DNA of 64,000 nt from Rhodospirillales bacterium (GTDB lineage: Bacteria; Pseudomonadota; Alphaproteobacteria; Reyranellales; Reyranellaceae), in NCBI GenBank assembly GCA_009377525.1, contig WHTW01000009.1, positions 1-64,000 on the forward strand, given 5' to 3'. Below are positions 1 through 64,000 of this stretch, in pieces (the stretch's first letter is position 1; every line of letters begins with the position of its first letter). Below the pieces are notes generated by a model, which did not search any database, was not told where the DNA came from, and was given only the letters and a program-made list of their open reading frames with translations. Both the position numbers and the translations under genes were made by a program.

Positions 1-148
1 CATCCTGAGGGAACACCGCGGAAGCGTGAAAAAGGGCCCCATGATGCTTGCGGCAGTCGAGACAGTGACAAAGGCCGACCCGGTATGGCCGTCCCGACGC
101 CACAATCCGGACGTTGCCGCACAGGCAACCGCCGGTGAATCGGTCCAT
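1..148 (-). CDS. GFA-family (CENP-V/formaldehyde-activating fold) protein, partial
   Basis: The first 49 codons of a gene whose 3' part lies beyond the left edge. The translation opens MDRFTGGCLCGNVR and continues to GLCHCLDCRKHHGALFH. This is the zinc-binding N-terminus of the GFA family, with Cys pairs C-x-C and C-x-C-x2-C. Members bind zinc; some resemble glutathione-dependent formaldehyde-activating enzyme, but most have no proven reaction. The ATG at 148 follows a good AAGGAGA ribosome binding site. The gene is read in the same direction as the GNAT, HAD and pnt genes upstream. The family call is strong; the substrate is unknown. Confidence 0.85.
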   Translation of the reverse strand, partial: MDRFTGGCLCGNVRIVASGRPYRVGLCHCLDCRKHHGALFHASAVFPQD

Positions 149-356
149 GCTGCGTCTCCTTTGAGATCAAGCGGACGGAATGTTTGCAACGAACAGCACT
201 GTCATTGCAATTGCCCGCTGCGGGCGGGGATGCGGATATGCCTGCAGCAAGGCTTGTGCGGCCCAACCCGACTGCCGGCAGTGCTGTCATCCGTCCAGGG
301 AGCGACCGCCTGGCCGGGCTCAAGGTCCACCCCTTCGGCGTCGCTCAGGGCAGGCG

Positions 357-824
357 CTACGCTCGGGACGGCCGCTCCATGAGCCAATGGATCTCGGTCT
401 CGCCGATGACCGTGAAGCCATGGCGTCGATAGAGCGTCCCGACCGGATTCCACTTGAGGTACTCGAGTCGGACCGGGATGGCCTGGGCGTCCGCAAGGGC
501 CAGGCAATACCCCAGAATCGTGCTGCCGATGCCGCGACGCTGATGCTCCGGGAACAGGTAGAACTCGCCGAAGCGGATATAGTCGGCCAGCCGCATCAGC
601 GACACTGTTCCGACATCCTGCCCGCGCCACACGATCTTGAAGAACGGCTTCTCTGCAAAGCGCTCGCCGTGTAACCGCAACTGCAGCGCCTCGTCCCACC
701 CCCAACGCTGTACGATGTAGGGGCCCATCGCTGCCCGCTTGGCTTCGAAGGCATAGCGAAGCGACTGCTCGTTTCGCAGCAAGGCGGGAAATTGAAGATC
801 GGGCGGCAGATCGGGAAGAAGCAT
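357..824 (-). CDS. GNAT-family N-acetyltransferase
   Basis: A 155-residue cytoplasmic acetyltransferase of the GNAT fold. The acetyl-CoA pyrophosphate-binding motif A is visible as FPEHQRRGIGSTILGY (R-R-G-I-G), and a late beta-strand motif LYRRHGFTVIGE is typical of the C-terminus. I chose the ATG at 824 (MLLPDLPPDLQF) because the longer reading to 896 adds an Arg/Cys-rich stretch unlike the family and runs into the upstream HAD gene. The substrate cannot be told from sequence. It lies 28 bases after the HAD gene and may be cotranscribed with it. About 200 bases downstream, up to the GFA gene, hold no convincing gene. Confidence 0.85.
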   Translation of the reverse strand: MLLPDLPPDLQFPALLRNEQSLRYAFEAKRAAMGPYIVQRWGWDEALQLRLHGERFAEKPFFKIVWRGQDVGTVSLMRLADYIRFGEFYLFPEHQRRGIGSTILGYCLALADAQAIPVRLEYLKWNPVGTLYRRHGFTVIGETEIHWLMERPSRA

Positions 825-852
825 GTCCTGGCCGCACCCTACTCCGCGGTGC

Positions 853-1539
853 CTAGCCGAGCATCGTCGTAATCGCCGCTTCGAGCTCAAGCACATCGGT
901 GACCACCGCGTCCGGCTCTTCCGCCGCCGAGCGCGGCCTCTGCCGGCGATGACGGCCGCCGCGCAGCAGGATCGTCGCCATGCCGAGCGCCTTGGCCGGC
1001 ACGATGTCGTTGTCGATGCGGTCGCCGACCATGATGCAGTCGGTCGACGCCACGCCCAGCGCCTCGGCGGCCGTCCGAAAAGCGCGCGGGTCGGGCTTGC
1101 TGAAGCCGGTGAGCCCGCTCAGGCCCTGATGCTCGAACAGCTCGCCAATGCCGGCGCGGGCCAGCCGTTCGCGCGCAGCCTGCGGCTGGTTGGCGACCAT
1201 GCCGAGCCTGAGGCCGCGCTCGCAGAGGCGGCGCAGCAGGCCGTCGATGTCGGGCCGTAGCTGGAAGACATCGAGATTGCCCGTCATGGCGCGCACGCGC
1301 TGACGGACGCGTTCGATGGTCCGCGGATCGCCGCCGCACAGCGTGTCGATCATGTGGACGTAGGCATCAGGCGCGAAGGCCGCGACCGCTGCCTCCGACG
1401 CCTCGTCGATCATCGCCTGGTCGACGCGAATGCCCTCCAGCCCGCAGGCCGACGCGATGGCGCCGTCGACGGCGATCTCCCAGGCGAACTCCATGTCGAT
1501 GGGACCGCCGACGTCGAACAGGACCGCGCGATACGTCAT
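853..1539 (-). CDS. HAD-superfamily hydrolase
   Basis: A 228-residue HAD subfamily IA protein. Motif I is FDVGGPID: the nucleophile Asp is present, but the usual second Asp (the Asp+2 acid/base) is Gly. Motif II is the VANQ strand end, motif III the Lys in GFSKPDPRAF, and motif IV VGDRIDNDIVPAK. A Gly at Asp+2 occurs in some active HAD phosphatases, so loss of activity cannot be assumed. A helical cap domain fills about residues 15-90. It starts 2 bases after the stop of the upstream GNAT gene, which suggests a transcription unit. The substrate is unknown. Confidence 0.85.
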   Translation of the reverse strand: MTYRAVLFDVGGPIDMEFAWEIAVDGAIASACGLEGIRVDQAMIDEASEAAVAAFAPDAYVHMIDTLCGGDPRTIERVRQRVRAMTGNLDVFQLRPDIDGLLRRLCERGLRLGMVANQPQAARERLARAGIGELFEHQGLSGLTGFSKPDPRAFRTAAEALGVASTDCIMVGDRIDNDIVPAKALGMATILLRGGRHRRQRPRSAAEEPDAVVTDVLELEAAITTMLG

Positions 1540-1541
1540 CG

Positions 1542-2009
1542 CTACAAAGGCTTGAGGTAGTAGGCGAGAGGGTTGGGCGACGAGCCAGGAGGGTCCCGCG
1601 TCAGCACCAGCTCAAATCCTAGCCGCTCGTAGAAGGCCCGCGTGCGCCGGTATGGCTCATAAGGATCATCCGGATGGAGGGTCATGACGAAGAGATACTT
1701 CAGCCTCTCTTGCCTCAACCGGCCTTCGATCGCGCCGACCAGAGCCCGTCCGAGCCCCTGACGATGATGGTGGGGATCGACTCCCAACCAGTAGATCTCT
1801 GCGCTGACGGCGCTGTGCTTCTTGAGCAGCAGCAGACCGCGCGCGCTTCCGTCGATGCGGGCAGTCCAGCCTTCCAGCACTTCTGCCTGCTCCGCATAAT
1901 GCCGATTGGAATCGGGCTGCGCGAACCATTCCGGCAGGCGCCTCGTGAGGTCTTCCAGCAACCGGCGGCTGGCCGCCGGGTCCCCTTCCCGAGCTATCGA
2001 GACGCCCAT
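1542..2009 (-). CDS. GNAT-family N-acetyltransferase
   Basis: A 155-residue GNAT protein. Motif A reads LGVDPHHHRQGLGRALV (Q-G-L-G), and the C-terminal AFYERLGFEL motif is clear. It is not a close copy of the GNAT at 357-824. The ATG at 2009 abuts the stop codon of the GST-like gene with no gap, and the stop is 2 bases from the HAD start, so GST-like, GNAT and HAD genes probably share a transcript. The small-molecule or protein substrate cannot be inferred. Confidence 0.87.
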   Translation of the reverse strand: MGVSIAREGDPAASRRLLEDLTRRLPEWFAQPDSNRHYAEQAEVLEGWTARIDGSARGLLLLKKHSAVSAEIYWLGVDPHHHRQGLGRALVGAIEGRLRQERLKYLFVMTLHPDDPYEPYRRTRAFYERLGFELVLTRDPPGSSPNPLAYYLKPL

Positions 2010-3032
2010 TCAGGCAAGGTAGCGGATACAGCCCGTCTGTTCGAGCACCGGATCGAGCCGGCGGCGCACGTCGCCCGGCAGCGCCGCGAGCTTCCTGCGC
2101 AGGGCGTCGTGGCACTTGCCCTGATAGCGGAACGGCGCCTGGGCATAGGGCCGGCCCATGATGTCGAGCGCGACTTCCTCACTGCCCTCCTGCAGGGCCC
2201 GCGTATTGGCGGCGAGGAACGGCAGATAGGTCTCGCCGCAATGGCGCAGCAGCGCCGTCAGCGTCCCGGGCAGCGGCGCCTTCGGGTCGATCCACGCGCC
2301 TTCGACGCCCGAGGCATCGTCGAGCCGCAGCAGCCAGCAATAGACGTCGGCCGCGCGCTCGCGCATCTCGGCCATCGGAGTCGGATCGACCGACAGGATC
2401 TGAAGCTGTCCGAACAGGCCGAAATCGGCCAGCGACGGACGCGAGCCGAACAGGAATGGAATTTTACGCACATGGCGGTCGAGCGTATCGAGCACGAAGC
2501 GGTAGCTCTCCTCGATCACCGGCCGGTTCTGCTCCGTGCAGCCGACCAGCGTCATGCGCCCGACCTGCCGGTCATTGAAGGCCTGCATGCCGGCACGGCG
2601 CTCGGCCTCGGCCATCACCGGATTGCGCGAGGTGATGATCCAGGTTTGCGCGAAGGCGCGGTCCGCCGCGTAGTACCAGCGGTAATGGAACATCATCTTG
2701 GTGACCCACTCGTCGCCGAAATCCTCCAGCAGGTCGCTGAGATAGGCGTGGGCGGAGTCGTCGGGGATGATCGAACGCTCGCCGGGATGCTCATGCTCGA
2801 GCGCGTAGGCGAGCGGCGTCGAATCGTTCATCAGGCGGCCGTCGGGGAAGCGCAGGATCGGGATGACCGGCGGCAGGTTCGCCGCCACCGCAATGTCGCG
2901 AGGGTTGCCGATGGCGTCCCACACGAACGGCAGACGGCGATGGCGCAGGATCGCCCGCATCTTCACGGAATAGGGGGACGGGTTGAAACCGTGGAGGATG
3001 TAAGGCGCGGTCCGGAAGAGCATGAGCTGCAT
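2010..3032 (-). CDS. Glutathione S-transferase N-domain protein
   Basis: A protein of about 340 residues with a thioredoxin-like GST N-terminal domain (YILHGFNPSPYSVKMRAIL, then the cis-Pro region PPVIPILRF and the glutathione-carboxylate motif MNDSTPLAYALE) and a long alpha-helical C-terminal domain with RPSLADFGLFGQL. It is longer than typical GSTs of about 210 residues, because of inserts in the helical part. The usual Tyr/Ser/Cys activator is probably the Ser in NPSPYS. I chose ATG 3032 (MQLMLFRTA), 5 bases after the pntB stop; ATG 3023 is also possible. The bases encoding MLFRTA match the arm of intergenic repeat family A, so the start region appears to derive from a repeat. Confidence 0.82.
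   Translation of the reverse strand: MQLMLFRTAPYILHGFNPSPYSVKMRAILRHRRLPFVWDAIGNPRDIAVAANLPPVIPILRFPDGRLMNDSTPLAYALEHEHPGERSIIPDDSAHAYLSDLLEDFGDEWVTKMMFHYRWYYAADRAFAQTWIITSRNPVMAEAERRAGMQAFNDRQVGRMTLVGCTEQNRPVIEESYRFVLDTLDRHVRKIPFLFGSRPSLADFGLFGQLQILSVDPTPMAEMRERAADVYCWLLRLDDASGVEGAWIDPKAPLPGTLTALLRHCGETYLPFLAANTRALQEGSEEVALDIMGRPYAQAPFRYQGKCHDALRRKLAALPGDVRRRLDPVLEQTGCIRYLA
3005..3025. repeat. Half-copy of palindromic repeat family A at GST gene start
   Basis: The 21 bases here, containing GCGGTCCGGAAGAGCATGA, are identical to the right arm of the large family A element at 9797-9977. No partner arm is nearby. Read on the minus strand they include the ATG at 3023 and the first codons of the GST-like gene. 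Confidence 0.7.
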
Positions 3033-3037
3033 CTCGA

Positions 3038-4447
3038 TCAGTGCGCGGAGCCCTCCAGCGCCTTGACGATGTTCTCGCACATCGCCTTGGCGTCGGCGAA
3101 CAGCATCATGGTGTTGTCACGGAAGAACAGCTCGTTGTCGACGCCGGCATAGCCCGAGGCCATGCCGCGCTTCACGAAGAGCACGGTCTGCGCCTTCTCG
3201 ACGTCGAGGATGGGCATGCCGTAGATCGGGCTCTGCGGGTCGGTCTTGGCCGCCGGGTTGGTGACGTCGTTGGCACCGATCACGAAGGCCACGTCGGTCG
3301 AGGCGAAGTCGCGGTTGATGTCGTCGAGCTCGAAGACCTCGTCGTAGGGCACGTTGGCCTCGGCTAAGAGCACGTTCATGTGGCCCGGCATGCGGCCCGC
3401 CACCGGATGGATGGCGTAGCGCACCTGCACACCGTCCTTCTTGAGAAGATCGGCCATCTCGCGCAGCGCGTGCTGGGCCTGCGCGACGGCCATGCCGTAG
3501 CCCGGCACGATGACGACCGACTGGGCGTTCTTCATCAGGAAAGCCGCATCCTCGGCCGAGCCCGCCTTCACCGGCTTGTCGGTCTTGGCATGCGGCGCCC
3601 CCGCCGCCGAGCTGTCGGTGCCGAAGCCGCCCAGGATCACGTTGAAGATCGAGCGGTTCATGCCCTTGCACATGATGTAGCTCAGGATCGCGCCCGACGA
3701 GCCGACCAGCGCGCCGGTGACGATCAGCGCGGTGTTGCCCAGGGTGAATCCGATGCCGGCTGCCGCCCAACCCGAGTAGGAGTTCAGCATCGACACCACG
3801 ACCGGCATGTCGGCGCCGCCGATCGGCAGGATCAGCAGGAAGCCGATCAACAGCGACAGCACGATCAGCAGGATGAAGGTGACGGGGTGCCCGCGCATGG
3901 CGAACCACACCAGCAGCACCACCAGGACGATGCCGATCAGGGCGTTGAGCGGATGCTGGCCGCGGAACACCAATGGCGAGCCCGAGACCAGGCCCTGCAG
4001 CTTGGCGAAGGCGACGATCGAGCCCGTGAAGGTGATGGCGCCGATCACCGTGCCCAGCCCCATCTCGATCAGGCTGTGCATCTTGATCTTGCCGGGCATA
4101 CCGATGCCGAAGGCGTCGGGCGACACGAAGGCCGCCGCCGCGACGAACACCGCGGCGAGGCCGACCAGCGAGTGGAAGGCGGCCACCAGCTGCGGCAGGG
4201 CGGTCATCTGGATGCGCATGGCGACGACCGCGCCGATCGCACCGCCGATGACGAGGCCGCCGATGATCAGCCAGGGCGCGACGACGCCCGGCGAGGCGAC
4301 GGTGACGCCGATCGCGATCACCATGCCGACGATGCCGTAGAGGTTGCCGGCGCGCGAGGTCACGGGCGAGCTGAGCCCCCGGAGTGCCATGATGAAGCAG
4401 ATAGCCGCGATCAAGTAGCCGTAGGCGGCGATTTCGTGGGTGATCAC
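3038..4447 (-). CDS. pntB: NAD(P) transhydrogenase subunit beta
   Basis: A 469-residue integral membrane subunit of the proton-translocating transhydrogenase, which drives hydride transfer from NADH to NADP+ with the proton gradient. The N-terminal half, about residues 1-260, is a run of hydrophobic helices (domain II). The C-terminal NADP(H)-binding domain III, about residues 290-465, shows VVIVPGYGMAVAQAQHAL, AIHPVAGRMPGHMNVLLAEA, VIGANDVTNPAA and KRGMASGYAGVDNELF, all family hallmarks. Length is as expected. It is the third gene of pntAA-pntAB-pntB, starting 18 bases after pntAB; the GST-like gene follows after 5 bases. Confidence 0.98.
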   Translation of the reverse strand: MITHEIAAYGYLIAAICFIMALRGLSSPVTSRAGNLYGIVGMVIAIGVTVASPGVVAPWLIIGGLVIGGAIGAVVAMRIQMTALPQLVAAFHSLVGLAAVFVAAAAFVSPDAFGIGMPGKIKMHSLIEMGLGTVIGAITFTGSIVAFAKLQGLVSGSPLVFRGQHPLNALIGIVLVVLLVWFAMRGHPVTFILLIVLSLLIGFLLILPIGGADMPVVVSMLNSYSGWAAAGIGFTLGNTALIVTGALVGSSGAILSYIMCKGMNRSIFNVILGGFGTDSSAAGAPHAKTDKPVKAGSAEDAAFLMKNAQSVVIVPGYGMAVAQAQHALREMADLLKKDGVQVRYAIHPVAGRMPGHMNVLLAEANVPYDEVFELDDINRDFASTDVAFVIGANDVTNPAAKTDPQSPIYGMPILDVEKAQTVLFVKRGMASGYAGVDNELFFRDNTMMLFADAKAMCENIVKALEGSAH

Positions 4448-4465
4448 CGATAAGTCTCCCGCCGC

Positions 4466-4888
4466 TTACTTCTTGACCGGCTTCTTCTTGAACATCGACA
4501 GCATGCGATGCGTGACGATGAAACCGCCGAAGATGTTGACCGCGGCGAGCACGACGGCGATGCCGCCGAACAGCTGCGCGGCACCCAGGCCCTTGAGGCC
4601 CGCCGCCAGCAGCGCGCCGACGATGATCACCGACGACACCGCGTTGGTGACGGCCATCAGCGGTGAATGCAGCGCCGGCGTCACTCGCCACACCACGTAG
4701 TAGCCGACGAAGCAGGCCAGCGCGAAGATGGTGAGCAGCGCCACGAACGGCATTTGGCCGTCGGGCAGCGCGGCCGTGGTCCGGGCCGCGGCATCGGTGA
4801 TCTGCTGGGCCACGCTCTTGAGGCTGGTGGCAAGCTCCTGCGCCTGGGTCGCGAGCTTGGCGGCTTCGCCGGCGATTCTGTCGTCCAT
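4466..4888 (-). CDS. pntAB: NAD(P) transhydrogenase subunit alpha, membrane part
   Basis: A 140-residue protein matching the separate membrane half of the alpha subunit, as found in alphaproteobacteria such as Rhodospirillum; E. coli carries it fused to PntA. A soluble, helical N-terminus of about 45 residues is followed by four hydrophobic segments, about residues 47-130 ([19 protein letters not shown] and later segments), and a Lys-rich tail. It lies 9 bases after pntAA and 18 before pntB. With PntB it forms the proton-conducting domain II. Confidence 0.96.
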
Positions 4889-4897
4889 CGGGCGTTC

Positions 4898-6055
4898 CTA
4901 GTTCTGCAGCGAGGTGAGCTGTGGGTGCACGACCTGGCCGTTCTGGGTCACCAGGGTGCCCTTCACGACCTCGTCGTTGGTGTCGATCTTGAGTGCCTTG
5001 GTCTCCTTGTCGACCATGGGCGTGATGAAGTTCAGCAGGTTGCGCGCAAACAGCGACGAGGAGTCGGTCGCGAGCTCGGCGGGCAGGTTGGCCGGGCCGA
5101 CGATCTTCACGCCGTGCTTCTCGACCACCTTGCCGAACTCCGACAACGGGCAGTTGCCGCCCTGCTCGACCGCCATGTCGACGATCACCGAGCCGGGCTT
5201 CATGGTCTTGACCATGTCCTCGCTCACCAGCACCGGCGCCTTGCGGCCGGGGATCAGCGCGGTGGTGATGACGATGTCCTGCGTCTTGATGTGGTCGGCG
5301 ACCAGCTCGGCCTGCTTGGCGCGATACTCCGCGCTCATCTCCTTGGCGTAGCCGCCCGCGGTCTCGGCCGCCTTGAACTCATCGTCCTCGACGGCGACGA
5401 ACTTGGCGCCGAGCGACTGCACCTGCTCCTTGGTGGCCGGCCGCACGTCGGTCGCCGTCACGATCGAGCCCAGCCGGCGCGCCGTGGCGATCGCCTGAAG
5501 GCCCGCCACGCCGACGCCCATGATGAAGGCGCGCGAGGGCGCGAGCGTGCCGCCCGGCGTCATCATCTGCGGGAAGATGCGGCCGAACTGGTTGGCCGCC
5601 ACCAGCACGGCCTTGTAGCCCGCGAGGTTGGCCTGCGAGCTCAGGATGTCCATCGATTGCGCGCGGGTGATGCGCGGGATCAGTTCGAGGGCGAACGCGG
5701 TCACGCCCTTCGATGCCAGCGCCAGCACCAGGTCCGCGTTGGTGAGTGCGCCCAGCGGCGCCATCAGTACCTGGCCCTGGCGCAGAAGAGCGAGCTCGTC
5801 GATGCCGTCGGCGGCCGCCATCGGCCGCTGGATCTTGAAAATGACGTCGGCCGCCGCAGCCGCGGATGCTGCATCCGGCACGACCGTTGCACCGGCCTCG
5901 GCATAGGCCTCGTCGGTATAGGCCGCAGCGACACCTGCACCGGTCTCGATCACGATCTCTTCCGCGCCCAACGCTTTCAGTTTCTTGACGGTCTCGGGAG
6001 TCGCGGCCACGCGGGTCTCATGCGGCCGGCGTTCTTTCAGAATGGCGATTTTCAT
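4898..6055 (-). CDS. pntAA: NAD(P) transhydrogenase subunit alpha, NAD-binding part
   Basis: A 385-residue soluble NAD(H)-binding domain I of the transhydrogenase, related to alanine dehydrogenase. It opens MKIAILKERRPHETRVA. The Rossmann motif GVGVAGLQAIATARRLGS and TATDVRP are clear, and the end lacks the membrane helices that are encoded separately by pntAB. The open frame continues upstream to 7237, but that part is out of frame with the divergent dehydrogenase and has no family match. ATG 6055 is the family start. It heads the pnt operon; the promoter must lie in 6056-6319. Confidence 0.97.
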   Translation of the reverse strand: MKIAILKERRPHETRVAATPETVKKLKALGAEEIVIETGAGVAAAYTDEAYAEAGATVVPDAASAAAAADVIFKIQRPMAAADGIDELALLRQGQVLMAPLGALTNADLVLALASKGVTAFALELIPRITRAQSMDILSSQANLAGYKAVLVAANQFGRIFPQMMTPGGTLAPSRAFIMGVGVAGLQAIATARRLGSIVTATDVRPATKEQVQSLGAKFVAVEDDEFKAAETAGGYAKEMSAEYRAKQAELVADHIKTQDIVITTALIPGRKAPVLVSEDMVKTMKPGSVIVDMAVEQGGNCPLSEFGKVVEKHGVKIVGPANLPAELATDSSSLFARNLLNFITPMVDKETKALKIDTNDEVVKGTLVTQNGQVVHPQLTSLQN

Positions 6056-6153
6056 GGAGCAACGGTCGGTTGGAGACGCAGGAAGCGGACTTCGCGCCGC
6101 ACCTTGCACAGCGCCCCCTCGCTTGCCAAGCCGCATTTTCGCCGCGTGGTAAA

Positions 6154-6268
6154 GCACATTCCGTCTGGCTGGAATCAGCCAGACGGAATGTGCCCTGTGC
6201 AACGGCCACCCCCGGCGTGCGCATTTCCGATTTGATGGAACCGCCCGCGGTTCCATCAAATCGGAAAT
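6154..6268. repeat. Two-hairpin intergenic repeat, family D, copy 1
   Basis: Two perfect or near-perfect hairpins in tandem. The first, 6154-6193, has arms starting GCACATTCCGT around GGCTGGAATCAGCC. The second, 6223-6268, has arms of more than 18 bases around TTGATGGAACCGCC. A very similar pair with the same linker CCCTGTGCAAC and the same trailing CGCTCT occurs at 51869-51983. Both copies sit between divergent genes; here these are pntAA and the hydroxyacid dehydrogenase. Confidence 0.85.
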
Positions 6269-6319
6269 CGCTCTAGACGCGCATTTACCGGCGGCGTGCC
6301 CCGCGCGATACTGAAAAAC

Positions 6320-7315
6320 ATGGCCCAGCGACCCGTTATCCTCACCGGCTTCCATTTCACCAAGACTACGCTCGCCACCATCTCCGAGAGCTACGAGATC
6401 GCCGGTCACATGGACAAGCCCGACCCGGCATTGGTGCCGGCCGCCGCCCAGCCGCATGTCCAGGCGCTGGTGACGACCGGCAGCGTCGGCGCCTCCGATG
6501 CGCTGATGGCGTCGATGCCGCGGCTGTCGCTGATCTGCTGCTACGGCACGGGCTATGAGCGCATCGACCTCGCCGCGGCGCGCAAGCGCAACATCATGGT
6601 GACGCACGGCGCAGACGCCAACGCGCCCGACGTCGCCGAGATGGCGGTCGGCATCCTGCTCGCCTCGACGCGGCGCATCGTGCGCGCCGACAAGATGATC
6701 CGGCGCGGCGACTGGACCAAGCGCATCCCCAACCGCTTCGGCGCCATCGCCGGCCTGACCGGCGGCAAGGTCGGCATCCTGGGGCTGGGCGCCATCGGCA
6801 TGGAGTTCGCCAAGCGCATAAAAGGCTTCGACGTCGAGATCGGCTATTGCAACCGCACCAAGCGCAGCGACGTCGACTATGCCTATTTCCCCAACGTCAT
6901 GGCGCTCGCGACCTGGTGCGACTACCTGATCGTCTGCCTGCGGTCGGACGCCTCCAACCAGCACATCATCAATGCCGAGGTACTGAAGGCGCTGGGGCCG
7001 CGCGGCCATGTGCTCAACATCAGCCGCGGCTGGGCGGTCGACGAGGCGGCGCTGGCCGACGCGTTGCGCAACAACGTCATCGAGGGCGCGGCCCTCGACG
7101 TCTACGACGAGGAGCCCTACGAGGGCCAGGAGCTCTTGTCCCTCGACAACCTGGTGATGACGCCGCATTTCGGCGGAGGCACCGAGCATGCGCAGCGGCG
7201 CATGACCTCGCTGGTCCGCCGCAACCTCGATGCGCACTTCGCCGGCAAGCCGGTGATCTCGCCGGTGCCGGAGCTCAGCGACATGGCTTCCATCCCGGAC
7301 GGTCGACTCCGATAG
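6320..7315 (+). CDS. D-isomer-specific 2-hydroxyacid dehydrogenase
   Basis: A 331-residue NAD(P)-dependent dehydrogenase of the glyoxylate/hydroxypyruvate reductase type. The Rossmann motif GGKVGILGLGAIGMEFAKR and the catalytic triad are present: Arg in NISRGWAVDE, Glu in DVYDEEPYEG and His in TPHFGGGTEHAQ. I prefer ATG 6320 (MAQRPVILTG) over the earlier codon at 6296. It diverges from the pnt operon, and the NADPH link is attractive but unproven. Exact substrate (glyoxylate, hydroxypyruvate or a bulkier 2-oxoacid) is uncertain. Confidence 0.9.
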   Translation: MAQRPVILTGFHFTKTTLATISESYEIAGHMDKPDPALVPAAAQPHVQALVTTGSVGASDALMASMPRLSLICCYGTGYERIDLAAARKRNIMVTHGADANAPDVAEMAVGILLASTRRIVRADKMIRRGDWTKRIPNRFGAIAGLTGGKVGILGLGAIGMEFAKRIKGFDVEIGYCNRTKRSDVDYAYFPNVMALATWCDYLIVCLRSDASNQHIINAEVLKALGPRGHVLNISRGWAVDEAALADALRNNVIEGAALDVYDEEPYEGQELLSLDNLVMTPHFGGGTEHAQRRMTSLVRRNLDAHFAGKPVISPVPELSDMASIPDGRLR

Positions 7316-7318
7316 CTT

Positions 7319-7482
7319 GCTGGGGGCGCGCCACTCCAGTGGTGCGTCATCTCATGCTCTTCCGGACCGCGCGCTTCCAGCGCGCTCATGCATGATGAGC
7401 GAGCCGGAGGCTCGCGGTCCAGAAGACCATGACGCGCCACTTACGGCGGAGTTTACTCCGCCTCTAGTGGCGCGCCCCCAGC
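7319..7482. repeat. Nested palindrome, repeat family A
   Basis: A compound inverted repeat filling the gap between two convergent genes. The outer 17-base arms are perfect (GCTGGGGGCGCGCCACT at 7319-7335 and its complement at 7466-7482). Inside are the family A marks CTTCCGGACCGCG and GCTCGCGGTCCAGAAG, and smaller hairpins of GCGCGCTTCCAGCGCGC type. The right end touches the stop codon of the SanA-like gene. It may act as a bidirectional terminator. Confidence 0.85.
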
Positions 7483-8123
7483 TATGACGGCGGGTCGATC
7501 CCGACCTTCACCGGCGTGCCGCCGTCGTGCGCCGGCGCGCCGGTCCAGACGTCGAGGTAGGCGCGCAGCGCCGACGGGAAGCGTCGCAGCTCGGTGAACA
7601 TGCTGTAGGGCTGCTCGACGTCGCGCGCCTCGAAGCCCCACGCCTCGATGCCGGCATGGCGCGCCAGGAACAGCGCGCGGCTCAGGTGAAAGCGCTGCGA
7701 TACGATAACCAGGCGCTTCTGGCCAAAGACGTCTCGCGCGCGCAGCACCGAATCCCAGGTGCGATAGCCCTCCGGATCGCGGTAGATCGCGGCCGCCGGC
7801 ACGCCGCGCTCGATCAGGCCGGCGCGCATCGCGGCCGGTTCGTCGGTGCTGCCCGAGACGATGAAGTATTTGACCTTGCCCGCCTTCCACAGGGCCGCGG
7901 CGGCGTCGAGACGATGGACGAAGTAGACGTTGGGCCCGCCCTCCGGTCCGATCGGCGCCGTGCCCAGCACCACCGCCACGTCGACGTCAGGCAGCCGGGC
8001 GACGTCACTGAACGACTGCGTCCCGGCTGTCTGGTCGAGCCGCCGTTCGGCGAGCCAGGCCAGCAGCACGACGGCGAGCGCCAGCGCGCCGAGGACGAAC
8101 AGCGAGAACAGGATCAGGCGCAT
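7482..8123 (-). CDS. SanA/YdcF-like (DUF218) membrane-anchored protein
   Basis: A protein of about 213 residues with one N-terminal transmembrane segment (LILFSLFVLGALALAVVLL) and a DUF218 domain showing VAVVLGTAPIG, RLDAAAALWKAGK, FIVSGS, TWDSVLRARDVFG and VSQRFHLSRALFLAR. The order and motifs fit the SanA branch, involved in envelope barrier function in enterobacteria. The catalytic reaction is not established for this family. The ATG at 8123 has AAGGTG six bases upstream; GTG 8132 is an alternative. It is divergent from the ThDP enzyme, with start codons about 45 bases apart. Confidence 0.85.
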   Translation of the reverse strand: MRLILFSLFVLGALALAVVLLAWLAERRLDQTAGTQSFSDVARLPDVDVAVVLGTAPIGPEGGPNVYFVHRLDAAAALWKAGKVKYFIVSGSTDEPAAMRAGLIERGVPAAAIYRDPEGYRTWDSVLRARDVFGQKRLVIVSQRFHLSRALFLARHAGIEAWGFEARDVEQPYSMFTELRRFPSALRAYLDVWTGAPAHDGGTPVKVGIDPPS

Positions 8124-8168
8124 GTCGCGCACCTTGATCGCATCCGACTGCCTCTATAGATCGGCAGC

Positions 8169-9794
8169 ATGCCCCGCCTCACCACTGCCGAAGCCACGGT
8201 CGAAACCCTCCTGCGCCATGGCATCGACACCGTCTATGCCCTGCCCGGCGTGCACAACGATCCATTGTTCGACGCTTTCTATCACGCCGCCGGCCGAATG
8301 CGCGTGATTCATCCGCGACACGAGCAGACTGCGGCCTACATGGCGCTGGGCGCGGCGCTCGCCACCGGCAAGCCGCAGGTCTTCGCCGTCGTGCCGGGTC
8401 CGGGCATGTTGAATGCGGGCGCGGCACTCCTCACCGCCTACGGCATGAACGCGCCGGTGATCGGCCTCATCGGCCAGATCCCACAGGCCGACATCGACAA
8501 GGGCCACGGCCATCTGCACGAGATCCACGACCAGCTCGGCCTGTTGCGCCACATCACCAAGTGGGCCGAGCGCATCCGAAGCCCGCAGGAGGCACCGACG
8601 CTGGTGAGCCAGGCGGTGTGGCAGGCGACCACCGGCCGGCCGCGCCCGGTGGCGCTGGAATGCGCGCTCGACACCTGGGCCAAGCGCGCCGAGGTGGTGC
8701 TGCCCGACGCGCCGTTGCCGCGGCCAGCCGAAGCGATCGACGATGAGACAATCACGGCCGCCGCCAGGATCCTGGGCACCGCCGAGCGGCCGATCATCGT
8801 GGTCGGCGGCGGCGCCATCGACGCCGGCGCCGAGGTGATCCAGCTCGCCGAGCTGCTCGAGGCGCCGGTCAGTTCCTACCGCCGCGGCCGCGGCGTCATC
8901 CCGAGTGGCCATCGACTGGCTGTCGACATGCCGGTCGGCCATCGCCTGTGGAAGGACGCCGACGCCGTGCTGGCGGTCGGCACGCGCTTCTTCATCCAGA
9001 ACGGCAGCTGGGGCATCGACCAGAACCTCAAGGTCGTGCGTCTCGACATCGATCCCGACGAGCCCGAGCGGTACGCCAAGCCCGACGTTGCGCTGATCGG
9101 CGACGCAGCACCGCAATTGCGCGCGCTGATCGCAGCACTGCCCAAGCACAACCGGCCGCGTCCTTCGCGCGCCCAGGAGCTGAAGGATCATCGCACGTGG
9201 CTCGGCGAGCGGCTGTCGCGGCTCGAGCCGCAGATCTCGTTCCTGAAGGCGATCCGCGCCGCGCTGCCCGAGGACGGCATCTTCGTCGACGAGGTCTCGC
9301 AGGTCGGCTTCGCCTCGCGCGTGGCGCTGCCGATCGAGAAGCCGCGCACCTTCCTCTCGCCCGGCTACCAGGACAATCTCGGCTGGGGCTTCGGCACGGC
9401 GCTCGGCGCCAAGGCCGCCTGCCCCGACAGGAAGGTGTTGGCGATCGCCGGCGACGGCGGCTTCATGTACCAGGTGGGCGAACTCGCCACCGCGGCGCGC
9501 CACAAGCTCGCCGTCGTCGTCGTGGTGTTCGACAATGGCGGTTTCGGCAACGTCAAGCGCATCCAGCAGGAACGCTACGGCAACCGGCTGATCGCCTCGG
9601 ACCTCGCCAATCCCGACTTCGTCAAGCTCGCCGACAGTTTTGGCGTGGCCTCGTTCAAGGCCCTCGATGCGCGCCAGCTCGAGGACTGCCTGAAGAAGGC
9701 CTTCGCCCTCGACGCACCCGCTCTGGTCTGGGTGCCGCACGGCGACGTGCCGAGTCCGTGGGACATGATCTTGATGCCCAAGGTCAGGGGCTGA
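8169..9794 (+). CDS. Thiamine diphosphate-dependent enzyme, acetolactate synthase-like
   Basis: A 541-residue ThDP enzyme of the acetolactate synthase/benzoylformate decarboxylase superfamily. The N-terminal pyrimidine-binding domain has the catalytic Glu in HPRHEQTAAYMA. The central domain begins near RPIIVVGGGAIDAGAEV, and the C-terminal domain carries the cofactor motif GDGGFMYQVGELATAARH ending in DNGGFGN, where the last Asn of classical GDG-NN is Gly-Gly-like. It stands alone without an ilvN-type regulatory subunit, which argues against anabolic acetolactate synthase. A decarboxylase or carboligase is likely; the substrate is unknown. Confidence 0.88.
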   Translation: MPRLTTAEATVETLLRHGIDTVYALPGVHNDPLFDAFYHAAGRMRVIHPRHEQTAAYMALGAALATGKPQVFAVVPGPGMLNAGAALLTAYGMNAPVIGLIGQIPQADIDKGHGHLHEIHDQLGLLRHITKWAERIRSPQEAPTLVSQAVWQATTGRPRPVALECALDTWAKRAEVVLPDAPLPRPAEAIDDETITAAARILGTAERPIIVVGGGAIDAGAEVIQLAELLEAPVSSYRRGRGVIPSGHRLAVDMPVGHRLWKDADAVLAVGTRFFIQNGSWGIDQNLKVVRLDIDPDEPERYAKPDVALIGDAAPQLRALIAALPKHNRPRPSRAQELKDHRTWLGERLSRLEPQISFLKAIRAALPEDGIFVDEVSQVGFASRVALPIEKPRTFLSPGYQDNLGWGFGTALGAKAACPDRKVLAIAGDGGFMYQVGELATAARHKLAVVVVVFDNGGFGNVKRIQQERYGNRLIASDLANPDFVKLADSFGVASFKALDARQLEDCLKKAFALDAPALVWVPHGDVPSPWDMILMPKVRG

Positions 9795-9796
9795 CA

Positions 9797-9977
9797 ATCT
9801 TGCCGGACCGCGGGCCTCCAGGCCCGCCTCATGCTCTTCCGGACCGCGAGCCTCCTACGCCGAATCGGCCAAAGGCCGATTCGGCTCCCTACGCTCATGA
9901 TTCATGAGCGCGCAAGATGCGCGCGGTCCGGAAGAGCATGACCATGAGCGGGCCTGGAGGCCCGCGGTCCGACAAGA
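9797..9977. repeat. Triple-nested palindrome, repeat family A
   Basis: Three concentric palindromes. The outer arms (9799-9827 and 9948-9976) are 29 bases with one mismatch. The middle arms (9830-9848 and 9922-9940) are 19 bases and perfect: CATGCTCTTCCGGACCGCG. The core (9859-9870 and 9874-9885) is 12 bases and perfect: GCCGAATCGGCC. It separates two convergent genes and is the best preserved member of family A. Confidence 0.92.
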
Positions 9978-9980
9978 TGT

Positions 9981-10895
9981 TCAGCGAAGGCCTTCCAGGA
10001 TCTCAGCAAAGCCGGTGCGGCAGACGAAACCGAGCTTTCGCGCCGCCTTGCCGGCGTCATAGACGCGGTCGATCGAGGCGAACATCGTCCAGCCGCGCTT
10101 GTCGTAGAGCGCGCGGTAGTCCGGGAAATAGCGGGCCACGACCGACGGCGCATCGACGATCAGGGCGCGGCAGTCCTTGCGCGAGAACGGCGTCATGGCC
10201 GAGACGATGAAGGTGTCGAAGCCGATATCGCGCGCCTTGGCGAGTGCGGCGACATGCGCTTCGGCGGCATCCTCGACCGAGAGCCGACGGAACAGGAACT
10301 CGTTGGCCTTGGTGTTGTCGCCTGACTGCTCGATGGCGTGCGCCATGTCGTCCTCCTCGGGGAAGAACCGCGAGGTGCGCAGGATGACGATCGGCAGCTT
10401 GTGCAGATGGTTGAACAGCCGGCAGAGCTCCTCGGCGGCACGCTTGCTCACACCGTAGATGTTGCGCGGCTCGAGCGGCCCCAGCGTCTCGTCGATCCAC
10501 ATCGCTTCCCTGGCGCCGCCGGCTTTGCCGTCGCGGATCTTCTGCGAGACCATCAGCGAGGTGGTCGAGGTGAAGACGAAGCGGTCGACCTTCGAGCCCG
10601 GCGCCACCGCCTCCTCGAGGAGATTGAGCGTGCCCTGCACGTTCACGGCCACGAACTCGGAATTGTCGTGCGTCTCGATGTGCGGCTTGTGGCGCGCCGC
10701 GCCGTGCACGATCGCCTCGATGGCGTGGTCGCGCACGAGGTGGCGCACCAGGGCGCGGTCGACGACCGAGCCCACGACCCCGGTGGTCGGGCCGGGCTCG
10801 GGATCGAGACCGACGACCTTGTGGCCATCGCGCACGAGCCGCGGCACCAGGGCCTGGCCGAGCCAACCCGACGAACCCGTCACCAGGATGTTCAT
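9981..10895 (-). CDS. NAD-dependent epimerase/dehydratase (extended SDR)
   Basis: A 304-residue extended short-chain dehydrogenase. The NAD-binding motif GSSGWLGQALV at the N-terminus and the catalytic pair in YGVSKRAAEEL are visible, with TSTTS as the Ser/Thr catalytic strand. Substrate is probably a nucleotide sugar or similar, but the C-terminal half is too general to say. Its ATG overlaps the DUF302 stop (ATGA), making it the third gene of an ABC1 kinase-DUF302-epimerase operon. Confidence 0.88.
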   Translation of the reverse strand: MNILVTGSSGWLGQALVPRLVRDGHKVVGLDPEPGPTTGVVGSVVDRALVRHLVRDHAIEAIVHGAARHKPHIETHDNSEFVAVNVQGTLNLLEEAVAPGSKVDRFVFTSTTSLMVSQKIRDGKAGGAREAMWIDETLGPLEPRNIYGVSKRAAEELCRLFNHLHKLPIVILRTSRFFPEEDDMAHAIEQSGDNTKANEFLFRRLSVEDAAEAHVAALAKARDIGFDTFIVSAMTPFSRKDCRALIVDAPSVVARYFPDYRALYDKRGWTMFASIDRVYDAGKAARKLGFVCRTGFAEILEGLR

Positions 10896-11281
10896 CCCGT
10901 CGCTTCCGCGGCAATGCTTGCCAGCACGTCGTTCATGACGTCGGCACTGCCGTCGTCGGCAATGCCGTGGCGCCGGAACAGCCAGCCCGGCTCGTTGTAG
11001 CCGAGCCAGGTCCCCTTCTCGTCCTGCCAGATCAGCATCCTGAGCGGCAGGTCGATGGCGAGCGTCGGCGTCGCCTGCATGGCGGGCGTCCCGGCCCGCG
11101 CACTGCCGAACACCACCACGACGGTGGGCCGCAACTCCAGGCCAACCTTCTCCGCCGCGGCACCGTGGTCGATGCGCGCGAAGATCGTCATGCCATGCCG
11201 CACAACGATGGCCTCGAGCCGCTCGAGTGTCTCGATCGCTCCGTGGCGGCTGGGCAGCACGCGCAATCCCTGGGCACTCAC
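10892..11281 (-). CDS. DUF302-family protein
   Basis: A 129-residue protein matching DUF302: ETLERLEAIVVRHGMTIFARIDH at the start, then LRPTVVVVFGSARAGTPAMQ and LPLRMLIWQDEKGTWLGYNEP. The family is small, often in redox or stress contexts, and its biochemical role is unknown. It starts with GTG overlapping the upstream stop (GTGA) and ends overlapping the downstream ATG, so all three genes are probably translationally coupled. Confidence 0.9.
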   Translation of the reverse strand: MSAQGLRVLPSRHGAIETLERLEAIVVRHGMTIFARIDHGAAAEKVGLELRPTVVVVFGSARAGTPAMQATPTLAIDLPLRMLIWQDEKGTWLGYNEPGWLFRRHGIADDGSADVMNDVLASIAAEATG

Positions 11282-12609
11282 AGTCCGGCCTCCGTCAATG
11301 CCGCCTGCTGACGCCGCGCCAGCGCCTCGACGTCGAAGCCCTCGATCAGGCTCTCGAACAGACGATGCCAGTTGATCGAGGCGCGCAGATGGATGAACAC
11401 GGCGCCGAGCCCGATGGCGGCGCGGTCCATGAACACGAACTCGCGCGGCGGGCGCACGCCGCCCATGCGCCGCAGCTCTCCGAACACGTTCTGCGCCATC
11501 TCCCGGCCATGGCCGTCGGCCATGCCCTCGGTCAGGCGGCGCGGCCGGTCGTCCATCAATGGACCGTAGAGGAAGGCAGCCCAGCGGTTCAAGACGGCGA
11601 TCATCTCGCGGCTGAGGCCGGTGAAGCCCCAGTCCTCGTAGGCGGCCACGGCGCGGTCCTGGTCGTCAGTCATGAGCGCGCGATAGAGCTCGATCGAGCC
11701 GCGCACGAAGCGCGGCGGGAAGATGCGCACGCAGCCGAAATCCATCAGGTTCACCGAGCCGTCGGGCCGCACCGTGTAGTTGCCGAGATGCGGATCGCCA
11801 TGGATCACGCCGTAGAAATAGAACGGCACGTACCAGGTGCGGAACATGTGGATGGCGAGTTGGTCCTTCTCCTCCTGGGACCGGCTCTTCCAGTTGAGCA
11901 AGGGCTCGCCCTGCAGCCAGGTCATGGTGAGCAGGCGGTCGGTCGAATGCGAGGCCACGACCTCGGGCACGTGCACGTTCGGCTCGTCGCGCAGCAGGTG
12001 GCGGTAGAGCAGGACGTGCTTGGCCTCGCGGCGATAGTCGAGCTCCTCGCGCAGGCGCGTGGTGATTTCGGCATGGATCTCGTCGGTGCGGATCGCGGGA
12101 TCGAAGCGCTGGCCGACGGCGAACACCAGTTTCAGCTGGTTGAGGTCGGCTTCGAGCGCCGAGGCCATATCGGGATACTGCAGCTTGGCCGCGACCTCGG
12201 TACCGTCAAGCAGCGTCGCGCGATGGACCTGCCCCAGCGAGGCGGCGAACGACGCTTCCTTCTCGAACCGGCCGAACCTGGCCTGCCAGTCTGCCCCGAG
12301 CTCCGTCGCCATGCGCCGGCGCACGAAGGCCCAGCCCATGGCCGGCGCGTTGGCCTGCAGCTGCGCGAGCTCACGGGCATATTCCGGCGGCAGCGCGTCG
12401 GGGATGGTGGCGATGAGCTGGGCGGCCTTCATCAGCGGCCCCTTCAGGCCGCCCAGCGCCGCCTTCAGCTCCGAAGCGTGCTTGTCGCGGTCGAGGCTCC
12501 AGCCGAGATAGCGTTGGCCGGCGAGCTTCACCGCCAGCCCGCCGACCGAGCTGCCGACCTTGGCGTAGCGGCCGAGCCGGCCGCCGAGGGAGTCGCTTTC
12601 GTCGCTCAT
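11278..12609 (-). CDS. ABC1/UbiB-family atypical kinase
   Basis: A 443-residue ABC1 (UbiB/AarF/COQ8-like) protein. The family-specific N-terminal motif appears as GPLMKAAQLIATIPDALPPEY (K-x-A-Q in place of K-x-G-Q), followed by SLGQVHRATLLDGTEVAAKLQYP, IHGDPHLGNYTVRPDGSVNLMDFG with the HGDxHxxN catalytic loop and DFG metal site. COQ8-like kinases bind ATP and support ubiquinone synthesis. No C-terminal membrane helices are obvious, so this is probably a soluble ABC1 paralogue rather than UbiB itself. First gene of the three-gene operon. Confidence 0.9.
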   Translation of the reverse strand: MSDESDSLGGRLGRYAKVGSSVGGLAVKLAGQRYLGWSLDRDKHASELKAALGGLKGPLMKAAQLIATIPDALPPEYARELAQLQANAPAMGWAFVRRRMATELGADWQARFGRFEKEASFAASLGQVHRATLLDGTEVAAKLQYPDMASALEADLNQLKLVFAVGQRFDPAIRTDEIHAEITTRLREELDYRREAKHVLLYRHLLRDEPNVHVPEVVASHSTDRLLTMTWLQGEPLLNWKSRSQEEKDQLAIHMFRTWYVPFYFYGVIHGDPHLGNYTVRPDGSVNLMDFGCVRIFPPRFVRGSIELYRALMTDDQDRAVAAYEDWGFTGLSREMIAVLNRWAAFLYGPLMDDRPRRLTEGMADGHGREMAQNVFGELRRMGGVRPPREFVFMDRAAIGLGAVFIHLRASINWHRLFESLIEGFDVEALARRQQAALTEAGL

Positions 12610-12616
12610 TGGGCAT

Positions 12617-12726
12617 GCCTCCCCAACGAAGTTGGGGAGGTGTCCGCAAAGCGGACGGAGGGGTCATGGGCATCAGTGTCAGTGGTGTGGCCCATGACCC
12701 CTCCGGCCCTTCGGGCCACCTCCCCA
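12617..12726. repeat. Intergenic palindromic repeat, family E
   Basis: A compound inverted repeat: TGCCTCCCCAAC paired with GTTGGGGAGG locally, TCCGCAAAGCGGA, and a longer pairing of GGAGGGGTCATGGG with CCCATGACCCCTCC further on. It follows the start of the ABC1 gene by only 8 bases, so it lies in that gene's leader. Confidence 0.8.
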
Positions 12727-12919
12727 CGCTTGCGCGTCTATCGGATTCACACATCTCAAAAAGCGATTCTGTATCAATGACTTGCCTGGTGACCTCTCTG
12801 AAGCAATTGGCTTCGTCAGCTCGACCGCGGGCATTGAAAAGACTCGGTTTTTTGGCTGGCTCTTTCGCTTGCGAGAGGCATCCTTTGAGATGTGTGAATA
12901 CGACAGACGCTTGCGCGTA
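12727..12919. repeat. Inverted-repeat element with 16-base perfect arms
   Basis: Perfect arms ATTCACACATCTCAAA at 12745-12760 and the complement at 12884-12899 enclose 123 bases of lower GC content with small internal hairpins (GAAGCAATTGGCTTC). Outside both arms lies the same ACGCTTGCGCGT. No open frame inside is convincing. It resembles a miniature non-coding mobile element or its relic. It lies between the ABC1 and oligoendopeptidase genes. Confidence 0.7.
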
Positions 12920-12937
12920 GGGAGGTATGCAAGTGAG

Positions 12938-14707
12938 CTAAAGCTTTTCGAGTTCATCGACGAAGCCCGAGATGACGCCCAGCCCCTTGTCCCAGAAGGC
13001 GGGGTCGGAGGCGTCGAGACCGAATGGCGCCAAGAGCTCCTTGTGCCGCTTCACGCCGCCCGACTTCAGCATTTCGAGATACTTGGCCTGGAAGTCGGGT
13101 TGACCCGACTGGTAGGCGGCGTAGAGCGAGTTCACCAGGCAGTCGCCGAAGGCGTAAGCGTAGACGTAGAACGGCGAATGGATGAAGTGGCCGATGTAGG
13201 ACCAGTAGTGCCTGTACTCTTCGTCGAAGGTGAAGGCCGGTCCCAGGCTCTCGCTCTGCACCGCCATCCAGATCTCGCCGATCGCGTCGGGCGTCAGCTC
13301 GCCCTGGCGGCGCGCCATGTGCAGGCGCGATTCGAAATCGTAGAACGCGATCTGGCGCACCACGGTGTTCAGCATGTCCTCGACCTTGCCGGCCAGCATC
13401 GCCTTGCGCGTCGACTTGTCGGGGGCGGACTTGAGCAGCGACTGGAAGGTCAGCATCTCGCCGAACACCGAGGCGGTCTCAGCGAGCGTCAGCGGCGTGT
13501 CGGCCATCAGCGCGCCCTGCCGGGCCGCCAGCACCTGGTGCACGCCGTGGCCCAGCTCGTGCGCGAGCGTCATGACATCCCGCACCTTGCCCTGGTAGTT
13601 CAGCAGCAGATAGGGATGCGCCGACGGCACCGTCGGATGGGCGAAGGCGCCGGGCGACTTGCCCGGCCGCGCCGGCGCGTCGATCCAGCCGGTGCCGAAG
13701 AATTTTTGGCCGACATCCGCCAGCTCGGGTGAGAAGGCACGGTAGGCGTCGAGCACGGTCTTCTCGGCCTCGGCCCAGGGAATGACTCGATCATCGTGCT
13801 CGGGCAGCGGCGCGTTGCGGTCCCAGTACGGCATCTGCTCGACGCCGAACCACTTGGCCTTGAGCTTGTAGTAGCGGTGCGCCAGCCGCGGGTACGCCGC
13901 CTTCACCGACGCGGCGAGCGCATCGACGACCTCGTCCTCGACGACATTGCCGAGGTTCATCGCCGACTGCGGCCGCGGATACTTGCGCCAGCGGTCCTCG
14001 ATCTCCTTGTCCTTGGCCAGCGTATTGGTGACCAGCGAGAAGATCGCGATGTTGTCGCCCTGCACCTTGCCGAACGACTTGGCGGCGTCGCGGCGCACCT
14101 CGGCGTCCTTGTTGGAGAGCTTGTCGAGGATCTGCGGCTCGGTCAGCACCTCGTTGCGGAAGGGATAGCGCAGCCGCGCGATGGTCTCGTCGAACAGGCG
14201 CGACCAGGCGACGCGGCCGACGACGTGCTTCTCGTGCAGCGCCTTCTCCAGCTCGTCGGAGAGCTGGTGCGGACGCCAGACGCGAAGGTCGCGCAGCCAC
14301 GGCGCATACCTGGCCAGCGCAGGATCCTTCTGCTTGGCGGCGAGGTCGGCATTCTCGAGCTTGTTGAGCTCGAGCCGGAAGAACACCAGCCTGGTGCCGA
14401 TGTCGGTCAGCGCCTCCGACACGTTCTGCGAAAAGCGGCCACGCTCGGGATCGGCCATGTTCTGCGCGTAGTAGAGCGAGGCGTAGGAGCCGATGCGGCC
14501 CATCAGGTCCGAAAGCTTCTCGAAGCGGGCGACCGCGCCGCCCAGCGCCTTGCCGTCGAGCGCGGCAACCTTGCCTTCATAGTCCTTGGCGAAGCCCTCG
14601 GCATCGGCCTTGGCGCGCTCGAGATCGGCGTCGAGATCGGGGCCGGTCGGACTGGAATAGAGGTCTTCGAGTTTCCAGATCGGCAGCTCGCCCAGCATCG
14701 CGGTCAT
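12938..14707 (-). CDS. pepF: Oligoendopeptidase F (peptidase family M3)
   Basis: A 589-residue cytoplasmic zinc metallopeptidase that degrades short peptides. The zinc motif HELGH is at residues 383-387 (TLAHELGHGVHQ), and the third zinc ligand Glu is in ETASVFGEML. The family's C-terminal YAYAFGDCLVNSLYAAYQ region is present. I chose ATG 14707 (MTAMLGELP): it has an AGGGAG site nine bases before, and it lies just past the stop of the GAF gene, whereas the longer reading overlaps that gene. Length agrees with PepF. Confidence 0.95.
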   Translation of the reverse strand: MTAMLGELPIWKLEDLYSSPTGPDLDADLERAKADAEGFAKDYEGKVAALDGKALGGAVARFEKLSDLMGRIGSYASLYYAQNMADPERGRFSQNVSEALTDIGTRLVFFRLELNKLENADLAAKQKDPALARYAPWLRDLRVWRPHQLSDELEKALHEKHVVGRVAWSRLFDETIARLRYPFRNEVLTEPQILDKLSNKDAEVRRDAAKSFGKVQGDNIAIFSLVTNTLAKDKEIEDRWRKYPRPQSAMNLGNVVEDEVVDALAASVKAAYPRLAHRYYKLKAKWFGVEQMPYWDRNAPLPEHDDRVIPWAEAEKTVLDAYRAFSPELADVGQKFFGTGWIDAPARPGKSPGAFAHPTVPSAHPYLLLNYQGKVRDVMTLAHELGHGVHQVLAARQGALMADTPLTLAETASVFGEMLTFQSLLKSAPDKSTRKAMLAGKVEDMLNTVVRQIAFYDFESRLHMARRQGELTPDAIGEIWMAVQSESLGPAFTFDEEYRHYWSYIGHFIHSPFYVYAYAFGDCLVNSLYAAYQSGQPDFQAKYLEMLKSGGVKRHKELLAPFGLDASDPAFWDKGLGVISGFVDELEKL

Positions 14708-14720
14708 AAAACTTTGCTCC

Positions 14721-15221
14721 CTACTTCTTCGCGATATCGGGATCGGCGGCGACGGCGTCAAGGAAGGGGCCGATCATCAGCGCGGCGAAGGGCTCGATCC
14801 TGGCCGGATCGCTTTCCTTGTAGTGTCCCTTGACGTCGAGCAGGTTCATGGTGCCGAGCACGCGGCCTGCATAAACCACCGGCTGGTTGATCGCCGATTC
14901 GCAGCCCAACGAGCGAATCAGCTCGTGGTCGAAGAACGCCCATTTGACGTCGTCATAGTCGTAGCCGATCCAGGCGCGGCGCTGGCCGATCACCAGCTTG
15001 TGCCAGTCGCTTTCGGTCACGGGCTTGTAGCCGCCCACGGGATATTCCTTGGGCATGTTGGTGTAGAGCCGCTTCACGCGCGCGGCCCCGGGCGCGACGT
15101 ACAGCAGCGTGAACAGCTTGTGGCCGACCACCTCGGCCAGCGCCTTGTCGACCGCCTTGAACAAGGCCTCGGGAGGGCCCGGCTGCTTGAGCACCGCCAG
15201 GCAGGATTCGAACGGTGTCAT
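14721..15221 (-). CDS. GAF-domain protein
   Basis: A 166-residue single-domain GAF-like protein: HKLFTLLYVAPGAARVKRLY, then a central WHKLVIGQRRAWIGYDYDDVKWAFFDHE and the conserved late strand GRVLGTMNLLDVKGHY. No output domain is attached. It may sense a small ligand, or be a free-methionine-sulfoxide-reductase-like GAF, though I do not see the needed Cys set (only one Cys). It is 10 bases downstream of livM and 13 upstream of pepF, on the same strand. Confidence 0.8.
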   Translation of the reverse strand: MTPFESCLAVLKQPGPPEALFKAVDKALAEVVGHKLFTLLYVAPGAARVKRLYTNMPKEYPVGGYKPVTESDWHKLVIGQRRAWIGYDYDDVKWAFFDHELIRSLGCESAINQPVVYAGRVLGTMNLLDVKGHYKESDPARIEPFAALMIGPFLDAVAADPDIAKK

Positions 15222-15231
15222 GAAACTACTC

Positions 15232-16149
15232 CTATGAAGGTCGCGGCGCGGGTGGAACGCGCGCCCTTGGAATACGTTCTGGCAGGACGCCCGACGGCTT
15301 CAGCCTCAGCACCAGGATAAGCGCGACGGCGATCAGCAGCTCCTTGAGCGCGGCGCGCTGCACGGCGGTGACGCCCGGGATCCATTCGACGAAGAAGCGC
15401 GAGGATTCGAGCAACGTCATGACCACGTAGGCGCCGACCAGGGCGCCGGCCGGCCGCCCCGTGCCGCCCGAGGCGACGGCCAGGAAAATATAGATGGTGA
15501 TCAGCGGCAGGAACATGTCGGGCGCGATGTACGACGTGAAGTGGCCGTAGAGCGCGCCGGCCAGGCCGGCGATGGCGGCGGACAGCACGAAGGCCTCGGT
15601 CTTGAAGCGCAGCACCGGCTTGCCGGCGACCTGGGCGACCTGCGCATCCTCGCGGATGGCGCGCAGCGCGCGGCCGTAGGGCGAGCGGTCGATGCGGCGC
15701 ATGAGGAAGAACACGACCAACAGCGCCACCAGCACGATCAGGAAATAGACGGCGTTGAAGTCGGGACCGAGCGCCCTCTTCCACGGCCCGGGAATGCCGG
15801 AGATGCCATCGGTGCCGCGGGTCAGCCAGATTTCGTTGGCGGCCACGAGCCGCACGGCCTCGGCAAAGCCCAGGGTGACGATGGCGAGATAGTCCGCGCG
15901 CAGGCGCGTGGTCGACAGCGTCACGACCAGCCCGGCGACGCCGCCCGCCACCAGCGCCATCAGCCAGCCCGCGGCGATCGGACCATGGCCGACCGTCGTC
16001 AGCAGCGCCGAGGCATAGGCGCCGACGGCGAAGAAGCCGGCCAGGCCGAGATTGACCATGCCCACCCCACCCCAGATGAGATTGAGGCTGAGCGCCAGCA
16101 GGCCATAGATGCCGCCGATGGTGGCGATGAAGAGGAGGTAGCTCAGCAT
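15232..16149 (-). CDS. livM: Branched-chain amino-acid-type ABC transporter permease (LivM)
   Basis: A 305-residue inner-membrane permease of the LivM type, with about eight to nine hydrophobic segments, the N-terminal NLIWGGVGMVNLGLAGFFAVGAYASAL signature and the LivM loop EDAQVAQVAGKPV near the ATPase contact. It pairs with LivH (16253-17110), LivG, LivF and the binding protein. A family A repeat of 100 bases separates it from livH. The transported ligand may be a branched-chain or aromatic amino acid, or an amide; sequence alone does not decide. Confidence 0.93.
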   Translation of the reverse strand: MLSYLLFIATIGGIYGLLALSLNLIWGGVGMVNLGLAGFFAVGAYASALLTTVGHGPIAAGWLMALVAGGVAGLVVTLSTTRLRADYLAIVTLGFAEAVRLVAANEIWLTRGTDGISGIPGPWKRALGPDFNAVYFLIVLVALLVVFFLMRRIDRSPYGRALRAIREDAQVAQVAGKPVLRFKTEAFVLSAAIAGLAGALYGHFTSYIAPDMFLPLITIYIFLAVASGGTGRPAGALVGAYVVMTLLESSRFFVEWIPGVTAVQRAALKELLIAVALILVLRLKPSGVLPERIPRARVPPAPRPS

Positions 16150-16250
16150 CTTCCGGACCGCGCGCTGGGTCGCGTCTGACGCGACCTCCCTGCGCGCTCT
16201 TGATAATGATCATGAGCGAGCCGGAGGCTCGCGGTCCGGAGGATCATGAG
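16150..16250. repeat. Palindromic repeat family A between livH and livM
   Basis: Starts CTTCCGGACCGCGCGCTGGG and ends GGCTCGCGGTCCGGAGGAT, with an inner GGTCGCGTCTGACGCGACC hairpin and TGATAATGATCA near the centre. It fills exactly the gap between the livH stop and the livM start, so it must be transcribed if the operon is continuous. Confidence 0.88.
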
Positions 16251-16252
16251 CA

Positions 16253-17110
16253 TCAATAAGCCCTCTCGCCCAGCAGGCCGCGCGGCCTGAGCGTCAGCAC
16301 GGCGAGGATGGCGATGAAGCCGATGGCCGCGCGATACTGCGAGCCGACGACCAGCACCGACAGTTCCTCGGCCATGCCGATCAGAAAGGCACCCAGCACG
16401 GCGCCAGGCACGCTGCCGAGCCCGCCCAGCACGGCGGCGGCGAACAGCGACAGCAGGATGCGCGTGCCGGTCAGCGGGTCGATCGAGCTGTCGAGTCCCA
16501 GCAGCATGCCGCCGACGCCGACCAGCCCCATGCCGACGAAGCTTGCCAGCGTGGCGATGCGCTCGGGCCGGATGCCCTTGAGCGCCGCCAGCTCGGGATT
16601 GTCGGCCGAGGCGCGCATGGCCTTGCCGATGCGCGTGAAGGCGAGCGCGGCGAACACCAGCAGCATCAGCAGCAACGCCAGGCCCATGGTCTCGAGCTGC
16701 TGGGGGCTGACGCGGATCTCGCCCAGGAAGACGTCGCGCGCGATCGGCCGGTCGTAGCCGCGCGGCTCGTTGCCGAAGCCCAGCCGCACGACGTTCTCCA
16801 GGATCAGCCCAGTGGCGATCGAGGCGATGGCGGCCGGCAACGCGCCCTGCTTGATCAGCGGCAGGTGCGCCACCTTGTCGAAGGCGAGGCCGGCCACGCC
16901 CGCCACGGCGAAGGCGATGGCAAGCGAGCCCGCCATCTGCAGGCCGGCGCCATAGGCGAGATAGCCCGCGAAGGCGCCGAGCGTCGCCACACCCGACACC
17001 GAGAAGTTGGGGAAGCGCAACACGGCGAACATCGCCGTGAAGCCGATGGCGGGCACGGCGAGAAGCGTGCCCGACACGATGCCGTTAACGAGGGCTTGGA
17101 GGATGATCAT
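16253..17110 (-). CDS. livH: Branched-chain amino-acid-type ABC transporter permease (LivH)
   Basis: A 285-residue LivH-type permease with hydrophobic segments along its length and the conserved motifs GFTAMFAVLRFPNFSVSGVATLGAF, RIGKAMRASADNPELAALKGI (coupling loop facing the ATPases) and GGLGSVPGAVLGAFLIGMAE. Length is normal. It is flanked by family A repeats on both sides, between the binding-protein gene and livM. Confidence 0.94.
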   Translation of the reverse strand: MIILQALVNGIVSGTLLAVPAIGFTAMFAVLRFPNFSVSGVATLGAFAGYLAYGAGLQMAGSLAIAFAVAGVAGLAFDKVAHLPLIKQGALPAAIASIATGLILENVVRLGFGNEPRGYDRPIARDVFLGEIRVSPQQLETMGLALLLMLLVFAALAFTRIGKAMRASADNPELAALKGIRPERIATLASFVGMGLVGVGGMLLGLDSSIDPLTGTRILLSLFAAAVLGGLGSVPGAVLGAFLIGMAEELSVLVVGSQYRAAIGFIAILAVLTLRPRGLLGERAY

Positions 17111-17112
17111 GG

Positions 17113-17183
17113 TCTTCCGGACCGCCGGCTTCCAGCCGGCATCATATTCATGAGCCGGCTGGAAGCCGGCGGTCCGGAAGAGA
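17113..17183. repeat. Palindromic repeat family A upstream of livH
   Basis: A single hairpin. TCTTCCGGACCGCCGGCTTCCAG pairs almost perfectly with the complement ending GGCGGTCCGGAAGA; an AGCCGGC inner stem surrounds ATCATATTCATG. It lies between the substrate-binding gene stop and livH start. Confidence 0.9.
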
Positions 17184-17199
17184 AATGGCGCGCGCCCAA

Positions 17200-18411
17200 C
17201 TAAGCAATCTTCACCAGCGTGAACTTGCCGGCCTTGATCTGGTCGTAGCGGAACTTGCAGTCGAGGATGTCGCCCTTCTCATCGAAGTCGCACGGACCCG
17301 ACGCGCCGGCATAGTCGACCTTGCCGCCGGCCATGATCTCCTTGATGCCGTCGACGGCATTGTCGACGACCTTGCCGCCGCTGACCGTGGCCTTCCGAAT
17401 GTTCTCCTTGATCGCCTCGCCGGTCGCTGCCTTGGCCGACGCCATCGCCATCAGCACCAGGCTGGCATGGTCGTAGACCTGGCAGGTGTAGGGATCGGGA
17501 TTGGCCGAACCGGTGGCGGCCTTGACCTTCTCGTAGGCCCCACTGCCCTCGGCCGGCGACGGTGCGAAGGTGTAGACGCCCTCGACCACCTCGGGCTGGC
17601 CGACCTGATCGACCAGCTTCTGGTTGATGGAATAGGCGAAGCCCAGGATCTTGCCCTTGAAGCCCGCGCGATAGAGGTCCTTCAAGAGCACCACCGTGTC
17701 GGGCGTGTAGCCGTTGGCCAGGATCACGTCAGGGCTGGTGCGCAGCGCCTGGTCGACCTCGGTGCGGTAGGTCGTCTTCTTGTCGTCGTAGATCAGGCTC
17801 TGATGGGTGCAGCCACCCTTGGGCAGGACCTGGTTCAGGGTGTCGAAGGTCGACTGCGTGAACGGCGTCTGCGGGATCATGGTGAAGGCCTTCTTGGCCC
17901 CCAACGACAGGATGAACTCGCCGACCCGCGTGACCTGCAGCCTGGAATTGGGCTGGGTGCGGATCAGGAAGCCCTGATGCGGCAGCAGCGTGATCGAATC
18001 CGCGCCCGACACCGTACAGAGGAAGGTCTTGCTCTCCCAGCACAGCGGCGCCACCGCCGTCGTCACCGACGAGGCCCAGGTGCCCATGATCGCCGAGACC
18101 TTGTCGACGTCGATCAGCTTGCGCGCGGCGCGGACCGCGGCCTCGGGATTGGTCTGGTCGTCCTCGCTCACCAGCACGATGCGCCGGCCCAGAACGCCGC
18201 CCGCCTTGTTGACCTCCTCGACCACCGAAGCGGCCGCCTTGGCCATCACCGGCCCGTAGGGGCCGCCGGCGCCAGTGAGAGGCGTCAGAGTCGCGAGCTT
18301 GATGGGATTGGCCGTCCCTCCAGAACCTTGCGCGCGCACCACAGCAGGGTTCGCCAGCGCAGCAACGCCGCCAGCCAGCGCGGCGCGGCGGCCGATGCGG
18401 ATTTTGGTCAT
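17200..18411 (-). CDS. ABC transporter substrate-binding protein (LivK-like)
   Basis: A 403-residue periplasmic type I binding protein. The N-terminus MTKIRIGRRAALAGGVAALA ends near VVRAQG and resembles a Tat or Sec signal with twin Arg. The mature part begins IKLATLTPLTGAGGPYGP, the LivJ/LivK hallmark, and contains VVLVSEDDQTNPEAAVRAARKLI. ATG 18411 follows GGGAGA; the longer reading to 18516 passes through a repeat and is rejected. It binds an amino acid or related compound and feeds LivHMGF. Confidence 0.93.
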   Translation of the reverse strand: MTKIRIGRRAALAGGVAALANPAVVRAQGSGGTANPIKLATLTPLTGAGGPYGPVMAKAAASVVEEVNKAGGVLGRRIVLVSEDDQTNPEAAVRAARKLIDVDKVSAIMGTWASSVTTAVAPLCWESKTFLCTVSGADSITLLPHQGFLIRTQPNSRLQVTRVGEFILSLGAKKAFTMIPQTPFTQSTFDTLNQVLPKGGCTHQSLIYDDKKTTYRTEVDQALRTSPDVILANGYTPDTVVLLKDLYRAGFKGKILGFAYSINQKLVDQVGQPEVVEGVYTFAPSPAEGSGAYEKVKAATGSANPDPYTCQVYDHASLVLMAMASAKAATGEAIKENIRKATVSGGKVVDNAVDGIKEIMAGGKVDYAGASGPCDFDEKGDILDCKFRYDQIKAGKFTLVKIA

Positions 18412-18449
18412 GTGAAGTCTCCCGTTCCCTTGTTCGATCCCTCTGAAGC

Positions 18450-18546
18450 TCCTCTCCCCCGATAGGGGGAGAGGTTGGGTGAGGGGGTTGCACGAGCTTT
18501 CGAAGAGCCCCCTCACCTAACCTCTCCCCCCTAGCGGGGGAGAGGA
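18450..18546. repeat. CCTCTCCCC-type palindromic repeat, family C, copy 1
   Basis: An inverted repeat of two hairpin arms: CCTCTCCCCC-GAT-AGGGGGAGAGG then GTTGGGTGAGGGGGTTGC, and the complement of the latter before a second CTCTCCCCC-CTAG-CGGGGGAGAG. It lies between livF and the binding-protein gene. The livF stop codon TAG is inside its right arm. Other copies are at 20070-20092 and 21309-21412. Confidence 0.9.
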
Positions 18547-19280
18547 ATATGAGCATCAACCATAGGCCCTGCCTTGCCACCGAGAAAGAGATCGCGGACC
18601 GTCGGATCGTCCGCCAGGTCGGCAGCCCTGCCTTCGTGCTCCGGCCGGCCCTGCACCAGCACATAGGCGCGTGCCGACACCGACAAGGCCTCCAGTGCGT
18701 TCTGCTCGACCATCAGGATGGCCACGCCCGTCTTGTTCAGGGCAAGAATGGTGCCGAACAGCTCCTCGGCGGCCCGTGGACTCAAGCCCGCCGTCGGTTC
18801 GTCGAGCAGCAGCATGTCGGGCGCGTTCATGAGCGCGATCGCCATGGCCAGGATCTGGCGCTGGCCGCCGCTCAAGGTGCGGGCCGCCGCGCGGCGCTTC
18901 TCGCCCAGCATGGGGAAGCGCTCGTAGAGCTCGGCCATGCGCTTCCTGGCGTGCGCGCCGTCGATGAAGCCGCCCATCTCCAGGTTCTCGGCCACGCTCA
19001 TGGTGCCGAACACGTTGCGCTCCTGCGGCACGAAGGACAGGCCTCGCCGGCTGATCACCGGGGCGCCGAGGCCCGCGATCTCGTGCTCCTTGAAGCGCAC
19101 GCTGCCGCCGCTCGGCCGCAGCAGACCGGCGATCAGTTTCAGCAGGGTCGACTTGCCGGCGCCGTTGGGGCCGATCAGGGCGACGATCTCGCCGGCGTCG
19201 ACGCGGAGATCGGCGCCCTTGACGATCTCGTCGGCAGCGGCGTAGCCGCCGCGCAGGCCAGCGATCTGCAACAGGCTCAT
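18531..19280 (-). CDS. livF: Branched-chain amino-acid-type ABC transporter ATPase (LivF)
   Basis: A 249-residue ATPase. Walker A is GPNGAGKST, the signature is LSGGQRQILAMAIALM, Walker B is MLLLDEPTAGLSP and the H-loop position is MVEQNALEAL (Gln-Asn in place of His, as usual for LivF). It overlaps livG by 4 bases. Its last residues IPLPR and the stop codon are encoded by the family C repeat, so the native C-terminus ends near MVDAH and has been extended or replaced by the insertion. Confidence 0.94.
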   Translation of the reverse strand: MSLLQIAGLRGGYAAADEIVKGADLRVDAGEIVALIGPNGAGKSTLLKLIAGLLRPSGGSVRFKEHEIAGLGAPVISRRGLSFVPQERNVFGTMSVAENLEMGGFIDGAHARKRMAELYERFPMLGEKRRAAARTLSGGQRQILAMAIALMNAPDMLLLDEPTAGLSPRAAEELFGTILALNKTGVAILMVEQNALEALSVSARAYVLVQGRPEHEGRAADLADDPTVRDLFLGGKAGPMVDAHIPLPR

Positions 19281-20053
19281 GCTGCCCGCCGTCCGAGATA
19301 GGCCTCGCGCACCCGATGGTCGTTGCGGACTTCGTCGAACGTGCCCTGGGTCAGCACCTGGCCCTCGGCCATGACGATCACCGGATTACACAGCCGGGCG
19401 ATGAAGCCCATGTCGTGCTCGATCAGCAGCACGGTGATGCCGCGCCGGGGCAGTTCCAGCAGCCGCTCGCCGATCTCGTTCTGCAGGGTCGGGTTGACGC
19501 CGGCCGTCGGCTCGTCGAGCAGCACCAGCCGCGGCTCGGCCATCAGGGCGCGGCCGATCTCCAGGAGCTTCTTCTGGCCGCCCGACAGGGCCGTCGCCTG
19601 ATTGTCGATCAGATGATCGAGCTTCAGGAAGCGCGCCGTCTCCCAGGCCCGCTCGGCCAGCGCGGCCTCGCGCTCGCGTGCCGCCTTGGTGCCGACGATC
19701 ACCTGCCACAGGCTCTCGCCCGGCTGGTCGCGGCCGTAGACCATGAGATGCTGGAACACCGAGAGCCTGGGAAAGCCGCGCGCCACCTGGAATGTGCGCA
19801 CCAGCCCGCGCCGGCTGATGGCGTCGGGCGCCCAGCCGGCGACCTCTTCGCCGTCGAAGCGGATGGAACCGGCATCAGGCGGCACCAGTCCCGAGACGAC
19901 GTTGAACAAGGTGGTCTTGCCCGCGCCGTTGGGCCCGATCAGGCCGGTGATGCCGCCCGGCGCGACGGCGAGATCGACACCGCGCAGCACGTCGAGGCCG
20001 TAAAAGGCGCGGCGCAGGTCCTTGAGGATCAGTAGAGGTGTGGTGGTTGCCAC
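19277..20053 (-). CDS. livG: Branched-chain amino-acid-type ABC transporter ATPase (LivG)
   Basis: A 258-residue ATPase with Walker A GPNGAGKTT, signature LSGGQKKLLEIGRALM, Walker B LVLLDEPTAGVNP and H-loop LLIEHDMGFI. The TFQVARGFPRLSVFQHLMVYG Q-loop region is typical of LivG. First gene of the transporter run in the minus direction; a short family C hairpin lies just upstream. Confidence 0.95.
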   Translation of the reverse strand: MATTTPLLILKDLRRAFYGLDVLRGVDLAVAPGGITGLIGPNGAGKTTLFNVVSGLVPPDAGSIRFDGEEVAGWAPDAISRRGLVRTFQVARGFPRLSVFQHLMVYGRDQPGESLWQVIVGTKAAREREAALAERAWETARFLKLDHLIDNQATALSGGQKKLLEIGRALMAEPRLVLLDEPTAGVNPTLQNEIGERLLELPRRGITVLLIEHDMGFIARLCNPVIVMAEGQVLTQGTFDEVRNDHRVREAYLGRRAA

Positions 20054-20069
20054 GACTACCTCTCATGTT

Positions 20070-20092
20070 CCTCTCCCCCGCTAGGGGAGAGG
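20070..20092. repeat. Single CCTCTCCCC hairpin, family C, copy 2
   Basis: A single stem CCTCTCCCC-CGCT-AGGGGAGAGG, half of the family C element. It lies 17 bases upstream of the livG start codon, in the gap to the epimerase gene. Confidence 0.85.
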
Positions 20093-20129
20093 AGGAAGAC
20101 GACTCGACGAAGGTGATCGCGTTGCACTG

Positions 20130-21098
20130 CTATAGCCGATAGTAACTCTTGAACCATTCTACGAATTTCGGGATGCCCTCTTCCACCGGGACCTTGGGGG
20201 TCCAGCCGAAATCGCGGGTGGTATCGGAGATGTCGGCGGCAGTTTCCTGCATGTCGAAGGGGTCGCCGGGCTTGAGCTCGACCTTGGCCTCGCGGCCCAG
20301 CGCCTTCTCGAACAGCTTGATGACGTGGACGAGATCCTCGCTGTCCGCTGCGCCGAGATTGTAGAGTCGGTGGCTCGGCGCGTCGGGCGGCTTGTCGAGC
20401 ACCGCGATGGTGCCGGCCACGATATCGTCGATGTAGGTGTAGTCGCGCTTCACGAAGCCTAGATGGTAGAGCTCGATGGTGCGGCCCTCGTGGATCGCCC
20501 TGGCAAAGATGTACGGCGACATGTCGGGACGGCCCCACGGACCGTAGACTGTGAAGTAGCGTAGGCCAGTCGCCTTCAGCCCATGAACGTGAACGTAGGA
20601 CTCGGTCATCAGCTCGTCCGCCCGCTTGGTGGCAGCATAGAGCGACACCGGGCGGTCGACGCGGTCCTCCGTGGCGAAAGGCAGCTTGCGATTGCCGCCA
20701 TAGACCGACGAGGACGAGGCATAGACGAAGTGCTTCAGGTCACCGAGCCGCCTCGCCAGCTCGAGCATGACCAGATGGCCCATGACGTTGGTCTGCACAT
20801 AGACATAGGGGTCGACCAGCGAATGGCGCACGCCGGGCTGGGCCGCCAGGTGGACGATGCGGTCGATGTCGCCATGCCTGTCCGCCAGCGCCAGCATGGC
20901 CTCGCGGCCGGAAATGTCGACCTCGAGGAAGGTGAAGCCCTTGTCCTCGCGCAACGGCTTCAGCCGGGCGAACTTCAGGACCGGATCGTAGTATTCGCTG
21001 AAATTGTCGATGCCGACGACCGTCTCGCCGCGCGCCAGCAGGGCGCGGGTGACGTGGCTGCCGATGAAACCCGCGGCGCCGGTGACGAGAACGGACAT
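20130..21098 (-). CDS. Nucleotide-sugar epimerase (UDP-glucuronate epimerase-like)
   Basis: A 322-residue extended SDR enzyme. GAAGFIGSHVTRALL binds NAD, YASSSSVYGGNRKLPF and the YAATKRADELM motif carry the catalytic Ser/Tyr/Lys, and RYFTVYGPWGRPDMSPYIF is the sugar-nucleotide loop of the UDP-glucuronate 4-epimerase group. UDP-galacturonate formation for surface glycan is likely. ATG 21098 (MSVLVTGAAG) is the family start; the longer N-terminus to 21155 is not. It is upstream of livG but functionally unrelated to it. Confidence 0.9.
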   Translation of the reverse strand: MSVLVTGAAGFIGSHVTRALLARGETVVGIDNFSEYYDPVLKFARLKPLREDKGFTFLEVDISGREAMLALADRHGDIDRIVHLAAQPGVRHSLVDPYVYVQTNVMGHLVMLELARRLGDLKHFVYASSSSVYGGNRKLPFATEDRVDRPVSLYAATKRADELMTESYVHVHGLKATGLRYFTVYGPWGRPDMSPYIFARAIHEGRTIELYHLGFVKRDYTYIDDIVAGTIAVLDKPPDAPSHRLYNLGAADSEDLVHVIKLFEKALGREAKVELKPGDPFDMQETAADISDTTRDFGWTPKVPVEEGIPKFVEWFKSYYRL

Positions 21099-21308
21099 AA
21101 TGATCTGCGTACTGGAAATGCGTTGCAGAATGAATGGGAGGAGCGGCGGGCGCACGCTTACAACGTTTCATTCCCGGCCGAAACCTTGAAACGCCGCGGT
21201 TGGCGGAACCCGGTTAGCCATTGAAAAGCATCCTTTTGTGGCAGACTGCTCGTTCCCGATTGCAAGCCGCAAGATTCTGTCGCTACCGTGCCTGAAGGAG
21301 TGTCAGGC

Positions 21309-21412
21309 TCCTCTCCCCGCTAGGGGGAGAGGTTGGGTGAGGGGGTTGCGCACGTCTTCGATGCCCCCTCACCTAGCCTCTCCCCCTAGCGGGCCCTAGC
21401 GGGGGAGAGGAA
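21309..21412. repeat. CCTCTCCCC-type palindromic repeat, family C, copy 3
   Basis: A full copy of the repeat seen at 18450-18546, with the same CCTCTCCCC-GCTAG-GGGGAGAGG hairpin, GTTGGGTGAGGGGGTTGC, a 20-base centre and the complementary arm, followed by AGGAATATGAG as in copy 1. The right arm carries a local duplication of CCCTAGCGGG. The rest of 21099-21448 holds no gene that I can see; the promoter for the downstream oxidoreductase must be near. Confidence 0.9.
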
Positions 21413-21448
21413 TATGAGTGGGACAGATAAGGTGTCAGGGAGGTTGCC

Positions 21449-24400
21449 TTGCCCGTCGCGGTGACCCTGGACGACAAATACGTACTGGAAAGCGGAAGGG
21501 TCTACCTGACCGGCACGCAGGCGCTGGTGCGCCTGCCGATGATGCAGCGCCAGCGCGACCTCGCGGCCGGACTCAACACCGCAGGCTACATCTCGGGCTA
21601 TCGCGGCTCGCCCTTGGGCGGCTTCGACCAGGCGCTGTGGCAGGCCAAGCGCTTCATCAAGAACAACCACATCGAATTCCAGCCGGGCGTCAACGAGGAC
21701 CTCGCCGCCACGGCGCTGTGGGGCACCCAGCAGATCCATCTCTATCCCGGCGCGCGCTACGACGGCGTGTTCGGCATGTGGTACGGCAAGGGCCCGGGCG
21801 TCGACCGCTCGGGCGACGTGCTGAAGCACGCCAACTATGCCGGCACGGCCAGGCATGGCGGCATCGTGGCGCTCGCGGGCGACGACCACATGGCCAAGTC
21901 GTCGACCACGGCGCACCAGAGCGAGCCTGCCCTGATCGCGGCGGCCATCCCGATCCTCCATGCTGCCAGCGTCCAGGAATATCTCGACCTCGGCCTGCAC
22001 GCCTTCGCTCTGTCCCGTTACTCGGGCCTGTGGGTTGCCTTCAAGGTGCTGAGCGAGACGGTCGATTCCTCGGCCTCGGTCTACATCGACCCGCACCGCA
22101 TCGAGATCCAGACGCCCGACTTCGCCCTGCCGCCCGACGGCGTGCATATCCGCTGGCCCGACGACTGGTTGGGCCAGGAGCGCCGCACGCTCACCATCAA
22201 GCATCCGGCGGCGCTGGCCTACTGGCGCGCCAACAAGCTCGACCGGCTGATGATGGGCCGGCCCGACGCGCGCTTCGGCATCGTCACCGTCGGCAAGTCC
22301 TATCTCGACGTGCGCCAGGCGCTGGACGAGCTCGGCATCGACGACGCCGAGGCCGAGCGGCTGGGGCTCGCCGTCTACAAAGTGGCCATGGTGTGGCCGC
22401 TCGAGACCGAGGGCGTGACGGCCTTCGCCCAGGGCAAGCGCGAGATCCTGGTGGTCGAGGAGAAGCGGCCGATCATCGAGCAGCAGCTCAAGGACGCGCT
22501 GTTCAACGCACCGGCCGACCGCCGGCCCGTCGTCGTCGGCAAGACCGACGAGCGCGGCCAGAAGCTCCTGAAGATCGACGGCGAGCTCACGCCCTTCGAG
22601 ATCGCCTCGGTCCTGGTCGCGCGCTTCGGCCTCGACGGCCTGAGTGCCCATACCAGGCAGCGCTTCGAGAGCCTGCAGCGCCGCGCCGGCCGGCAGGTGC
22701 GCAACGAATCGGGCATGGCGCGCGTGCCCTACTTCTGCTCCGGCTGCCCGCACAACTCCTCGACCAAGGTGCCCGAAGGCTCGATGGCGATGGCCGGCAT
22801 CGGCTGTCACACGCTCGCCATCAACATGGACCGCAACACCAAGACCTTCACCCACATGGGCGCCGAGGGCGCGCCGTGGGTCGGCGCCAGCCATTTCAGC
22901 GACATGCCGCACGTCTTCCAGAACCTGGGCGACGGCACTTATTTCCATTCGGGCTACCTCGCGATCCGCCACGCCGTCGCGACCAACACCACCATCACCT
23001 ACAAGATCCTCTACAACGACGCAGTCGCCATGACCGGCGGCCAGCCGCACGACGGCAACGTTCGGCCGTGGACGATCAGCCAGCAGGTCCATGCCGAGGG
23101 CGTAGGACGCATCGCACTCGTCAGCGACGATCCGGACAAATACCCGGCCGGCACCGAATGGGCGCCCGGCGTCACCTTCCATCACCGCAGCGCGCTCGAC
23201 GACGTGCAGAGGAGCTTGCGCGAGTGGAAGGGTGTGTCGGTCCTGATCTACGACCAGACCTGCGCCGCCGAGAAGCGCCGCCGCCGCAAGCGCGGCACCT
23301 TCCCTGACCCGGCCAAGCGCGTGTTCATCAATCAGGCGGTGTGCGAGGGCTGCGGCGACTGCTCGGTGCAATCCAATTGCCTCAGCGTCACGCCGGTCGA
23401 GACCGAGTTCGGACCCAAGCGCGCCATCGACCAGTCGTCCTGCAACAAGGATTTCTCCTGCCTGAACGGCTTCTGCCCGAGCTTCGTCACGGTCGAAGGC
23501 GGCGGTGTCAGGAAGGGCAAGGCCGACAAGAAGTCGGCTGTCGCCACGACCGAGCCGCCTTTGCCGGCCGCTCCCGTCCTGCCGATGGTGGCCGACAAGC
23601 CCTACGGCGTGCTGATCACCGGCATCGGCGGCACGGGCGTCGTCACCATCGGCGCCATCATGGGCACGGCCGCGCACATCGAGGGCAAGGGCGTCACCGT
23701 GCTCGACCAGCTCGGCATGGCGCAAAAGGGCGGCGCGGTGATCAGCCACGTCCGCATCGGCGCCTCGCCCGAGGCATTGCACGCGGTGCGCCTGGGCGCG
23801 GGCGGCGCCGACCTGCTGCTGGGTTGCGACCTGGTGGTGAGCGCCAGTGCCGATGCGCTGGCCCGCCTCGAGCCCGCCGCCTCGCACGCCATCGTCAACA
23901 CGCACCAGACCATCACCGGCGACTTCACCCGCCGGCCCGACCTCGCCTTCCCGGCCCATACGCTCCGGCTCTCGGTCGAGGCGGCGGCGGGCGCCGAGGC
24001 CTGCGACTTCGTCGAGGCGACCGAGATCGCCACGGCGCTTTTGGGCGATTCCATCGCCACCAACATGTTCATGCTGGGATACGCCTATCAGAAGGGCCTG
24101 ATCCCGATCGGCCATGAGTCGCTGGAGAAGGCCATCGAGCTGAACGGCGCCGCCGTGGCGATGAACACCGCGGCCTTCCGCTGGGGCCGCCGCGCCGCCC
24201 ACGACCGCGCCGCCGTCGAGACGCTTCTGGCGCCGGCCGAGAACGTCGTGCCGTTCCGCATCTCGCGCACCGTCGACGAGATCGTGGCGTCGCGCACCGG
24301 GCATCTGACTGGCTACCAGAACGCAGCTCTCGCCGAGCGCTACAAGGCTCTCGTCGACAAGGTGCGCGCGGCCGAGCAGAAGACCGGCAAGAGCGGGCTC

Positions 24401-24922
24401 GCCGAAGCCGTCGCCCGCAACTACGCCAAGCTGCTCGCCTACAAGGACGAGTACGAGGTGGCGCGGCTCTACGCCGACACCGCCTTCCAGGCCGCGCTCG
24501 AGCGGCAGTTCGAGGGCGGCTATAGGCTACGATTCCATCTCGCCCCGCCGCTGTTCGCCCGCCGCGATCCCAAGACCGGCCATCTGCTGAAGCAGGAGTT
24601 CGGCTCATGGATGCTGCCGGCCTTCAAATTGCTGGCAAGGTTCAAATTCCTGCGCGGTACGGCCTTCGATCCGTTCGGCTACACCGCCGAGCGCAAGCTA
24701 GAGCGGGCCCTGATCGGCGAGTACGAAACGCTGGTCGGCGAGCTTTTAGCCGGCCTCTCCGCGTCGAACCATGACCTCGCCGTCAGGCTGGCCTCGGTGC
24801 CTGATGACATCAAAGGCTACGGCCACATCAAGGACGCCCATCTGGCGAAAGCCAGGCGGACACAAGCCACGCTATTGCAGCAGTGGCACAATCCGGAGGC
24901 GGCGAAGATCGCAGCGGAGTGA
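21449..24922 (+). CDS. Indolepyruvate ferredoxin oxidoreductase, fused alpha-gamma type
   Basis: A 1157-residue fused 2-oxoacid oxidoreductase that oxidatively decarboxylates aryl pyruvates or related 2-oxoacids to acyl-CoA. Residues about 1-230 are the ThDP pyrimidine-domain part (GTQALVRLPMMQRQRDLAAG, GYRGSPLGG). The ThDP-binding part follows with SGCPHN and GIGCHTLAINMD. A Cys-rich iron-sulfur segment begins at C632 (VCEGCGDCSVQSNC). The gamma domain starts at GVLITGIGGTGVVTIGAIMG, and a C-terminal family-specific region ends the protein. Start is TTG after AGGGAGG. No separate subunit genes are present. It may catabolise Trp, Phe or Tyr; the transporter upstream could supply amino acids, but that is inference. 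Confidence 0.95.
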   Translation: MPVAVTLDDKYVLESGRVYLTGTQALVRLPMMQRQRDLAAGLNTAGYISGYRGSPLGGFDQALWQAKRFIKNNHIEFQPGVNEDLAATALWGTQQIHLYPGARYDGVFGMWYGKGPGVDRSGDVLKHANYAGTARHGGIVALAGDDHMAKSSTTAHQSEPALIAAAIPILHAASVQEYLDLGLHAFALSRYSGLWVAFKVLSETVDSSASVYIDPHRIEIQTPDFALPPDGVHIRWPDDWLGQERRTLTIKHPAALAYWRANKLDRLMMGRPDARFGIVTVGKSYLDVRQALDELGIDDAEAERLGLAVYKVAMVWPLETEGVTAFAQGKREILVVEEKRPIIEQQLKDALFNAPADRRPVVVGKTDERGQKLLKIDGELTPFEIASVLVARFGLDGLSAHTRQRFESLQRRAGRQVRNESGMARVPYFCSGCPHNSSTKVPEGSMAMAGIGCHTLAINMDRNTKTFTHMGAEGAPWVGASHFSDMPHVFQNLGDGTYFHSGYLAIRHAVATNTTITYKILYNDAVAMTGGQPHDGNVRPWTISQQVHAEGVGRIALVSDDPDKYPAGTEWAPGVTFHHRSALDDVQRSLREWKGVSVLIYDQTCAAEKRRRRKRGTFPDPAKRVFINQAVCEGCGDCSVQSNCLSVTPVETEFGPKRAIDQSSCNKDFSCLNGFCPSFVTVEGGGVRKGKADKKSAVATTEPPLPAAPVLPMVADKPYGVLITGIGGTGVVTIGAIMGTAAHIEGKGVTVLDQLGMAQKGGAVISHVRIGASPEALHAVRLGAGGADLLLGCDLVVSASADALARLEPAASHAIVNTHQTITGDFTRRPDLAFPAHTLRLSVEAAAGAEACDFVEATEIATALLGDSIATNMFMLGYAYQKGLIPIGHESLEKAIELNGAAVAMNTAAFRWGRRAAHDRAAVETLLAPAENVVPFRISRTVDEIVASRTGHLTGYQNAALAERYKALVDKVRAAEQKTGKSGLAEAVARNYAKLLAYKDEYEVARLYADTAFQAALERQFEGGYRLRFHLAPPLFARRDPKTGHLLKQEFGSWMLPAFKLLARFKFLRGTAFDPFGYTAERKLERALIGEYETLVGELLAGLSASNHDLAVRLASVPDDIKGYGHIKDAHLAKARRTQATLLQQWHNPEAAKIAAE

Positions 24923-25558
24923 CCCGCGGCGCCCAACAGGAAGAGTCGCGACCACCATCGCTTTTGGGCTCGGCGCTACGGCGATGGTGGCGCGCTCGGC
25001 CTCGAGCATCGGCAGCTTGCCAACGGTCGTGTCGATGAAAGTGCCGACGTCCGCCCCGGCATCATCAAGCTGACGGCTTCCGGCGGCGCTGGCGCCCATT
25101 GAACTCCGCGTCCAGGCGGTCGACTACGCACCGACATGTGATGGTAAGGGGCCATCGCCATCCCATCAGGCCGCCCCCTCTCTCAATGGTCCCGGATCAA
25201 CGGCCCGGCTGCGGGATGCTGCCGCCGCCGCTGGCGCCTCTATTGACGCCGACGCCGGTCGACGCCGGCGGCGTGACGACGGAACCGCCGCAGCTGATGC
25301 CGCCCGAGATGCCGCCGCTGGTCGGGCCGTGCGAGCCGCTGACGCCCGCGCCGCCGGATGCGCTGCCGCCGGCCGAACCTGACGTCAGGGCCCGGGCCAG
25401 CGAGGGTTGGGTAGCTGAGATCAACCATCGGCGCGCCGCAACGTTGCGCGGCCGTTGCTCGGCCGAAATGCGGCAGCCAAAATAGGAGTGGCCAAAAGAA
25501 ACGGGGTGTCAGCCGTCTGCTCGCACCGCGAGGCGACCTCCATTGACAATCCGTCGTC
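24923..25558. other. 636-base stretch with no convincing gene; low-complexity part
   Basis: No family match in any frame. The segment 25197-25424 is low-complexity: read plus it is Pro-rich, read minus it gives a Gly/Ser-rich chain (SGGISGGISCGGSVVTPP) in a frame open from a stop at about 25509. The latter could be a small Gly-rich secreted protein or a remnant, but it has no good start or ribosome binding site. 24923-25100 includes a small hairpin CACCATCGC...GCGATGGTG. I make no gene call. Confidence 0.5.
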
Positions 25559-26764
25559 GTGGCGCGCCCAATCGCCCTTCTCATGAACGATGTCGGCCTC
25601 TCGACCCGTCAGCCCGACCCTGTCGCCCGCGCCCGCGCGCTCGGCTCGGCGATCACGGCCGTCGCCGACGAGATCGAGGCCAGGCAGGACTTTCCCGAAC
25701 CGCTGATCAGTGCGCTGCACGAGTCGCGGCTGTTCCGCCTGCTGCTGCCGCGTTCGCTGGGCGGCGAGGAGGTCGAGCCGTGGGTCTATGTCGCGGCGAT
25801 CGAGGAGGTCGCCCGGCACGACGGCTCGTTGGGCTGGAACATGTTCGTGGCCAACAGCTCGGCCCTGATCGCGCCTTTCATCCCGTTCGAGGCGGCGCGC
25901 ACGATCTACGGCGATCCGCGCGGCCTGATCTCGTGGGGACCGCCCAACCAGCACAAGCTCGCCGCCGCGCCCGGCGGCTATCGCGTCACCGGCGAATGGC
26001 ATTTCTCCTCCGGCTATCGCCAGGCCACCTGGATCGGCGCCCACGGCAACGTCGTGCAGGCCGATGGCGCGCTGCGCCGCAACCGCTTCGGCCGGCCGAC
26101 GGTGCGCACGGTGCTGATGCCCAAGGCCGAGACGACGCCGATCCACGACTGGCACACGCTCGGCATGCGCGGCACGGCGTCGGAGGGCTATTCCTGCACC
26201 GACGTCTTCGTGCCCGAGGCCTTTTCCGGCACACGCGAGGATCCGACGCTGCGCCGCGACAGGGGCCCGCTCTATGCCTTCACCATGCAGGGCCTCTATG
26301 CCTGTGGCGTGGCGGCGGTGGCGCTCGGTATCGCACGCGCCATGCTCGATGCCTTCATAGAGCTCGCCGCCACCAAGACGCCGCGCTATCTCTCGCGGCT
26401 GGCCGACAATCCCGGCGTTCAGTCCGACGTCGCGCGCCGCGAGGCCGATATCGGCTCGGCGCGCGCCTGGCTGGTCGAGATCCTGCGCGATGTGCACGGC
26501 CGCGCCGACGAGATCGAGCCGATCGGCACGACCGACCGCGCCCGCGTGCGGCTTGCCTGCACGCAGGCCATCCACCAAGCCGAGAAGACGGCGGACTGGG
26601 TCTACAAGGCCGCCGGCACCTCGGCGATCTTCCTCGACACGCCGTTCGAGCGCCGCTTCCGCGACATCCATACGTTGTCGCAGCAGATCCAGGCGCGCGA
26701 GGCGCATTTCGAGACGGCCGGCCGCATCCTGTTCAACGGCGACCCCGAAGGCACGTTCATGTAA
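25559..26764 (+). CDS. Acyl-CoA dehydrogenase-like flavoprotein
   Basis: A 401-residue member of the acyl-CoA dehydrogenase fold, closest in pattern to the flavin-dependent monooxygenase branch (HsaA/DszC-like): EIEARQDFPEPLISALHESRLFRLLLPRSLGG, GSLGWNMFVANS, GYRVTGEWHFSSGYRQATW, HTLGMRGTASEGYSCTDVFVPE and the C-terminal helical domain with ERRFRDIHTLSQQIQAREAHFE. The catalytic Glu of true acyl-CoA dehydrogenases is not evident. It probably hydroxylates or desulfurises a substrate using reduced flavin, or is a dehydrogenase. GTG 25559 is the longest start; ATG 25583 is possible. Confidence 0.83.
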   Translation: MARPIALLMNDVGLSTRQPDPVARARALGSAITAVADEIEARQDFPEPLISALHESRLFRLLLPRSLGGEEVEPWVYVAAIEEVARHDGSLGWNMFVANSSALIAPFIPFEAARTIYGDPRGLISWGPPNQHKLAAAPGGYRVTGEWHFSSGYRQATWIGAHGNVVQADGALRRNRFGRPTVRTVLMPKAETTPIHDWHTLGMRGTASEGYSCTDVFVPEAFSGTREDPTLRRDRGPLYAFTMQGLYACGVAAVALGIARAMLDAFIELAATKTPRYLSRLADNPGVQSDVARREADIGSARAWLVEILRDVHGRADEIEPIGTTDRARVRLACTQAIHQAEKTADWVYKAAGTSAIFLDTPFERRFRDIHTLSQQIQAREAHFETAGRILFNGDPEGTFM

Positions 26765-26787
26765 GCAGGCAACCGCCCGACTTGGCC

Positions 26788-27267
26788 TCAACGGGCCAGC
26801 CGATCGAGCGCCTCGATATGCAACTTGTTGAAGCCGGTCAGGCTCACCTCGGCGACGCCGCCGACGCGGTCGGAGCCGCGGAACTCCAGGCGCAGGATCT
26901 CGCCCTGGTGCATGCGTTCGCGCAGCTGGCCGGCGAGGCGGCCACGCAGCAGGCAGGCCTGGCCGGTGCACATGCCGAGCTCGTAGGCCTCGCCATGGTC
27001 GACGCGGGCGACGATGCGCGAGGGCGCCGGCAGGCCGACGGCCAGGAACATGCCGCTGCCGACGCGGTAGATGAAACCCAGATGGTAGGCCGGATTGGTG
27101 CTCTTCACCTCGACGGCCACCTCGCAGTCGCGCTTGTTCGAGAGGCGATCGACGGTGCACTCGACGAACCATTCACCTTCGGTGGCCAACCGGTTCGGCG
27201 CTTGCGCGGAAAATATACCGGTCGCGAGGACGACCCCGACCGTCCCCAACTTCCAAGTTGTGAACAT
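26788..27267 (-). CDS. Secreted protein, IalB-like
   Basis: A 159-residue protein with an N-terminal signal-like segment (KLGTVGVVLATGIFSAQA). The mature part has GEWFVECTVDRLSNKRDCEVAVEV, a Cys pair, and later MCTGQACLLRG, a second Cys pair. That pattern resembles the invasion-associated locus B (IalB) family of periplasmic proteins. Function in that family is poorly known. It converges on the acyl-CoA dehydrogenase-like gene, with 23 bases between stops, and its upstream region is AT-rich. Confidence 0.7.
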   Translation of the reverse strand: MFTTWKLGTVGVVLATGIFSAQAPNRLATEGEWFVECTVDRLSNKRDCEVAVEVKSTNPAYHLGFIYRVGSGMFLAVGLPAPSRIVARVDHGEAYELGMCTGQACLLRGRLAGQLRERMHQGEILRLEFRGSDRVGGVAEVSLTGFNKLHIEALDRLAR

Positions 27268-27557
27268 CCCCCAACCCCAAAAAAATTCACGTATAAAATT
27301 TGTTCAATAATGCTGAATAATTTACCTGAAAGCCACTCGCAAGGCAAATTTTTCTCTTTCGAACCAATGGGATAGAGCGAAAAACTCCTTGCCGGGAAGA
27401 GTGTGCTTTTCGTCTTATATCAGCTTTCTCAAGCTCTAATAGATGGTACCTAAAGTATTATATTAGTTCAGCGTCGATGGATTATTGCATCATTGCAGTT
27501 TAGCTGGAGACAAGTTTGCGCTTCTCGGCCTTGTGCAATTATTGCACTGCAGGCTGG
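27268..27557. other. AT-rich non-coding spacer
   Basis: About 290 bases of clearly lower GC content than the surroundings, especially 27280-27480, with runs such as AAAAAAATTCACG and GTATTATATTAG. No gene is seen. It includes the upstream region of the IalB-like gene and the downstream side of the lipoprotein gene. It might hold a strong promoter or be imported DNA. Short direct repeats ATTGCA occur at its right end. Confidence 0.6.
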
Positions 27558-27998
27558 TTACTGCGGCTCGACACGCCGGGCGGAACGCACGGCCACCTGC
27601 CCCTGGTCGGGTGGCACTTCGGCGACCTCGCAGTTCGGCGACCACCCCCAGGCATTCATCAACACCTCGACGTAGCGCGTCTGGCCGCCCTGGATCTGGA
27701 CCTGGCCGTTGGTGGTGTTGTCGGCGACCTTGCAGACGATATCGATCTGGCTAGGCGGCCCTTCGACGCGGATGAAGGTGTTGTAGCCGAGCTGGGCCGA
27801 GGCGCCGCCCGCCAGGCTGATGTCGAGCGGCCGCATCATGCCCATGAGGCCGGAGCGATAGACATAAAGCGCGCCCCTGTCGGGCGGCGGCTGATCGAAG
27901 CGCTTGGCCTGCTGATCGGCTTGCCGTGGCGCCGACGGGCTGCCGGCGCAGGCGCCGACCAGAAGCAGCACGGATAGCGGCAAGCTCAGGCGTCGCAT
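27558..27998 (-). CDS. Lipoprotein, DUF2846-like
   Basis: A 146-residue predicted lipoprotein. MRRLSLPLSVLLLVGAC ends in a lipobox (LVGAC), and the mature part reads RGALYVYRSGLMGMMRPLDISLAGG then QIDIVCKVADNTTNGQVQIQGGQTRYVEVLM, in the manner of DUF2846 proteins. ATG 27998 has GAGGGA eight bases upstream; the longer reading to 28136 is inside a repeat. Location is the inner or outer membrane; function is unknown. Confidence 0.8.
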   Translation of the reverse strand: MRRLSLPLSVLLLVGACAGSPSAPRQADQQAKRFDQPPPDRGALYVYRSGLMGMMRPLDISLAGGASAQLGYNTFIRVEGPPSQIDIVCKVADNTTNGQVQIQGGQTRYVEVLMNAWGWSPNCEVAEVPPDQGQVAVRSARRVEPQ

Positions 27999-28053
27999 CA
28001 GGTGTCCCTCCACGCGATTCAACGCGCGAGGCACGGCGAGGCTGCATCTTCGC

Positions 28054-28208
28054 TGGGAGCGCGCGTCTTTGGAGCGCGGGCCTCCGGCCCGCTCATGATC
28101 ATGATGCGGGCCAGAGGCCCGCGCTCCAGAAAACAAGACGCGCCACGGGCCTGCCTGCGCGAAGCCGAAGCGGCTTCGCTTCGGCGAAGGCAGGGTGGCG
28201 CGCTCCCA
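28054..28208. repeat. Nested palindrome, repeat family A (GGAGCGCGGGCCTCC type)
   Basis: An outer pair TGGGAGCGCG (28054-28063) and CGCGCTCCCA (28199-28208) encloses a hairpin GGAGCGCGGGCCTC..GGCCCGCTCATGATCATG pairing with GCGGGCCAGAGGCCCGCGCTCC, and a second GAAGCCGAAGCGGCTTCGCTTC stem. It occupies the gap between the lipoprotein gene and the DUF2252 pseudogene. Confidence 0.85.
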
Positions 28209-28215
28209 CCAGAGC

Positions 28216-29526
28216 CTAGACCACGCTTCCGGCCGCCACCTTGATGCGGCCGGCGCGGCGCGCCTTGTCGAGCGCCGCGTGGTCCTGCTCGGTCTGCTTG
28301 GCGTAAGCCAGCGCGAACTTGGCGACGGCGTCGTCGAGCACGGCCGAGGTGCCGCAGTAGCCCGCGATCATCGCCGGCCCTCCGCCTCGCCCCAACCCAG
28401 GAAATGTCGGGTGAGCCCTGGGTCGCGCGCTGGCCCACGACGATGCGCTGCCCGTGGTTGGTCGACGCCATGGGCAAGGCGACATAGGGCGCCAGGACCG
28501 ACCCCGTGGCCTGCTTGACCTGGAGGAACAGCGGATCGTCCTCGTCGACGCCCTGCAGCAGCAGGACCCAACAGGCCGTGCCGACGCTGCCGACGCCGAC
28601 GACCTTGCGCGCCGCGTCGACCAGACGATAGCGCGCTAGCAGGCGCCGGCGGTCGAGCGACAGAGAGTCGATGTAAGCTCCGAGCATCTCGTTCAGGGCA
28701 TCGCGCACCGGCGTGCCGCGCTCGGTGTGGGTCTCGCGCACGATCAGCGGGACGTCCTCGACGATGCGCGGCTCGCCATTGACCTGCTCGGTGAGCTTGT
28801 CGAGCGAGCGGATAGGTGCCTTGGCGATGGCGCGCTCGGTGTTGCGACGCACGCGCGGCGACAGCGGGTCGAGCATCTCGCACTCGTCGATGGTGTCGTA
28901 CCAGACTTCGAGGTGGCCCATCTCGGCGTAGCGCCGCATGCGCTTGCGATAGCTTTGCACGCAGGCGCGCGCCGCCGCCTCGGCATCCGCCTTGTCGCCG
29001 CCCATGAAGCGTGCGGCGACGGAGGCGCTGGCCGACAGGCGCTTGACGTCCCACTCCCACGGACCGGGATTGACCTCGTCGAAGTCGTTGATGGCGAAGA
29101 CCAGGTTGCGCTCGGCCGAGGCATCGACGCCGAAATTGGAGACGTGCATGTCGCCGCAGGCCGCCACGGCCAGGCCGGTGATCGGCGTGCGCGACAGGTC
29201 CCCCGCCATCACCGCCGCCGACCCGCGCAGGAAGGCGAAGGGCGAGTCCAGCATGCGGGCATAGCGCACGGGAACCAGCTTCTGGATCCGCCCGGCGTTC
29301 TGCTTCTCGAGGATGTCGATCGGATCGACGCGGTCGGCGCGCTTGTCGTGTCGTAAGCCGCATGGGCCGAGCGCGGCACCTTCACGCGCAACGCCTTGCC
29401 GGCCGCCAGGCGCTCTTCGACCGAGGGCCGCCGGGCCTTGAACGTCTCGGCCAGCTTGCCGCGCTCCTGGCCGGTGAGCAGCCGGTAGTAGCTCGGGTCG
29501 ATGTTTGCCCTGAGATCAACGGTCAC
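28216..29526 (-). pseudogene. DUF2252 family protein, frameshifted and deleted
   Basis: DUF2252 proteins (about 430 residues, kinase-like fold of unknown role) match here in three frames. The N-terminus (MTVDLRANIDPSYYRLL to VPRSAHAAY) shifts near 29350 to another frame, which carries DPIDILEKQNAGRIQKLVPV, the long central part, ACGDMHVSNFGVD, NDFDEVNPGPWEWDVKRL and ASTNHGQRIVVGQRATQ. Near 28410 a missing base in a T run breaks the expected DIFLGW; the third frame then gives AMIAGYCGTSAVLDDAV to the TAG at 28216. About 60 residues are missing between FLGW and IAGY. Two shifts and a deletion indicate a dead gene rather than a sequencing slip. Confidence 0.8.
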
Positions 29527-29598
29527 CGCGGCCCCCCGCTTGCTGTCGCGCCACGATAGGCCGCGGGATACGCGTCCTTCAATCGGCTTGGTCGCCGA

Positions 29599-30009
29599 TC
29601 AACCCGGCGCCGGCGTGGCGTGGATGGTCACCGTGGTGCAGCCGCTGCCCTGCCAGCGATAGGACTGGGTGGCGCCCTTGGTGACCGTCCATTCGACGAT
29701 GCAGCCCTGGCGCACCAGGGTCGGCGGAAAGCCGCCGATCGGCATCCACAGTCCCCAGCCGACGCGCTGGTAGGTCGGCGCCCAGCCGCCCGTGATGTAG
29801 GAGGTGTCCCAGCGCCATTGCAGGATCTTGGTGTCGTCGTCGAGCTGGTAGGTGTTGTCGGGGATGCGGCCCATGCCACCCAACAAGGCGCGCTCGTGGC
29901 TGCCGGCCATCTCGCGCAGCCTCATGTCGAATTCCTGGGTCGTCTGACCGCAGGCGCCGGCCAGCACGGGCAGCACCACTGACAGCGCAAAGGCAACGAC
30001 GGCACGCAT
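29599..30009 (-). CDS. Small lipoprotein, unknown function
   Basis: A 136-residue predicted lipoprotein. MRAVVAFALSVVLPVLAGAC gives a lipobox LAGAC, then GQTTQEFDMRLREMAGSHERALLGGMGRIPDNTYQLDD. The rest is Trp-rich (WRWDTSYITGGWAPTYQRVGWGLWM), with a Cys pair. ATG 30009 fits the signal peptide; the longer reading lacks one. It is divergent from the membrane protein gene at 30087. I do not recognise the family. Confidence 0.75.
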   Translation of the reverse strand: MRAVVAFALSVVLPVLAGACGQTTQEFDMRLREMAGSHERALLGGMGRIPDNTYQLDDDTKILQWRWDTSYITGGWAPTYQRVGWGLWMPIGGFPPTLVRQGCIVEWTVTKGATQSYRWQGSGCTTVTIHATPAPG

Positions 30010-30086
30010 GAAACACCCTGATCGCGGCGCCTGCGAGGGTGCGCCGCGTTGCGCGCGCGGGTCAAGGCCGGGTAAATGACAGCGTC

Positions 30087-31397
30087 GTGAGCGCAGGGGG
30101 AACATTGAGGGGACTGGTCTTTTTCCTGTTCGCGGCGTTGCTCGTCTGGGGCCAGTTCCAGCGCACCTATACTGCCTCCGAGCGCTACGGCCACTACGCC
30201 GACCTCATGCCGTCGGACTGGAAGGCCACCAACGTGTGGCTGGCCGCCGCCGACTGTGCGCTCGAGCGCGGCGTCTGGCTCGCCGTCTGCGAACAAGGAA
30301 AGCTGGTGCCGATGTCGGAGCGCGCCATCGCCGACGATCCGGGCCATGCGCTGATCCTCGCCCTGTGGTCGGTCGCAACACGCCGCCACGCTGACCTGAT
30401 CGACGTGGCGCGCCTCAACACACTCACCGACACGATCGGGCTGCTGACGCTGGCGGGCCTGCTGTTCGCGCTGCGCGCCTACATCGCCTCGATCGTCCTG
30501 CTGTGGAAGGGGCCGATCGAATATCTCGGCTGGATGGGCACCTCGCCGCACTGGGCCTATGTCGGCCTGGTGAGCCTGGCCGCCGTGCTGCCGATGGCGC
30601 TGGCGGCGCGTGAGATCGGCCTGCTGTCGCGGCGCGCGGCCAATCTGTGGATCGCCGCAGGCATCGTCTTCCTGGCGCTGGCGACACTGATGCGCGAGTC
30701 GATCGGCATGATGGGGCTGATGGCCACCGCCGCGGTGGCGATCGTCCTCCTAGTGCGCCGGTTCCGCCCCGCCCCGGTGCTGCTGGTCGGCGTGCTCGCC
30801 GTGCTCGCCTTCACCACGCCCCGATGGGTGGTGATGGCGCGCGATGCCGCCTTCGACATGCAGAAGGCCGAGCGGCTGGCCACGCACGGCCTGTCACACA
30901 CGCTCTATCTCGGCCTCGGCTTCGTCGAGAACAAATGGGGCATCCGCTACGACGACGACTACGGCGAGGAGATCGCGGACAAGGCCGGCATCGTCTGGTG
31001 CTCGCCGGAATACTTCCGCCTGATGTGGCAGCTCTATCTCGCACGCTGGGTCGAGGACCCGGTCGAGGTCGTCCGCATCTACCTCGAGAAGGCGTGGATG
31101 CTGCTCGGCACGCCGACGCTCTATCCTGGACCGCCGTTCGGCATGGTGCTGGCGATCGCGCTGGTCCATCTCCTGGCAGCGACGGCATTCGGCGCCTGGC
31201 AGCGGCTGAACTTCAGGCAGGGGCTGGTGATCGAAGGCGTGGCGGTGGCCTTCGCCGGCCTGTTCCTCGCCCAGGCGATGGCTGCCCTGCCCAGCCACAA
31301 CTACGCCATGCCGGTGAACGCCTTCGTGCTGGTGCTGCTGGGCGTGATCGTCGAGTTTTTTGCGCGGATGGTGTTGTTCGTGAAACGGTCGTTCTAA
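30087..31397 (+). CDS. Polytopic membrane protein, unknown function
   Basis: A protein of about 436 residues with roughly nine to ten hydrophobic segments (GLVFFLFAALLVWG, LLTLAGLLFALRAYIASIVLLW, YVGLVSLAAVLPMALAAREI and others). A soluble loop CALERGVWLAVCEQGKLVPM lies near the N-terminus. It looks like the membrane proteins of surface-polysaccharide pathways, but I see no catalytic motif that names it. Start is uncertain: GTG 30087 (VSAGGTLRG) is chosen, with GTG 30039 or TTG 30105 as alternatives. It diverges from the small lipoprotein gene. Confidence 0.75.
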   Translation: MSAGGTLRGLVFFLFAALLVWGQFQRTYTASERYGHYADLMPSDWKATNVWLAAADCALERGVWLAVCEQGKLVPMSERAIADDPGHALILALWSVATRRHADLIDVARLNTLTDTIGLLTLAGLLFALRAYIASIVLLWKGPIEYLGWMGTSPHWAYVGLVSLAAVLPMALAAREIGLLSRRAANLWIAAGIVFLALATLMRESIGMMGLMATAAVAIVLLVRRFRPAPVLLVGVLAVLAFTTPRWVVMARDAAFDMQKAERLATHGLSHTLYLGLGFVENKWGIRYDDDYGEEIADKAGIVWCSPEYFRLMWQLYLARWVEDPVEVVRIYLEKAWMLLGTPTLYPGPPFGMVLAIALVHLLAATAFGAWQRLNFRQGLVIEGVAVAFAGLFLAQAMAALPSHNYAMPVNAFVLVLLGVIVEFFARMVLFVKRSF

Positions 31398-31492
31398 TGG
31401 GAGGCCGGGCCTCCGGCCCGCTCATGATCATGATTGCGGGCCAGAGGCCCGCGCTCCCATCATGAGCGGGCGGGACGCCCGCGGTCCGAACA
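31398..31492. repeat. Palindromic repeat family A
   Basis: Hairpin TGGGAGGCCGGGCCTCCGG..GCTCATGATCATGATTGCGGGCC..GCGCTCCCA followed by GAGCGGGCGGGACGCCCGCGGTCCG. It fills the gap between two convergent genes and could terminate both. Confidence 0.85.
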
Positions 31493-31495
31493 TGA

Positions 31496-31854
31496 CTACT
31501 TCGTACTGAACGTCGAGACCCGGTTCCACCAGGCGCTGACCGAGCTCTGGTTCTTGGGCGCCCAGCCACGCGCTTCCATGCAGCGCGCCGTCATGCGGTC
31601 GATGTTGTTCTTGTAGCCCTGGTTGTCCATGGTCCGGTAGAGGTCCTGCTGGCCGAAGCGTTCGCGTTCGCCGTCGAACGTCGAGCGCCGCTGGTCCTCG
31701 ATGTTGCGCTCCTGCTGGGCCCGCTGGCGGACCTGGGCGCGGCACTGCCCCTCGTCCTTGCTCATCTGCTCGGCGTCCTTGCCTTCCATGGAGAAGTTCT
31801 TCGGCGCGCACGCCGACGCCGCGAGCGCGACGGCCAGGAGCACGACAGCCCTTC

Positions 31855-31858
<4 letters not shown>
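31496..31858 (-). CDS. Small lipoprotein overlapping the alaS stop
   Basis: A 120-residue predicted lipoprotein. The GTG start at 31858 overlaps the alaS stop (GTGA), a clear sign of translational coupling. The N-terminus [17 protein letters not shown] is a signal peptide with lipobox ASAC, then [33 protein letters not shown] and a C-terminal [12 protein letters not shown] motif. No family is recognised with certainty. The pattern of a mature lipoprotein with a conserved Cys near a Gly-Trp resembles small alphaproteobacterial hypothetical lipoproteins. Confidence 0.78.
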
Positions 31859-34509
<2,651 letters not shown>

Positions 34510-34566
34510 GCGCTGCTTGTAGCGTGCGGGCCAAGCCTTCGTCCAGAACGGGGAACCTGCCGGAAA

Positions 34567-35259
34567 ATGGCCGAATCGGCCCATTCCACCGCAACTTTAC
34601 GCCTCACGATGGGCGACCTCCGGATCGTCCATCCGATCACGGTACCCAACGCGGCGGTTCCCGCGGCCGAGATCGTGCCCGCCCTGCAAGGGTTGGTAAA
34701 CGCGGTCGTCGAGAAGGCAGAGATGGGCAAGGCGATCTCCTGCCGCAAGGGCTGCGGCGCGTGCTGCCGCCAGCTCGTGCCGGTGTCGCGCACCGAGGGC
34801 GAGCGGTTGCTGCAGGTCGTCGAGACCATGCCGGCCGAACGGCGCGAGACGCTGACGGCCAGGTTCGCCGCGGCGGAGATGGCGATCGAAGCGGCGGGAC
34901 TGAAGGAGCGTCAAGGGCGCAGCGACCGCGAGCTCTCGACCGCCTACTTCGCGCTTCGCGTCCCTTGCCCCTTCCTCGAAGACGAAAGCTGCTCGATCCA
35001 TCCCGAGCGGCCGCTGGTCTGCCGCGAGTATCTCGTAACGTCACCAGCTGAGTTGTGTGCCGGGCCCAAACAGGAGGGCGTGACGCCGGTGGCGGTGCCC
35101 AAGGTATCGATGGCGGCGCGCGGGCTACAGGAGGACAAGGATGACTGGTTTCCGTTGGCGATGTTGATGGCTTGGGCGCGCACGCGGCCGCGCAAGATAA
35201 CGCGACGGACGGGGCCGGAGTGGGTGCAGCGCTTCTTGAAGCGGCTGAGCGTCAAATAA
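34567..35259 (+). CDS. YkgJ-family cysteine-cluster protein
   Basis: A 230-residue protein with the metal-binding motif [12 protein letters not shown] and a later [22 protein letters not shown], the YkgJ (UPF0153) signature. The cluster is predicted to bind zinc or an iron-sulfur cluster; function is unknown. ATG 34567 (MAESAHST) is preferred to the earlier codon at 34504, which overlaps alaS. It diverges from alaS with 57 bases between starts. Confidence 0.85.
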
Positions 35260-35262
35260 AGT

Positions 35263-35298
35263 GGGGCGGTGCTGCGCGTGGGGGTACAGCACCGCCCC
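35263..35298. terminator. GC-rich hairpin between convergent genes
   Basis: Perfect 12-base arms GGGGCGGTGCTG and CAGCACCGCCCC separated by 12 bases, 3 bases after the YkgJ gene stop. It has no T tract, but its position between convergent genes and strength fit a bidirectional terminator. Confidence 0.65.
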
Positions 35299-35338
35299 GG
35301 CGACAGGAGACAGGGGATCCTGGTCGCAAAACTTCTCT

Positions 35339-35410
35339 GTCATCCCGAGCGGAGCGAGGGACCTTTCGTGTGGCCTTTAAAGGTCCCTCGGCCTTCGGCC
35401 TCGGGATGAC
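35339..35410. repeat. GTCATCCCGAGCGGAGCGAGG repeat, family F
   Basis: Arms GTCATCCCGAG..GAGGGACCTTT and the complement AAAGGTCCCTCG..CTCGGGATGAC enclose CGTGTGGCCT; the right arm has the extra hairpin GGCCTTCGGCC. Elements with this GTCATCCCGAG outline are common in proteobacterial genomes. It lies just 3' of recA. A half-copy of a related type is at about 61411-61445. Confidence 0.85.
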
Positions 35411-35427
35411 AACGGGACCGAGGAGCG

Positions 35428-36498
<1,071 letters not shown>

Positions 36499-36640
36499 TG
36501 GCTGTCTCCTCGTTCTCCCACGCCCCTGTCGGGAGCGGCAATGCGGATAAGTCCGCCGGGGGTCGGGTCAATGTACCCATTTTGTTCCAGACGGCAAGAG
36601 GGCAAATAACCCCCTGATCCAACTAATGTTCTTGACACAA

Positions 36641-36655
36641 GTTCTAGCTATGTTC
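36641..36655. promoter_or_regulatory. LexA-type SOS box upstream of recA
   Basis: GTTC-TAGCTAT-GTTC matches the alphaproteobacterial LexA operator GTTC-N7-GTTC (GAAC-N7-GAAC on the recA strand). A third GTTC precedes it at 36629-36632. It lies 143 bases before the recA start codon. Rest of the spacer (36499-36795) holds a degenerate repeat. Confidence 0.82.
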
Positions 36656-36693
36656 GCCTGGATCGTTCGCGTCTCTGGGGAAAGCGGGAGTCA

Positions 36694-36763
36694 GGAGCAC
36701 GGACCTCCAGGTCCGCATTACCCACCGTTGCCGCCATGAGCCGACCTGGGGGGCCGCGCTCCG
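36694..36763. repeat. Degenerate family A repeat upstream of recA
   Basis: Hairpin CGGACCTCCAGGTCCG, then CCGACCTGGGGGGCCGCGCTCC: family A outlines with mismatches. It lies between the regulator gene stop and the SOS box. Confidence 0.6.
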
Positions 36764-36795
36764 AAGACGACGGGCCTCGGCCGGCCTGGCACCTG

Positions 36796-37530
36796 TCAAT
36801 CCTTGGGCGGTACGAACATGTAGCCCACGCCCCTCACCGTACGGATCGCCTCGGGGTGCGCGGGGTCCTTCTCGACCTTGCGCCGGATGCGGGTGATGCG
36901 CAGGTCCATCGCCCGGTCGAACACCTCCATCTCGCGATGGCCGATGGTCTCGAGCAGCCAGTCGCGCGCCAGCGGCCGGTTGGGGTTCTCGGCGAACACC
37001 TTCAGCAGATCGAATTCGCTGGCCGACAGCGTCTCCTCGCTGCCGTCGGTATCGACCAGCACGCGCTTTTCGAGGTCGAGCACACGCCGGCCCATGCGCA
37101 CGCGCGGACCGGCTGACGGCACCGCCGTGCCCTGGGCGCGGCGTAGCACGCTCTTGATGCGGGCCAGAAGCTCGCGCGGATCGAAGGGCTTGGGGATGTA
37201 GTCGTCGGCGCCGGTCTCCAGGCCGACGACGCGGTCGACCGTGTCGCCCGCCGCCGTCACCATGATGATGCAGATCCGGCCACTCTTCTCGCGCAGCCAG
37301 CGGGCGACGGCGAAGCCGTCCTCGCCGGGCAGGCCGACATCGAGCAGGACCAGGGCCGGCATCTCGCGCTCGACCATGCGGCGCAGGCCGGCCCCCGATT
37401 CGAAGCCGGTGACGCGGAAGCCCTGGCGGCTGAGATAATCGAGCAGGAGCTGGCGTTGAGCCGCTTCGTCCTCGACCACGGCGATATGCTGACGCTTGTC
37501 CAATCGTCCCCCTGCCCCGGAACCTAGCAT
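36796..37530 (-). CDS. OmpR-family response regulator
   Basis: A 244-residue two-domain regulator. The receiver shows the acidic pair VVEDE, the phosphoacceptor D64 in ALVLLDVGLPGEDGF, the VTAAGDT strand and the Lys in YIPKPFDPREL. The C-terminal winged-helix DNA-binding domain, about residues 145-240, has LDLEKRVLV, LSASEFDLLKVFAENPNRPLARDWLL and IRTVRGVGYMF. Start at ATG 37530 is preferred; TTG 37503 is possible. It diverges from the hybrid histidine kinase at 37730, its likely partner. The region between is rich in palindromes. Confidence 0.92.
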   Translation of the reverse strand: MLGSGAGGRLDKRQHIAVVEDEAAQRQLLLDYLSRQGFRVTGFESGAGLRRMVEREMPALVLLDVGLPGEDGFAVARWLREKSGRICIIMVTAAGDTVDRVVGLETGADDYIPKPFDPRELLARIKSVLRRAQGTAVPSAGPRVRMGRRVLDLEKRVLVDTDGSEETLSASEFDLLKVFAENPNRPLARDWLLETIGHREMEVFDRAMDLRITRIRRKVEKDPAHPEAIRTVRGVGYMFVPPKD

Positions 37531-37625
37531 ATGCCGCGCAGGTGCAAATACCGCCAGAGGTGGCCTGTTGAAGACGATGGCGCCGTGGGCGAGGGCAAAT
37601 CCTCGGTGCAGGCCGCCCGGTGCGG

Positions 37626-37708
37626 TTTGTATCGCTGCTGTGTCGCGGGCTTCCGGTCGGCGACACATACGATACAAAGCCCGCGGCCGGCGACACACGG
37701 CCGATACG
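37626..37708. promoter_or_regulatory. Palindromic operator-like cluster between regulator and kinase
   Basis: A bipartite inverted repeat: TTTGTATCG (37626-37634) and TGTGTCGC (37639-37646) match their complements GCGACACA (37660-37667) and CGATACAAA (37670-37678) perfectly. The right half recurs as GCGACACA (37690-37697) and CGATACG (37702-37708). The cluster ends 21 bases before the kinase start and lies about 100 bases upstream of the regulator start. It is a candidate binding site for the regulator. Confidence 0.6.
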
Positions 37709-37729
37709 TCGGCCTTCCAGCATGGCTGA

Positions 37730-40700
37730 ATGGCCCAACTGGACATTGCCGGCATCGATCCCAAGCGGATCGAGCAGGTCGTCACCCACCGGCTGGTCGA
37801 AATCCCGACCCTGCCCAAGGTGCTGGCGCTGCCGATCTTCGGCGCCGTGGCGGCTGCACTTTATGCCGGATTGGCGCCGCTCTGGATGTTCCTGGTGCCG
37901 GCGGCGGTCTACGTCGTGTCGGTGTGGGGCTCGTGGCGTGTCCAGGTCGTGTACCGGCGCAATCCGGCGGCGGTAAGCCTGGCCGGCTGGCGCTGGCTCT
38001 ACACCGTCACCGCTGTGCCGACCTCGTTCGCCAACGGCCTGATGGGCGGCTTCTTCGCCACTCTGCCGTTCGAGGAGGAACGCACGCTGTGGGCGCTGGC
38101 GCTCTGCCTGATCGTGGGCGGCACGCCCTCGCGCGGCCTCGACGGACGCACCTATACGTTGTCGGCGGCCTCGCTGGTGCTGCCGATGGCGGGCGCGCTG
38201 GTGCTGGGCGACGGCAGCCGGCATGCCATCGGGCTGGCGGCGATCATGCTGGGCTTCGTCGTCATCATCAGCCTGTTCGCCCATATCGAGCGCAAGCGCA
38301 CGCGCGCGGAGATCGCCCGCGATCTTGCCGCGCACGACCTCTCCAAGAGCCTCGACGATGCGCACCGCGACGTGGCCTTCGCCGAAGAGACCATGCGCAC
38401 CATGCTCGACAACATGAGCGACGGGGCGCTGCTCTACGAAGGCGACGGCCGCTGGGTCTACCAGAACAAGGCGATGGCGCGCCTGCACGACATGTCGGAC
38501 GAGGTGCTGACGGGCCTGCCGACCTTCAAGGGCATCATCCGCTATCGCGCGCTGCGCGGCGACTACGGCCCGATCGAGACGCTGCCCGGCGGCCTGGAGG
38601 GCTGGATCGCCAGCCGCGTCGCGCGCTTCAACCTGCCGGGCCAGCCGGCCGAGCGGCGGCGCACCATCACCGGCCGCACCGTCGAGGTGACCTACCGGCC
38701 GCTGCCCGGCGGCCGCGTGCTCACCGTGCATCGCGACCTCACCGACATCGTCGAGCAGGAGAGCCGGCTGACGCAAGCGCAGTCCGAGCAGGAGCGCACG
38801 CGCGCCACCATGCGCTCGGTGCTGGACAACATGGGCGATGGCGCCGCGCTCTACGCCCCGGACGGCGGGCTCCTGTTCCACAACGCCGCCTTCGGCCGCC
38901 TGCTCGATCTCGATGCCCCGACCATCGCCACCACCGTCAATCTCCAGGACATCGTCCGCTTCCAGGTCACGCGCGGCGACTTCGGCCCGGTCGCCGACGT
39001 CGAGACCGAGGTGGCGTGGCGTGTCGACATTGTCGTGCGCGCCGACGGTACGCCATTCGTGCGGACCGGCCGCAACGGGGTCACGCTCGAAATAACGTCG
39101 CATCGGCTGGCCGACGGCCGCCTGCTCGCCACCTATCGCGACATCACCGAGCTCAAGACGCGCGAGCAGCAGCTCGAGCGCTCGCGCGGCACCCTGCAGA
39201 CCGTGCTCGACGAGATGCCGGACGCGCTGCTGGTCTACGACGCCGACGGCAAGTGGCTGTTCTTCAACGAGCCGACGCTCAAGTTCCTCAACCTCGACCG
39301 CGCGACCCTCGGCGGCCTGCGCGATGCCTGGTCGATCCTCGAGTACCAGATCGACCGCGGCGACTTCGGCGCGATGGACGCCGCCCAGCGCGCCGAGTTC
39401 GTCGATACGCGCAAGCAGATCTTCGCCTCGGGCACCGAGAGCTGGATGCTGCTCAGGCGCCGCGAGCGCATGCTGCACTTCCGGATGACCGTGCTCGACA
39501 ATGGCTGGCGGCTCGGCATGTTCCGCGACGTCACCGACCTCGAAGGCGCCCGCCAGTCGGCGGTGGAGGCGCGCCAGACCCTGCTGCTCGCCATGGAAGC
39601 GATGGACGACGGCATCGCCTTCCTCGACCGCGACGAGCGCCTGGTCCAGAGCAACGAGGCCTACCGGCGCTTCATGCAGGGCCTGCCGGAGATCGTGACG
39701 CCGGGCGCCGTGCTGCGCGACGCCGTTCACCATGCCGCCAAGGTGCTGAAGCCGCCCAGGGAGCCGCCGGAAGTCTGGGCCGAGCGCCAGCTCGCCACGC
39801 TGCGCTCGGGTCGTCCCGCCCTGATCCCCTACGATCCCAACAAGTGGGCGCGCGTGTCGCTGGACTACGCCTCCGACGGCCGCGCCGTCGTGCTGGTGAG
39901 CGACGTCTCCGAGGAGCGCCGCCGCCAGCGCGACCTCGAGCACGCGCTGGTCGCTGCCGAGAAGTCGCGCGAGCAGGCCGAGGTCGCCAACCAGGCCAAG
40001 TCGACCTTCCTCGCCACCATGAGCCACGAGATCAGGACGCCGATGAACGGCGTTTTAGGCATGATGGAAGTGCTGGAGGCCGAGGGCGTGCGCGAGGGCC
40101 AGGCGCGCACCGTGGCGACCATGCGCGAATCGGCCCAGGCGCTGCTGCGCATCATCGACGACGTGCTCGACTTCTCCAAGATCGAGGCGGGCGGGCTCGA
40201 GCTCGAGGAGACGCCGTTCTCGCTGACCGGGCTGGTCGACGGCGTCGTGGCGACGTTCCATCCGCAGGCCGAGCGCAAGGGCCTGTCGCTGGTCGCCGCC
40301 GTGGCGCCGGGCTCGACCGACGTGCTGCTGGGCGATCCGACGCGGGTGCGCCAGATCCTGTTCAACCTCTTGGGCAATGCGCTGAAATTCACCGAGCGCG
40401 GCGGCGGCATGATCCGCGCCCGCACCGAGCCCATGGGCGACGGCCGCGTCCATGTCGTGCTCACCGTCAGCGACACCGGCATCGGCATGAACGATGGCCA
40501 GCAGGCCCGCCTGTTCCAGCCCTTCTCGCAGGCCGACAGCTCGACGACGCGGCGCTACGGCGGCACCGGGCTCGGGCTCTCGATCGTGCGCCGGCTGGCG
40601 CAGCTCATGGGCGGCGACGTCACGGTCGAAAGTGCTCCCGGCGCCGGCTCGACCTTCACCGTGATCCTGGAGCTGATGGCGGCCCCCGCCGATTCGCCGC

Positions 40701-41473
40701 TGGTCGACCTGCCCGTGGTCGAGCAGCCACCCGACGCGCTGCCGACGTCGCCCAGGGTCGCCAGCAACAGCGTGCTGGTGGTCGACGACCATCCGATCAA
40801 CCGCGAGGTGCTGGTCCGCCAGCTCCAGGCGCTGGGCGTCGGCGCGGATTCGGCAGCCGACGGGCGCGAGGGGCTGAAGGCCTGGAGCTCGGGCCGCTAT
40901 GCCATCGTCTTCGCCGACGTGCACATGCCGCTGATGGACGGCTTCGAGATGACGGCCGAGATCCGGCGCCTCGAAGCGGCCAACGGCCGGCCGCGCACGC
41001 CGATCGTGGCGGTGACCGCCAACGCCATGGCAGGCGAGGACGAGCGCTGCCGTGCCGCCGGCATGGACGGCTATCTCTCCAAGCCGGTCGGCCTGCCGCG
41101 GCTGCGCGCCACCCTGCAGCGCTGGCTGCGCGGCGCGGATGATGCCGCACCCGCGATCGACCCTGCCGTGCTCGAGCCCTGGCTGCACGGCGACGTGGCC
41201 GCGCGCCGCGACCTTTTGGCGAAGTTCAGCCGTTCGGCTTCGGAATCACGCCACGATATCGAGACGGCGATGGCGGCGGGCGATCTCGGCGCACTGGCGG
41301 CGGCGGCGCACCGGCTGAAGGGCAGCGCCCTGGCGGTGGGCGCCCGCGCGCTCGGCGATGCGGCGCAGGCCCTCGAACGGGCCGCCAAGGCCGGCGATCG
41401 GGCAACGTGTCAGGATGGGTTGGGACCGCTGGCCGTTGAAGTACAACGGGCGCAGGCGGAAATCGGCGGCTAG
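37730..41473 (+). CDS. Hybrid sensor histidine kinase, four PAS-like domains plus receiver and HPt
   Basis: A 1247-residue membrane-anchored kinase. About residues 30-200 hold several hydrophobic segments. Four PAS-like repeats follow with starts near 222, 361, 489 and 618, about 130 residues apart and sharing the M-x4-L-D-x-M-x-D-G-x-L-L-Y pattern. HisKA has [11 protein letters not shown] with H766. The ATPase domain shows [18 protein letters not shown] and [11 protein letters not shown] receiver follows with D1063 ([14 protein letters not shown]) and an HPt domain with H1194 ([13 protein letters not shown]). All phosphorelay residues are present. The OmpR-type regulator on the other strand is its likely target. 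The signal is unknown. Confidence 0.93.
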
Positions 41474-41674
41474 CGGCTGAAGCGGGCCTCGTAGATGGCG
41501 CCTCAGGGGCGATGTCCTTGACGATGCGGTCGCGGCAGTTCGGCTGGCGACGACGACCCAGATTAAGGTGATCAGCGCGAACACGGTGCCGGCGATGGGC
41601 GAGCCGGCCAGCACGAAAATGATGGCGAAGAAGGCGCTAGTACTTGCTTTCAATGGATGCTGATACAGCCCAAC
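41474..41674. other. Gap with possible small membrane-protein remnant
   Basis: A minus-strand reading from TTG at 41653 gives STSAFFAIIFVLAGSPIAG then TVFALITLIWVVVAS, two hydrophobic segments, before the frame runs into the 3' end of the kinase gene on the opposite strand. It has no clear ribosome binding site. It could be a small membrane protein with a shifted end, or chance. I would not annotate it as a gene without homology. Confidence 0.3.
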
Positions 41675-41776
41675 CTCACCCTGAGGAGGCCCGCAGGGCC
41701 GTCTCGAAGGGTGGCCACATGACCTTTGTTGCCATCCTTCGAGACGCCGCGCTACGCGCGGCTCCTCAGGATGAGG
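41675..41776. repeat. CTCACCCTGAGGAGG repeat, family B, copy 1
   Basis: Left arm CTCACCCTGAGGAGGCCCGC..GTCTCGAAGGGTGGCC, right arm its complement ending GGCTCCTCAGGATGAGGT. Each arm carries a small hairpin (CCCGCAGGGCC; CGCGCTACGCGCG). This is a common alphaproteobacterial intergenic repeat. Other copies are at 44809-44939 and 57671-57777. Confidence 0.92.
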
Positions 41777-41810
41777 TCTTCTGTGAATCAGCGTTCCATG
41801 AAAGCGAGCG

Positions 41811-42281
41811 CTAGCCGTGGGCAGCCAGGGGCTTTCCCTGATGCTCGACCGGCTTGGCGTCGATCAGCACGAAGGCGATCACGCACGGCGCAATGGACCG
41901 GTTGATCCAGTTATGGATGGTGCCGCGCTGCACCAGCACGTCGCCGGCGCGGAGCGTGACGACCTGGTCGTCCAGCGCCATGTCGATCTCGCCCGACAGC
42001 ACGACCGCATAGTCGACGGAGTCGGTGCGGTGATTGCGCGGCGCCACGCCCGGCGCGAACTCGATGACGCGGAAGACCGTGCCGCCCGCGCGTGTCGTCC
42101 CGGTGATCTCCTTGGCCGTGTCGCTCAGCCCGTTGTTGTCGACCGGGAAGCCGGCCGTCGACCAGATGTTGGCGACGGTGGCGCCCGGCCGGAACGACAC
42201 GACGTCGCGCGAGACCTCGTCGATGGCGACGATGGCCTTGCCTCTGTCGTCGTGACTCGTGACTACCCGGCGTATCTTCAT
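41811..42281 (-). CDS. Cupin-domain protein
   Basis: A 156-residue single cupin. The barrel shows VFRVIEFAPGVAPRNHRTDSVDYAVVLSGEIDMAL and DQVVTLRAGDVLVQRGTIHNWINRS: the first motif has one His and the second the G-D-x2-V-Q-x-G-x2-H pattern. It may be an isomerase, a dioxygenase or a small-ligand sensor. It begins 2 bases after the CaiB/BaiF gene stop and is probably cotranscribed with it. Confidence 0.87.
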   Translation of the reverse strand: MKIRRVVTSHDDRGKAIVAIDEVSRDVVSFRPGATVANIWSTAGFPVDNNGLSDTAKEITGTTRAGGTVFRVIEFAPGVAPRNHRTDSVDYAVVLSGEIDMALDDQVVTLRAGDVLVQRGTIHNWINRSIAPCVIAFVLIDAKPVEHQGKPLAAHG

Positions 42282-42283
42282 GG

Positions 42284-43474
42284 CTACCTCGGTCCCAGCA
42301 TGCCCGCGGCCTTGAGCGCGGCGATGGCGGCGGCATCGTAGCCGATCCCGGCCAGCACCGCGTCATTGTGCTGGCCGACCTCCGGCGGATCGGAGGTGAG
42401 CGGCGGCCGCCAGCCCAGCATCTGGAACGGCAGCAGCGGCAGGCGCGTCTTCACCCCGCCCGGCAGGGTCGTTGGCGCCAGGGAGCCGTTGGCCAGCAGA
42501 TGCGGATGATCGAACAGGTCCTGCGGCCGCGCGACCGGAGCGAAGGAAATGTCGGCTTCCAGGCACTTCTGCTCGAGCTCGTCCTTGCCGAAGCGTTTGA
42601 AGATCTCGGCGACTTTCGGCACCAGCCACGGCCTGGCTTCGATGCGCTGGTTGTTGGTCGCGAGCTTGGGATCGGCGGCAAGGTCGTGCTGGCCGAAGAA
42701 CTCGCAGAAACGCTTCCACTGACCGTCGCTGGTGATGCCGATGAAGACCTGCTGGCCGTCGTTGGTGTAAAAGATCTCGTAGATCGCCCACGAGCTCACG
42801 CGCTCGGGCATGGGCGGCGGCGGCGCGCCGTTCATGGCGGTGATGGCCAAGTGCTGGCCCATCAGGAAGACCACCGATTCGAACAGCGCGCTCTCGACCA
42901 GGCCGCCCTTGCCGGTGCGCTGGCGCTGCTGCAGCGCCAGCGCCGTGCCGAAGGCGCCGAACAGGCCGCCTAAAATGTCGACCACCGAGGTGCCGGCACG
43001 CAAGGGCCGGCCCGACGGACCGGTCATGTAGGCGAGCCCGCCCATCATCTGCACGACCTCGTCGAGCGCAGGGCGCTTCTCGTAGGGCCCGGGCAGGAAG
43101 CCTTTCAGCGCGCAGTAGACCAGTCGCGGATTGATCTTCTCCAGATGCTCGGGTCCCAGGCCACGCTTGCTCATCGAGCCCGGCGCGAAGTTCTCGACCA
43201 GGACGTCGGCCGACTGCAGCAGTTTCACCAGCACTGCCCGGCCCTCGGGCGCGTCGGCATCGAGCGCGAGACTCTGCTTGTTGCGATTGAAGTAGCCGAA
43301 GAAACCGCCGCCGAAGCCTTTCAGCTTGCGCGTGCGATCGCCGTCGACCGGCTCGACCTTGACCACCTCGGCGCCGAGGTCGGCCAGGATCATGCCGCAG
43401 GACGGGCCGAGGATGGTGTGGGTGAGCTCGACGACGCGGACACCCTTAAGGGGCGGTGTGAAGGTTGAGGTCAT
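42284..43474 (-). CDS. CaiB/BaiF family CoA transferase
   Basis: A 396-residue family III CoA transferase. LKGVRVVELTHTILGPSCGMILADLGAEVVKVEP opens the protein; FNRNKQSLALD and ADVLVENFAPG are typical; the catalytic Asp lies in GTSVVDILGG. It moves CoA between acids such as succinate, oxalate or carnitine-like compounds; the substrate is unknown. ATG 43474 (MTSTFTPPLK) is preferred to 43486. First gene of a two-gene unit with the cupin; divergent from brnT. Confidence 0.92.
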   Translation of the reverse strand: MTSTFTPPLKGVRVVELTHTILGPSCGMILADLGAEVVKVEPVDGDRTRKLKGFGGGFFGYFNRNKQSLALDADAPEGRAVLVKLLQSADVLVENFAPGSMSKRGLGPEHLEKINPRLVYCALKGFLPGPYEKRPALDEVVQMMGGLAYMTGPSGRPLRAGTSVVDILGGLFGAFGTALALQQRQRTGKGGLVESALFESVVFLMGQHLAITAMNGAPPPPMPERVSSWAIYEIFYTNDGQQVFIGITSDGQWKRFCEFFGQHDLAADPKLATNNQRIEARPWLVPKVAEIFKRFGKDELEQKCLEADISFAPVARPQDLFDHPHLLANGSLAPTTLPGGVKTRLPLLPFQMLGWRPPLTSDPPEVGQHNDAVLAGIGYDAAAIAALKAAGMLGPR

Positions 43475-43525
43475 ATCCTGCCTCAATAGCGCACCGTAGC
43501 AACGGCGCTCAACCCTTGCCCTCGT

Positions 43526-43546
43526 CGTATATGATGATAATATACG
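43526..43546. promoter_or_regulatory. Inverted repeat upstream of brnT, probable autoregulatory operator
   Basis: Perfect 7-base arms CGTATAT and ATATACG around GATGATA, ending 2 bases before the ATG I assign to brnT. BrnTA systems are known to repress their own promoters through BrnA, and the AT-rich dyad is a natural site. Confidence 0.65.
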
Positions 43547-43548
43547 CC

Positions 43549-43881
43549 ATGCTGGATCTGGAGCGGATTGAAGGCTTTGACTGGGATGAAGGCAATGCCG
43601 TCAAGAGCGTCGAAAAGCATCAAGTCAGCCAGGGCGAAGCCGAACAAATCTTTTTCAATGATCCGTTGGGAGTCAGTGAAGACACTGTTCACAGCGTCGA
43701 AGAGCCGAGGCTGCACGCCCTGGGCCGCACCGATGCCGGACGATTGCTTCACGTGACATTTACGCTACGCAACGACGCCAGGCTCATCAGGGTTATTTCC
43801 GCAAGGCCCATGAACCGCAAGGAACGGACGCGCTATGAGCAGGAAGTTGAAAACCATCCCGCAATTCCGGAACGAAGCTGA
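43549..43881 (+). CDS. brnT: BrnT-family toxin
   Basis: A 110-residue BrnT-like toxin, a RelE-like ribonuclease fold: FDWDEGNAVKSVEKHQVSQGEAEQIFFND matches the family opening (F-x-W-D-x2-K-x3-N-x3-H), followed by ALGRTDAGRLLHVTFTLRND and RVISARPMNRKERTRYEQ, with the conserved R-x-ISAR-x2-x-x-E-R-x2-Y motif. I chose ATG 43549, after the dyad; earlier ATGs at 43531 and 43534 lie in the operator. It overlaps brnA by 47 bases. Confidence 0.85.
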   Translation: MLDLERIEGFDWDEGNAVKSVEKHQVSQGEAEQIFFNDPLGVSEDTVHSVEEPRLHALGRTDAGRLLHVTFTLRNDARLIRVISARPMNRKERTRYEQEVENHPAIPERS

Positions 43882-44113
43882 AGAGCGTCGCTTTTGGGAG
43901 ACCCACGACTCCACCGACTACATCGATTGGAGCAAGGCCAAGCGTATGCGTTTCCCAAACCTCAAGCCATCGACAACTTCCATATCTCTTAGGCTGCCCG
44001 TGGCTCTCCTCGAGCAAATCAAGGTCGCCGCAAATAAGCGCGATGTACCATATCAATCCCTGATCAAGACCTGGCTTGCTGAGAAGACGAACGAGCAAGT
44101 CTCCTCACGATGA
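43835..44113 (+). CDS. brnA: BrnA-family antitoxin
   Basis: A 92-residue antitoxin: RKLKTIPQFRNEAEERRFWETHDSTDYIDWSKAKRMRFPNLKPS is the toxin-binding part and SISLRLPVALLEQIKVAANKRDVPYQSLIKTWLAEK the ribbon-helix-helix DNA-binding part. It follows brnT with overlap. Its 3' end overlaps the convergent gene at 44105 by 9 bases. Confidence 0.88.
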   Translation: MSRKLKTIPQFRNEAEERRFWETHDSTDYIDWSKAKRMRFPNLKPSTTSISLRLPVALLEQIKVAANKRDVPYQSLIKTWLAEKTNEQVSSR

Positions 44114-44749
44114 GGCGAACCAGCCGTCGATGTCCTTGGTGAGGGGCAGTCCGGCGGCTTCGCCCATCACCTGATGGCCCATGCCGGCGCTGACCAGGAA
44201 GGCTTCCTGGTGCGGCAGCGCGTTGGCCTTGAGCATGCGGCGGATGGCGGGGCCGTCATGGCCCCAGCCGATCGCCTCGACCTTGCCGTCGAAGGCGCGG
44301 TTGACGACCGAGAGGAACTCGGCGCGCTCCGCATCCGAAAGGGCCGGCACGGCGTCGATGTCGCCCAGCAGGAACAGCCGGCCACCAAACTTCGCAACCA
44401 ACGCCGCCACCGAATTGCGGGGCTCGACGATCACCTCGCGATTCGGGCCGCGGCGGACACGGGCGGCCAGCGACAGCGGCATGACGGCAGCGCCCAGGTT
44501 GGCGCCGGAGTCCATCAGCGCGGCGGTCAATTCCCTGTAGGTGATGCCCAGCCGTTCCGCGCGCCTGATACGCATCTTCGCAATCTCGGGGCTGGGCGTC
44601 TTCCAGGCCTTGGCGGTGGCGCGGCGCCACACCCAGGCCTCCCATGACATGTCGAAGGTCGGCCCGTTGTTGTGGCCGATGCCGGGCCTGCGCAGCAGGG
44701 CCTCGACATTGGCATGCCGGACCCCTAGACGGTCGAAACGATCACCCAT
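44105..44749 (-). CDS. Hypothetical protein with a GHNNGP motif
   Basis: A 214-residue protein of no family I can name. PGIGHNNGPTFDMSWEAWVWRRATAKAW near the N-terminus carries the GHNNGP motif seen in many alphaproteobacterial hypothetical proteins, followed by AERLGITYRELTAALMDSG and a C-terminal domain with FGGRLFLLGDIDAVPALSDAERAEFLSVVNRAF. Codon use is like its neighbours. It overlaps brnA by 9 bases at the 3' end, which suggests that the toxin module was inserted beside it. Confidence 0.7.
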   Translation of the reverse strand: MGDRFDRLGVRHANVEALLRRPGIGHNNGPTFDMSWEAWVWRRATAKAWKTPSPEIAKMRIRRAERLGITYRELTAALMDSGANLGAAVMPLSLAARVRRGPNREVIVEPRNSVAALVAKFGGRLFLLGDIDAVPALSDAERAEFLSVVNRAFDGKVEAIGWGHDGPAIRRMLKANALPHQEAFLVSAGMGHQVMGEAAGLPLTKDIDGWFASS

Positions 44750-44808
44750 AACGGTATTCTAGAATAGTTCGGATTGAGGGAAAACGCCGAAGCCGACTAC
44801 AGGAACAC

Positions 44809-44939
44809 CTCACCCTGAGGAGCGGCCCACAGGGCCGCGTCTCGAAGGGTGGGCCACAAACCTCGACTGTGGCCCATGCTTCGAGACGCACGCCTAGGTG
44901 CATTCACATGCGCCACAGGCGTGCTCCTCAGCATGAGGA
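44809..44939. repeat. CTCACCCTGAGGAGC repeat, family B, copy 2
   Basis: Same outline as at 41675: CTCACCCTGAGGAGC with a GGCCCACAGGGCC hairpin, GTCTCGAAGGGTGGGCC, and the complementary right arm with a longer inner hairpin (GCACGCCTAGGTG..CACAGGCGTGC), ending GCTCCTCAGCATGAGGA. It lies upstream of the TcuA-like gene. Confidence 0.9.
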
Positions 44940-44970
44940 GTGAAGGGTTACAGGCAAGAGGAGTGCCAAA

Positions 44971-46461
44971 GTGGACGATTTCCAGGTCGATGTGCTGGTG
45001 GTGGGCGCGGGCAATGCGGCGGCCTGCGCGGCCCTCGCGGCGCGCGAAACGGGCGCCTCGGTCGCCATGCTCGAGGCCGCTCCCGAGGAGGAGCGCGGCG
45101 GCAACAGCACCTATACCGCGGGCGCCATGCGCGTGGTGTTCCACGGCGTCGACGACCTGGTGCAGCTCTATGACCTGACCGAGGACGAGAAGCGCGACGT
45201 CGATTTCGGCATCTACACGGCCGACCAGTTCCTCGACGACATGGGCCGCGTGACCAACTACCGCTGCGACCCCGAGCTCACCGACATCCTGATCGGCCGC
45301 AGCTTCGAGACCCTGAAATGGATGCGCTCCAAGGGCGTGCGCTTCCAGCCATCCTACGGCCGGCAGGCCTTCAAGGTGAACGGCAAGTACAAGTTCTGGG
45401 GCGGGCTCGCGGTCGAGGCGTGGGGCGGCGGCCCGGGCCTGGTCGATCTCGAGCACAAGGCCGCCGTCAAGGCCGGCATCCCCATCCACTACCAGACGGC
45501 GGCGGTGTCGCTGATCGAGGAGGACGGCGTGGTGCGCGGCATCATCGCCCGCCACAAGGGCCGCAAGGTCCGGATCGGCGCCAAGGCCGTGGTGCTGGCC
45601 TGCGGCGGCTTCGAGAGCAATGCCGAGATGCGCACGCGCTATCTGGGGCCGACCTGGGACCTCGCCAAGGTGCGCGGCACGCGCTTCAACACCGGCGCCG
45701 GCATCAACATGGCGCTGGCGATCGGTGCCAAGGCGCACGGCAACTGGTCGGGCGGCCACGCCGTCGGCTGGGACATGAACGCGCCGGAGTTCGGCGACCT
45801 CGAGGTCGGCGACAACTTCCAGAAGCACTCCTATCCGCTCGGCATCATGGTCAACGCCAACGGCGTGCGCTTCGTCGACGAGGGTGCCGACTTCCGCAAC
45901 TACACCTATGCCAAGTACGGCGCGGTGATCCTCAGCCAGCCGCAGCAGTTCGCGTGGCAGATCTTCGATTCCAAGGTGCTCGACCGGCTGCGCGACGAGT
46001 ACCGCATCAAGCGCATCACCAAAGTGCGCGCCGACACGATCGAGGAGCTGGCCAAGAAGCTCGAAGGCGTCGACGCCGAGCAGTTCCTCAAGACCATCCA
46101 GGAGTGGAACGCCGCGGTGATGACCGAGGCGCCGTTCAATCCGGCGGTCAAGGACGGCCGCTCGACGCGCGGGCTCGCGGTGCCAAAGAGCAATTGGGCC
46201 AACACGATCGATACCCCGCCGTTCGAGGCCTACGCCGTGACCTGCGGGCTCACCTTCACCTTCGGCGGGCTCAAGATCACCAACGAGGGCGAGGTCGAAA
46301 GCACCGACGGCCAGCCGATCCCCGGCCTGTTTGCCGCCGGCGAGCTGGTGGGCGGGCTGTTCTATCACAACTATCCCGGCGGCACCGGCCTGGTGTCGGG
46401 CGCCGTGCTCGGCAAGCTGGCCGGCGATTCCGCCGGCCAGTATGTTGTCGGCAAGAACTAG
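44971..46461 (+). CDS. FAD-dependent dehydrogenase, tricarballylate dehydrogenase (TcuA)-like
   Basis: A 496-residue flavoprotein of the fumarate reductase/succinate dehydrogenase flavoprotein family. VLVVGAGNAAACAALAARETGASVAMLEAA is the FAD motif, GGNSTYTAGAMRVVF the second part, and the C-terminus has GLTFTFGGLKITNEGEV and NYPGGTGLVSGAVLGKLAG. The pattern fits TcuA, which oxidises tricarballylate to cis-aconitate; the partner TcuB is not in the window, so the substrate is unproven. GTG start with AAGAGGAG upstream. Confidence 0.87.
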   Translation: MDDFQVDVLVVGAGNAAACAALAARETGASVAMLEAAPEEERGGNSTYTAGAMRVVFHGVDDLVQLYDLTEDEKRDVDFGIYTADQFLDDMGRVTNYRCDPELTDILIGRSFETLKWMRSKGVRFQPSYGRQAFKVNGKYKFWGGLAVEAWGGGPGLVDLEHKAAVKAGIPIHYQTAAVSLIEEDGVVRGIIARHKGRKVRIGAKAVVLACGGFESNAEMRTRYLGPTWDLAKVRGTRFNTGAGINMALAIGAKAHGNWSGGHAVGWDMNAPEFGDLEVGDNFQKHSYPLGIMVNANGVRFVDEGADFRNYTYAKYGAVILSQPQQFAWQIFDSKVLDRLRDEYRIKRITKVRADTIEELAKKLEGVDAEQFLKTIQEWNAAVMTEAPFNPAVKDGRSTRGLAVPKSNWANTIDTPPFEAYAVTCGLTFTFGGLKITNEGEVESTDGQPIPGLFAAGELVGGLFYHNYPGGTGLVSGAVLGKLAGDSAGQYVVGKN

Positions 46462-47063
46462 TTCCATGGCACGGTGATTGAGAAGCCACCGGGCGGTGCA
46501 TGCACTGCCGTCAGCGGTGCAAGAGGTTTCCGGCGTTTCCGGCGTTTCCGACAGAGAGCCTGGTGGCCCTTTGAAATCGTACCCCCTATGGGTTGGGTCT
46601 CCTTCCGAGTTCGGACAGTTACACAAGTTTCGCAACCGGAATCGCCACGTCGATGAGCCGAGCCCCGAGCCCGTCCCGTCCGGAGGCAAGCGGCCGGACG
46701 GGACGCGCGCGGCGCCTGCCCCGACCTTTGGTCTCGGATCAACGATGCATAGAGCGACAACGCGGGGACGCAACGCAACAGGCCGATATTATAACTCAAG
46801 TCTATCTCATGTCAAGAACTGTAGTGCGGGGTCCGCCCGTTTCGTTTTCGCGACTTTTGGGGCTCCGTGGAGGCCCACGTCTGGCGGGCCGAGCGGGCGA
46901 TCACGCCATTCCTTGTGGTGCCAGCAATGCTTTCAACGCCAACACGACGCCAGACGACAGCCCGCGCAACGGCTTCATCCCGATCCTCATCCGGCCACGG
47001 GATCTGCAAATCCTTGGGTCACTCAACGCCAACCCGTCAAAACCTCCGTGATGAGCTATTAGT
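46462..47063. other. 602-base stretch without a recognisable gene
   Basis: It lies between convergent genes. No frame matches a family. Visible structure: an imperfect palindrome GGCGGTGCATGCACTGCC (46492-46509), three tandem 9-mers GTTTCCGGC/GTTTCCGGC/GTTTCCGAC (46526-46552) and a hairpin GTCCCGTCCGG..CCGGACGGGAC (46673-46704). GC falls to the right. It may be a gene remnant; I make no call. Confidence 0.55.
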
Positions 47064-49340
47064 CTAGATCTTGCAGGACAGCACGCCATAAGGACGACGG
47101 CCGACGATCGGCTCGGTCGTCACGGCGCCATTCCTGGTCGCATCGTTCCAGGCCTTGGACAACCGGCTGTCGAGCGACTTTGAATCGAAGAACACACAGC
47201 TATTGCGCGACCTGAGGATGCGGTCGATCCACGCCTGCTCGTCGGACTTCGTCCAGAGGCTGCCGCGCGGCGAGGTGATGCCCGACACCGAGCGGAAGCC
47301 GCCGAAGAAATAGAGCAGCTCGGGATCGTTCATCGGATCGGCGGGCGTGGGCAGCACCAGCTCGACCGGGCGTCCCTGCAGCTTGTCGCGCAGCAACCCG
47401 GCGAGGTCCTCCAGCTCGGCAAAGGACGGCCCGTTGCGGAACGCTGCCTGATAGCGCGGGATCGGGGAGTAGCGGGACGCGACGTCGGGCGGCTGGCCCT
47501 CGGCGGCGCGCAGGGCGCGATAGACCTCGCGCGCCGCCATCGAGTCCCTCCAGGCACTGCCGGCCGCCTGTGCGTGGCGGATGAGTTCCGACCGGCCGGC
47601 GATCGCGGCGTCGGCGATCAGCGCGACCGACACCAGCAGCAGCAGTCCGCGCCCAAGGCCGGGCCGCAGGCAGCGCCAGGCGAAGACGGGCAGCGCCAAC
47701 AGCAACAACGGCAGGAGATAGGACGGTCCGGCGAGATGCGAGAGGTCGGAGCGCAGCAACGCGAACAGATGCAGCACATAGGCGCCGACGGCCACGCCGG
47801 CGAACTTCCAGACGAACTGCCGTTGTCCCCCGCTCGCCGCCCGCCATGACCGGCCGAGGTAGCCGGCCAGCAGCCCGATCACGACCATGAGCAGGACGGC
47901 AAACCCGTAAGCCTGCAGGATCGGACGAACCGCGCCGTGCGTCCTCAGGGAATCCTCCCACCAGCCGTGCACGATCTCCAGGGTCAACGTCAGTCCGACG
48001 TTGTCCGACCATACCGAATTGGACACGCCCGCCGTCACCAGGGTCGACTGGGCGCTGGCTTGGCGAAGCACGTCGAGGGTATGGCCGACGCCGATCGTCG
48101 CCGCGATCAGCAGCATGAAGGCCAACGCGCCGCTTGCGAGGAACAGGCCGGCAAACCGCGCCAGGCCTGCCAGAGGCTGGCTGCTTACCGGTCCATAGAG
48201 GCCGAGCGAGAAGATCAGCACCAGCAGGCCACCGGAGAGATTCTCCTGGCTCATGAAGCCGCCCGCCCCCCAGATCAGCCCAGCGGCAACGGGCGCGATC
48301 CACGAGCCGGCGCCAGGCCCCGCGGCCAGCAGCATGCGGGCCAGCAGCAGCGCCAGGACCGGCACGGCGAGCCAGCGCGTCAGGATCGCCCAGCCGGCGA
48401 GGTCGATGACGGCGGCGGGGCTCGGCCACAACACCCAGCCCAACAGGCCAGCCAAGGCCCAGCCCATCCCCAGGACCTGCTGCACGACGACGAAGAAGGT
48501 GACGATGCAGACGACATCGACCAGCAGGACGCCGGCATAGAAGCCGTGATTGCTGAAGCCCAATGCCTTCGTGAGGACATACGCGAGAAGCTGGTTGCCG
48601 AGCCCGTATTGCGTCTGGGCCTCGACATAGGGTGTCGCCCCGAGGCGGATCTGCTCCAGCCCGCCAAGGTGCACGAGCGAATGATACTCGTAGAACTTCG
48701 CCAGCGTCGCCTCGCCGGCAGGCACGACGTCGCGCAAGGCCTCGGCGCCCAGCCAGCCATAGGCGACGACGGCGACGAGGACGGCACCGGCCAGCCGCGC
48801 CAGCCACCAACGGCGCGGAGCCGCCGGCACCGCGGGATGCCCGTAGGTCTGCGCGAAGAACAGGCACACCATCGCCCGATGGAACAGGACGAAGGCGACG
48901 ACGACCAGATAAGCGAAGACCGGCTGCCGCTTGTCGAGCAAGCTCCACACCACGACCACATCGTCGCGCGTGATGCCCGTCGCGGTCAGCGCGAGCCAGG
49001 CGTAGCCGCCGGCGGCGCCGACGACGCCCGCGCAATAGAGCAGGACGGCACAGATGCCGGGCGTGCCGTCGATGCGAATCGCGAGCCCGACGCCGCTGGC
49101 GATGCGGCCGATCGCGTCGTCGAGGCGCAGGGTCCCGGCCCGGGCGACGGCGTGGATGAGGACCAGCGCGGCGATCATCGTCGGCACCGCCAGGAGGATG
49201 AACGTCGCCTTCGCCGGAAAGACCGTCGCCTCGACGAGCAGCAAGACCGCCGCGGCGAGCGAGATCACGCCGCACAGGTAGAGGTTGCTCGCGGGCCCCT
49301 GCAGGACCCATCGCAGGCGTCGCGAGATCGCTGGCGGCAC
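47064..49340 (-). CDS. Large polytopic membrane protein, GT-C-like
   Basis: A 758-residue integral membrane protein with about 13 hydrophobic segments and a soluble C-terminal part from about residue 640. It looks like the GT-C membrane glycosyltransferases that use polyprenyl-phosphate sugars, but the active-site D/E pair of that fold cannot be picked with confidence (EYHSLVHLGGLEQIRLGATPYVEAQTQYG is a candidate loop). The ATG overlaps the GT2 stop (TGATG), so methyltransferase, GT2-GtrA protein and this protein form one operon. Confidence 0.75.
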   Translation of the reverse strand: MPPAISRRLRWVLQGPASNLYLCGVISLAAAVLLLVEATVFPAKATFILLAVPTMIAALVLIHAVARAGTLRLDDAIGRIASGVGLAIRIDGTPGICAVLLYCAGVVGAAGGYAWLALTATGITRDDVVVVWSLLDKRQPVFAYLVVVAFVLFHRAMVCLFFAQTYGHPAVPAAPRRWWLARLAGAVLVAVVAYGWLGAEALRDVVPAGEATLAKFYEYHSLVHLGGLEQIRLGATPYVEAQTQYGLGNQLLAYVLTKALGFSNHGFYAGVLLVDVVCIVTFFVVVQQVLGMGWALAGLLGWVLWPSPAAVIDLAGWAILTRWLAVPVLALLLARMLLAAGPGAGSWIAPVAAGLIWGAGGFMSQENLSGGLLVLIFSLGLYGPVSSQPLAGLARFAGLFLASGALAFMLLIAATIGVGHTLDVLRQASAQSTLVTAGVSNSVWSDNVGLTLTLEIVHGWWEDSLRTHGAVRPILQAYGFAVLLMVVIGLLAGYLGRSWRAASGGQRQFVWKFAGVAVGAYVLHLFALLRSDLSHLAGPSYLLPLLLLALPVFAWRCLRPGLGRGLLLLVSVALIADAAIAGRSELIRHAQAAGSAWRDSMAAREVYRALRAAEGQPPDVASRYSPIPRYQAAFRNGPSFAELEDLAGLLRDKLQGRPVELVLPTPADPMNDPELLYFFGGFRSVSGITSPRGSLWTKSDEQAWIDRILRSRNSCVFFDSKSLDSRLSKAWNDATRNGAVTTEPIVGRRPYGVLSCKI

Positions 49341-50443
49341 TATCGCGGCTTTCTCAGCATGGACGAACGGCCCCAGATCAGTCGGTTCGACACGACGAAC
49401 CGCCAGATGACGTCGATCACGAGGCCGGTGGTGGCGGCGATGAAGGTATGGCCCTGCAGGCTGACGTAGGTGATCTGCGCAGTGCTGACGTTGGCCACGA
49501 TGCCGACCGAGGCGATCAGGCTGTAGAGCAGCAGGCCCTTGTAGAAGGCGGTGCCGCGCAGCCGGTCATCCGAGTAGGTCAGGACGTTGTTGATTGTGAA
49601 GTTGAAGACCATCGCCACCACCGTGGCGATGGTCTGCGCCACCCAGAACACGGCGCCAAGGTCCATGCTGGTGTAGAGGACCGAGAAATGGAAGATCGAG
49701 CCGATCAGCCCGACACCGACGAAGCTGACCAGGCGCGGCGGCAGCATGCCGCGGGAAAGCTTCGAGACGATGTCGCAGGCCAGCAGCCACAGCACGTAGA
49801 GCTGAAGCTTCGACTGGCCGTGCCGGCGGCGTTGGAACTCGAAGGGCAGCTCGCGGATCGTGACGTTGCGGTTGTGATAGACCAGGTCGAAGAAGACCTT
49901 GAAGCCGTCGGCCTGCATCAGTGGGATGGAGTCGAGGAACATCCGGCGCGAGGTGGCGAAGAAGCCGGTCAGCGGATCACTGAGCTCCGTGCCGAGGAAG
50001 TAGTTCGTCAGCCTGTTGCCCCAATCCGAAAGACGGCGGCGACGATCGGACAGGCCCTTCTCCGCTGTACCCTGCAGGAAGCGTGAGCCCGAGACGATGT
50101 CGTGCCCGGCCTGCAGGGCGTCGAGCATCCTGGGGATCAGCGCAGGCTCGTGCTGCAGGTCGCCGTCCATGACGACGATCACCTCGCCGTGCGCGGCCTG
50201 TACCCCCCAGTGGACGGCCGAGCAGAGGCCGCGCTCTAGGACGCGCTGGATGCACCTGACATTATCGTGCTGCAGGCCGAGCGCACGCACGGCGTCGGCC
50301 GTGCCATCGGGCGAATCGTCATCGACGACGACCAGCTCCCACGATCGGCCGGCCAGCGCCTCTGCCAGGCCGTCATAGATCATCGGCACGTTGCCCACCT
50401 CGTTGTAGGTCGGCACGACGACCGAGACCCGCGGCGCCGTCAT
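49340..50443 (-). CDS. Fused GT2 polyprenyl-phosphate glycosyltransferase with GtrA domain
   Basis: A 367-residue protein. The N-terminal 240 residues are a DPM1-like GT2 domain: SVVVPTYNEVGNV, VVVDDDSPDGTAD, GEVIVVMDGDLQHEP and FLQGTAEKGLSDRRRR. The C-terminal 120 residues are a four-helix GtrA-type domain (FVGVGLIGSIFHFSVLYTSM..FNFTINNVLTYSDDR). Such fusions make polyprenyl-phosphate sugar and help move it. ATG 50443 (MTAPRVSVVV) overlaps the methyltransferase stop (ATGA). It probably feeds sugar to the downstream membrane protein. Confidence 0.92.
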   Translation of the reverse strand: MTAPRVSVVVPTYNEVGNVPMIYDGLAEALAGRSWELVVVDDDSPDGTADAVRALGLQHDNVRCIQRVLERGLCSAVHWGVQAAHGEVIVVMDGDLQHEPALIPRMLDALQAGHDIVSGSRFLQGTAEKGLSDRRRRLSDWGNRLTNYFLGTELSDPLTGFFATSRRMFLDSIPLMQADGFKVFFDLVYHNRNVTIRELPFEFQRRRHGQSKLQLYVLWLLACDIVSKLSRGMLPPRLVSFVGVGLIGSIFHFSVLYTSMDLGAVFWVAQTIATVVAMVFNFTINNVLTYSDDRLRGTAFYKGLLLYSLIASVGIVANVSTAQITYVSLQGHTFIAATTGLVIDVIWRFVVSNRLIWGRSSMLRKPR

Positions 50444-51174
50444 GGCCGGGCGACCGCGATCAGCAGATTGCCGCAGCCGAGATGACCGATGCTGCGCTCG
50501 ACGGCGTCGAGCCATTGCGCCGGACGCTGGCCGAGCACGGCGGCGAAAGGCGCGAGACCGACGGCCGTGCCCGTTTCGACCCTGGCGTAGCCGGCCTGGG
50601 CGAGCTCGGCGGCGAGCCGCCCTCGCCCGTATCTGTTGATGTGCTGCTGCTCGTAGCTGACGCGCGAGACGCGGTTCACGCCCCATTCGATCAGCGGCCA
50701 CAGCGAGCGGTAGTTGGGGGTCGTCACGACCAGGCGCGCCTGCGGCGACAGCAGCCCGCGCACCTCGGCGAGCAGGCGGCGGGAGTCGACCGGCGCCAAG
50801 TGCTCGATCACCTCGATCAAGGTGACGGCGTCGAAGCGCCCGCCGGCAGCGCCGAGGCCGCCGAGCGCCTCGGTCGAGAAGCGATGCCGCGCGGTGCCGT
50901 ACCGCCGGTTGGCGTAGTCGATCTGCGGCGTGCTGACGTCGATGCCCAGGCAGTCGACGCCACCCAGGTAGTTGCCGATGAAGGTGCCGGGCCCGCAGCC
51001 GACATCGAGGACACGGGCGGCGCCCTCCAGGCGGGCGGCGACGGCACGGAACTTCAGGTCGTGCCAGAAGAACCGTACCCCTGCCCTGCGCTGATAGATC
51101 TCGTCGTAGAAGCCCGCCGGGATGTCTTTGTCGTAGTCGTAGCCAGGGGTCGCCATCGCCTCTTCTCGGGCCAT
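50440..51174 (-). CDS. SAM-dependent methyltransferase
   Basis: A protein of about 244 residues with a class I SAM fold: ARVLDVGCGPGTFIGNYLG, LGIDVSTPQIDYA, FDAVTLIEVIEHLAPVDSRRLLAEVRGLLSP and VVTTPNYRSLWPL. Start uncertain: ATG 51174 has AGGA eight bases upstream; ATG 51183 and 51156 are alternatives. It heads a three-gene operon with the GT2-GtrA protein and the GT-C-like protein, so it may methylate a lipid-linked sugar. Confidence 0.88.
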   Translation of the reverse strand: MAREEAMATPGYDYDKDIPAGFYDEIYQRRAGVRFFWHDLKFRAVAARLEGAARVLDVGCGPGTFIGNYLGGVDCLGIDVSTPQIDYANRRYGTARHRFSTEALGGLGAAGGRFDAVTLIEVIEHLAPVDSRRLLAEVRGLLSPQARLVVTTPNYRSLWPLIEWGVNRVSRVSYEQQHINRYGRGRLAAELAQAGYARVETGTAVGLAPFAAVLGQRPAQWLDAVERSIGHLGCGNLLIAVARP

Positions 51175-51214
51175 GGCGACCATCCTACACCGAAACGGGC
51201 TTCGACGCCTTCTG

Positions 51215-51766
51215 TCAGCGCTTCGTCGGCACCATGCAGAAGCCCTGCGCCTCGATGCCGAGCGGCGGATTGAACTTGCTGCGGAAGTTCTCCATGGCGA
51301 TGGCCGCCGTCAGCTCGACGATCTGCGGCTCGGTGAAGTGCATCCTGAGCTCGGCGAAGAAGGCTTCGTCGACCTTCTGACCGGTCGTGGTGATGCGCTC
51401 GGCATATTCCAGCGCCACGCGTTCCATCGGCGAGAACAGCTTGCTGTCGCGCCAGGCGAGAACCTCGCCCAGCTTCTCGGCGCCGCCTTCATCTTCCACC
51501 GCACGGGCGGAATTGATATCGATTCAAAACGGGCAGCCGTTGATGGTGGCGACGCGGACATAGACCAGCGGCAGCAGCGCCTTGGGCAACTGACCCGACT
51601 GCTCGATCGACTGGCCGAGCAGGCCGGCGGCGCGCAGGATCGGCGGGCAATGCGCCAGGACCTTGGTGGGATTGAGCAGGCCGCCGAACATCTCGCGTTG
51701 CCTGCCGAAAATCGCCTTCAAGGTCGGATCGCCACCATCTTCTTCGATTTCGCTGACGCGGGGCAT
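51215..51766 (-). CDS. AhpD/CMD-family peroxidase-like protein with in-frame TGA (probable selenoprotein)
   Basis: A 183-codon frame read through one TGA at 51524-51526 (codon 81). Before it: MPRVSEIEEDGGDPTLKAIFGRQREMFGG to YVRVATINGCPF; after it: IDINSARAVEDEGGAEKL to FCMVPTKR, in the same frame. In the carboxymuconolactone decarboxylase/AhpD family this position is the second Cys of the redox motif C-x-x-C (NGCPFCIDINSA); here it is TGA, giving CPF-U if selenocysteine is inserted. A hairpin fitting bacterial SECIS rules starts 11 bases after the TGA. The ATG at 51766 has AAGGAG upstream. A plain nonsense mutation is the alternative. Confidence 0.72.
51491..51517 (-). promoter_or_regulatory. 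Putative bacterial SECIS hairpin
   Basis: On the minus strand the stem UUCCGCC/GGUGGAA (seven pairs, one G-U) closes a five-base loop CGUGC. AUC and GAU extend it across a two-base AA bulge. Eighteen bases separate the UGA from the loop, and a G stands at loop position 2. Known bacterial SECIS elements have a loop 16-37 bases downstream with G in the first two positions. Confidence 0.6.
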
Positions 51767-51868
51767 GAGTGCTCCTTCTTGTGCACGGGGCCGACGACCC
51801 TAACGCCATCGGCAGAGACGAGGCGACCGACCTTTTCTCATGCAGCCCTCCATGCGATTGGCGCTGGA

Positions 51869-51983
51869 GCACATTCCGTGCGGCTGGAATCAGCCGCACG
51901 GAATGTGCCCTGTGCAACAACGATCGCCGTTGCGCGCGTTTCCGTTTGGATGGAACCGCGCGCGGTTCCATCCAAACGGAAAC
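51869..51983. repeat. Two-hairpin intergenic repeat, family D, copy 2
   Basis: Hairpins 51869-51908 (GCACATTCCGTGCGGCTGGA and complement) and 51938-51983 (GTTTCCGTTTGGATGGAACC and complement). Same linker CCCTGTGCAAC and trailing CGCTCT as the copy at 6154-6268; the stem bases differ with compensating changes. It lies between the AhpD-like gene and the MFS gene, which diverge. Confidence 0.87.
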
Positions 51984-52050
51984 CGCTCTACCATCGGCGC
52001 AGCGATTGAAGAAGGCACAAGCCTCGCATACGGCGCAGCGCGGAGGGCGC

Positions 52051-53292
52051 ATGACACGGGTTGGCGGGTTGAGTTACGGGTGGGTCATCGTTGCCGCAGG
52101 CATGCTGATGACCTGCATCGCCATGGGCTCGATGTTTTCGCTGGCAGTGTTCCTCCAGCCAATGTCGGAAGACACCGGCTGGTCGCGCACCGGCATCTCG
52201 ACGGCGATGACCATCGACTTCCTGGCGATGGGCTTCTCTGCCTTCGCCTGGGGTGCCATCAGCGATCGCCATGGCGCGCGCATCGTCGTGCTGCTGGGCA
52301 GCCTGCTGCTCGGCCTCGGCCTGGTGCTGGCGAGCCGCGCTACAAGCCTGCTGGAATTCCAGCTCCTGTTCGGCCTCATCATCGGCATGGCGGCCGGCGC
52401 CTTCTACGCGCCGATGATGGCGGTGGCCTCGGGCTGGTTCGAGCACAACCGCGCCCTCGCCGTCGCGCTCGTCTCAGCCGGCCTCGGCATGGGTCCGCTC
52501 ACCGTGGCGCCGTTCGCGCGCTGGCTGATCACGAATTACGACTGGCGGCCGGCGATGCTGGTGGTCGGCGTCACCGCCTGGATCCTGCTCATACCGGCGG
52601 CCCTGCTGATCCGCCGCCCGCCGGTCATCCTCGAGGTCAATCCACCCGCACCCAGCGTGGCGACGCCCGTGGCGGCAATCGCGCCCGAGCCGCGCATGAG
52701 CGCGGGCGAAGCGCTGCGCACGCCGCAGTTCGCGGCGCTGGCGCTGGCCCACTTCGCCTGCTGCGCGGCGCATTCGGGGCCGATCTTCCACATGGTGGCC
52801 TTCGCCGTCGGCTGCGGCCTGCCGGCGATGGTGGCGGTCAGCGTCTACAGCCTGGCCGGCCTGTCGGGCCTGGGCGGCCGCCTGCTGCTGGGCGTGTTGT
52901 CCGACCGGCTAGGCGCCAAGCCGGTGCTGGTCGCGGGCCTGGTGGTGCAGGCGCTTGGCGCCGGCGCCTATCTGTTCGTCAGGGAACTCGGCGAACTCTA
53001 TGCGCTGTCGATCGTGTTCGGTATCGCCTATGGCGGGGTGATGCCGCTCTACGCCATCCTGGCGCGCGACTATTTCGGCGCGCACATCATGGGCACGATG
53101 TTCGGCGCGATCTCGGCCCTGGCAAGCCTCGGCATGGCCTTCGGCCCGTGGGCCGGCGGCTGGGTGTTCGACACCTATGCGAGCTACTCGTGGCTCTATA
53201 TCGGCTCGTTCAGCGTCGGCCTCGCCGCTGTGGCGGTGGCGCTCACCTTCAAGCCAGTGCCGGCCGCCGCCAAGCTGCGAGCGGCGACTTGA
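52051..53292 (+). CDS. MFS transporter
   Basis: A 413-residue major facilitator with about 12 hydrophobic segments. The loop 2-3 motif DRHGARIVVLLGSLLLGLGL and the second-half equivalent SDRLGAKPVLVAGLVVQALGAG are clear. It resembles the monocarboxylate/oxalate-formate antiporter-like group of MFS proteins. Substrate unknown. ATG 52051 follows GGAGGG. It diverges from the AhpD-like gene across the family D repeat. Confidence 0.9.
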   Translation: MTRVGGLSYGWVIVAAGMLMTCIAMGSMFSLAVFLQPMSEDTGWSRTGISTAMTIDFLAMGFSAFAWGAISDRHGARIVVLLGSLLLGLGLVLASRATSLLEFQLLFGLIIGMAAGAFYAPMMAVASGWFEHNRALAVALVSAGLGMGPLTVAPFARWLITNYDWRPAMLVVGVTAWILLIPAALLIRRPPVILEVNPPAPSVATPVAAIAPEPRMSAGEALRTPQFAALALAHFACCAAHSGPIFHMVAFAVGCGLPAMVAVSVYSLAGLSGLGGRLLLGVLSDRLGAKPVLVAGLVVQALGAGAYLFVRELGELYALSIVFGIAYGGVMPLYAILARDYFGAHIMGTMFGAISALASLGMAFGPWAGGWVFDTYASYSWLYIGSFSVGLAAVAVALTFKPVPAAAKLRAAT

Positions 53293-53340
53293 TGTCAGGA
53301 CGACGGATATAGAAACTCAGCAGCCGGCAGCGGCGATGGC

Positions 53341-53514
53341 GTGTTCGACATCGACATCAGCGAGCCGCGTCGGATCGTCCTGGTGCGCTTCCGCGGACAA
53401 CTGACAGAAGCGGATTTCGCCGAACTCGACAAGCTGGCCGCGGCGCGGCGCGGAGAGCGTGCCTTCGACTGCATCTACGGCATGCGGCTGACCTCGCTAT
53501 TCCTTCCCGAATAG
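53341..53514 (+). pseudogene. Short 57-codon fragment, unknown family
   Basis: GTG at 53341 opens VFDIDISEPRRIVLVRFRGQLTEADFAELDKLAAARRGERAFDCIYGMRL to a TAG at 53512. The sequence is protein-like (codon use as in its neighbours, beta-alpha pattern like small STAS-type domains), but it stops abruptly. It may be the N-terminus of a longer protein truncated by insertion of the toxin-antitoxin module downstream. No ribosome binding site is clear. Confidence 0.45.
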
Positions 53515-53598
53515 GGGCCGTCCGCTTCCGCGTCCGGCTTGCAGATTCCAGAGCTTTGCCACGCTCGCCTGCCTGCGCTTGCCAGGATTGGCCCTCGT

Positions 53599-53621
53599 AT
53601 ATAACCTATAACAGGTTATAT
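53599..53621. promoter_or_regulatory. Inverted repeat upstream of vapB, probable operator
   Basis: Perfect 9-base arms ATATAACCT and AGGTTATAT around ATAAC, 21 bases before the antitoxin start. Type II antitoxins repress their own promoter at such dyads. Confidence 0.72.
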
Positions 53622-53642
53622 TCGGCTCTCGGGTGGTTCCCC

Positions 53643-53885
53643 ATGAACTTCAATCTCTATCTCGACGACCAGACCGCCAAGGAATTGGACCGAACAGCCA
53701 AGAAGCTGGGCGAGACGCGCAGCGGGTTGATCCGCAAGGCGCTGCGCGAATGGCTGGACAAAAAGACACTCGGCAGTCCCGGCTGGCCGTCCCTGATCCT
53801 GGAGTGGCAGGGCGTTCCCGACATGCCGCCGTTCGAATCGTATCGCGGCGAATTGCTGCCACCGCGTGAAGATGCTTTTTCGTGA
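53643..53885 (+). CDS. Ribbon-helix-helix antitoxin (VapB-like)
   Basis: An 80-residue antitoxin. FNLYLDDQTAKELDRTAKKLGETRSGLIRKALREWLDKK is a ribbon-helix-helix DNA-binding domain; the C-terminal GWPSLILEWQGVPDMPPFESYRGEL binds the toxin. ATG 53643 is preferred. It overlaps vapC by 4 bases (GTGA). Confidence 0.87.
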   Translation: MNFNLYLDDQTAKELDRTAKKLGETRSGLIRKALREWLDKKTLGSPGWPSLILEWQGVPDMPPFESYRGELLPPREDAFS

Positions 53886-54286
53886 AGTATCTCCTCGATA
53901 CCAACGTGCTGAGCGATTTCGCGCGTGGCGAACAAGCCGTGATGGCGCGGCTCCGTCAGGAAGCGCCGCCGCAATTGACCGTTTCGGTGATCACGGAGAT
54001 GGAAATCGAGTACGGGTTGGCGCGCAACCCCAACTTGGCGCCGCGCGTACGAGAAGCCATGCGGACGCTTCTGAATACGATCTCTGTCCTGCCGTTCGAG
54101 CGTGAAGATGCCCGTGTTGCGGCGCAATTGCGTGCAAGCTTGAATAGCCAGGGCACGCCTATAGGAGCTTATGACCTACTGCTCGCGGCTTGTGCTTTGC
54201 GGCGCGGACTCAAGATCGTGACGCACAATGCGCGGGAGTTCGTTCGCGTCGGCGGGCTCGGGCTCGAGGATTGGCATAGTTCGTGA
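53882..54286 (+). CDS. PIN-domain toxin (VapC-like)
   Basis: A 134-residue PIN ribonuclease. The acidic metal-binding residues are in MKYLLDTNVLSDFA (D6), VITEMEIEYGLA (Glu), GAYDLLLAACALRRG (Asp) and the later THNAREF region, where the usual Asp-His is His-Asn. It cleaves tRNA or rRNA in characterised members. GTG start overlaps the antitoxin stop. Confidence 0.9.
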   Translation: MKYLLDTNVLSDFARGEQAVMARLRQEAPPQLTVSVITEMEIEYGLARNPNLAPRVREAMRTLLNTISVLPFEREDARVAAQLRASLNSQGTPIGAYDLLLAACALRRGLKIVTHNAREFVRVGGLGLEDWHSS

Positions 54287-54361
54287 TCTCCGCCGCGCAA
54301 TCTGCCCTTGGAAGCTGGATCTCTCCCGAGGCGTCCTCTCGCCGTACGAGCCCCGGCATCG

Positions 54362-54865
54362 TCAGGGATAATAGGCCCACACGTCGAGCGTCACACCGGT
54401 CCAATCGGTTGTGCCTTCGGGGATGGCGCCCAGCTTTTGCGCAACGCGGGCCGAGGCGGTGTTGCTCGGATCGATGTTGCTGCCGATGCGCCGAGGGCGG
54501 TGGGTCGCCATGATCCAGTCCAGCGCCGCCCGAGCACCTTCGGACGCGTATCCTTTGCCCCAGGCACGGGAGGCGATGGCGTAGACGAGAAGCGGGGCCG
54601 TCGCGCCATAGGGATGGAAGAAGCCCAGCCGACCGGCGAAGCCTTCGCGATCCTCGACGACCATCATCCCGTAGCCCCGCAGCGCCCATTGGCCCAAGGC
54701 ACCGGCCATGCGATTCCAGACATCGGCTGGTGTCGGCGTCGGTCCTTCATGCATGTAGCGCATCACGTCCGGATCGCAGGCGAGCGCAAGCAGATCGGCA
54801 TGGTCCTCCACGCGGATGGCACGCAGGGTCAACCGCGACGTGCGCAGCACGGGAATGGTCGTCAT
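54362..54865 (-). CDS. GNAT-family N-acetyltransferase (RimJ/RimL-like)
   Basis: A 167-residue acetyltransferase. LRTSRLTLRAIRVEDHADLLAL opens like the RimJ/RimL group; YAIASRAWGKGYASEGARAALDWI is the CoA-binding motif A; IDPSNTASARVAQKLGAIPEG closes it. It overlaps cysteine synthase by 4 bases (ATGA), so it is cotranscribed and downstream of it. Possible substrate: amino acid or protein N-terminus. Confidence 0.9.
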   Translation of the reverse strand: MTTIPVLRTSRLTLRAIRVEDHADLLALACDPDVMRYMHEGPTPTPADVWNRMAGALGQWALRGYGMMVVEDREGFAGRLGFFHPYGATAPLLVYAIASRAWGKGYASEGARAALDWIMATHRPRRIGSNIDPSNTASARVAQKLGAIPEGTTDWTGVTLDVWAYYP

Positions 54866-55914
54866 CCCGCGGCCATCACGGACTCGACCAGCGGCTTGAT
54901 CGTCGACCGGCGCTCCAGCCATGCCGGAACCGGAAGGTTCCTGGCGCGCAGGAATGCCGGGTTGAACAAGGTCGATTGGTAACGGGTGCCATGGTCGGTA
55001 AGGATGGTGACGATGACATGGCCCGGCCCGAGGTCCCTGGCCAGCCGCAGGGCGCCCGCCACGTTGATGGCGGTGGAACCGCCGAGGCAAAGCCCCTCGT
55101 GCTCGAACAGGTCGAAGACATAGGGGATCGCCTCGGAATCGGGAATGAGATAGGCCTTGTCGGCCTGCAGGTCGGCGATGATCGGCGTGACGCGCCCAAG
55201 GCCGATGCCTTCTGTTATCGAGCCGCCTTCCGATACCTTGGCCTCGCCGCGCGTGAAGAAGCTGTACATGGCGGCGCCGTGTGGATCGGCGACCCCGATC
55301 ACGATGTCCTTCTTCTGCTCGCGCAGATAGGTGGAGGTCCCGCCGAATGTGCCGCCGGTGCCGATGGCGCAGATGAAGCCGTCGATCCGTCCGTCCGTCT
55401 GCCGCCAGATTTCCGGACCTGTCGACTCATAGTGCGCCTTGCGGTTGTCGAGATTGTTCCATTGATCGGCGAAGATGGCGCCGTTGGGCTCGCTCTCGCG
55501 CAATTTCTCGGCGAGGCGCCGGCCGACGTGCTGGTAGAAATTCGGATTGCTGTAGGGGACCGCCGGCACTTCGACGAGCTCGGCGCCGCACAGGCGCAGC
55601 ATCTCCTTCTTCTCCCGGCTCTGTGTCTCCGGGATCACGATCAGCGTGCGGTAGCCGCGCGCATTGGCGACGATCGCAAGCCCGATGCCGGTATTGCCGG
55701 CCGTGCTTTCAACGACGAGGCCACCCGGCCGCAGTTCACCGCGCTTCTCCGCCTCAAGGATCATCCGCCGTCCGGCGCGGTCCTTCACGGACTGGCCGGG
55801 ATTCATGAACTCGGCCTTGCCGAGGATGGTGCAGCCGGTCGCCTCGGAGGCTCGCCGGAGCTTGATCAGCGGCGTATTGCCAATGGCTGCGACGACGTCA
55901 TCGTAGGCTTGCAT
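54862..55914 (-). CDS. cysK: Cysteine synthase A
   Basis: A 350-residue PLP enzyme that makes cysteine from O-acetylserine and sulfide. IGNTPLIKLRRASEATGCTILGKAEFMNPGQSVKDRAG carries the PLP Lys (in S-V-K-D-R), ESTAGNTGIGLA binds the substrate, and the GTGGTFGGTSTYL loop grips phosphate. EGIGLGRV is present. It is slightly longer than CysK of E. coli. With serA and serC nearby, the serine-to-cysteine steps are clustered. Confidence 0.92.
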   Translation of the reverse strand: MQAYDDVVAAIGNTPLIKLRRASEATGCTILGKAEFMNPGQSVKDRAGRRMILEAEKRGELRPGGLVVESTAGNTGIGLAIVANARGYRTLIVIPETQSREKKEMLRLCGAELVEVPAVPYSNPNFYQHVGRRLAEKLRESEPNGAIFADQWNNLDNRKAHYESTGPEIWRQTDGRIDGFICAIGTGGTFGGTSTYLREQKKDIVIGVADPHGAAMYSFFTRGEAKVSEGGSITEGIGLGRVTPIIADLQADKAYLIPDSEAIPYVFDLFEHEGLCLGGSTAINVAGALRLARDLGPGHVIVTILTDHGTRYQSTLFNPAFLRARNLPVPAWLERRSTIKPLVESVMAAG

Positions 55915-56043
55915 CCGGACACGTTATCAGGTCCCTCGCCGGCGACGTGCGCGATGTCGGGCTGCCATGTGGATTTGCCCCCAACGCACCATTTGGCGGC
56001 ATTTCTTGCTGCAGATACCCGCGCGGACAGAATTATCCGCTCA

Positions 56044-56063
56044 TGCGGAGCGCGGGCCTCCGG
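56044..56063. repeat. Half-copy of palindromic repeat family A after serA
   Basis: GCGGAGCGCGGGCCTCCGG matches the left arm of family A elements at 28069 and 31402. The partner arm is absent. It abuts the serA stop codon. Confidence 0.6.
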
Positions 56064-57647
56064 TCAGAAGCTCAGCAGCTTGGCCTGAACGACGCCCTCC
56101 AGCGCGGCGATCTTGCCCAAAAGCTCGCGCGAGATCGGCTGGTCGACCTGGACCAGGGCGATCGCCGAGCCGCCGGGAGCATCGCGGCCGAGATGGAAGG
56201 TCGCGATGTTGACCTTGCTTTCGCCAAGAAGCGTGCCGAGGCGGCCGATGAAGCCAGGCTTGTCGTCGTTGGTGATGTAGAGCATGTGCGGGGCGAACTC
56301 GGCCTCGATCTCGATGCCCTTGATGTCGACGATGCGCGGATGCTTGCCGCCGAACAGCGTGCCGGTGACGGCGCGCGTGTACTTCTCGGTGGTGACGGTG
56401 AGCCGGATCATCGAATGGTAGTCACCGGCGCGCTCGTGCTTGACCTCGGCCATCTCGATGCCGCGCTCGCGGGCGATCACCGGGGCGTTCACCATGTTCA
56501 CCGAGGTGAGCTGCGGGCGCAGCACGCCCATCAGCGCCACCTGGCTGAGCGGCTTGACGTTGAGCGCTGCCACGTCGCCCTCGTACTCGATCGACACCGC
56601 CTTGATGTCGGTGTCGGTGAGCTGGCCCGCGAACGAGCCCAGCTTCTCGGCGAGATCGAGATAGGGCGCGAGCCGCGGCGCCTCCTCGGCCGTGACGTTG
56701 GGCATGTTGAGCGAGTTCACGATGGCGCCGGTCAGCAGGTAGGCCGACATCTGCTCGGCGACCTGCAGGGCCACGTTCTCCTGCGCCTCGAGCGTCGAGG
56801 CGCCGAGATGCGGCGTGCTGACCAGATTGGGCGCGCCGAACAGCACGTTCTCCTTGGCCGGCTCCTCGCTGAAGACGTCGAAGCCCGCGCCGGCGATGTG
56901 TCCGGACACCAGCAGGTCGCGCACCGCCAGCTCGTCGACCAGGCCGCCGCGCGCGCAATTGATGATGCGCACGCCCTTCTTGGTCTTCATCAGGTTGGCG
57001 CGGCTCAGAATGTTCTTGGTCTGCTCGGTGAGCGGCGTGTGCACGGTGATGAAGTCGGCGCGCGCCAGCACCTGGTCGAGCGTCGCCTTCTCGACGCCGA
57101 GCTCCTGGGCGCGTTGGTCGGACAGGAACGGGTCATAGGCGATGACGCGCATCTTCAGCCCGATGGCGCGCTCGGCAACGATCGAGCCGATGTTGCCGCA
57201 GCCGATCAGGCCCAGCGTCTTGAAGCTGAGCTCGGTGCCCATGAAGCGGTTCTTCTCCCACTTGCCGGCCTGGGTCGAGGTGTTGGCGTCGGGAATCTGG
57301 CGGGCCACGGCGAACATCAGGGCGATGGCGTGCTCGGCCGTGGTGATGGCGTTGCCGTAGGGCGTGTTCATGACCACAACGCCGTGCGCGGTGGCCGACT
57401 TGATGTCGACATTGTCGACGCCGATGCCGGCGCGGCCGACGACCTTGAGCTTCTTCGCTTCGGCCAGGACCTCGGCGGTGACCTTGGTCGCCGAGCGGAT
57501 CGCCAGGCCCTCGTAGTTGCCGACGATGGCGCGCAGCTCGGCGGGCTTCAGGCCGGGCTTGAAATCGACGTCGCAGCCGCGCTCGGCGAAGATCTCGACC
57601 GCGCGCGGGGAAAGCTCATCGGAGATGAGCACCTTGGGCTTTGCCAT
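56064..57647 (-). CDS. serA: D-3-phosphoglycerate dehydrogenase
   Basis: A 527-residue long-form SerA, the first step of serine synthesis (3-phosphoglycerate to 3-phosphohydroxypyruvate). The substrate domain begins KVLISDELSPRAVEIF; Rossmann LGLIGCGNIGSIVAERA; Arg in INCARGGLVDE, Glu in DVFSEEP and His in STPHLGAST. The intervening ASB domain and a C-terminal ACT domain (IGRLGTLLGESKVNIATFHLGR) suggest possible serine regulation. It follows serC in a pair separated by a family B repeat. Confidence 0.97.
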   Translation of the reverse strand: MAKPKVLISDELSPRAVEIFAERGCDVDFKPGLKPAELRAIVGNYEGLAIRSATKVTAEVLAEAKKLKVVGRAGIGVDNVDIKSATAHGVVVMNTPYGNAITTAEHAIALMFAVARQIPDANTSTQAGKWEKNRFMGTELSFKTLGLIGCGNIGSIVAERAIGLKMRVIAYDPFLSDQRAQELGVEKATLDQVLARADFITVHTPLTEQTKNILSRANLMKTKKGVRIINCARGGLVDELAVRDLLVSGHIAGAGFDVFSEEPAKENVLFGAPNLVSTPHLGASTLEAQENVALQVAEQMSAYLLTGAIVNSLNMPNVTAEEAPRLAPYLDLAEKLGSFAGQLTDTDIKAVSIEYEGDVAALNVKPLSQVALMGVLRPQLTSVNMVNAPVIARERGIEMAEVKHERAGDYHSMIRLTVTTEKYTRAVTGTLFGGKHPRIVDIKGIEIEAEFAPHMLYITNDDKPGFIGRLGTLLGESKVNIATFHLGRDAPGGSAIALVQVDQPISRELLGKIAALEGVVQAKLLSF

Positions 57648-57670
57648 TCACGACTTCTCCTCACAACAAC

Positions 57671-57777
57671 CTCACCCTGAGGAGGCGCGAAGCGCCGTCT
57701 CGAAGGGTGGGCCACAGACACCCTCTTCGCTGCCCACCCTTCGAGACGCGGCCTGCGGCCGCTCCTCAGGGTGAGGT
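57671..57777. repeat. CTCACCCTGAGGAGG repeat, family B, copy 3
   Basis: Left arm CTCACCCTGAGGAGG with a GCGCGAAGCGC hairpin and GTCTCGAAGGGTGGG; right arm the complement with GCGGCCTGCGGCCGC, ending CTCCTCAGGGTGAGGT. Separates serC and serA. Confidence 0.93.
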
Positions 57778-57782
57778 GTGCG

Positions 57783-58949
57783 TTATGCCGCCTTCGCGCC
57801 AAACTCCCGCTCGATCTCGCCGTAAGCCCAGTCGAGCCAGGGCAGCAGCGCCTCGAGGTCGCTCTTCTCCACCGTGGCGCCGCACCAGATGCGCAGGCCG
57901 GGCGGCGCGTCCCGGTAGGAGCCGACGTCGTAGCCCGCCTTCTCGCCCTCGAGCAGGTCGGCGATCTTCTTAGCTGCCGCGGCCTGCTTGTCGGCCGCGA
58001 GCGCGGTGAACCACGGCGCGGTGATGTTGAGGCACACCGAGGTGTTCGACCGAACCGCCTTGTCGGCCGTGAGGAAGGAGATCCACTGGCGCTCGGCGAC
58101 GAACTTTTCCAGCACACCGAGATTGGCCTCCGAACGCGCCGTCAGCGCCTTGAGCCCGCCGATGCTCTCGCCCCAGCGCAGGCCGTCGATCGCGTCCTCG
58201 ACGCAGAGCAGCGAGGGCGTGTTGATGGTGTCGCCCTTGAAGATCGCTTCGGAGAACTTCCCGCCCGAGGTCAGGCGGAAGAGCTTGGGCAGCGGCCACG
58301 GCGGCGAATAGCTCTCCAGGCGCTGCACGGCGCGCGGCGACAGCACCAGCACGCCGTGCGCGCCCTCGCCGCCCATCACCTTCTGCCAGGACCAGGTCAC
58401 GACATCGAGCTTGGGCCACGGTAGGTCCATGGCGAACACGGCTGAGGTGGCGTCGCAGATCGCCAGCCCCTCGCGGTCGTCCGCGATCCAGTCGCCGTTC
58501 GGCACCTTCACGCCCGAGGTCGTGCCGTTCCAGGTGAAGACGACATCGTGCGTCCAGTCGACCGCCTTGAGATCGGCGATCTGGCCGTAGGGCGCCTTGA
58601 GCACGCGGGCGTCCTTGAGCTTGAGCTGCTTCACGACATCGGTGACCCAGCCTTCGCCAAAACTCTCCCAGGTCAGCATGTCGACCGGCCGGGCGCCCAA
58701 GAGCGACCACAGCGCCATCTCGACGGCGCCGGTGTCGGACGCGGGCACGATGCCGACGCGATAGTCGGCCGGAATGCCCAGCAGAGCGCGCGTGCGGTCG
58801 ACCGCCTCGACGATCTTCTTCTTGGCCGTCTTGGATCGGTGGGACCGCCCGATGGCGGCATCTTTGAGGACTTCAGGCGTCCATCCCGGACGCTTGGCGC
58901 AGGGTCCGGACGAAAAGTCGGGACGCGCCGGATGCATGTTCGGCTTCAT
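57783..58949 (-). CDS. serC: Phosphoserine aminotransferase
   Basis: A 388-residue PLP aminotransferase converting phosphohydroxypyruvate and glutamate to phosphoserine. [15 protein letters not shown] opens the protein in the manner of the alphaproteobacterial/archaeal SerC type; [18 protein letters not shown] and [24 protein letters not shown], holding the PLP Lys, follow. ATG 58949 has GGGAGAGG upstream; TTG 58952 is less likely. First gene of the serC-serA pair. Confidence 0.95.
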
Positions 58950-59057
58950 CAAACCTCTCCCTTACAGAAGAGCTGCACTCCGGTGGGGGAGCGTGGCCCG
59001 GCGCCGTGATAGCGGCGGTCGGGCCGTCTGACAAGAGCGACAAGCTGTCCAAGTCGT

Positions 59058-59768
59058 CTAGGCCAGGGCGCCGGCGAGCTCGGCGAAGTCGGACAGGATG
59101 AGGTCGGGCTGATGGGGCGTCTGGCCGAACGGCCGCCTGCGCCGGTCGATGAAGGCCGTGCGCATGCCGCAGGACTTGGCGCCGATGCAGTCGAAGGCAT
59201 GGTTGGCGACGAACAGGATGCCCGACCTGTCCTCGCCGATGATCTCCTCGGCCTTGGCATAGGTCTTCCAGTGCGGCTTGAAGTAGCCCGCTTCCTGCAC
59301 CGAGATGACATGGTCGAAGGCAAAGCCGATGTGCGGGCCCGCCGCCTGCAGCATGTCGCGATCGCCGTTCGACAGGATCGCAAGCTTGTATCCGGCGGAT
59401 CGCAGCCTGCCGAGCGCCGCGATCACATCCGGAAACGGTTTTAGACGCTCGATCTCGCCGACCAGCGCCTTCACCTCGTCCTGGGTGTAGGTGATGCCGC
59501 AGCGATCCATGACGTGAGAGACGGCGCGATGGCCGATCTGCCGGTACGGCGTGTGGCCGCGGTCGCACAGCGCATCGATCATGGAGTTCTCGTAGTGGGT
59601 GCGCCGCCACCAGGTGACGAAGCTGTTCGGATGGCCGTCCCAGCCCTTGCCCTTCAGGAAAGGCGTCACCGCCTCGGTGAGGCCCTTCTGCATGTCGACG
59701 ATCGTGCCGTACTGGTCGAACGCCAGGGCCTTGATCTCGCGCTTCAGGACGTCGCGTATGGCCGTCAT
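59058..59768 (-). CDS. Haloacid dehalogenase type II-like hydrolase
   Basis: A 236-residue HAD protein of the L-2-haloacid dehalogenase type: ALAFDQYGTIVDMQ with nucleophile D18, LRSAGYKLAILSNGDRDML (Ser-Asn), FKPHWKTY (Lys) and FVANHAFDCIGAKSCGMRTAFIDR (Asp). ATG 59768 has GGAGG five bases upstream, so the longer readings are rejected. The natural substrate may not be a haloacid. Confidence 0.88.
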   Translation of the reverse strand: MTAIRDVLKREIKALAFDQYGTIVDMQKGLTEAVTPFLKGKGWDGHPNSFVTWWRRTHYENSMIDALCDRGHTPYRQIGHRAVSHVMDRCGITYTQDEVKALVGEIERLKPFPDVIAALGRLRSAGYKLAILSNGDRDMLQAAGPHIGFAFDHVISVQEAGYFKPHWKTYAKAEEIIGEDRSGILFVANHAFDCIGAKSCGMRTAFIDRRRRPFGQTPHQPDLILSDFAELAGALA

Positions 59769-59785
59769 GTTTTCCTCCGTGCGCA

Positions 59786-61408
59786 TCAGCGCCGCCGCAA
59801 TTCGTAGAAGGTGCCGGCCGTCGACTCGTTCAAGACCGGCCGAGCCTGGTAGTTGTCGTGCAGCATCCTGTAGATCGGAGGCGCGCGAGTGGCAGCCGAC
59901 AGCGCACCAAGCTGGCCGGTGAGCTCGGCGAGGCTCCAGGTCCAGACGTCGGAGACAACGACGCGATAGCCGCGGTCGAGGGCATGGTCGATGTCGCGCT
60001 TCAGCACCTCGGCGTTCTGCTCCGCCGTCCAGTCGGGATGGCGGATGGCGCCGGCATCGATGGCGATCCACTTGAACTTCGCGTCCGACGGCTTGCCGTC
60101 CCAGTCCCAGGTGCGGCTCCACAGCGCGTACTGCCACATGGTGATGGGCTCGAAGCCCCAGTAGACGAAGACCGTCGAGGCCGGCGGGAAGCGCTGTTCC
60201 AGCGCAGCCACGGCCTTGAGCGCCGCTTCATCGCCGCCGCGGAAGCGCGCGAGCTGGCCGACGTTCCAGACAAGCGGCAGCAGCGATGCCACCGCCAGCG
60301 CCATGGCGACCCCACGCGAGCGCGGCAGCAACGCGCCCAGCAGCAGCGCCCACGCCACCGCGAGCCACGGCATGACGTTGAGCTGCATCTGCGGGTCCTG
60401 CGGCTGCGCGTAGAGATTCAGCACCTGACCCGCACCCAACGTGCCGAGGAAGACGATGGCGATCGCGCGCAGGCGCGGTTCGGCGCGGCGCGGCCACAGG
60501 GCGGCGACGGCGGCGATCAGGATCGCGGCCTGAATTGCCGCCGACGCGATCAGCGGCGCCGCCGTGCGTTTGGCCGACAGCGGATCGACCCAGCCGCCGA
60601 CGATCAGGAAGTAGTTGCCCACGCCCGACAGCATCATCCAGGCCTTGTCCCACGACAGGCCGGCCCAGCCGGTGGCGACGCCCTTGCCGGTCCACAGGAT
60701 GTCGTGCAGGCCGACGGCGCCCGGATAGCGTTCGGACCAGAGCTGGACGATGCCGGCCACGACGACGATGGAAACGATGAGCGTGCCGATCAGCACGACG
60801 CGCCGCAGTGGCCGTTCCGGCGACAAGGCGAGCGCCACGAGAAGCGCGGGCAGCACGGGGAACAGCAGGCGCCATTCCATCAGCCAGCCCACCGTGAACA
60901 GCACGCCGACCAGCGCCACGCGGAGGTGCGTCGGCCGGTCGAACCACAGGCCGGCCAGCCCCATAGCGCCCAGGACCAGCGTGTAACCCGGCATGATATC
61001 CTCGCTGATCACCGAGAGCAGCAGGACGAAGCCGCAGCCGAGATGGAAGGCGGCCGCCAGTGCCGCGGCGCGGGCGCTCGCCGTCACTCGATGGACGAAG
61101 GCGTAGACGATGACGGTCGCGAGGCTGGCGAAGAAGGCGTTGAGCCAGGCGAACTGCCGCCACGGCACGCCGCGGTCGATGCCCAGCCAGTCGAGCAGCC
61201 GGCAGAGCGCGCCATAGAGCGGGAAATAGAGGTAGTTCGACGGATCGAGGCGCGCGCGCGACGGATCGGCGATCCAGGGCTCGGCCTGGATGCTTTTGTA
61301 CATGCCGTTGGCGGTGATGATGTGGACGTTCTGCAGCCAGGCGATCAGGCCGCAGAGCACCACAAGGCTGAGTGCGAAGGTCAGCAGGAGATGCCAGGCG
61401 CGTGGCAA
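59786..61408 (-). CDS. Polytopic membrane protein, GT-C-like
   Basis: A 540-residue membrane protein with about ten hydrophobic segments, N-terminal LLLTFALSLVVLCGLIAWLQ and soluble parts at NVHIITANGMYKSIQAEPWIADPSRARLDPSN and the C-terminal 170 residues. Like the protein at 47064 it resembles GT-C glycosyltransferases, but no active-site pair is certain. It is last in a run of envelope genes (GT2, methyltransferase, cupin, this gene). Confidence 0.72.
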   Translation of the reverse strand: MPRAWHLLLTFALSLVVLCGLIAWLQNVHIITANGMYKSIQAEPWIADPSRARLDPSNYLYFPLYGALCRLLDWLGIDRGVPWRQFAWLNAFFASLATVIVYAFVHRVTASARAAALAAAFHLGCGFVLLLSVISEDIMPGYTLVLGAMGLAGLWFDRPTHLRVALVGVLFTVGWLMEWRLLFPVLPALLVALALSPERPLRRVVLIGTLIVSIVVVAGIVQLWSERYPGAVGLHDILWTGKGVATGWAGLSWDKAWMMLSGVGNYFLIVGGWVDPLSAKRTAAPLIASAAIQAAILIAAVAALWPRRAEPRLRAIAIVFLGTLGAGQVLNLYAQPQDPQMQLNVMPWLAVAWALLLGALLPRSRGVAMALAVASLLPLVWNVGQLARFRGGDEAALKAVAALEQRFPPASTVFVYWGFEPITMWQYALWSRTWDWDGKPSDAKFKWIAIDAGAIRHPDWTAEQNAEVLKRDIDHALDRGYRVVVSDVWTWSLAELTGQLGALSAATRAPPIYRMLHDNYQARPVLNESTAGTFYELRRR

Positions 61409-61453
61409 GCGTCGATGAGATCCTTCGCTGCGCTCAGGATGACGGCTGCGCCG
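61409..61453. repeat. Half-copy of a family F-like repeat
   Basis: GAGATCCTTCGCTGCGCTCAGGATGAC at about 61414-61440 has the outline of one arm of the GTCATCCTGAGC repeat type, with a small stem. No second arm is seen. Confidence 0.5.
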
Positions 61454-61720
61454 TCACATCTTCCGTCCGAACAGGGTCACCGCGCCTTCCGGCCCGTAGC
61501 TCTCGGCGTGCAGGCAGCCCTTGGGCATGGTGAAGGTCTCGCCGGCGCGGTAGGTGCGGCTGCCGCCGTCCCGCGTCAGCGTCAGCGCGCCCTGCACGAC
61601 CATCGCCCGCACGTCGAACGGATGGCTGTGCTCGGGGTTCACCTTCACGCCCGGCGTGGTGTTGGTCTGTATCTCATAGCCGTCGCGCGCGAGCTCGGCC
61701 TCGAAGGTCTGTCGGTCCAT
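61454..61720 (-). CDS. Small cupin-domain protein
   Basis: An 88-residue single cupin: PGVKVNPEHSHPFDVRAMVVQGALTLTRDGG with the His-His motif and YRAGETFTMPKGCLHAESYGPEG with the second motif. ATG 61720 gives a natural start (MDRQTFEAELARDGYE). It starts 11 bases after the methyltransferase stop. It may be a sugar-modifying or metal-sensing protein; unknown. Confidence 0.85.
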   Translation of the reverse strand: MDRQTFEAELARDGYEIQTNTTPGVKVNPEHSHPFDVRAMVVQGALTLTRDGGSRTYRAGETFTMPKGCLHAESYGPEGAVTLFGRKM

Positions 61721-61731
61721 CCCGTTTCTCC

Positions 61732-62445
61732 TCAGGCGCTCTTGCGCGCCGCCACGACATATTGCGCCCCCAGCGGCAGCCACGCCAGCGTCCGGTCGAT
61801 CGGGCGCAGCACGGCGATGCCGGGCGGCATGAACATCAGGTAGTCGGTCTCGAGATCGTAGCGCGCCGCGTCGAGCAGCCCGTGCCGCACCTCGCGCGCG
61901 TCGAGCAGGATGGCGTTCTCGTCGATCGGCGTTCGGGCGATGACGTAGCGCACCAGCGGATTGCGCGGATTGTGCTCGAAGACGTAGATCCGGCCACCGG
62001 GCTTCAGCACGCGGCCAAGCTCACGATAGATCGCCTGGCGCTCGTCGACCGGCACATGGTGCAGCACGGCACTGATGGTGACGATGTCGAACAACCGGTC
62101 GGCGAACGGCGTCAGCGTACCGTCCTGTGTCGCCAGCGCCGGCGCCGGGCCGAGCGGTGCCGGCCAGCGCCTGCCGGCCTCGTCCAGCATGCCGCTCGAC
62201 ACGTCGCAACCGCTGAAGTCCGCTCGCGCGCCCAGCTCGGCCAGCACGCGCATCAAATCGCCCGCGCCGCACCCATAGTCGAGCACGGCCAGCCCGCCGC
62301 TCTTCAGCTTGGGCTCGCGGCGCAACAGCCAGCGCGCCTTCACGGCGATGAACTGGTCCGCCGAGGAGCCCACCATGCGCTTGATGGGATTGTCGAGGCC
62401 GCCATCGTAGGACGCGGCGTGGCGGTCGAACTCGGCCGGCTTCAT
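61732..62445 (-). CDS. SAM-dependent methyltransferase
   Basis: A 237-residue class I methyltransferase. LAVLDYGCGAGDLMRVLAELG is motif I, SGCDVSSGMLDEA motif II, FDIVTISAVLHHVPVDERQ and LKPGGRIYVFEHNPRNP the later motifs; HNPRNPLVRYVI is often seen in methyltransferases linked to lipid or glycan genes. It lies 10 bases after the GT2 gene. Confidence 0.9.
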   Translation of the reverse strand: MKPAEFDRHAASYDGGLDNPIKRMVGSSADQFIAVKARWLLRREPKLKSGGLAVLDYGCGAGDLMRVLAELGARADFSGCDVSSGMLDEAGRRWPAPLGPAPALATQDGTLTPFADRLFDIVTISAVLHHVPVDERQAIYRELGRVLKPGGRIYVFEHNPRNPLVRYVIARTPIDENAILLDAREVRHGLLDAARYDLETDYLMFMPPGIAVLRPIDRTLAWLPLGAQYVVAARKSA

Positions 62446-62455
62446 TTGGGCCCCT

Positions 62456-63400
62456 TCACTTGGGACCTCCGACGATGTCGCGGATCATGAACAGCGGCCG
62501 GCCCTTGCTCTGGTCGTAGAGCCTGCCGAGATAGGCGCCGATGATGCCCAGCATCAGGAACTGCATGCCGCCCAGAAGCCCGACAGCGGCCATCAGCGAC
62601 GTCCAGCCGGGCAGCGTGTGGCCGAACGTCCAGCCGACGATGGAGTAGACGAAGAAGGCGAAGCCGATCACGGCCATCACCCAGCCGATGGTCATCGCCG
62701 CCATCAGCGGCACGACCGAGAAGGCGGTGATGGCATCGGCGGCGAAGCGCACCATCTTGGCCAGCGGATACTTGCTCTCGCCCGCCACCCGCGCCTTGCG
62801 GTCGTAGGCCAGCGGCACCTGCTTGCCGCCGATCCAGGCCACCATGCCGCGCACGAAGCGATGGCGCTCGGGCATGGCGGTCAGCAGATCGAGCACGCGG
62901 CGCGTGATCAGGCGGAAGTCACCAGCATCGAGCGGGATCTCGACGTCGGTCATGCGGCCGATCAGGCGATAGAAGGCAGCCGCCGTGGCGCGCTTGAACA
63001 GGCCCTCGCCCTCGCGCTGGCGGCGCTGGCCGTAGACCACGTCGGCCCCCTGATCCATCAGCGCCATCATGTCGGGCAAGAGCTCGGGCGGGTCCTGCAG
63101 GTCGGCGTCGATGATCAGGATGCGCTCGCCGCGGCACACGGAAAGGCCCGCCGTGAGCGCGAGCTGGTGGCCATGGTTGCGCATCAGCCGCACCGCGACG
63201 ACACGCGGATCGCGCCCGGCCGCCTCGGTCATGACCTCCCAGGTGCGGTCGTGCGAGCCGTCGTCGACCAGCACGATCTCGCTGGTTCCGCCGACGCCAT
63301 CCAGCACCGCGCCGACGCGGCGCAGGAACTCGCGCAGGACGTCCTGTTCGTTATAGCAAGGGGCCACCACGGACAGCGCCGGGCGGTTGGCGGGAGTCAT
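62456..63400 (-). CDS. GT2 glycosyltransferase, bactoprenol-sugar synthase-like
   Basis: A 314-residue GT2 enzyme of the GtrB/ArnC type. SVVAPCYNEQDVLREFL, VLVDDGSHDRTWEV, RILIIDADLQDPPELLPDM and VYGQRRQREGEGLFKR match; two C-terminal hydrophobic segments anchor it (VVPLMAAMTIGWVMAVIGFAFF and LLGGMQFLMLGIIGAYLGRLYDQ). It makes an undecaprenyl-phosphate sugar. First gene of the second envelope cassette. Confidence 0.93.
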   Translation of the reverse strand: MTPANRPALSVVAPCYNEQDVLREFLRRVGAVLDGVGGTSEIVLVDDGSHDRTWEVMTEAAGRDPRVVAVRLMRNHGHQLALTAGLSVCRGERILIIDADLQDPPELLPDMMALMDQGADVVYGQRRQREGEGLFKRATAAAFYRLIGRMTDVEIPLDAGDFRLITRRVLDLLTAMPERHRFVRGMVAWIGGKQVPLAYDRKARVAGESKYPLAKMVRFAADAITAFSVVPLMAAMTIGWVMAVIGFAFFVYSIVGWTFGHTLPGWTSLMAAVGLLGGMQFLMLGIIGAYLGRLYDQSKGRPLFMIRDIVGGPK

Positions 63401-63486
63401 GGCGGAGCAATAGACGATACCGAGCCTGAGGCCAAGATGACCCCTGCCCGGCCCCGTCAGAATTGCGCGTTGCGCCCTGCTTCAAG

Positions 63487-64000
63487 TCACCCTGGGACGA
63501 ATTCCGGGCGCTCGACGCCCGGCATCGAGTCGTAGGCCTTGGCGATCGCCTGCTCCGGAGTACGAACCACGCCGCTGTCGAAATAGATCGCCTTTAGCCA
63601 GAGCGCCGGTTCGATCCTGGCGTGCTCCCAGAAGAACTTAGGCAGCAGACTCATGGTCAACATTTCCTTGCCGCCCTCGACGAAGGTCGAATCGCGTGCA
63701 CCGCCTTGCCGGAGACGCTCGCATGCCCACACTCCGAAGCCGAGAATGGGAGCGACGAGGTTGGGAGGATAGCTCGGAGCTGCGCGATCGAAGAGTCTCA
63801 GACCGAGCTCAGGGTTGTTCGCCGCAAGCGCCATCGCCAGACGCAGGCTCAATTGCTCGAGCCGACCGGCACGCGTCTTCGCGGCGTGCCGCGGGCTGGC
63901 CTCGGCCAGGCCTTGCAAGTCCGCCTCGAGGGACGCCGTCAGATCCTGCTCGGACCCGTCGCCGTGTAGCAGCCATCGGCACAACCCCAGCGCTTGGCGC
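63487..64000 (-). CDS. Hypothetical protein, partial (start beyond window)
   Basis: The reading frame is open to the right edge, so the start lies outside; the TTG at 63984 is not a convincing start. The visible part is helical (LEADLQGLAEASPRHAAKTRAGRLEQLSLRLAMALAANNPELGLRLFDRA) and ends VERPEFVPG. It may be the C-terminus of a TPR-rich or sulfotransferase-like protein, but I see no motif that decides. Confidence 0.6.
   Translation of the reverse strand, partial: RQALGLCRWLLHGDGSEQDLTASLEADLQGLAEASPRHAAKTRAGRLEQLSLRLAMALAANNPELGLRLFDRAAPSYPPNLVAPILGFGVWACERLRQGGARDSTFVEGGKEMLTMSLLPKFFWEHARIEPALWLKAIYFDSGVVRTPEQAIAKAYDSMPGVERPEFVPG

Follow-up and report, generated by a model that had tools for sequence, protein, structure and literature searches.

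The window (the whole 64,000-nucleotide stretch of DNA analysed here) lies on contig C208 of a genome from the genus Reyranella that comprises 7.35 Mb in 208 contigs. The genus, taken in the GTDB sense, was deduced from congeners whose matches share contig coordinates with Reyranella massiliensis 521 (G022, L055) and Enhydrobacter aerosaccus ATCC 27094 (G011, L058). Inspection of the minus strand reveals an AhpD-like/CMD-family gene, a candidate selenoprotein gene, at positions 51766-51215, running from an ATG at 51766-51764 to a terminal TGA at 51217-51215 and assigned on the basis of PF02627, orthologues and fold. When TGA is read as selenocysteine (Sec), the frame spans 183 amino acids, and its only internal TGA is codon 81 (51526-51524), which falls at the second redox position of a CPF-U motif whose first position is the invariant Cys78 (51535-51533). 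The residues around the TGA read INGCPF-U-IDINSAR. A preliminary description of this DNA had proposed the same 183-codon frame, interrupted only by a TGA where the family's CxxC motif has its second Cys; both points hold on the minus strand, and homologues outside the Sec lineages carry Cys there. As that description also anticipated of standard gene finders, table 11 calling divides the gene into two ORFs, one of 80 amino acids (51766-51524) and one of 94 amino acids with a GTG start (51499-51215).

The sequence AGAAGGAG lies shortly 5' of the ATG on the minus strand, and a probable ribosome-binding site, AGAAGGAGC (51779-51771), can be read a few bases before the start codon. The vicinity of the gene showed no sigma-70-like promoter. 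Upstream of it lie two perfect palindromes, one at 51869-51908 with 18-nt arms and a 4-nt loop, the other at 51938-51983 with 23-nt arms and no loop; neither arm had an exact copy among the loci retrieved from other genomes. A weaker copy of the 23-nt arm, with 3 mismatches, occurs at 6246-6268 of the window, and the two are possibly a dispersed repeat.

The genes adjoining the AhpD-like gene vary among genomes, and its conserved neighbours stand kilobases off in many of them. Upstream is a serA-like gene, and downstream are genes for a FAD-dependent dehydrogenase and a tricarboxylate-transporter-type binding protein, all named by eye from sequence and not by family search. Judged in the same way, none of the conserved contig neighbours is a recognisable antioxidant gene, ahpC included, and no functional clue was obtained from the neighbouring genes. 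An Rfam scan of the window gave a single find, a serC leader (RF00517, 42.5 bits) on the minus strand at 58951-59003, just 5' of an apparent serC gene that is followed by a serA gene.

Conservation of the gene was examined at several scales. A full-length orthologue with exactly one TGA is present in 34 of 37 Reyranella genomes, the source genome included. The three exceptional genomes are 73-84% complete: G007 (73%) and G017 (77%) gave no match to this group, and in G027 the gene is cut at a contig edge. A codon alignment was built from 54 distinct sequences, 53 with TGA and one distant chlamydial homologue with TGC. The group's 53 distinct sequences, drawn from isolates as well as independent MAGs, share TGA at codon 81 without exception, and none has Cys in that column. 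A wider scan with one genome per species (84,980 species) recovered mainly Reyranella-type MAGs and isolates, where every group member covering the codon has TGA and three more distant relatives have Cys at that position. Among 398 genomes sampled evenly across the phylum, matches to the group occur only in Reyranella, and the other listed homologues lack an internal TGA, except for a paralogue in the source genome. Two contigs from Candidatus Rokuibacteriota MAGs also match the AhpD-like gene (L095, 5001-5401; L099, 5001-5057). The L095 copy has TGA at the same position and a gap in its middle, and it is either a transferred and damaged gene or a product of mis-binning.

The region beyond the TGA was compared with the region before it. 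Relative to the nearest relative (92% identity), dN/dS is 0.13 upstream of the TGA and 0.15 downstream; the median pN/pS over 1326 pairs is 0.23 upstream and 0.35 downstream. These low ratios past the TGA show that the downstream half is under constraint and is translated. The preliminary description had named decay of the downstream half in relatives sharing the TGA as the outcome that would speak against it, and had called for an orthologue alignment at codon 81; the alignment instead presents 53 distinct sequences that remain open and under purifying selection past a shared TGA. A pseudogene or sequencing error, where TGC or TGT had become TGA and the two halves no longer formed one protein, would fit the split made by table 11 calling but is refuted by this conservation of the TGA gene across genomes, with one TGA common to isolates and independent MAGs, a constrained downstream half and no Cys-containing group member, and it retains next to no probability.

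The source genome encodes the selenocysteine machinery. A tRNA-Sec with anticodon TCA (C175:49988-50079, 72.4 bits), selB (C175:50187-52034, 455 bits) and selA (C175:52778-54091, 565 bits) all fall inside about 4 kb, and selD lies on another contig (C186:92807-93751, 373.5 bits). The absence of selABCD, which the preliminary description had treated as grounds for rejection, is thus not what the genome displays. The alpha subunit of formate dehydrogenase is a classic bacterial selenoprotein, and a gene for it with one in-frame TGA (C175:56943-59993, 1424.5 bits) shares the contig of selABC. An fdoGHI-selABC arrangement has been described for Alphaproteobacteria (PMC8124441). One genome of the same genus, G019 (89% complete), retains the intact TGA gene, but selA was not detected there, and neither selB nor tRNA-Sec exceeded the cut-off. 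This absence is most simply read as a gap in the assembly, since selA, selB and tRNA-Sec are such close neighbours in the source genome that a single gap could delete all of selABC.

Downstream of the UGA, a hairpin at 51512-51494 on the minus strand pairs 51512-51506 with 51500-51494, giving a seven-pair stem and a 5-nt CGUGC loop (51505-51501) that begins 18 nt past the UGA, just as the preliminary description had drawn it. The published bacterial SECIS (bSECIS) model specifies a stem of 4-16 bp, a loop of 3-9 nt that has G as its first or second base, a UGA-to-loop distance of 16-37 nt and a minimum free energy of at most -7.5 kcal/mol (PMC13188914). The hairpin falls within all of these constraints: its stem has 7 bp, the second base of its loop is G and the third U, the distance is 18 nt, and folded by itself it has an energy of -9.5 kcal/mol. 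Its pattern is unique within the window. When the codons for these residues are replaced at random by synonymous ones, 9.5% of trials yield all seven stem pairs, and a similar stem lies 8-25 nt downstream of about 10% of positions drawn at random from the window, so the single hairpin taken alone is weak evidence. In the 54-nt context, it is not the global minimum-energy fold in many orthologues.

Comparison across the family is decisive. The three inner pairs vary among AGC/GCU, GUC/GAC, GCC/GGU, GCC/GGC, GCG/CGC and UUC/GAA, with one variant, CUC/GAU, partly broken, and the loop is CGUGU or CGUGC in 51 of 53 sequences. Among 26 distinct rows, 96.2% of cells are paired and 27 cells are changed on both sides. 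The covariation score is 0.395 versus 0.122 +/- 0.023 for shuffled alignments, where 0 of 500 shuffles score as high, and sliding the partner strand yields 0.019-0.183. These compensatory stem changes alter residues 87 and 90 of the protein together, where only the combinations Ser/Leu, Val/Thr, Ala/Val, Ala/Ala, Leu/Met and Phe/Lys occur. Three codons in and around the hairpin are nearly fixed, TTT80, TCC86 and CGT88 (51/53 each), versus a usage of 17%, 7% and 10%, respectively, elsewhere in the gene. A chance hairpin is rejected by the covariation and by these fixed rare codons. A covariance model of the hairpin searched against the whole genome found the AhpD-like locus alone significant and revealed no other selenoproteins.

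That the UGA is decoded, within an RNA context selected as a SECIS, is shown by comparison among relatives. Decoding could in principle proceed without Sec insertion, by reassignment of the codon or near-cognate readthrough; alternatively, each half could be translated as a subunit of its own. The former finds some favour in G019, which keeps the gene without detected selABC, but the UGA coincides precisely with the redox Cys of the family, the SECIS hairpin covaries around a conserved loop, and the full Sec system co-occurs. The latter could draw on the GTG start at 51499 of the source genome, but initiation there drops residue 81 and codons 82-89, which are mostly conserved. We judge these options together to be highly improbable. 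The preferred reading, to which we assign a probability of about 96%, is that this is a functional selenoprotein gene in which UGA81 would be recoded to Sec by means of SelB and the hairpin, giving an AhpD-like CPF-U redox protein. The machinery, the conservation past the TGA and the covarying hairpin all argue for the earlier proposal that the gene makes a CPFU protein.

Membership in the AhpD/CMD family, as first suggested from the letters alone, is backed by both Pfam and the predicted structure. The protein scores 45.3 bits against PF02627 (CMD family; gathering score 23). None of the Sec-aware NCBIfam models reaches its cut-off on this protein. Of all NCBIfam models, NF053654, 'YciW-related (seleno)protein', scores highest with 124.1 bits over residues 1-175 (cut-off 310, far above that score), and TIGR01926, 'peroxidase-related enzyme', comes next with 51.3 bits (cut-off 81.8). 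The structure is predicted with a pLDDT of 94.4 and a pTM of 0.89 and has the AhpD-like helical fold. Its closest match is D. radiodurans AhpD (6k40_B; Z 21.8 over 180 residues, rmsd 2.2), followed by 2prr and 2oyo (Z 21.4 each) and by PA0269 and Bmp8 (Z 19.6 each). PA0269 (2ijc/2o4d) and the D. radiodurans protein share the all-helical fold and the CxxC position with the Reyranella protein, which differs in having Sec for the second Cys. M. tuberculosis AhpD (1gu9/1knc) shares the two-helix CxxC motif (PMC3141380), although the structural match is weaker, with a Z of about 10 over 135 residues.

Alignment with PA0269 places its Cys48 and Cys51 at Cys78 and Sec81. The relay residues named for AhpD include Glu36, Tyr50 and His55 of PA0269 (PMC3141380), and these align with Pro66, Phe80 and Asn85, such that three of the five relay residues differ. 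Of the Glu-Cys-Cys-His proton relay of AhpD, the Reyranella protein thus keeps the redox pair, as Cys78 and Sec81, and has the Glu and His replaced. Because Pro66 and Asn85 stand in their place, the low pKa of the selenol may do the activating job of the missing relay. Asn at the His position is common to the nearest Cys homologues, so the loss of His is not specific to Sec. A further cysteine, Cys177 in a C-terminal QGFC, is invariant in the 15 sequences aligned.

The gene is an addition to an already known kind of selenoprotein. AhpD-like CxxU selenoproteins were reported in the 2005 Sargasso Sea survey (27 sequences, COG2128; PMC1088965) and have been listed since (PMC9312934, PMC13188914), which bears out the statement in the preliminary description that bacterial surveys contain them (PMC1088965, PMC13188914). 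We found no papers on selenoprotein genes in Reyranella in the open-licence literature, and subscription papers or supplements may hold some. Like the AhpD-like selenoproteins of the COG2128/YciW and TIGR01926 kind, the Reyranella protein has CxxU in a CMD domain with Sec second and a putative bSECIS just downstream, and Cys homologues are widespread in both cases. Unlike most of that family, it has Asn85 where His is usual, and it belongs to a separate clade that is nearly confined to Reyranella. In a tree of 56 AhpD-like proteins, all 17 sampled group members fall in one clade (99/98), and the Sec label needs three changes. The three Sec lineages are likely independent, judging from this tree, though the three changes could also represent fewer gains plus losses.

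The second of these lineages is represented in the source genome by the paralogue at C162:32536-33045 (L103, 5037-5543), whose frame is interrupted by TGA at the same redox residue (NGCPF-U-QDVN), with a strong GCUGCC-GUG-GGCAGC hairpin of -10 kcal/mol after it. The hairpin covariance model gives no signal there, the hairpin being different. This paralogue is nearer to NF053654 (GroundWater_YciW) than the window protein is, at 237.8 versus 124.1 bits. The third lineage occurs in other Reyranella (L162, L163, L166, L168), with an in-frame TGA in VNDCYY-U-IPTHT; it keeps the family His four residues past Sec and has about 25% identity to the window gene. Some Reyranella species also have a Cys paralogue (L170, L171).

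These features suggest the following mechanism. SelB carrying Sec-tRNA(Sec) would bind the hairpin 18 nt past UGA81, where dependence on SelB is taken from established knowledge. Recoding of UGA81 as Sec would yield an AhpD-like protein of 183 residues, helical throughout, whose redox centre is Cys78-Pro-Phe-Sec81. By alignment, Sec81 corresponds to Cys51 of PA0269 and hence to Cys133 of M. tuberculosis AhpD; it would be the attacking selenolate and would reduce a peroxide, the family default, or another electrophilic substrate. A selenenylsulfide would then form with Cys78 as the resolving residue and would be reset by a cellular thiol system.

The identity of the substrate is the point on which readings that agree on a selenoprotein diverge. 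A non-peroxide substrate, with the enzyme acting as a reductive dehalogenase-like protein or a thiol-disulfide oxidoreductase, is a serious contender at somewhat less than even odds. Bmp8 (6ohi/6ohj), whose PDB entries are titled debrominase, matches the Reyranella protein both in fold and, weakly, in sequence (E 2e-8); it is a Cys enzyme and shows that the AhpD-like fold can also dehalogenate. The absent Glu and His of the AhpD relay and the lack of recognisable antioxidant genes among the conserved contig neighbours point the same way. The closest structures, in contrast, are peroxidase-related AhpD-like proteins (Z 20-22), which score only slightly above Bmp8. A bolder reading is unlikely in our estimation: that the protein represents a genus-wide Reyranella selenoenzyme family apart from those catalogued, where Sec replaces the Glu/His relay and the substrate is not an alkyl hydroperoxide and might be a halogenated or other electrophilic compound.

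For Reyranella, the preferred reading of a functional selenoprotein gene means that a conserved redox enzyme is likely to go unnoticed across the genomes of the genus, because table 11 calling splits its gene. The locus also offers a clear case from nature in which an RNA element within a coding region dictates protein sequence, where residues 87 and 90 take only combinations compatible with pairing. With three separate AhpD-like lineages bearing TGA at a redox position in one genus, Reyranella would be useful for the study of exchange between Cys and Sec.
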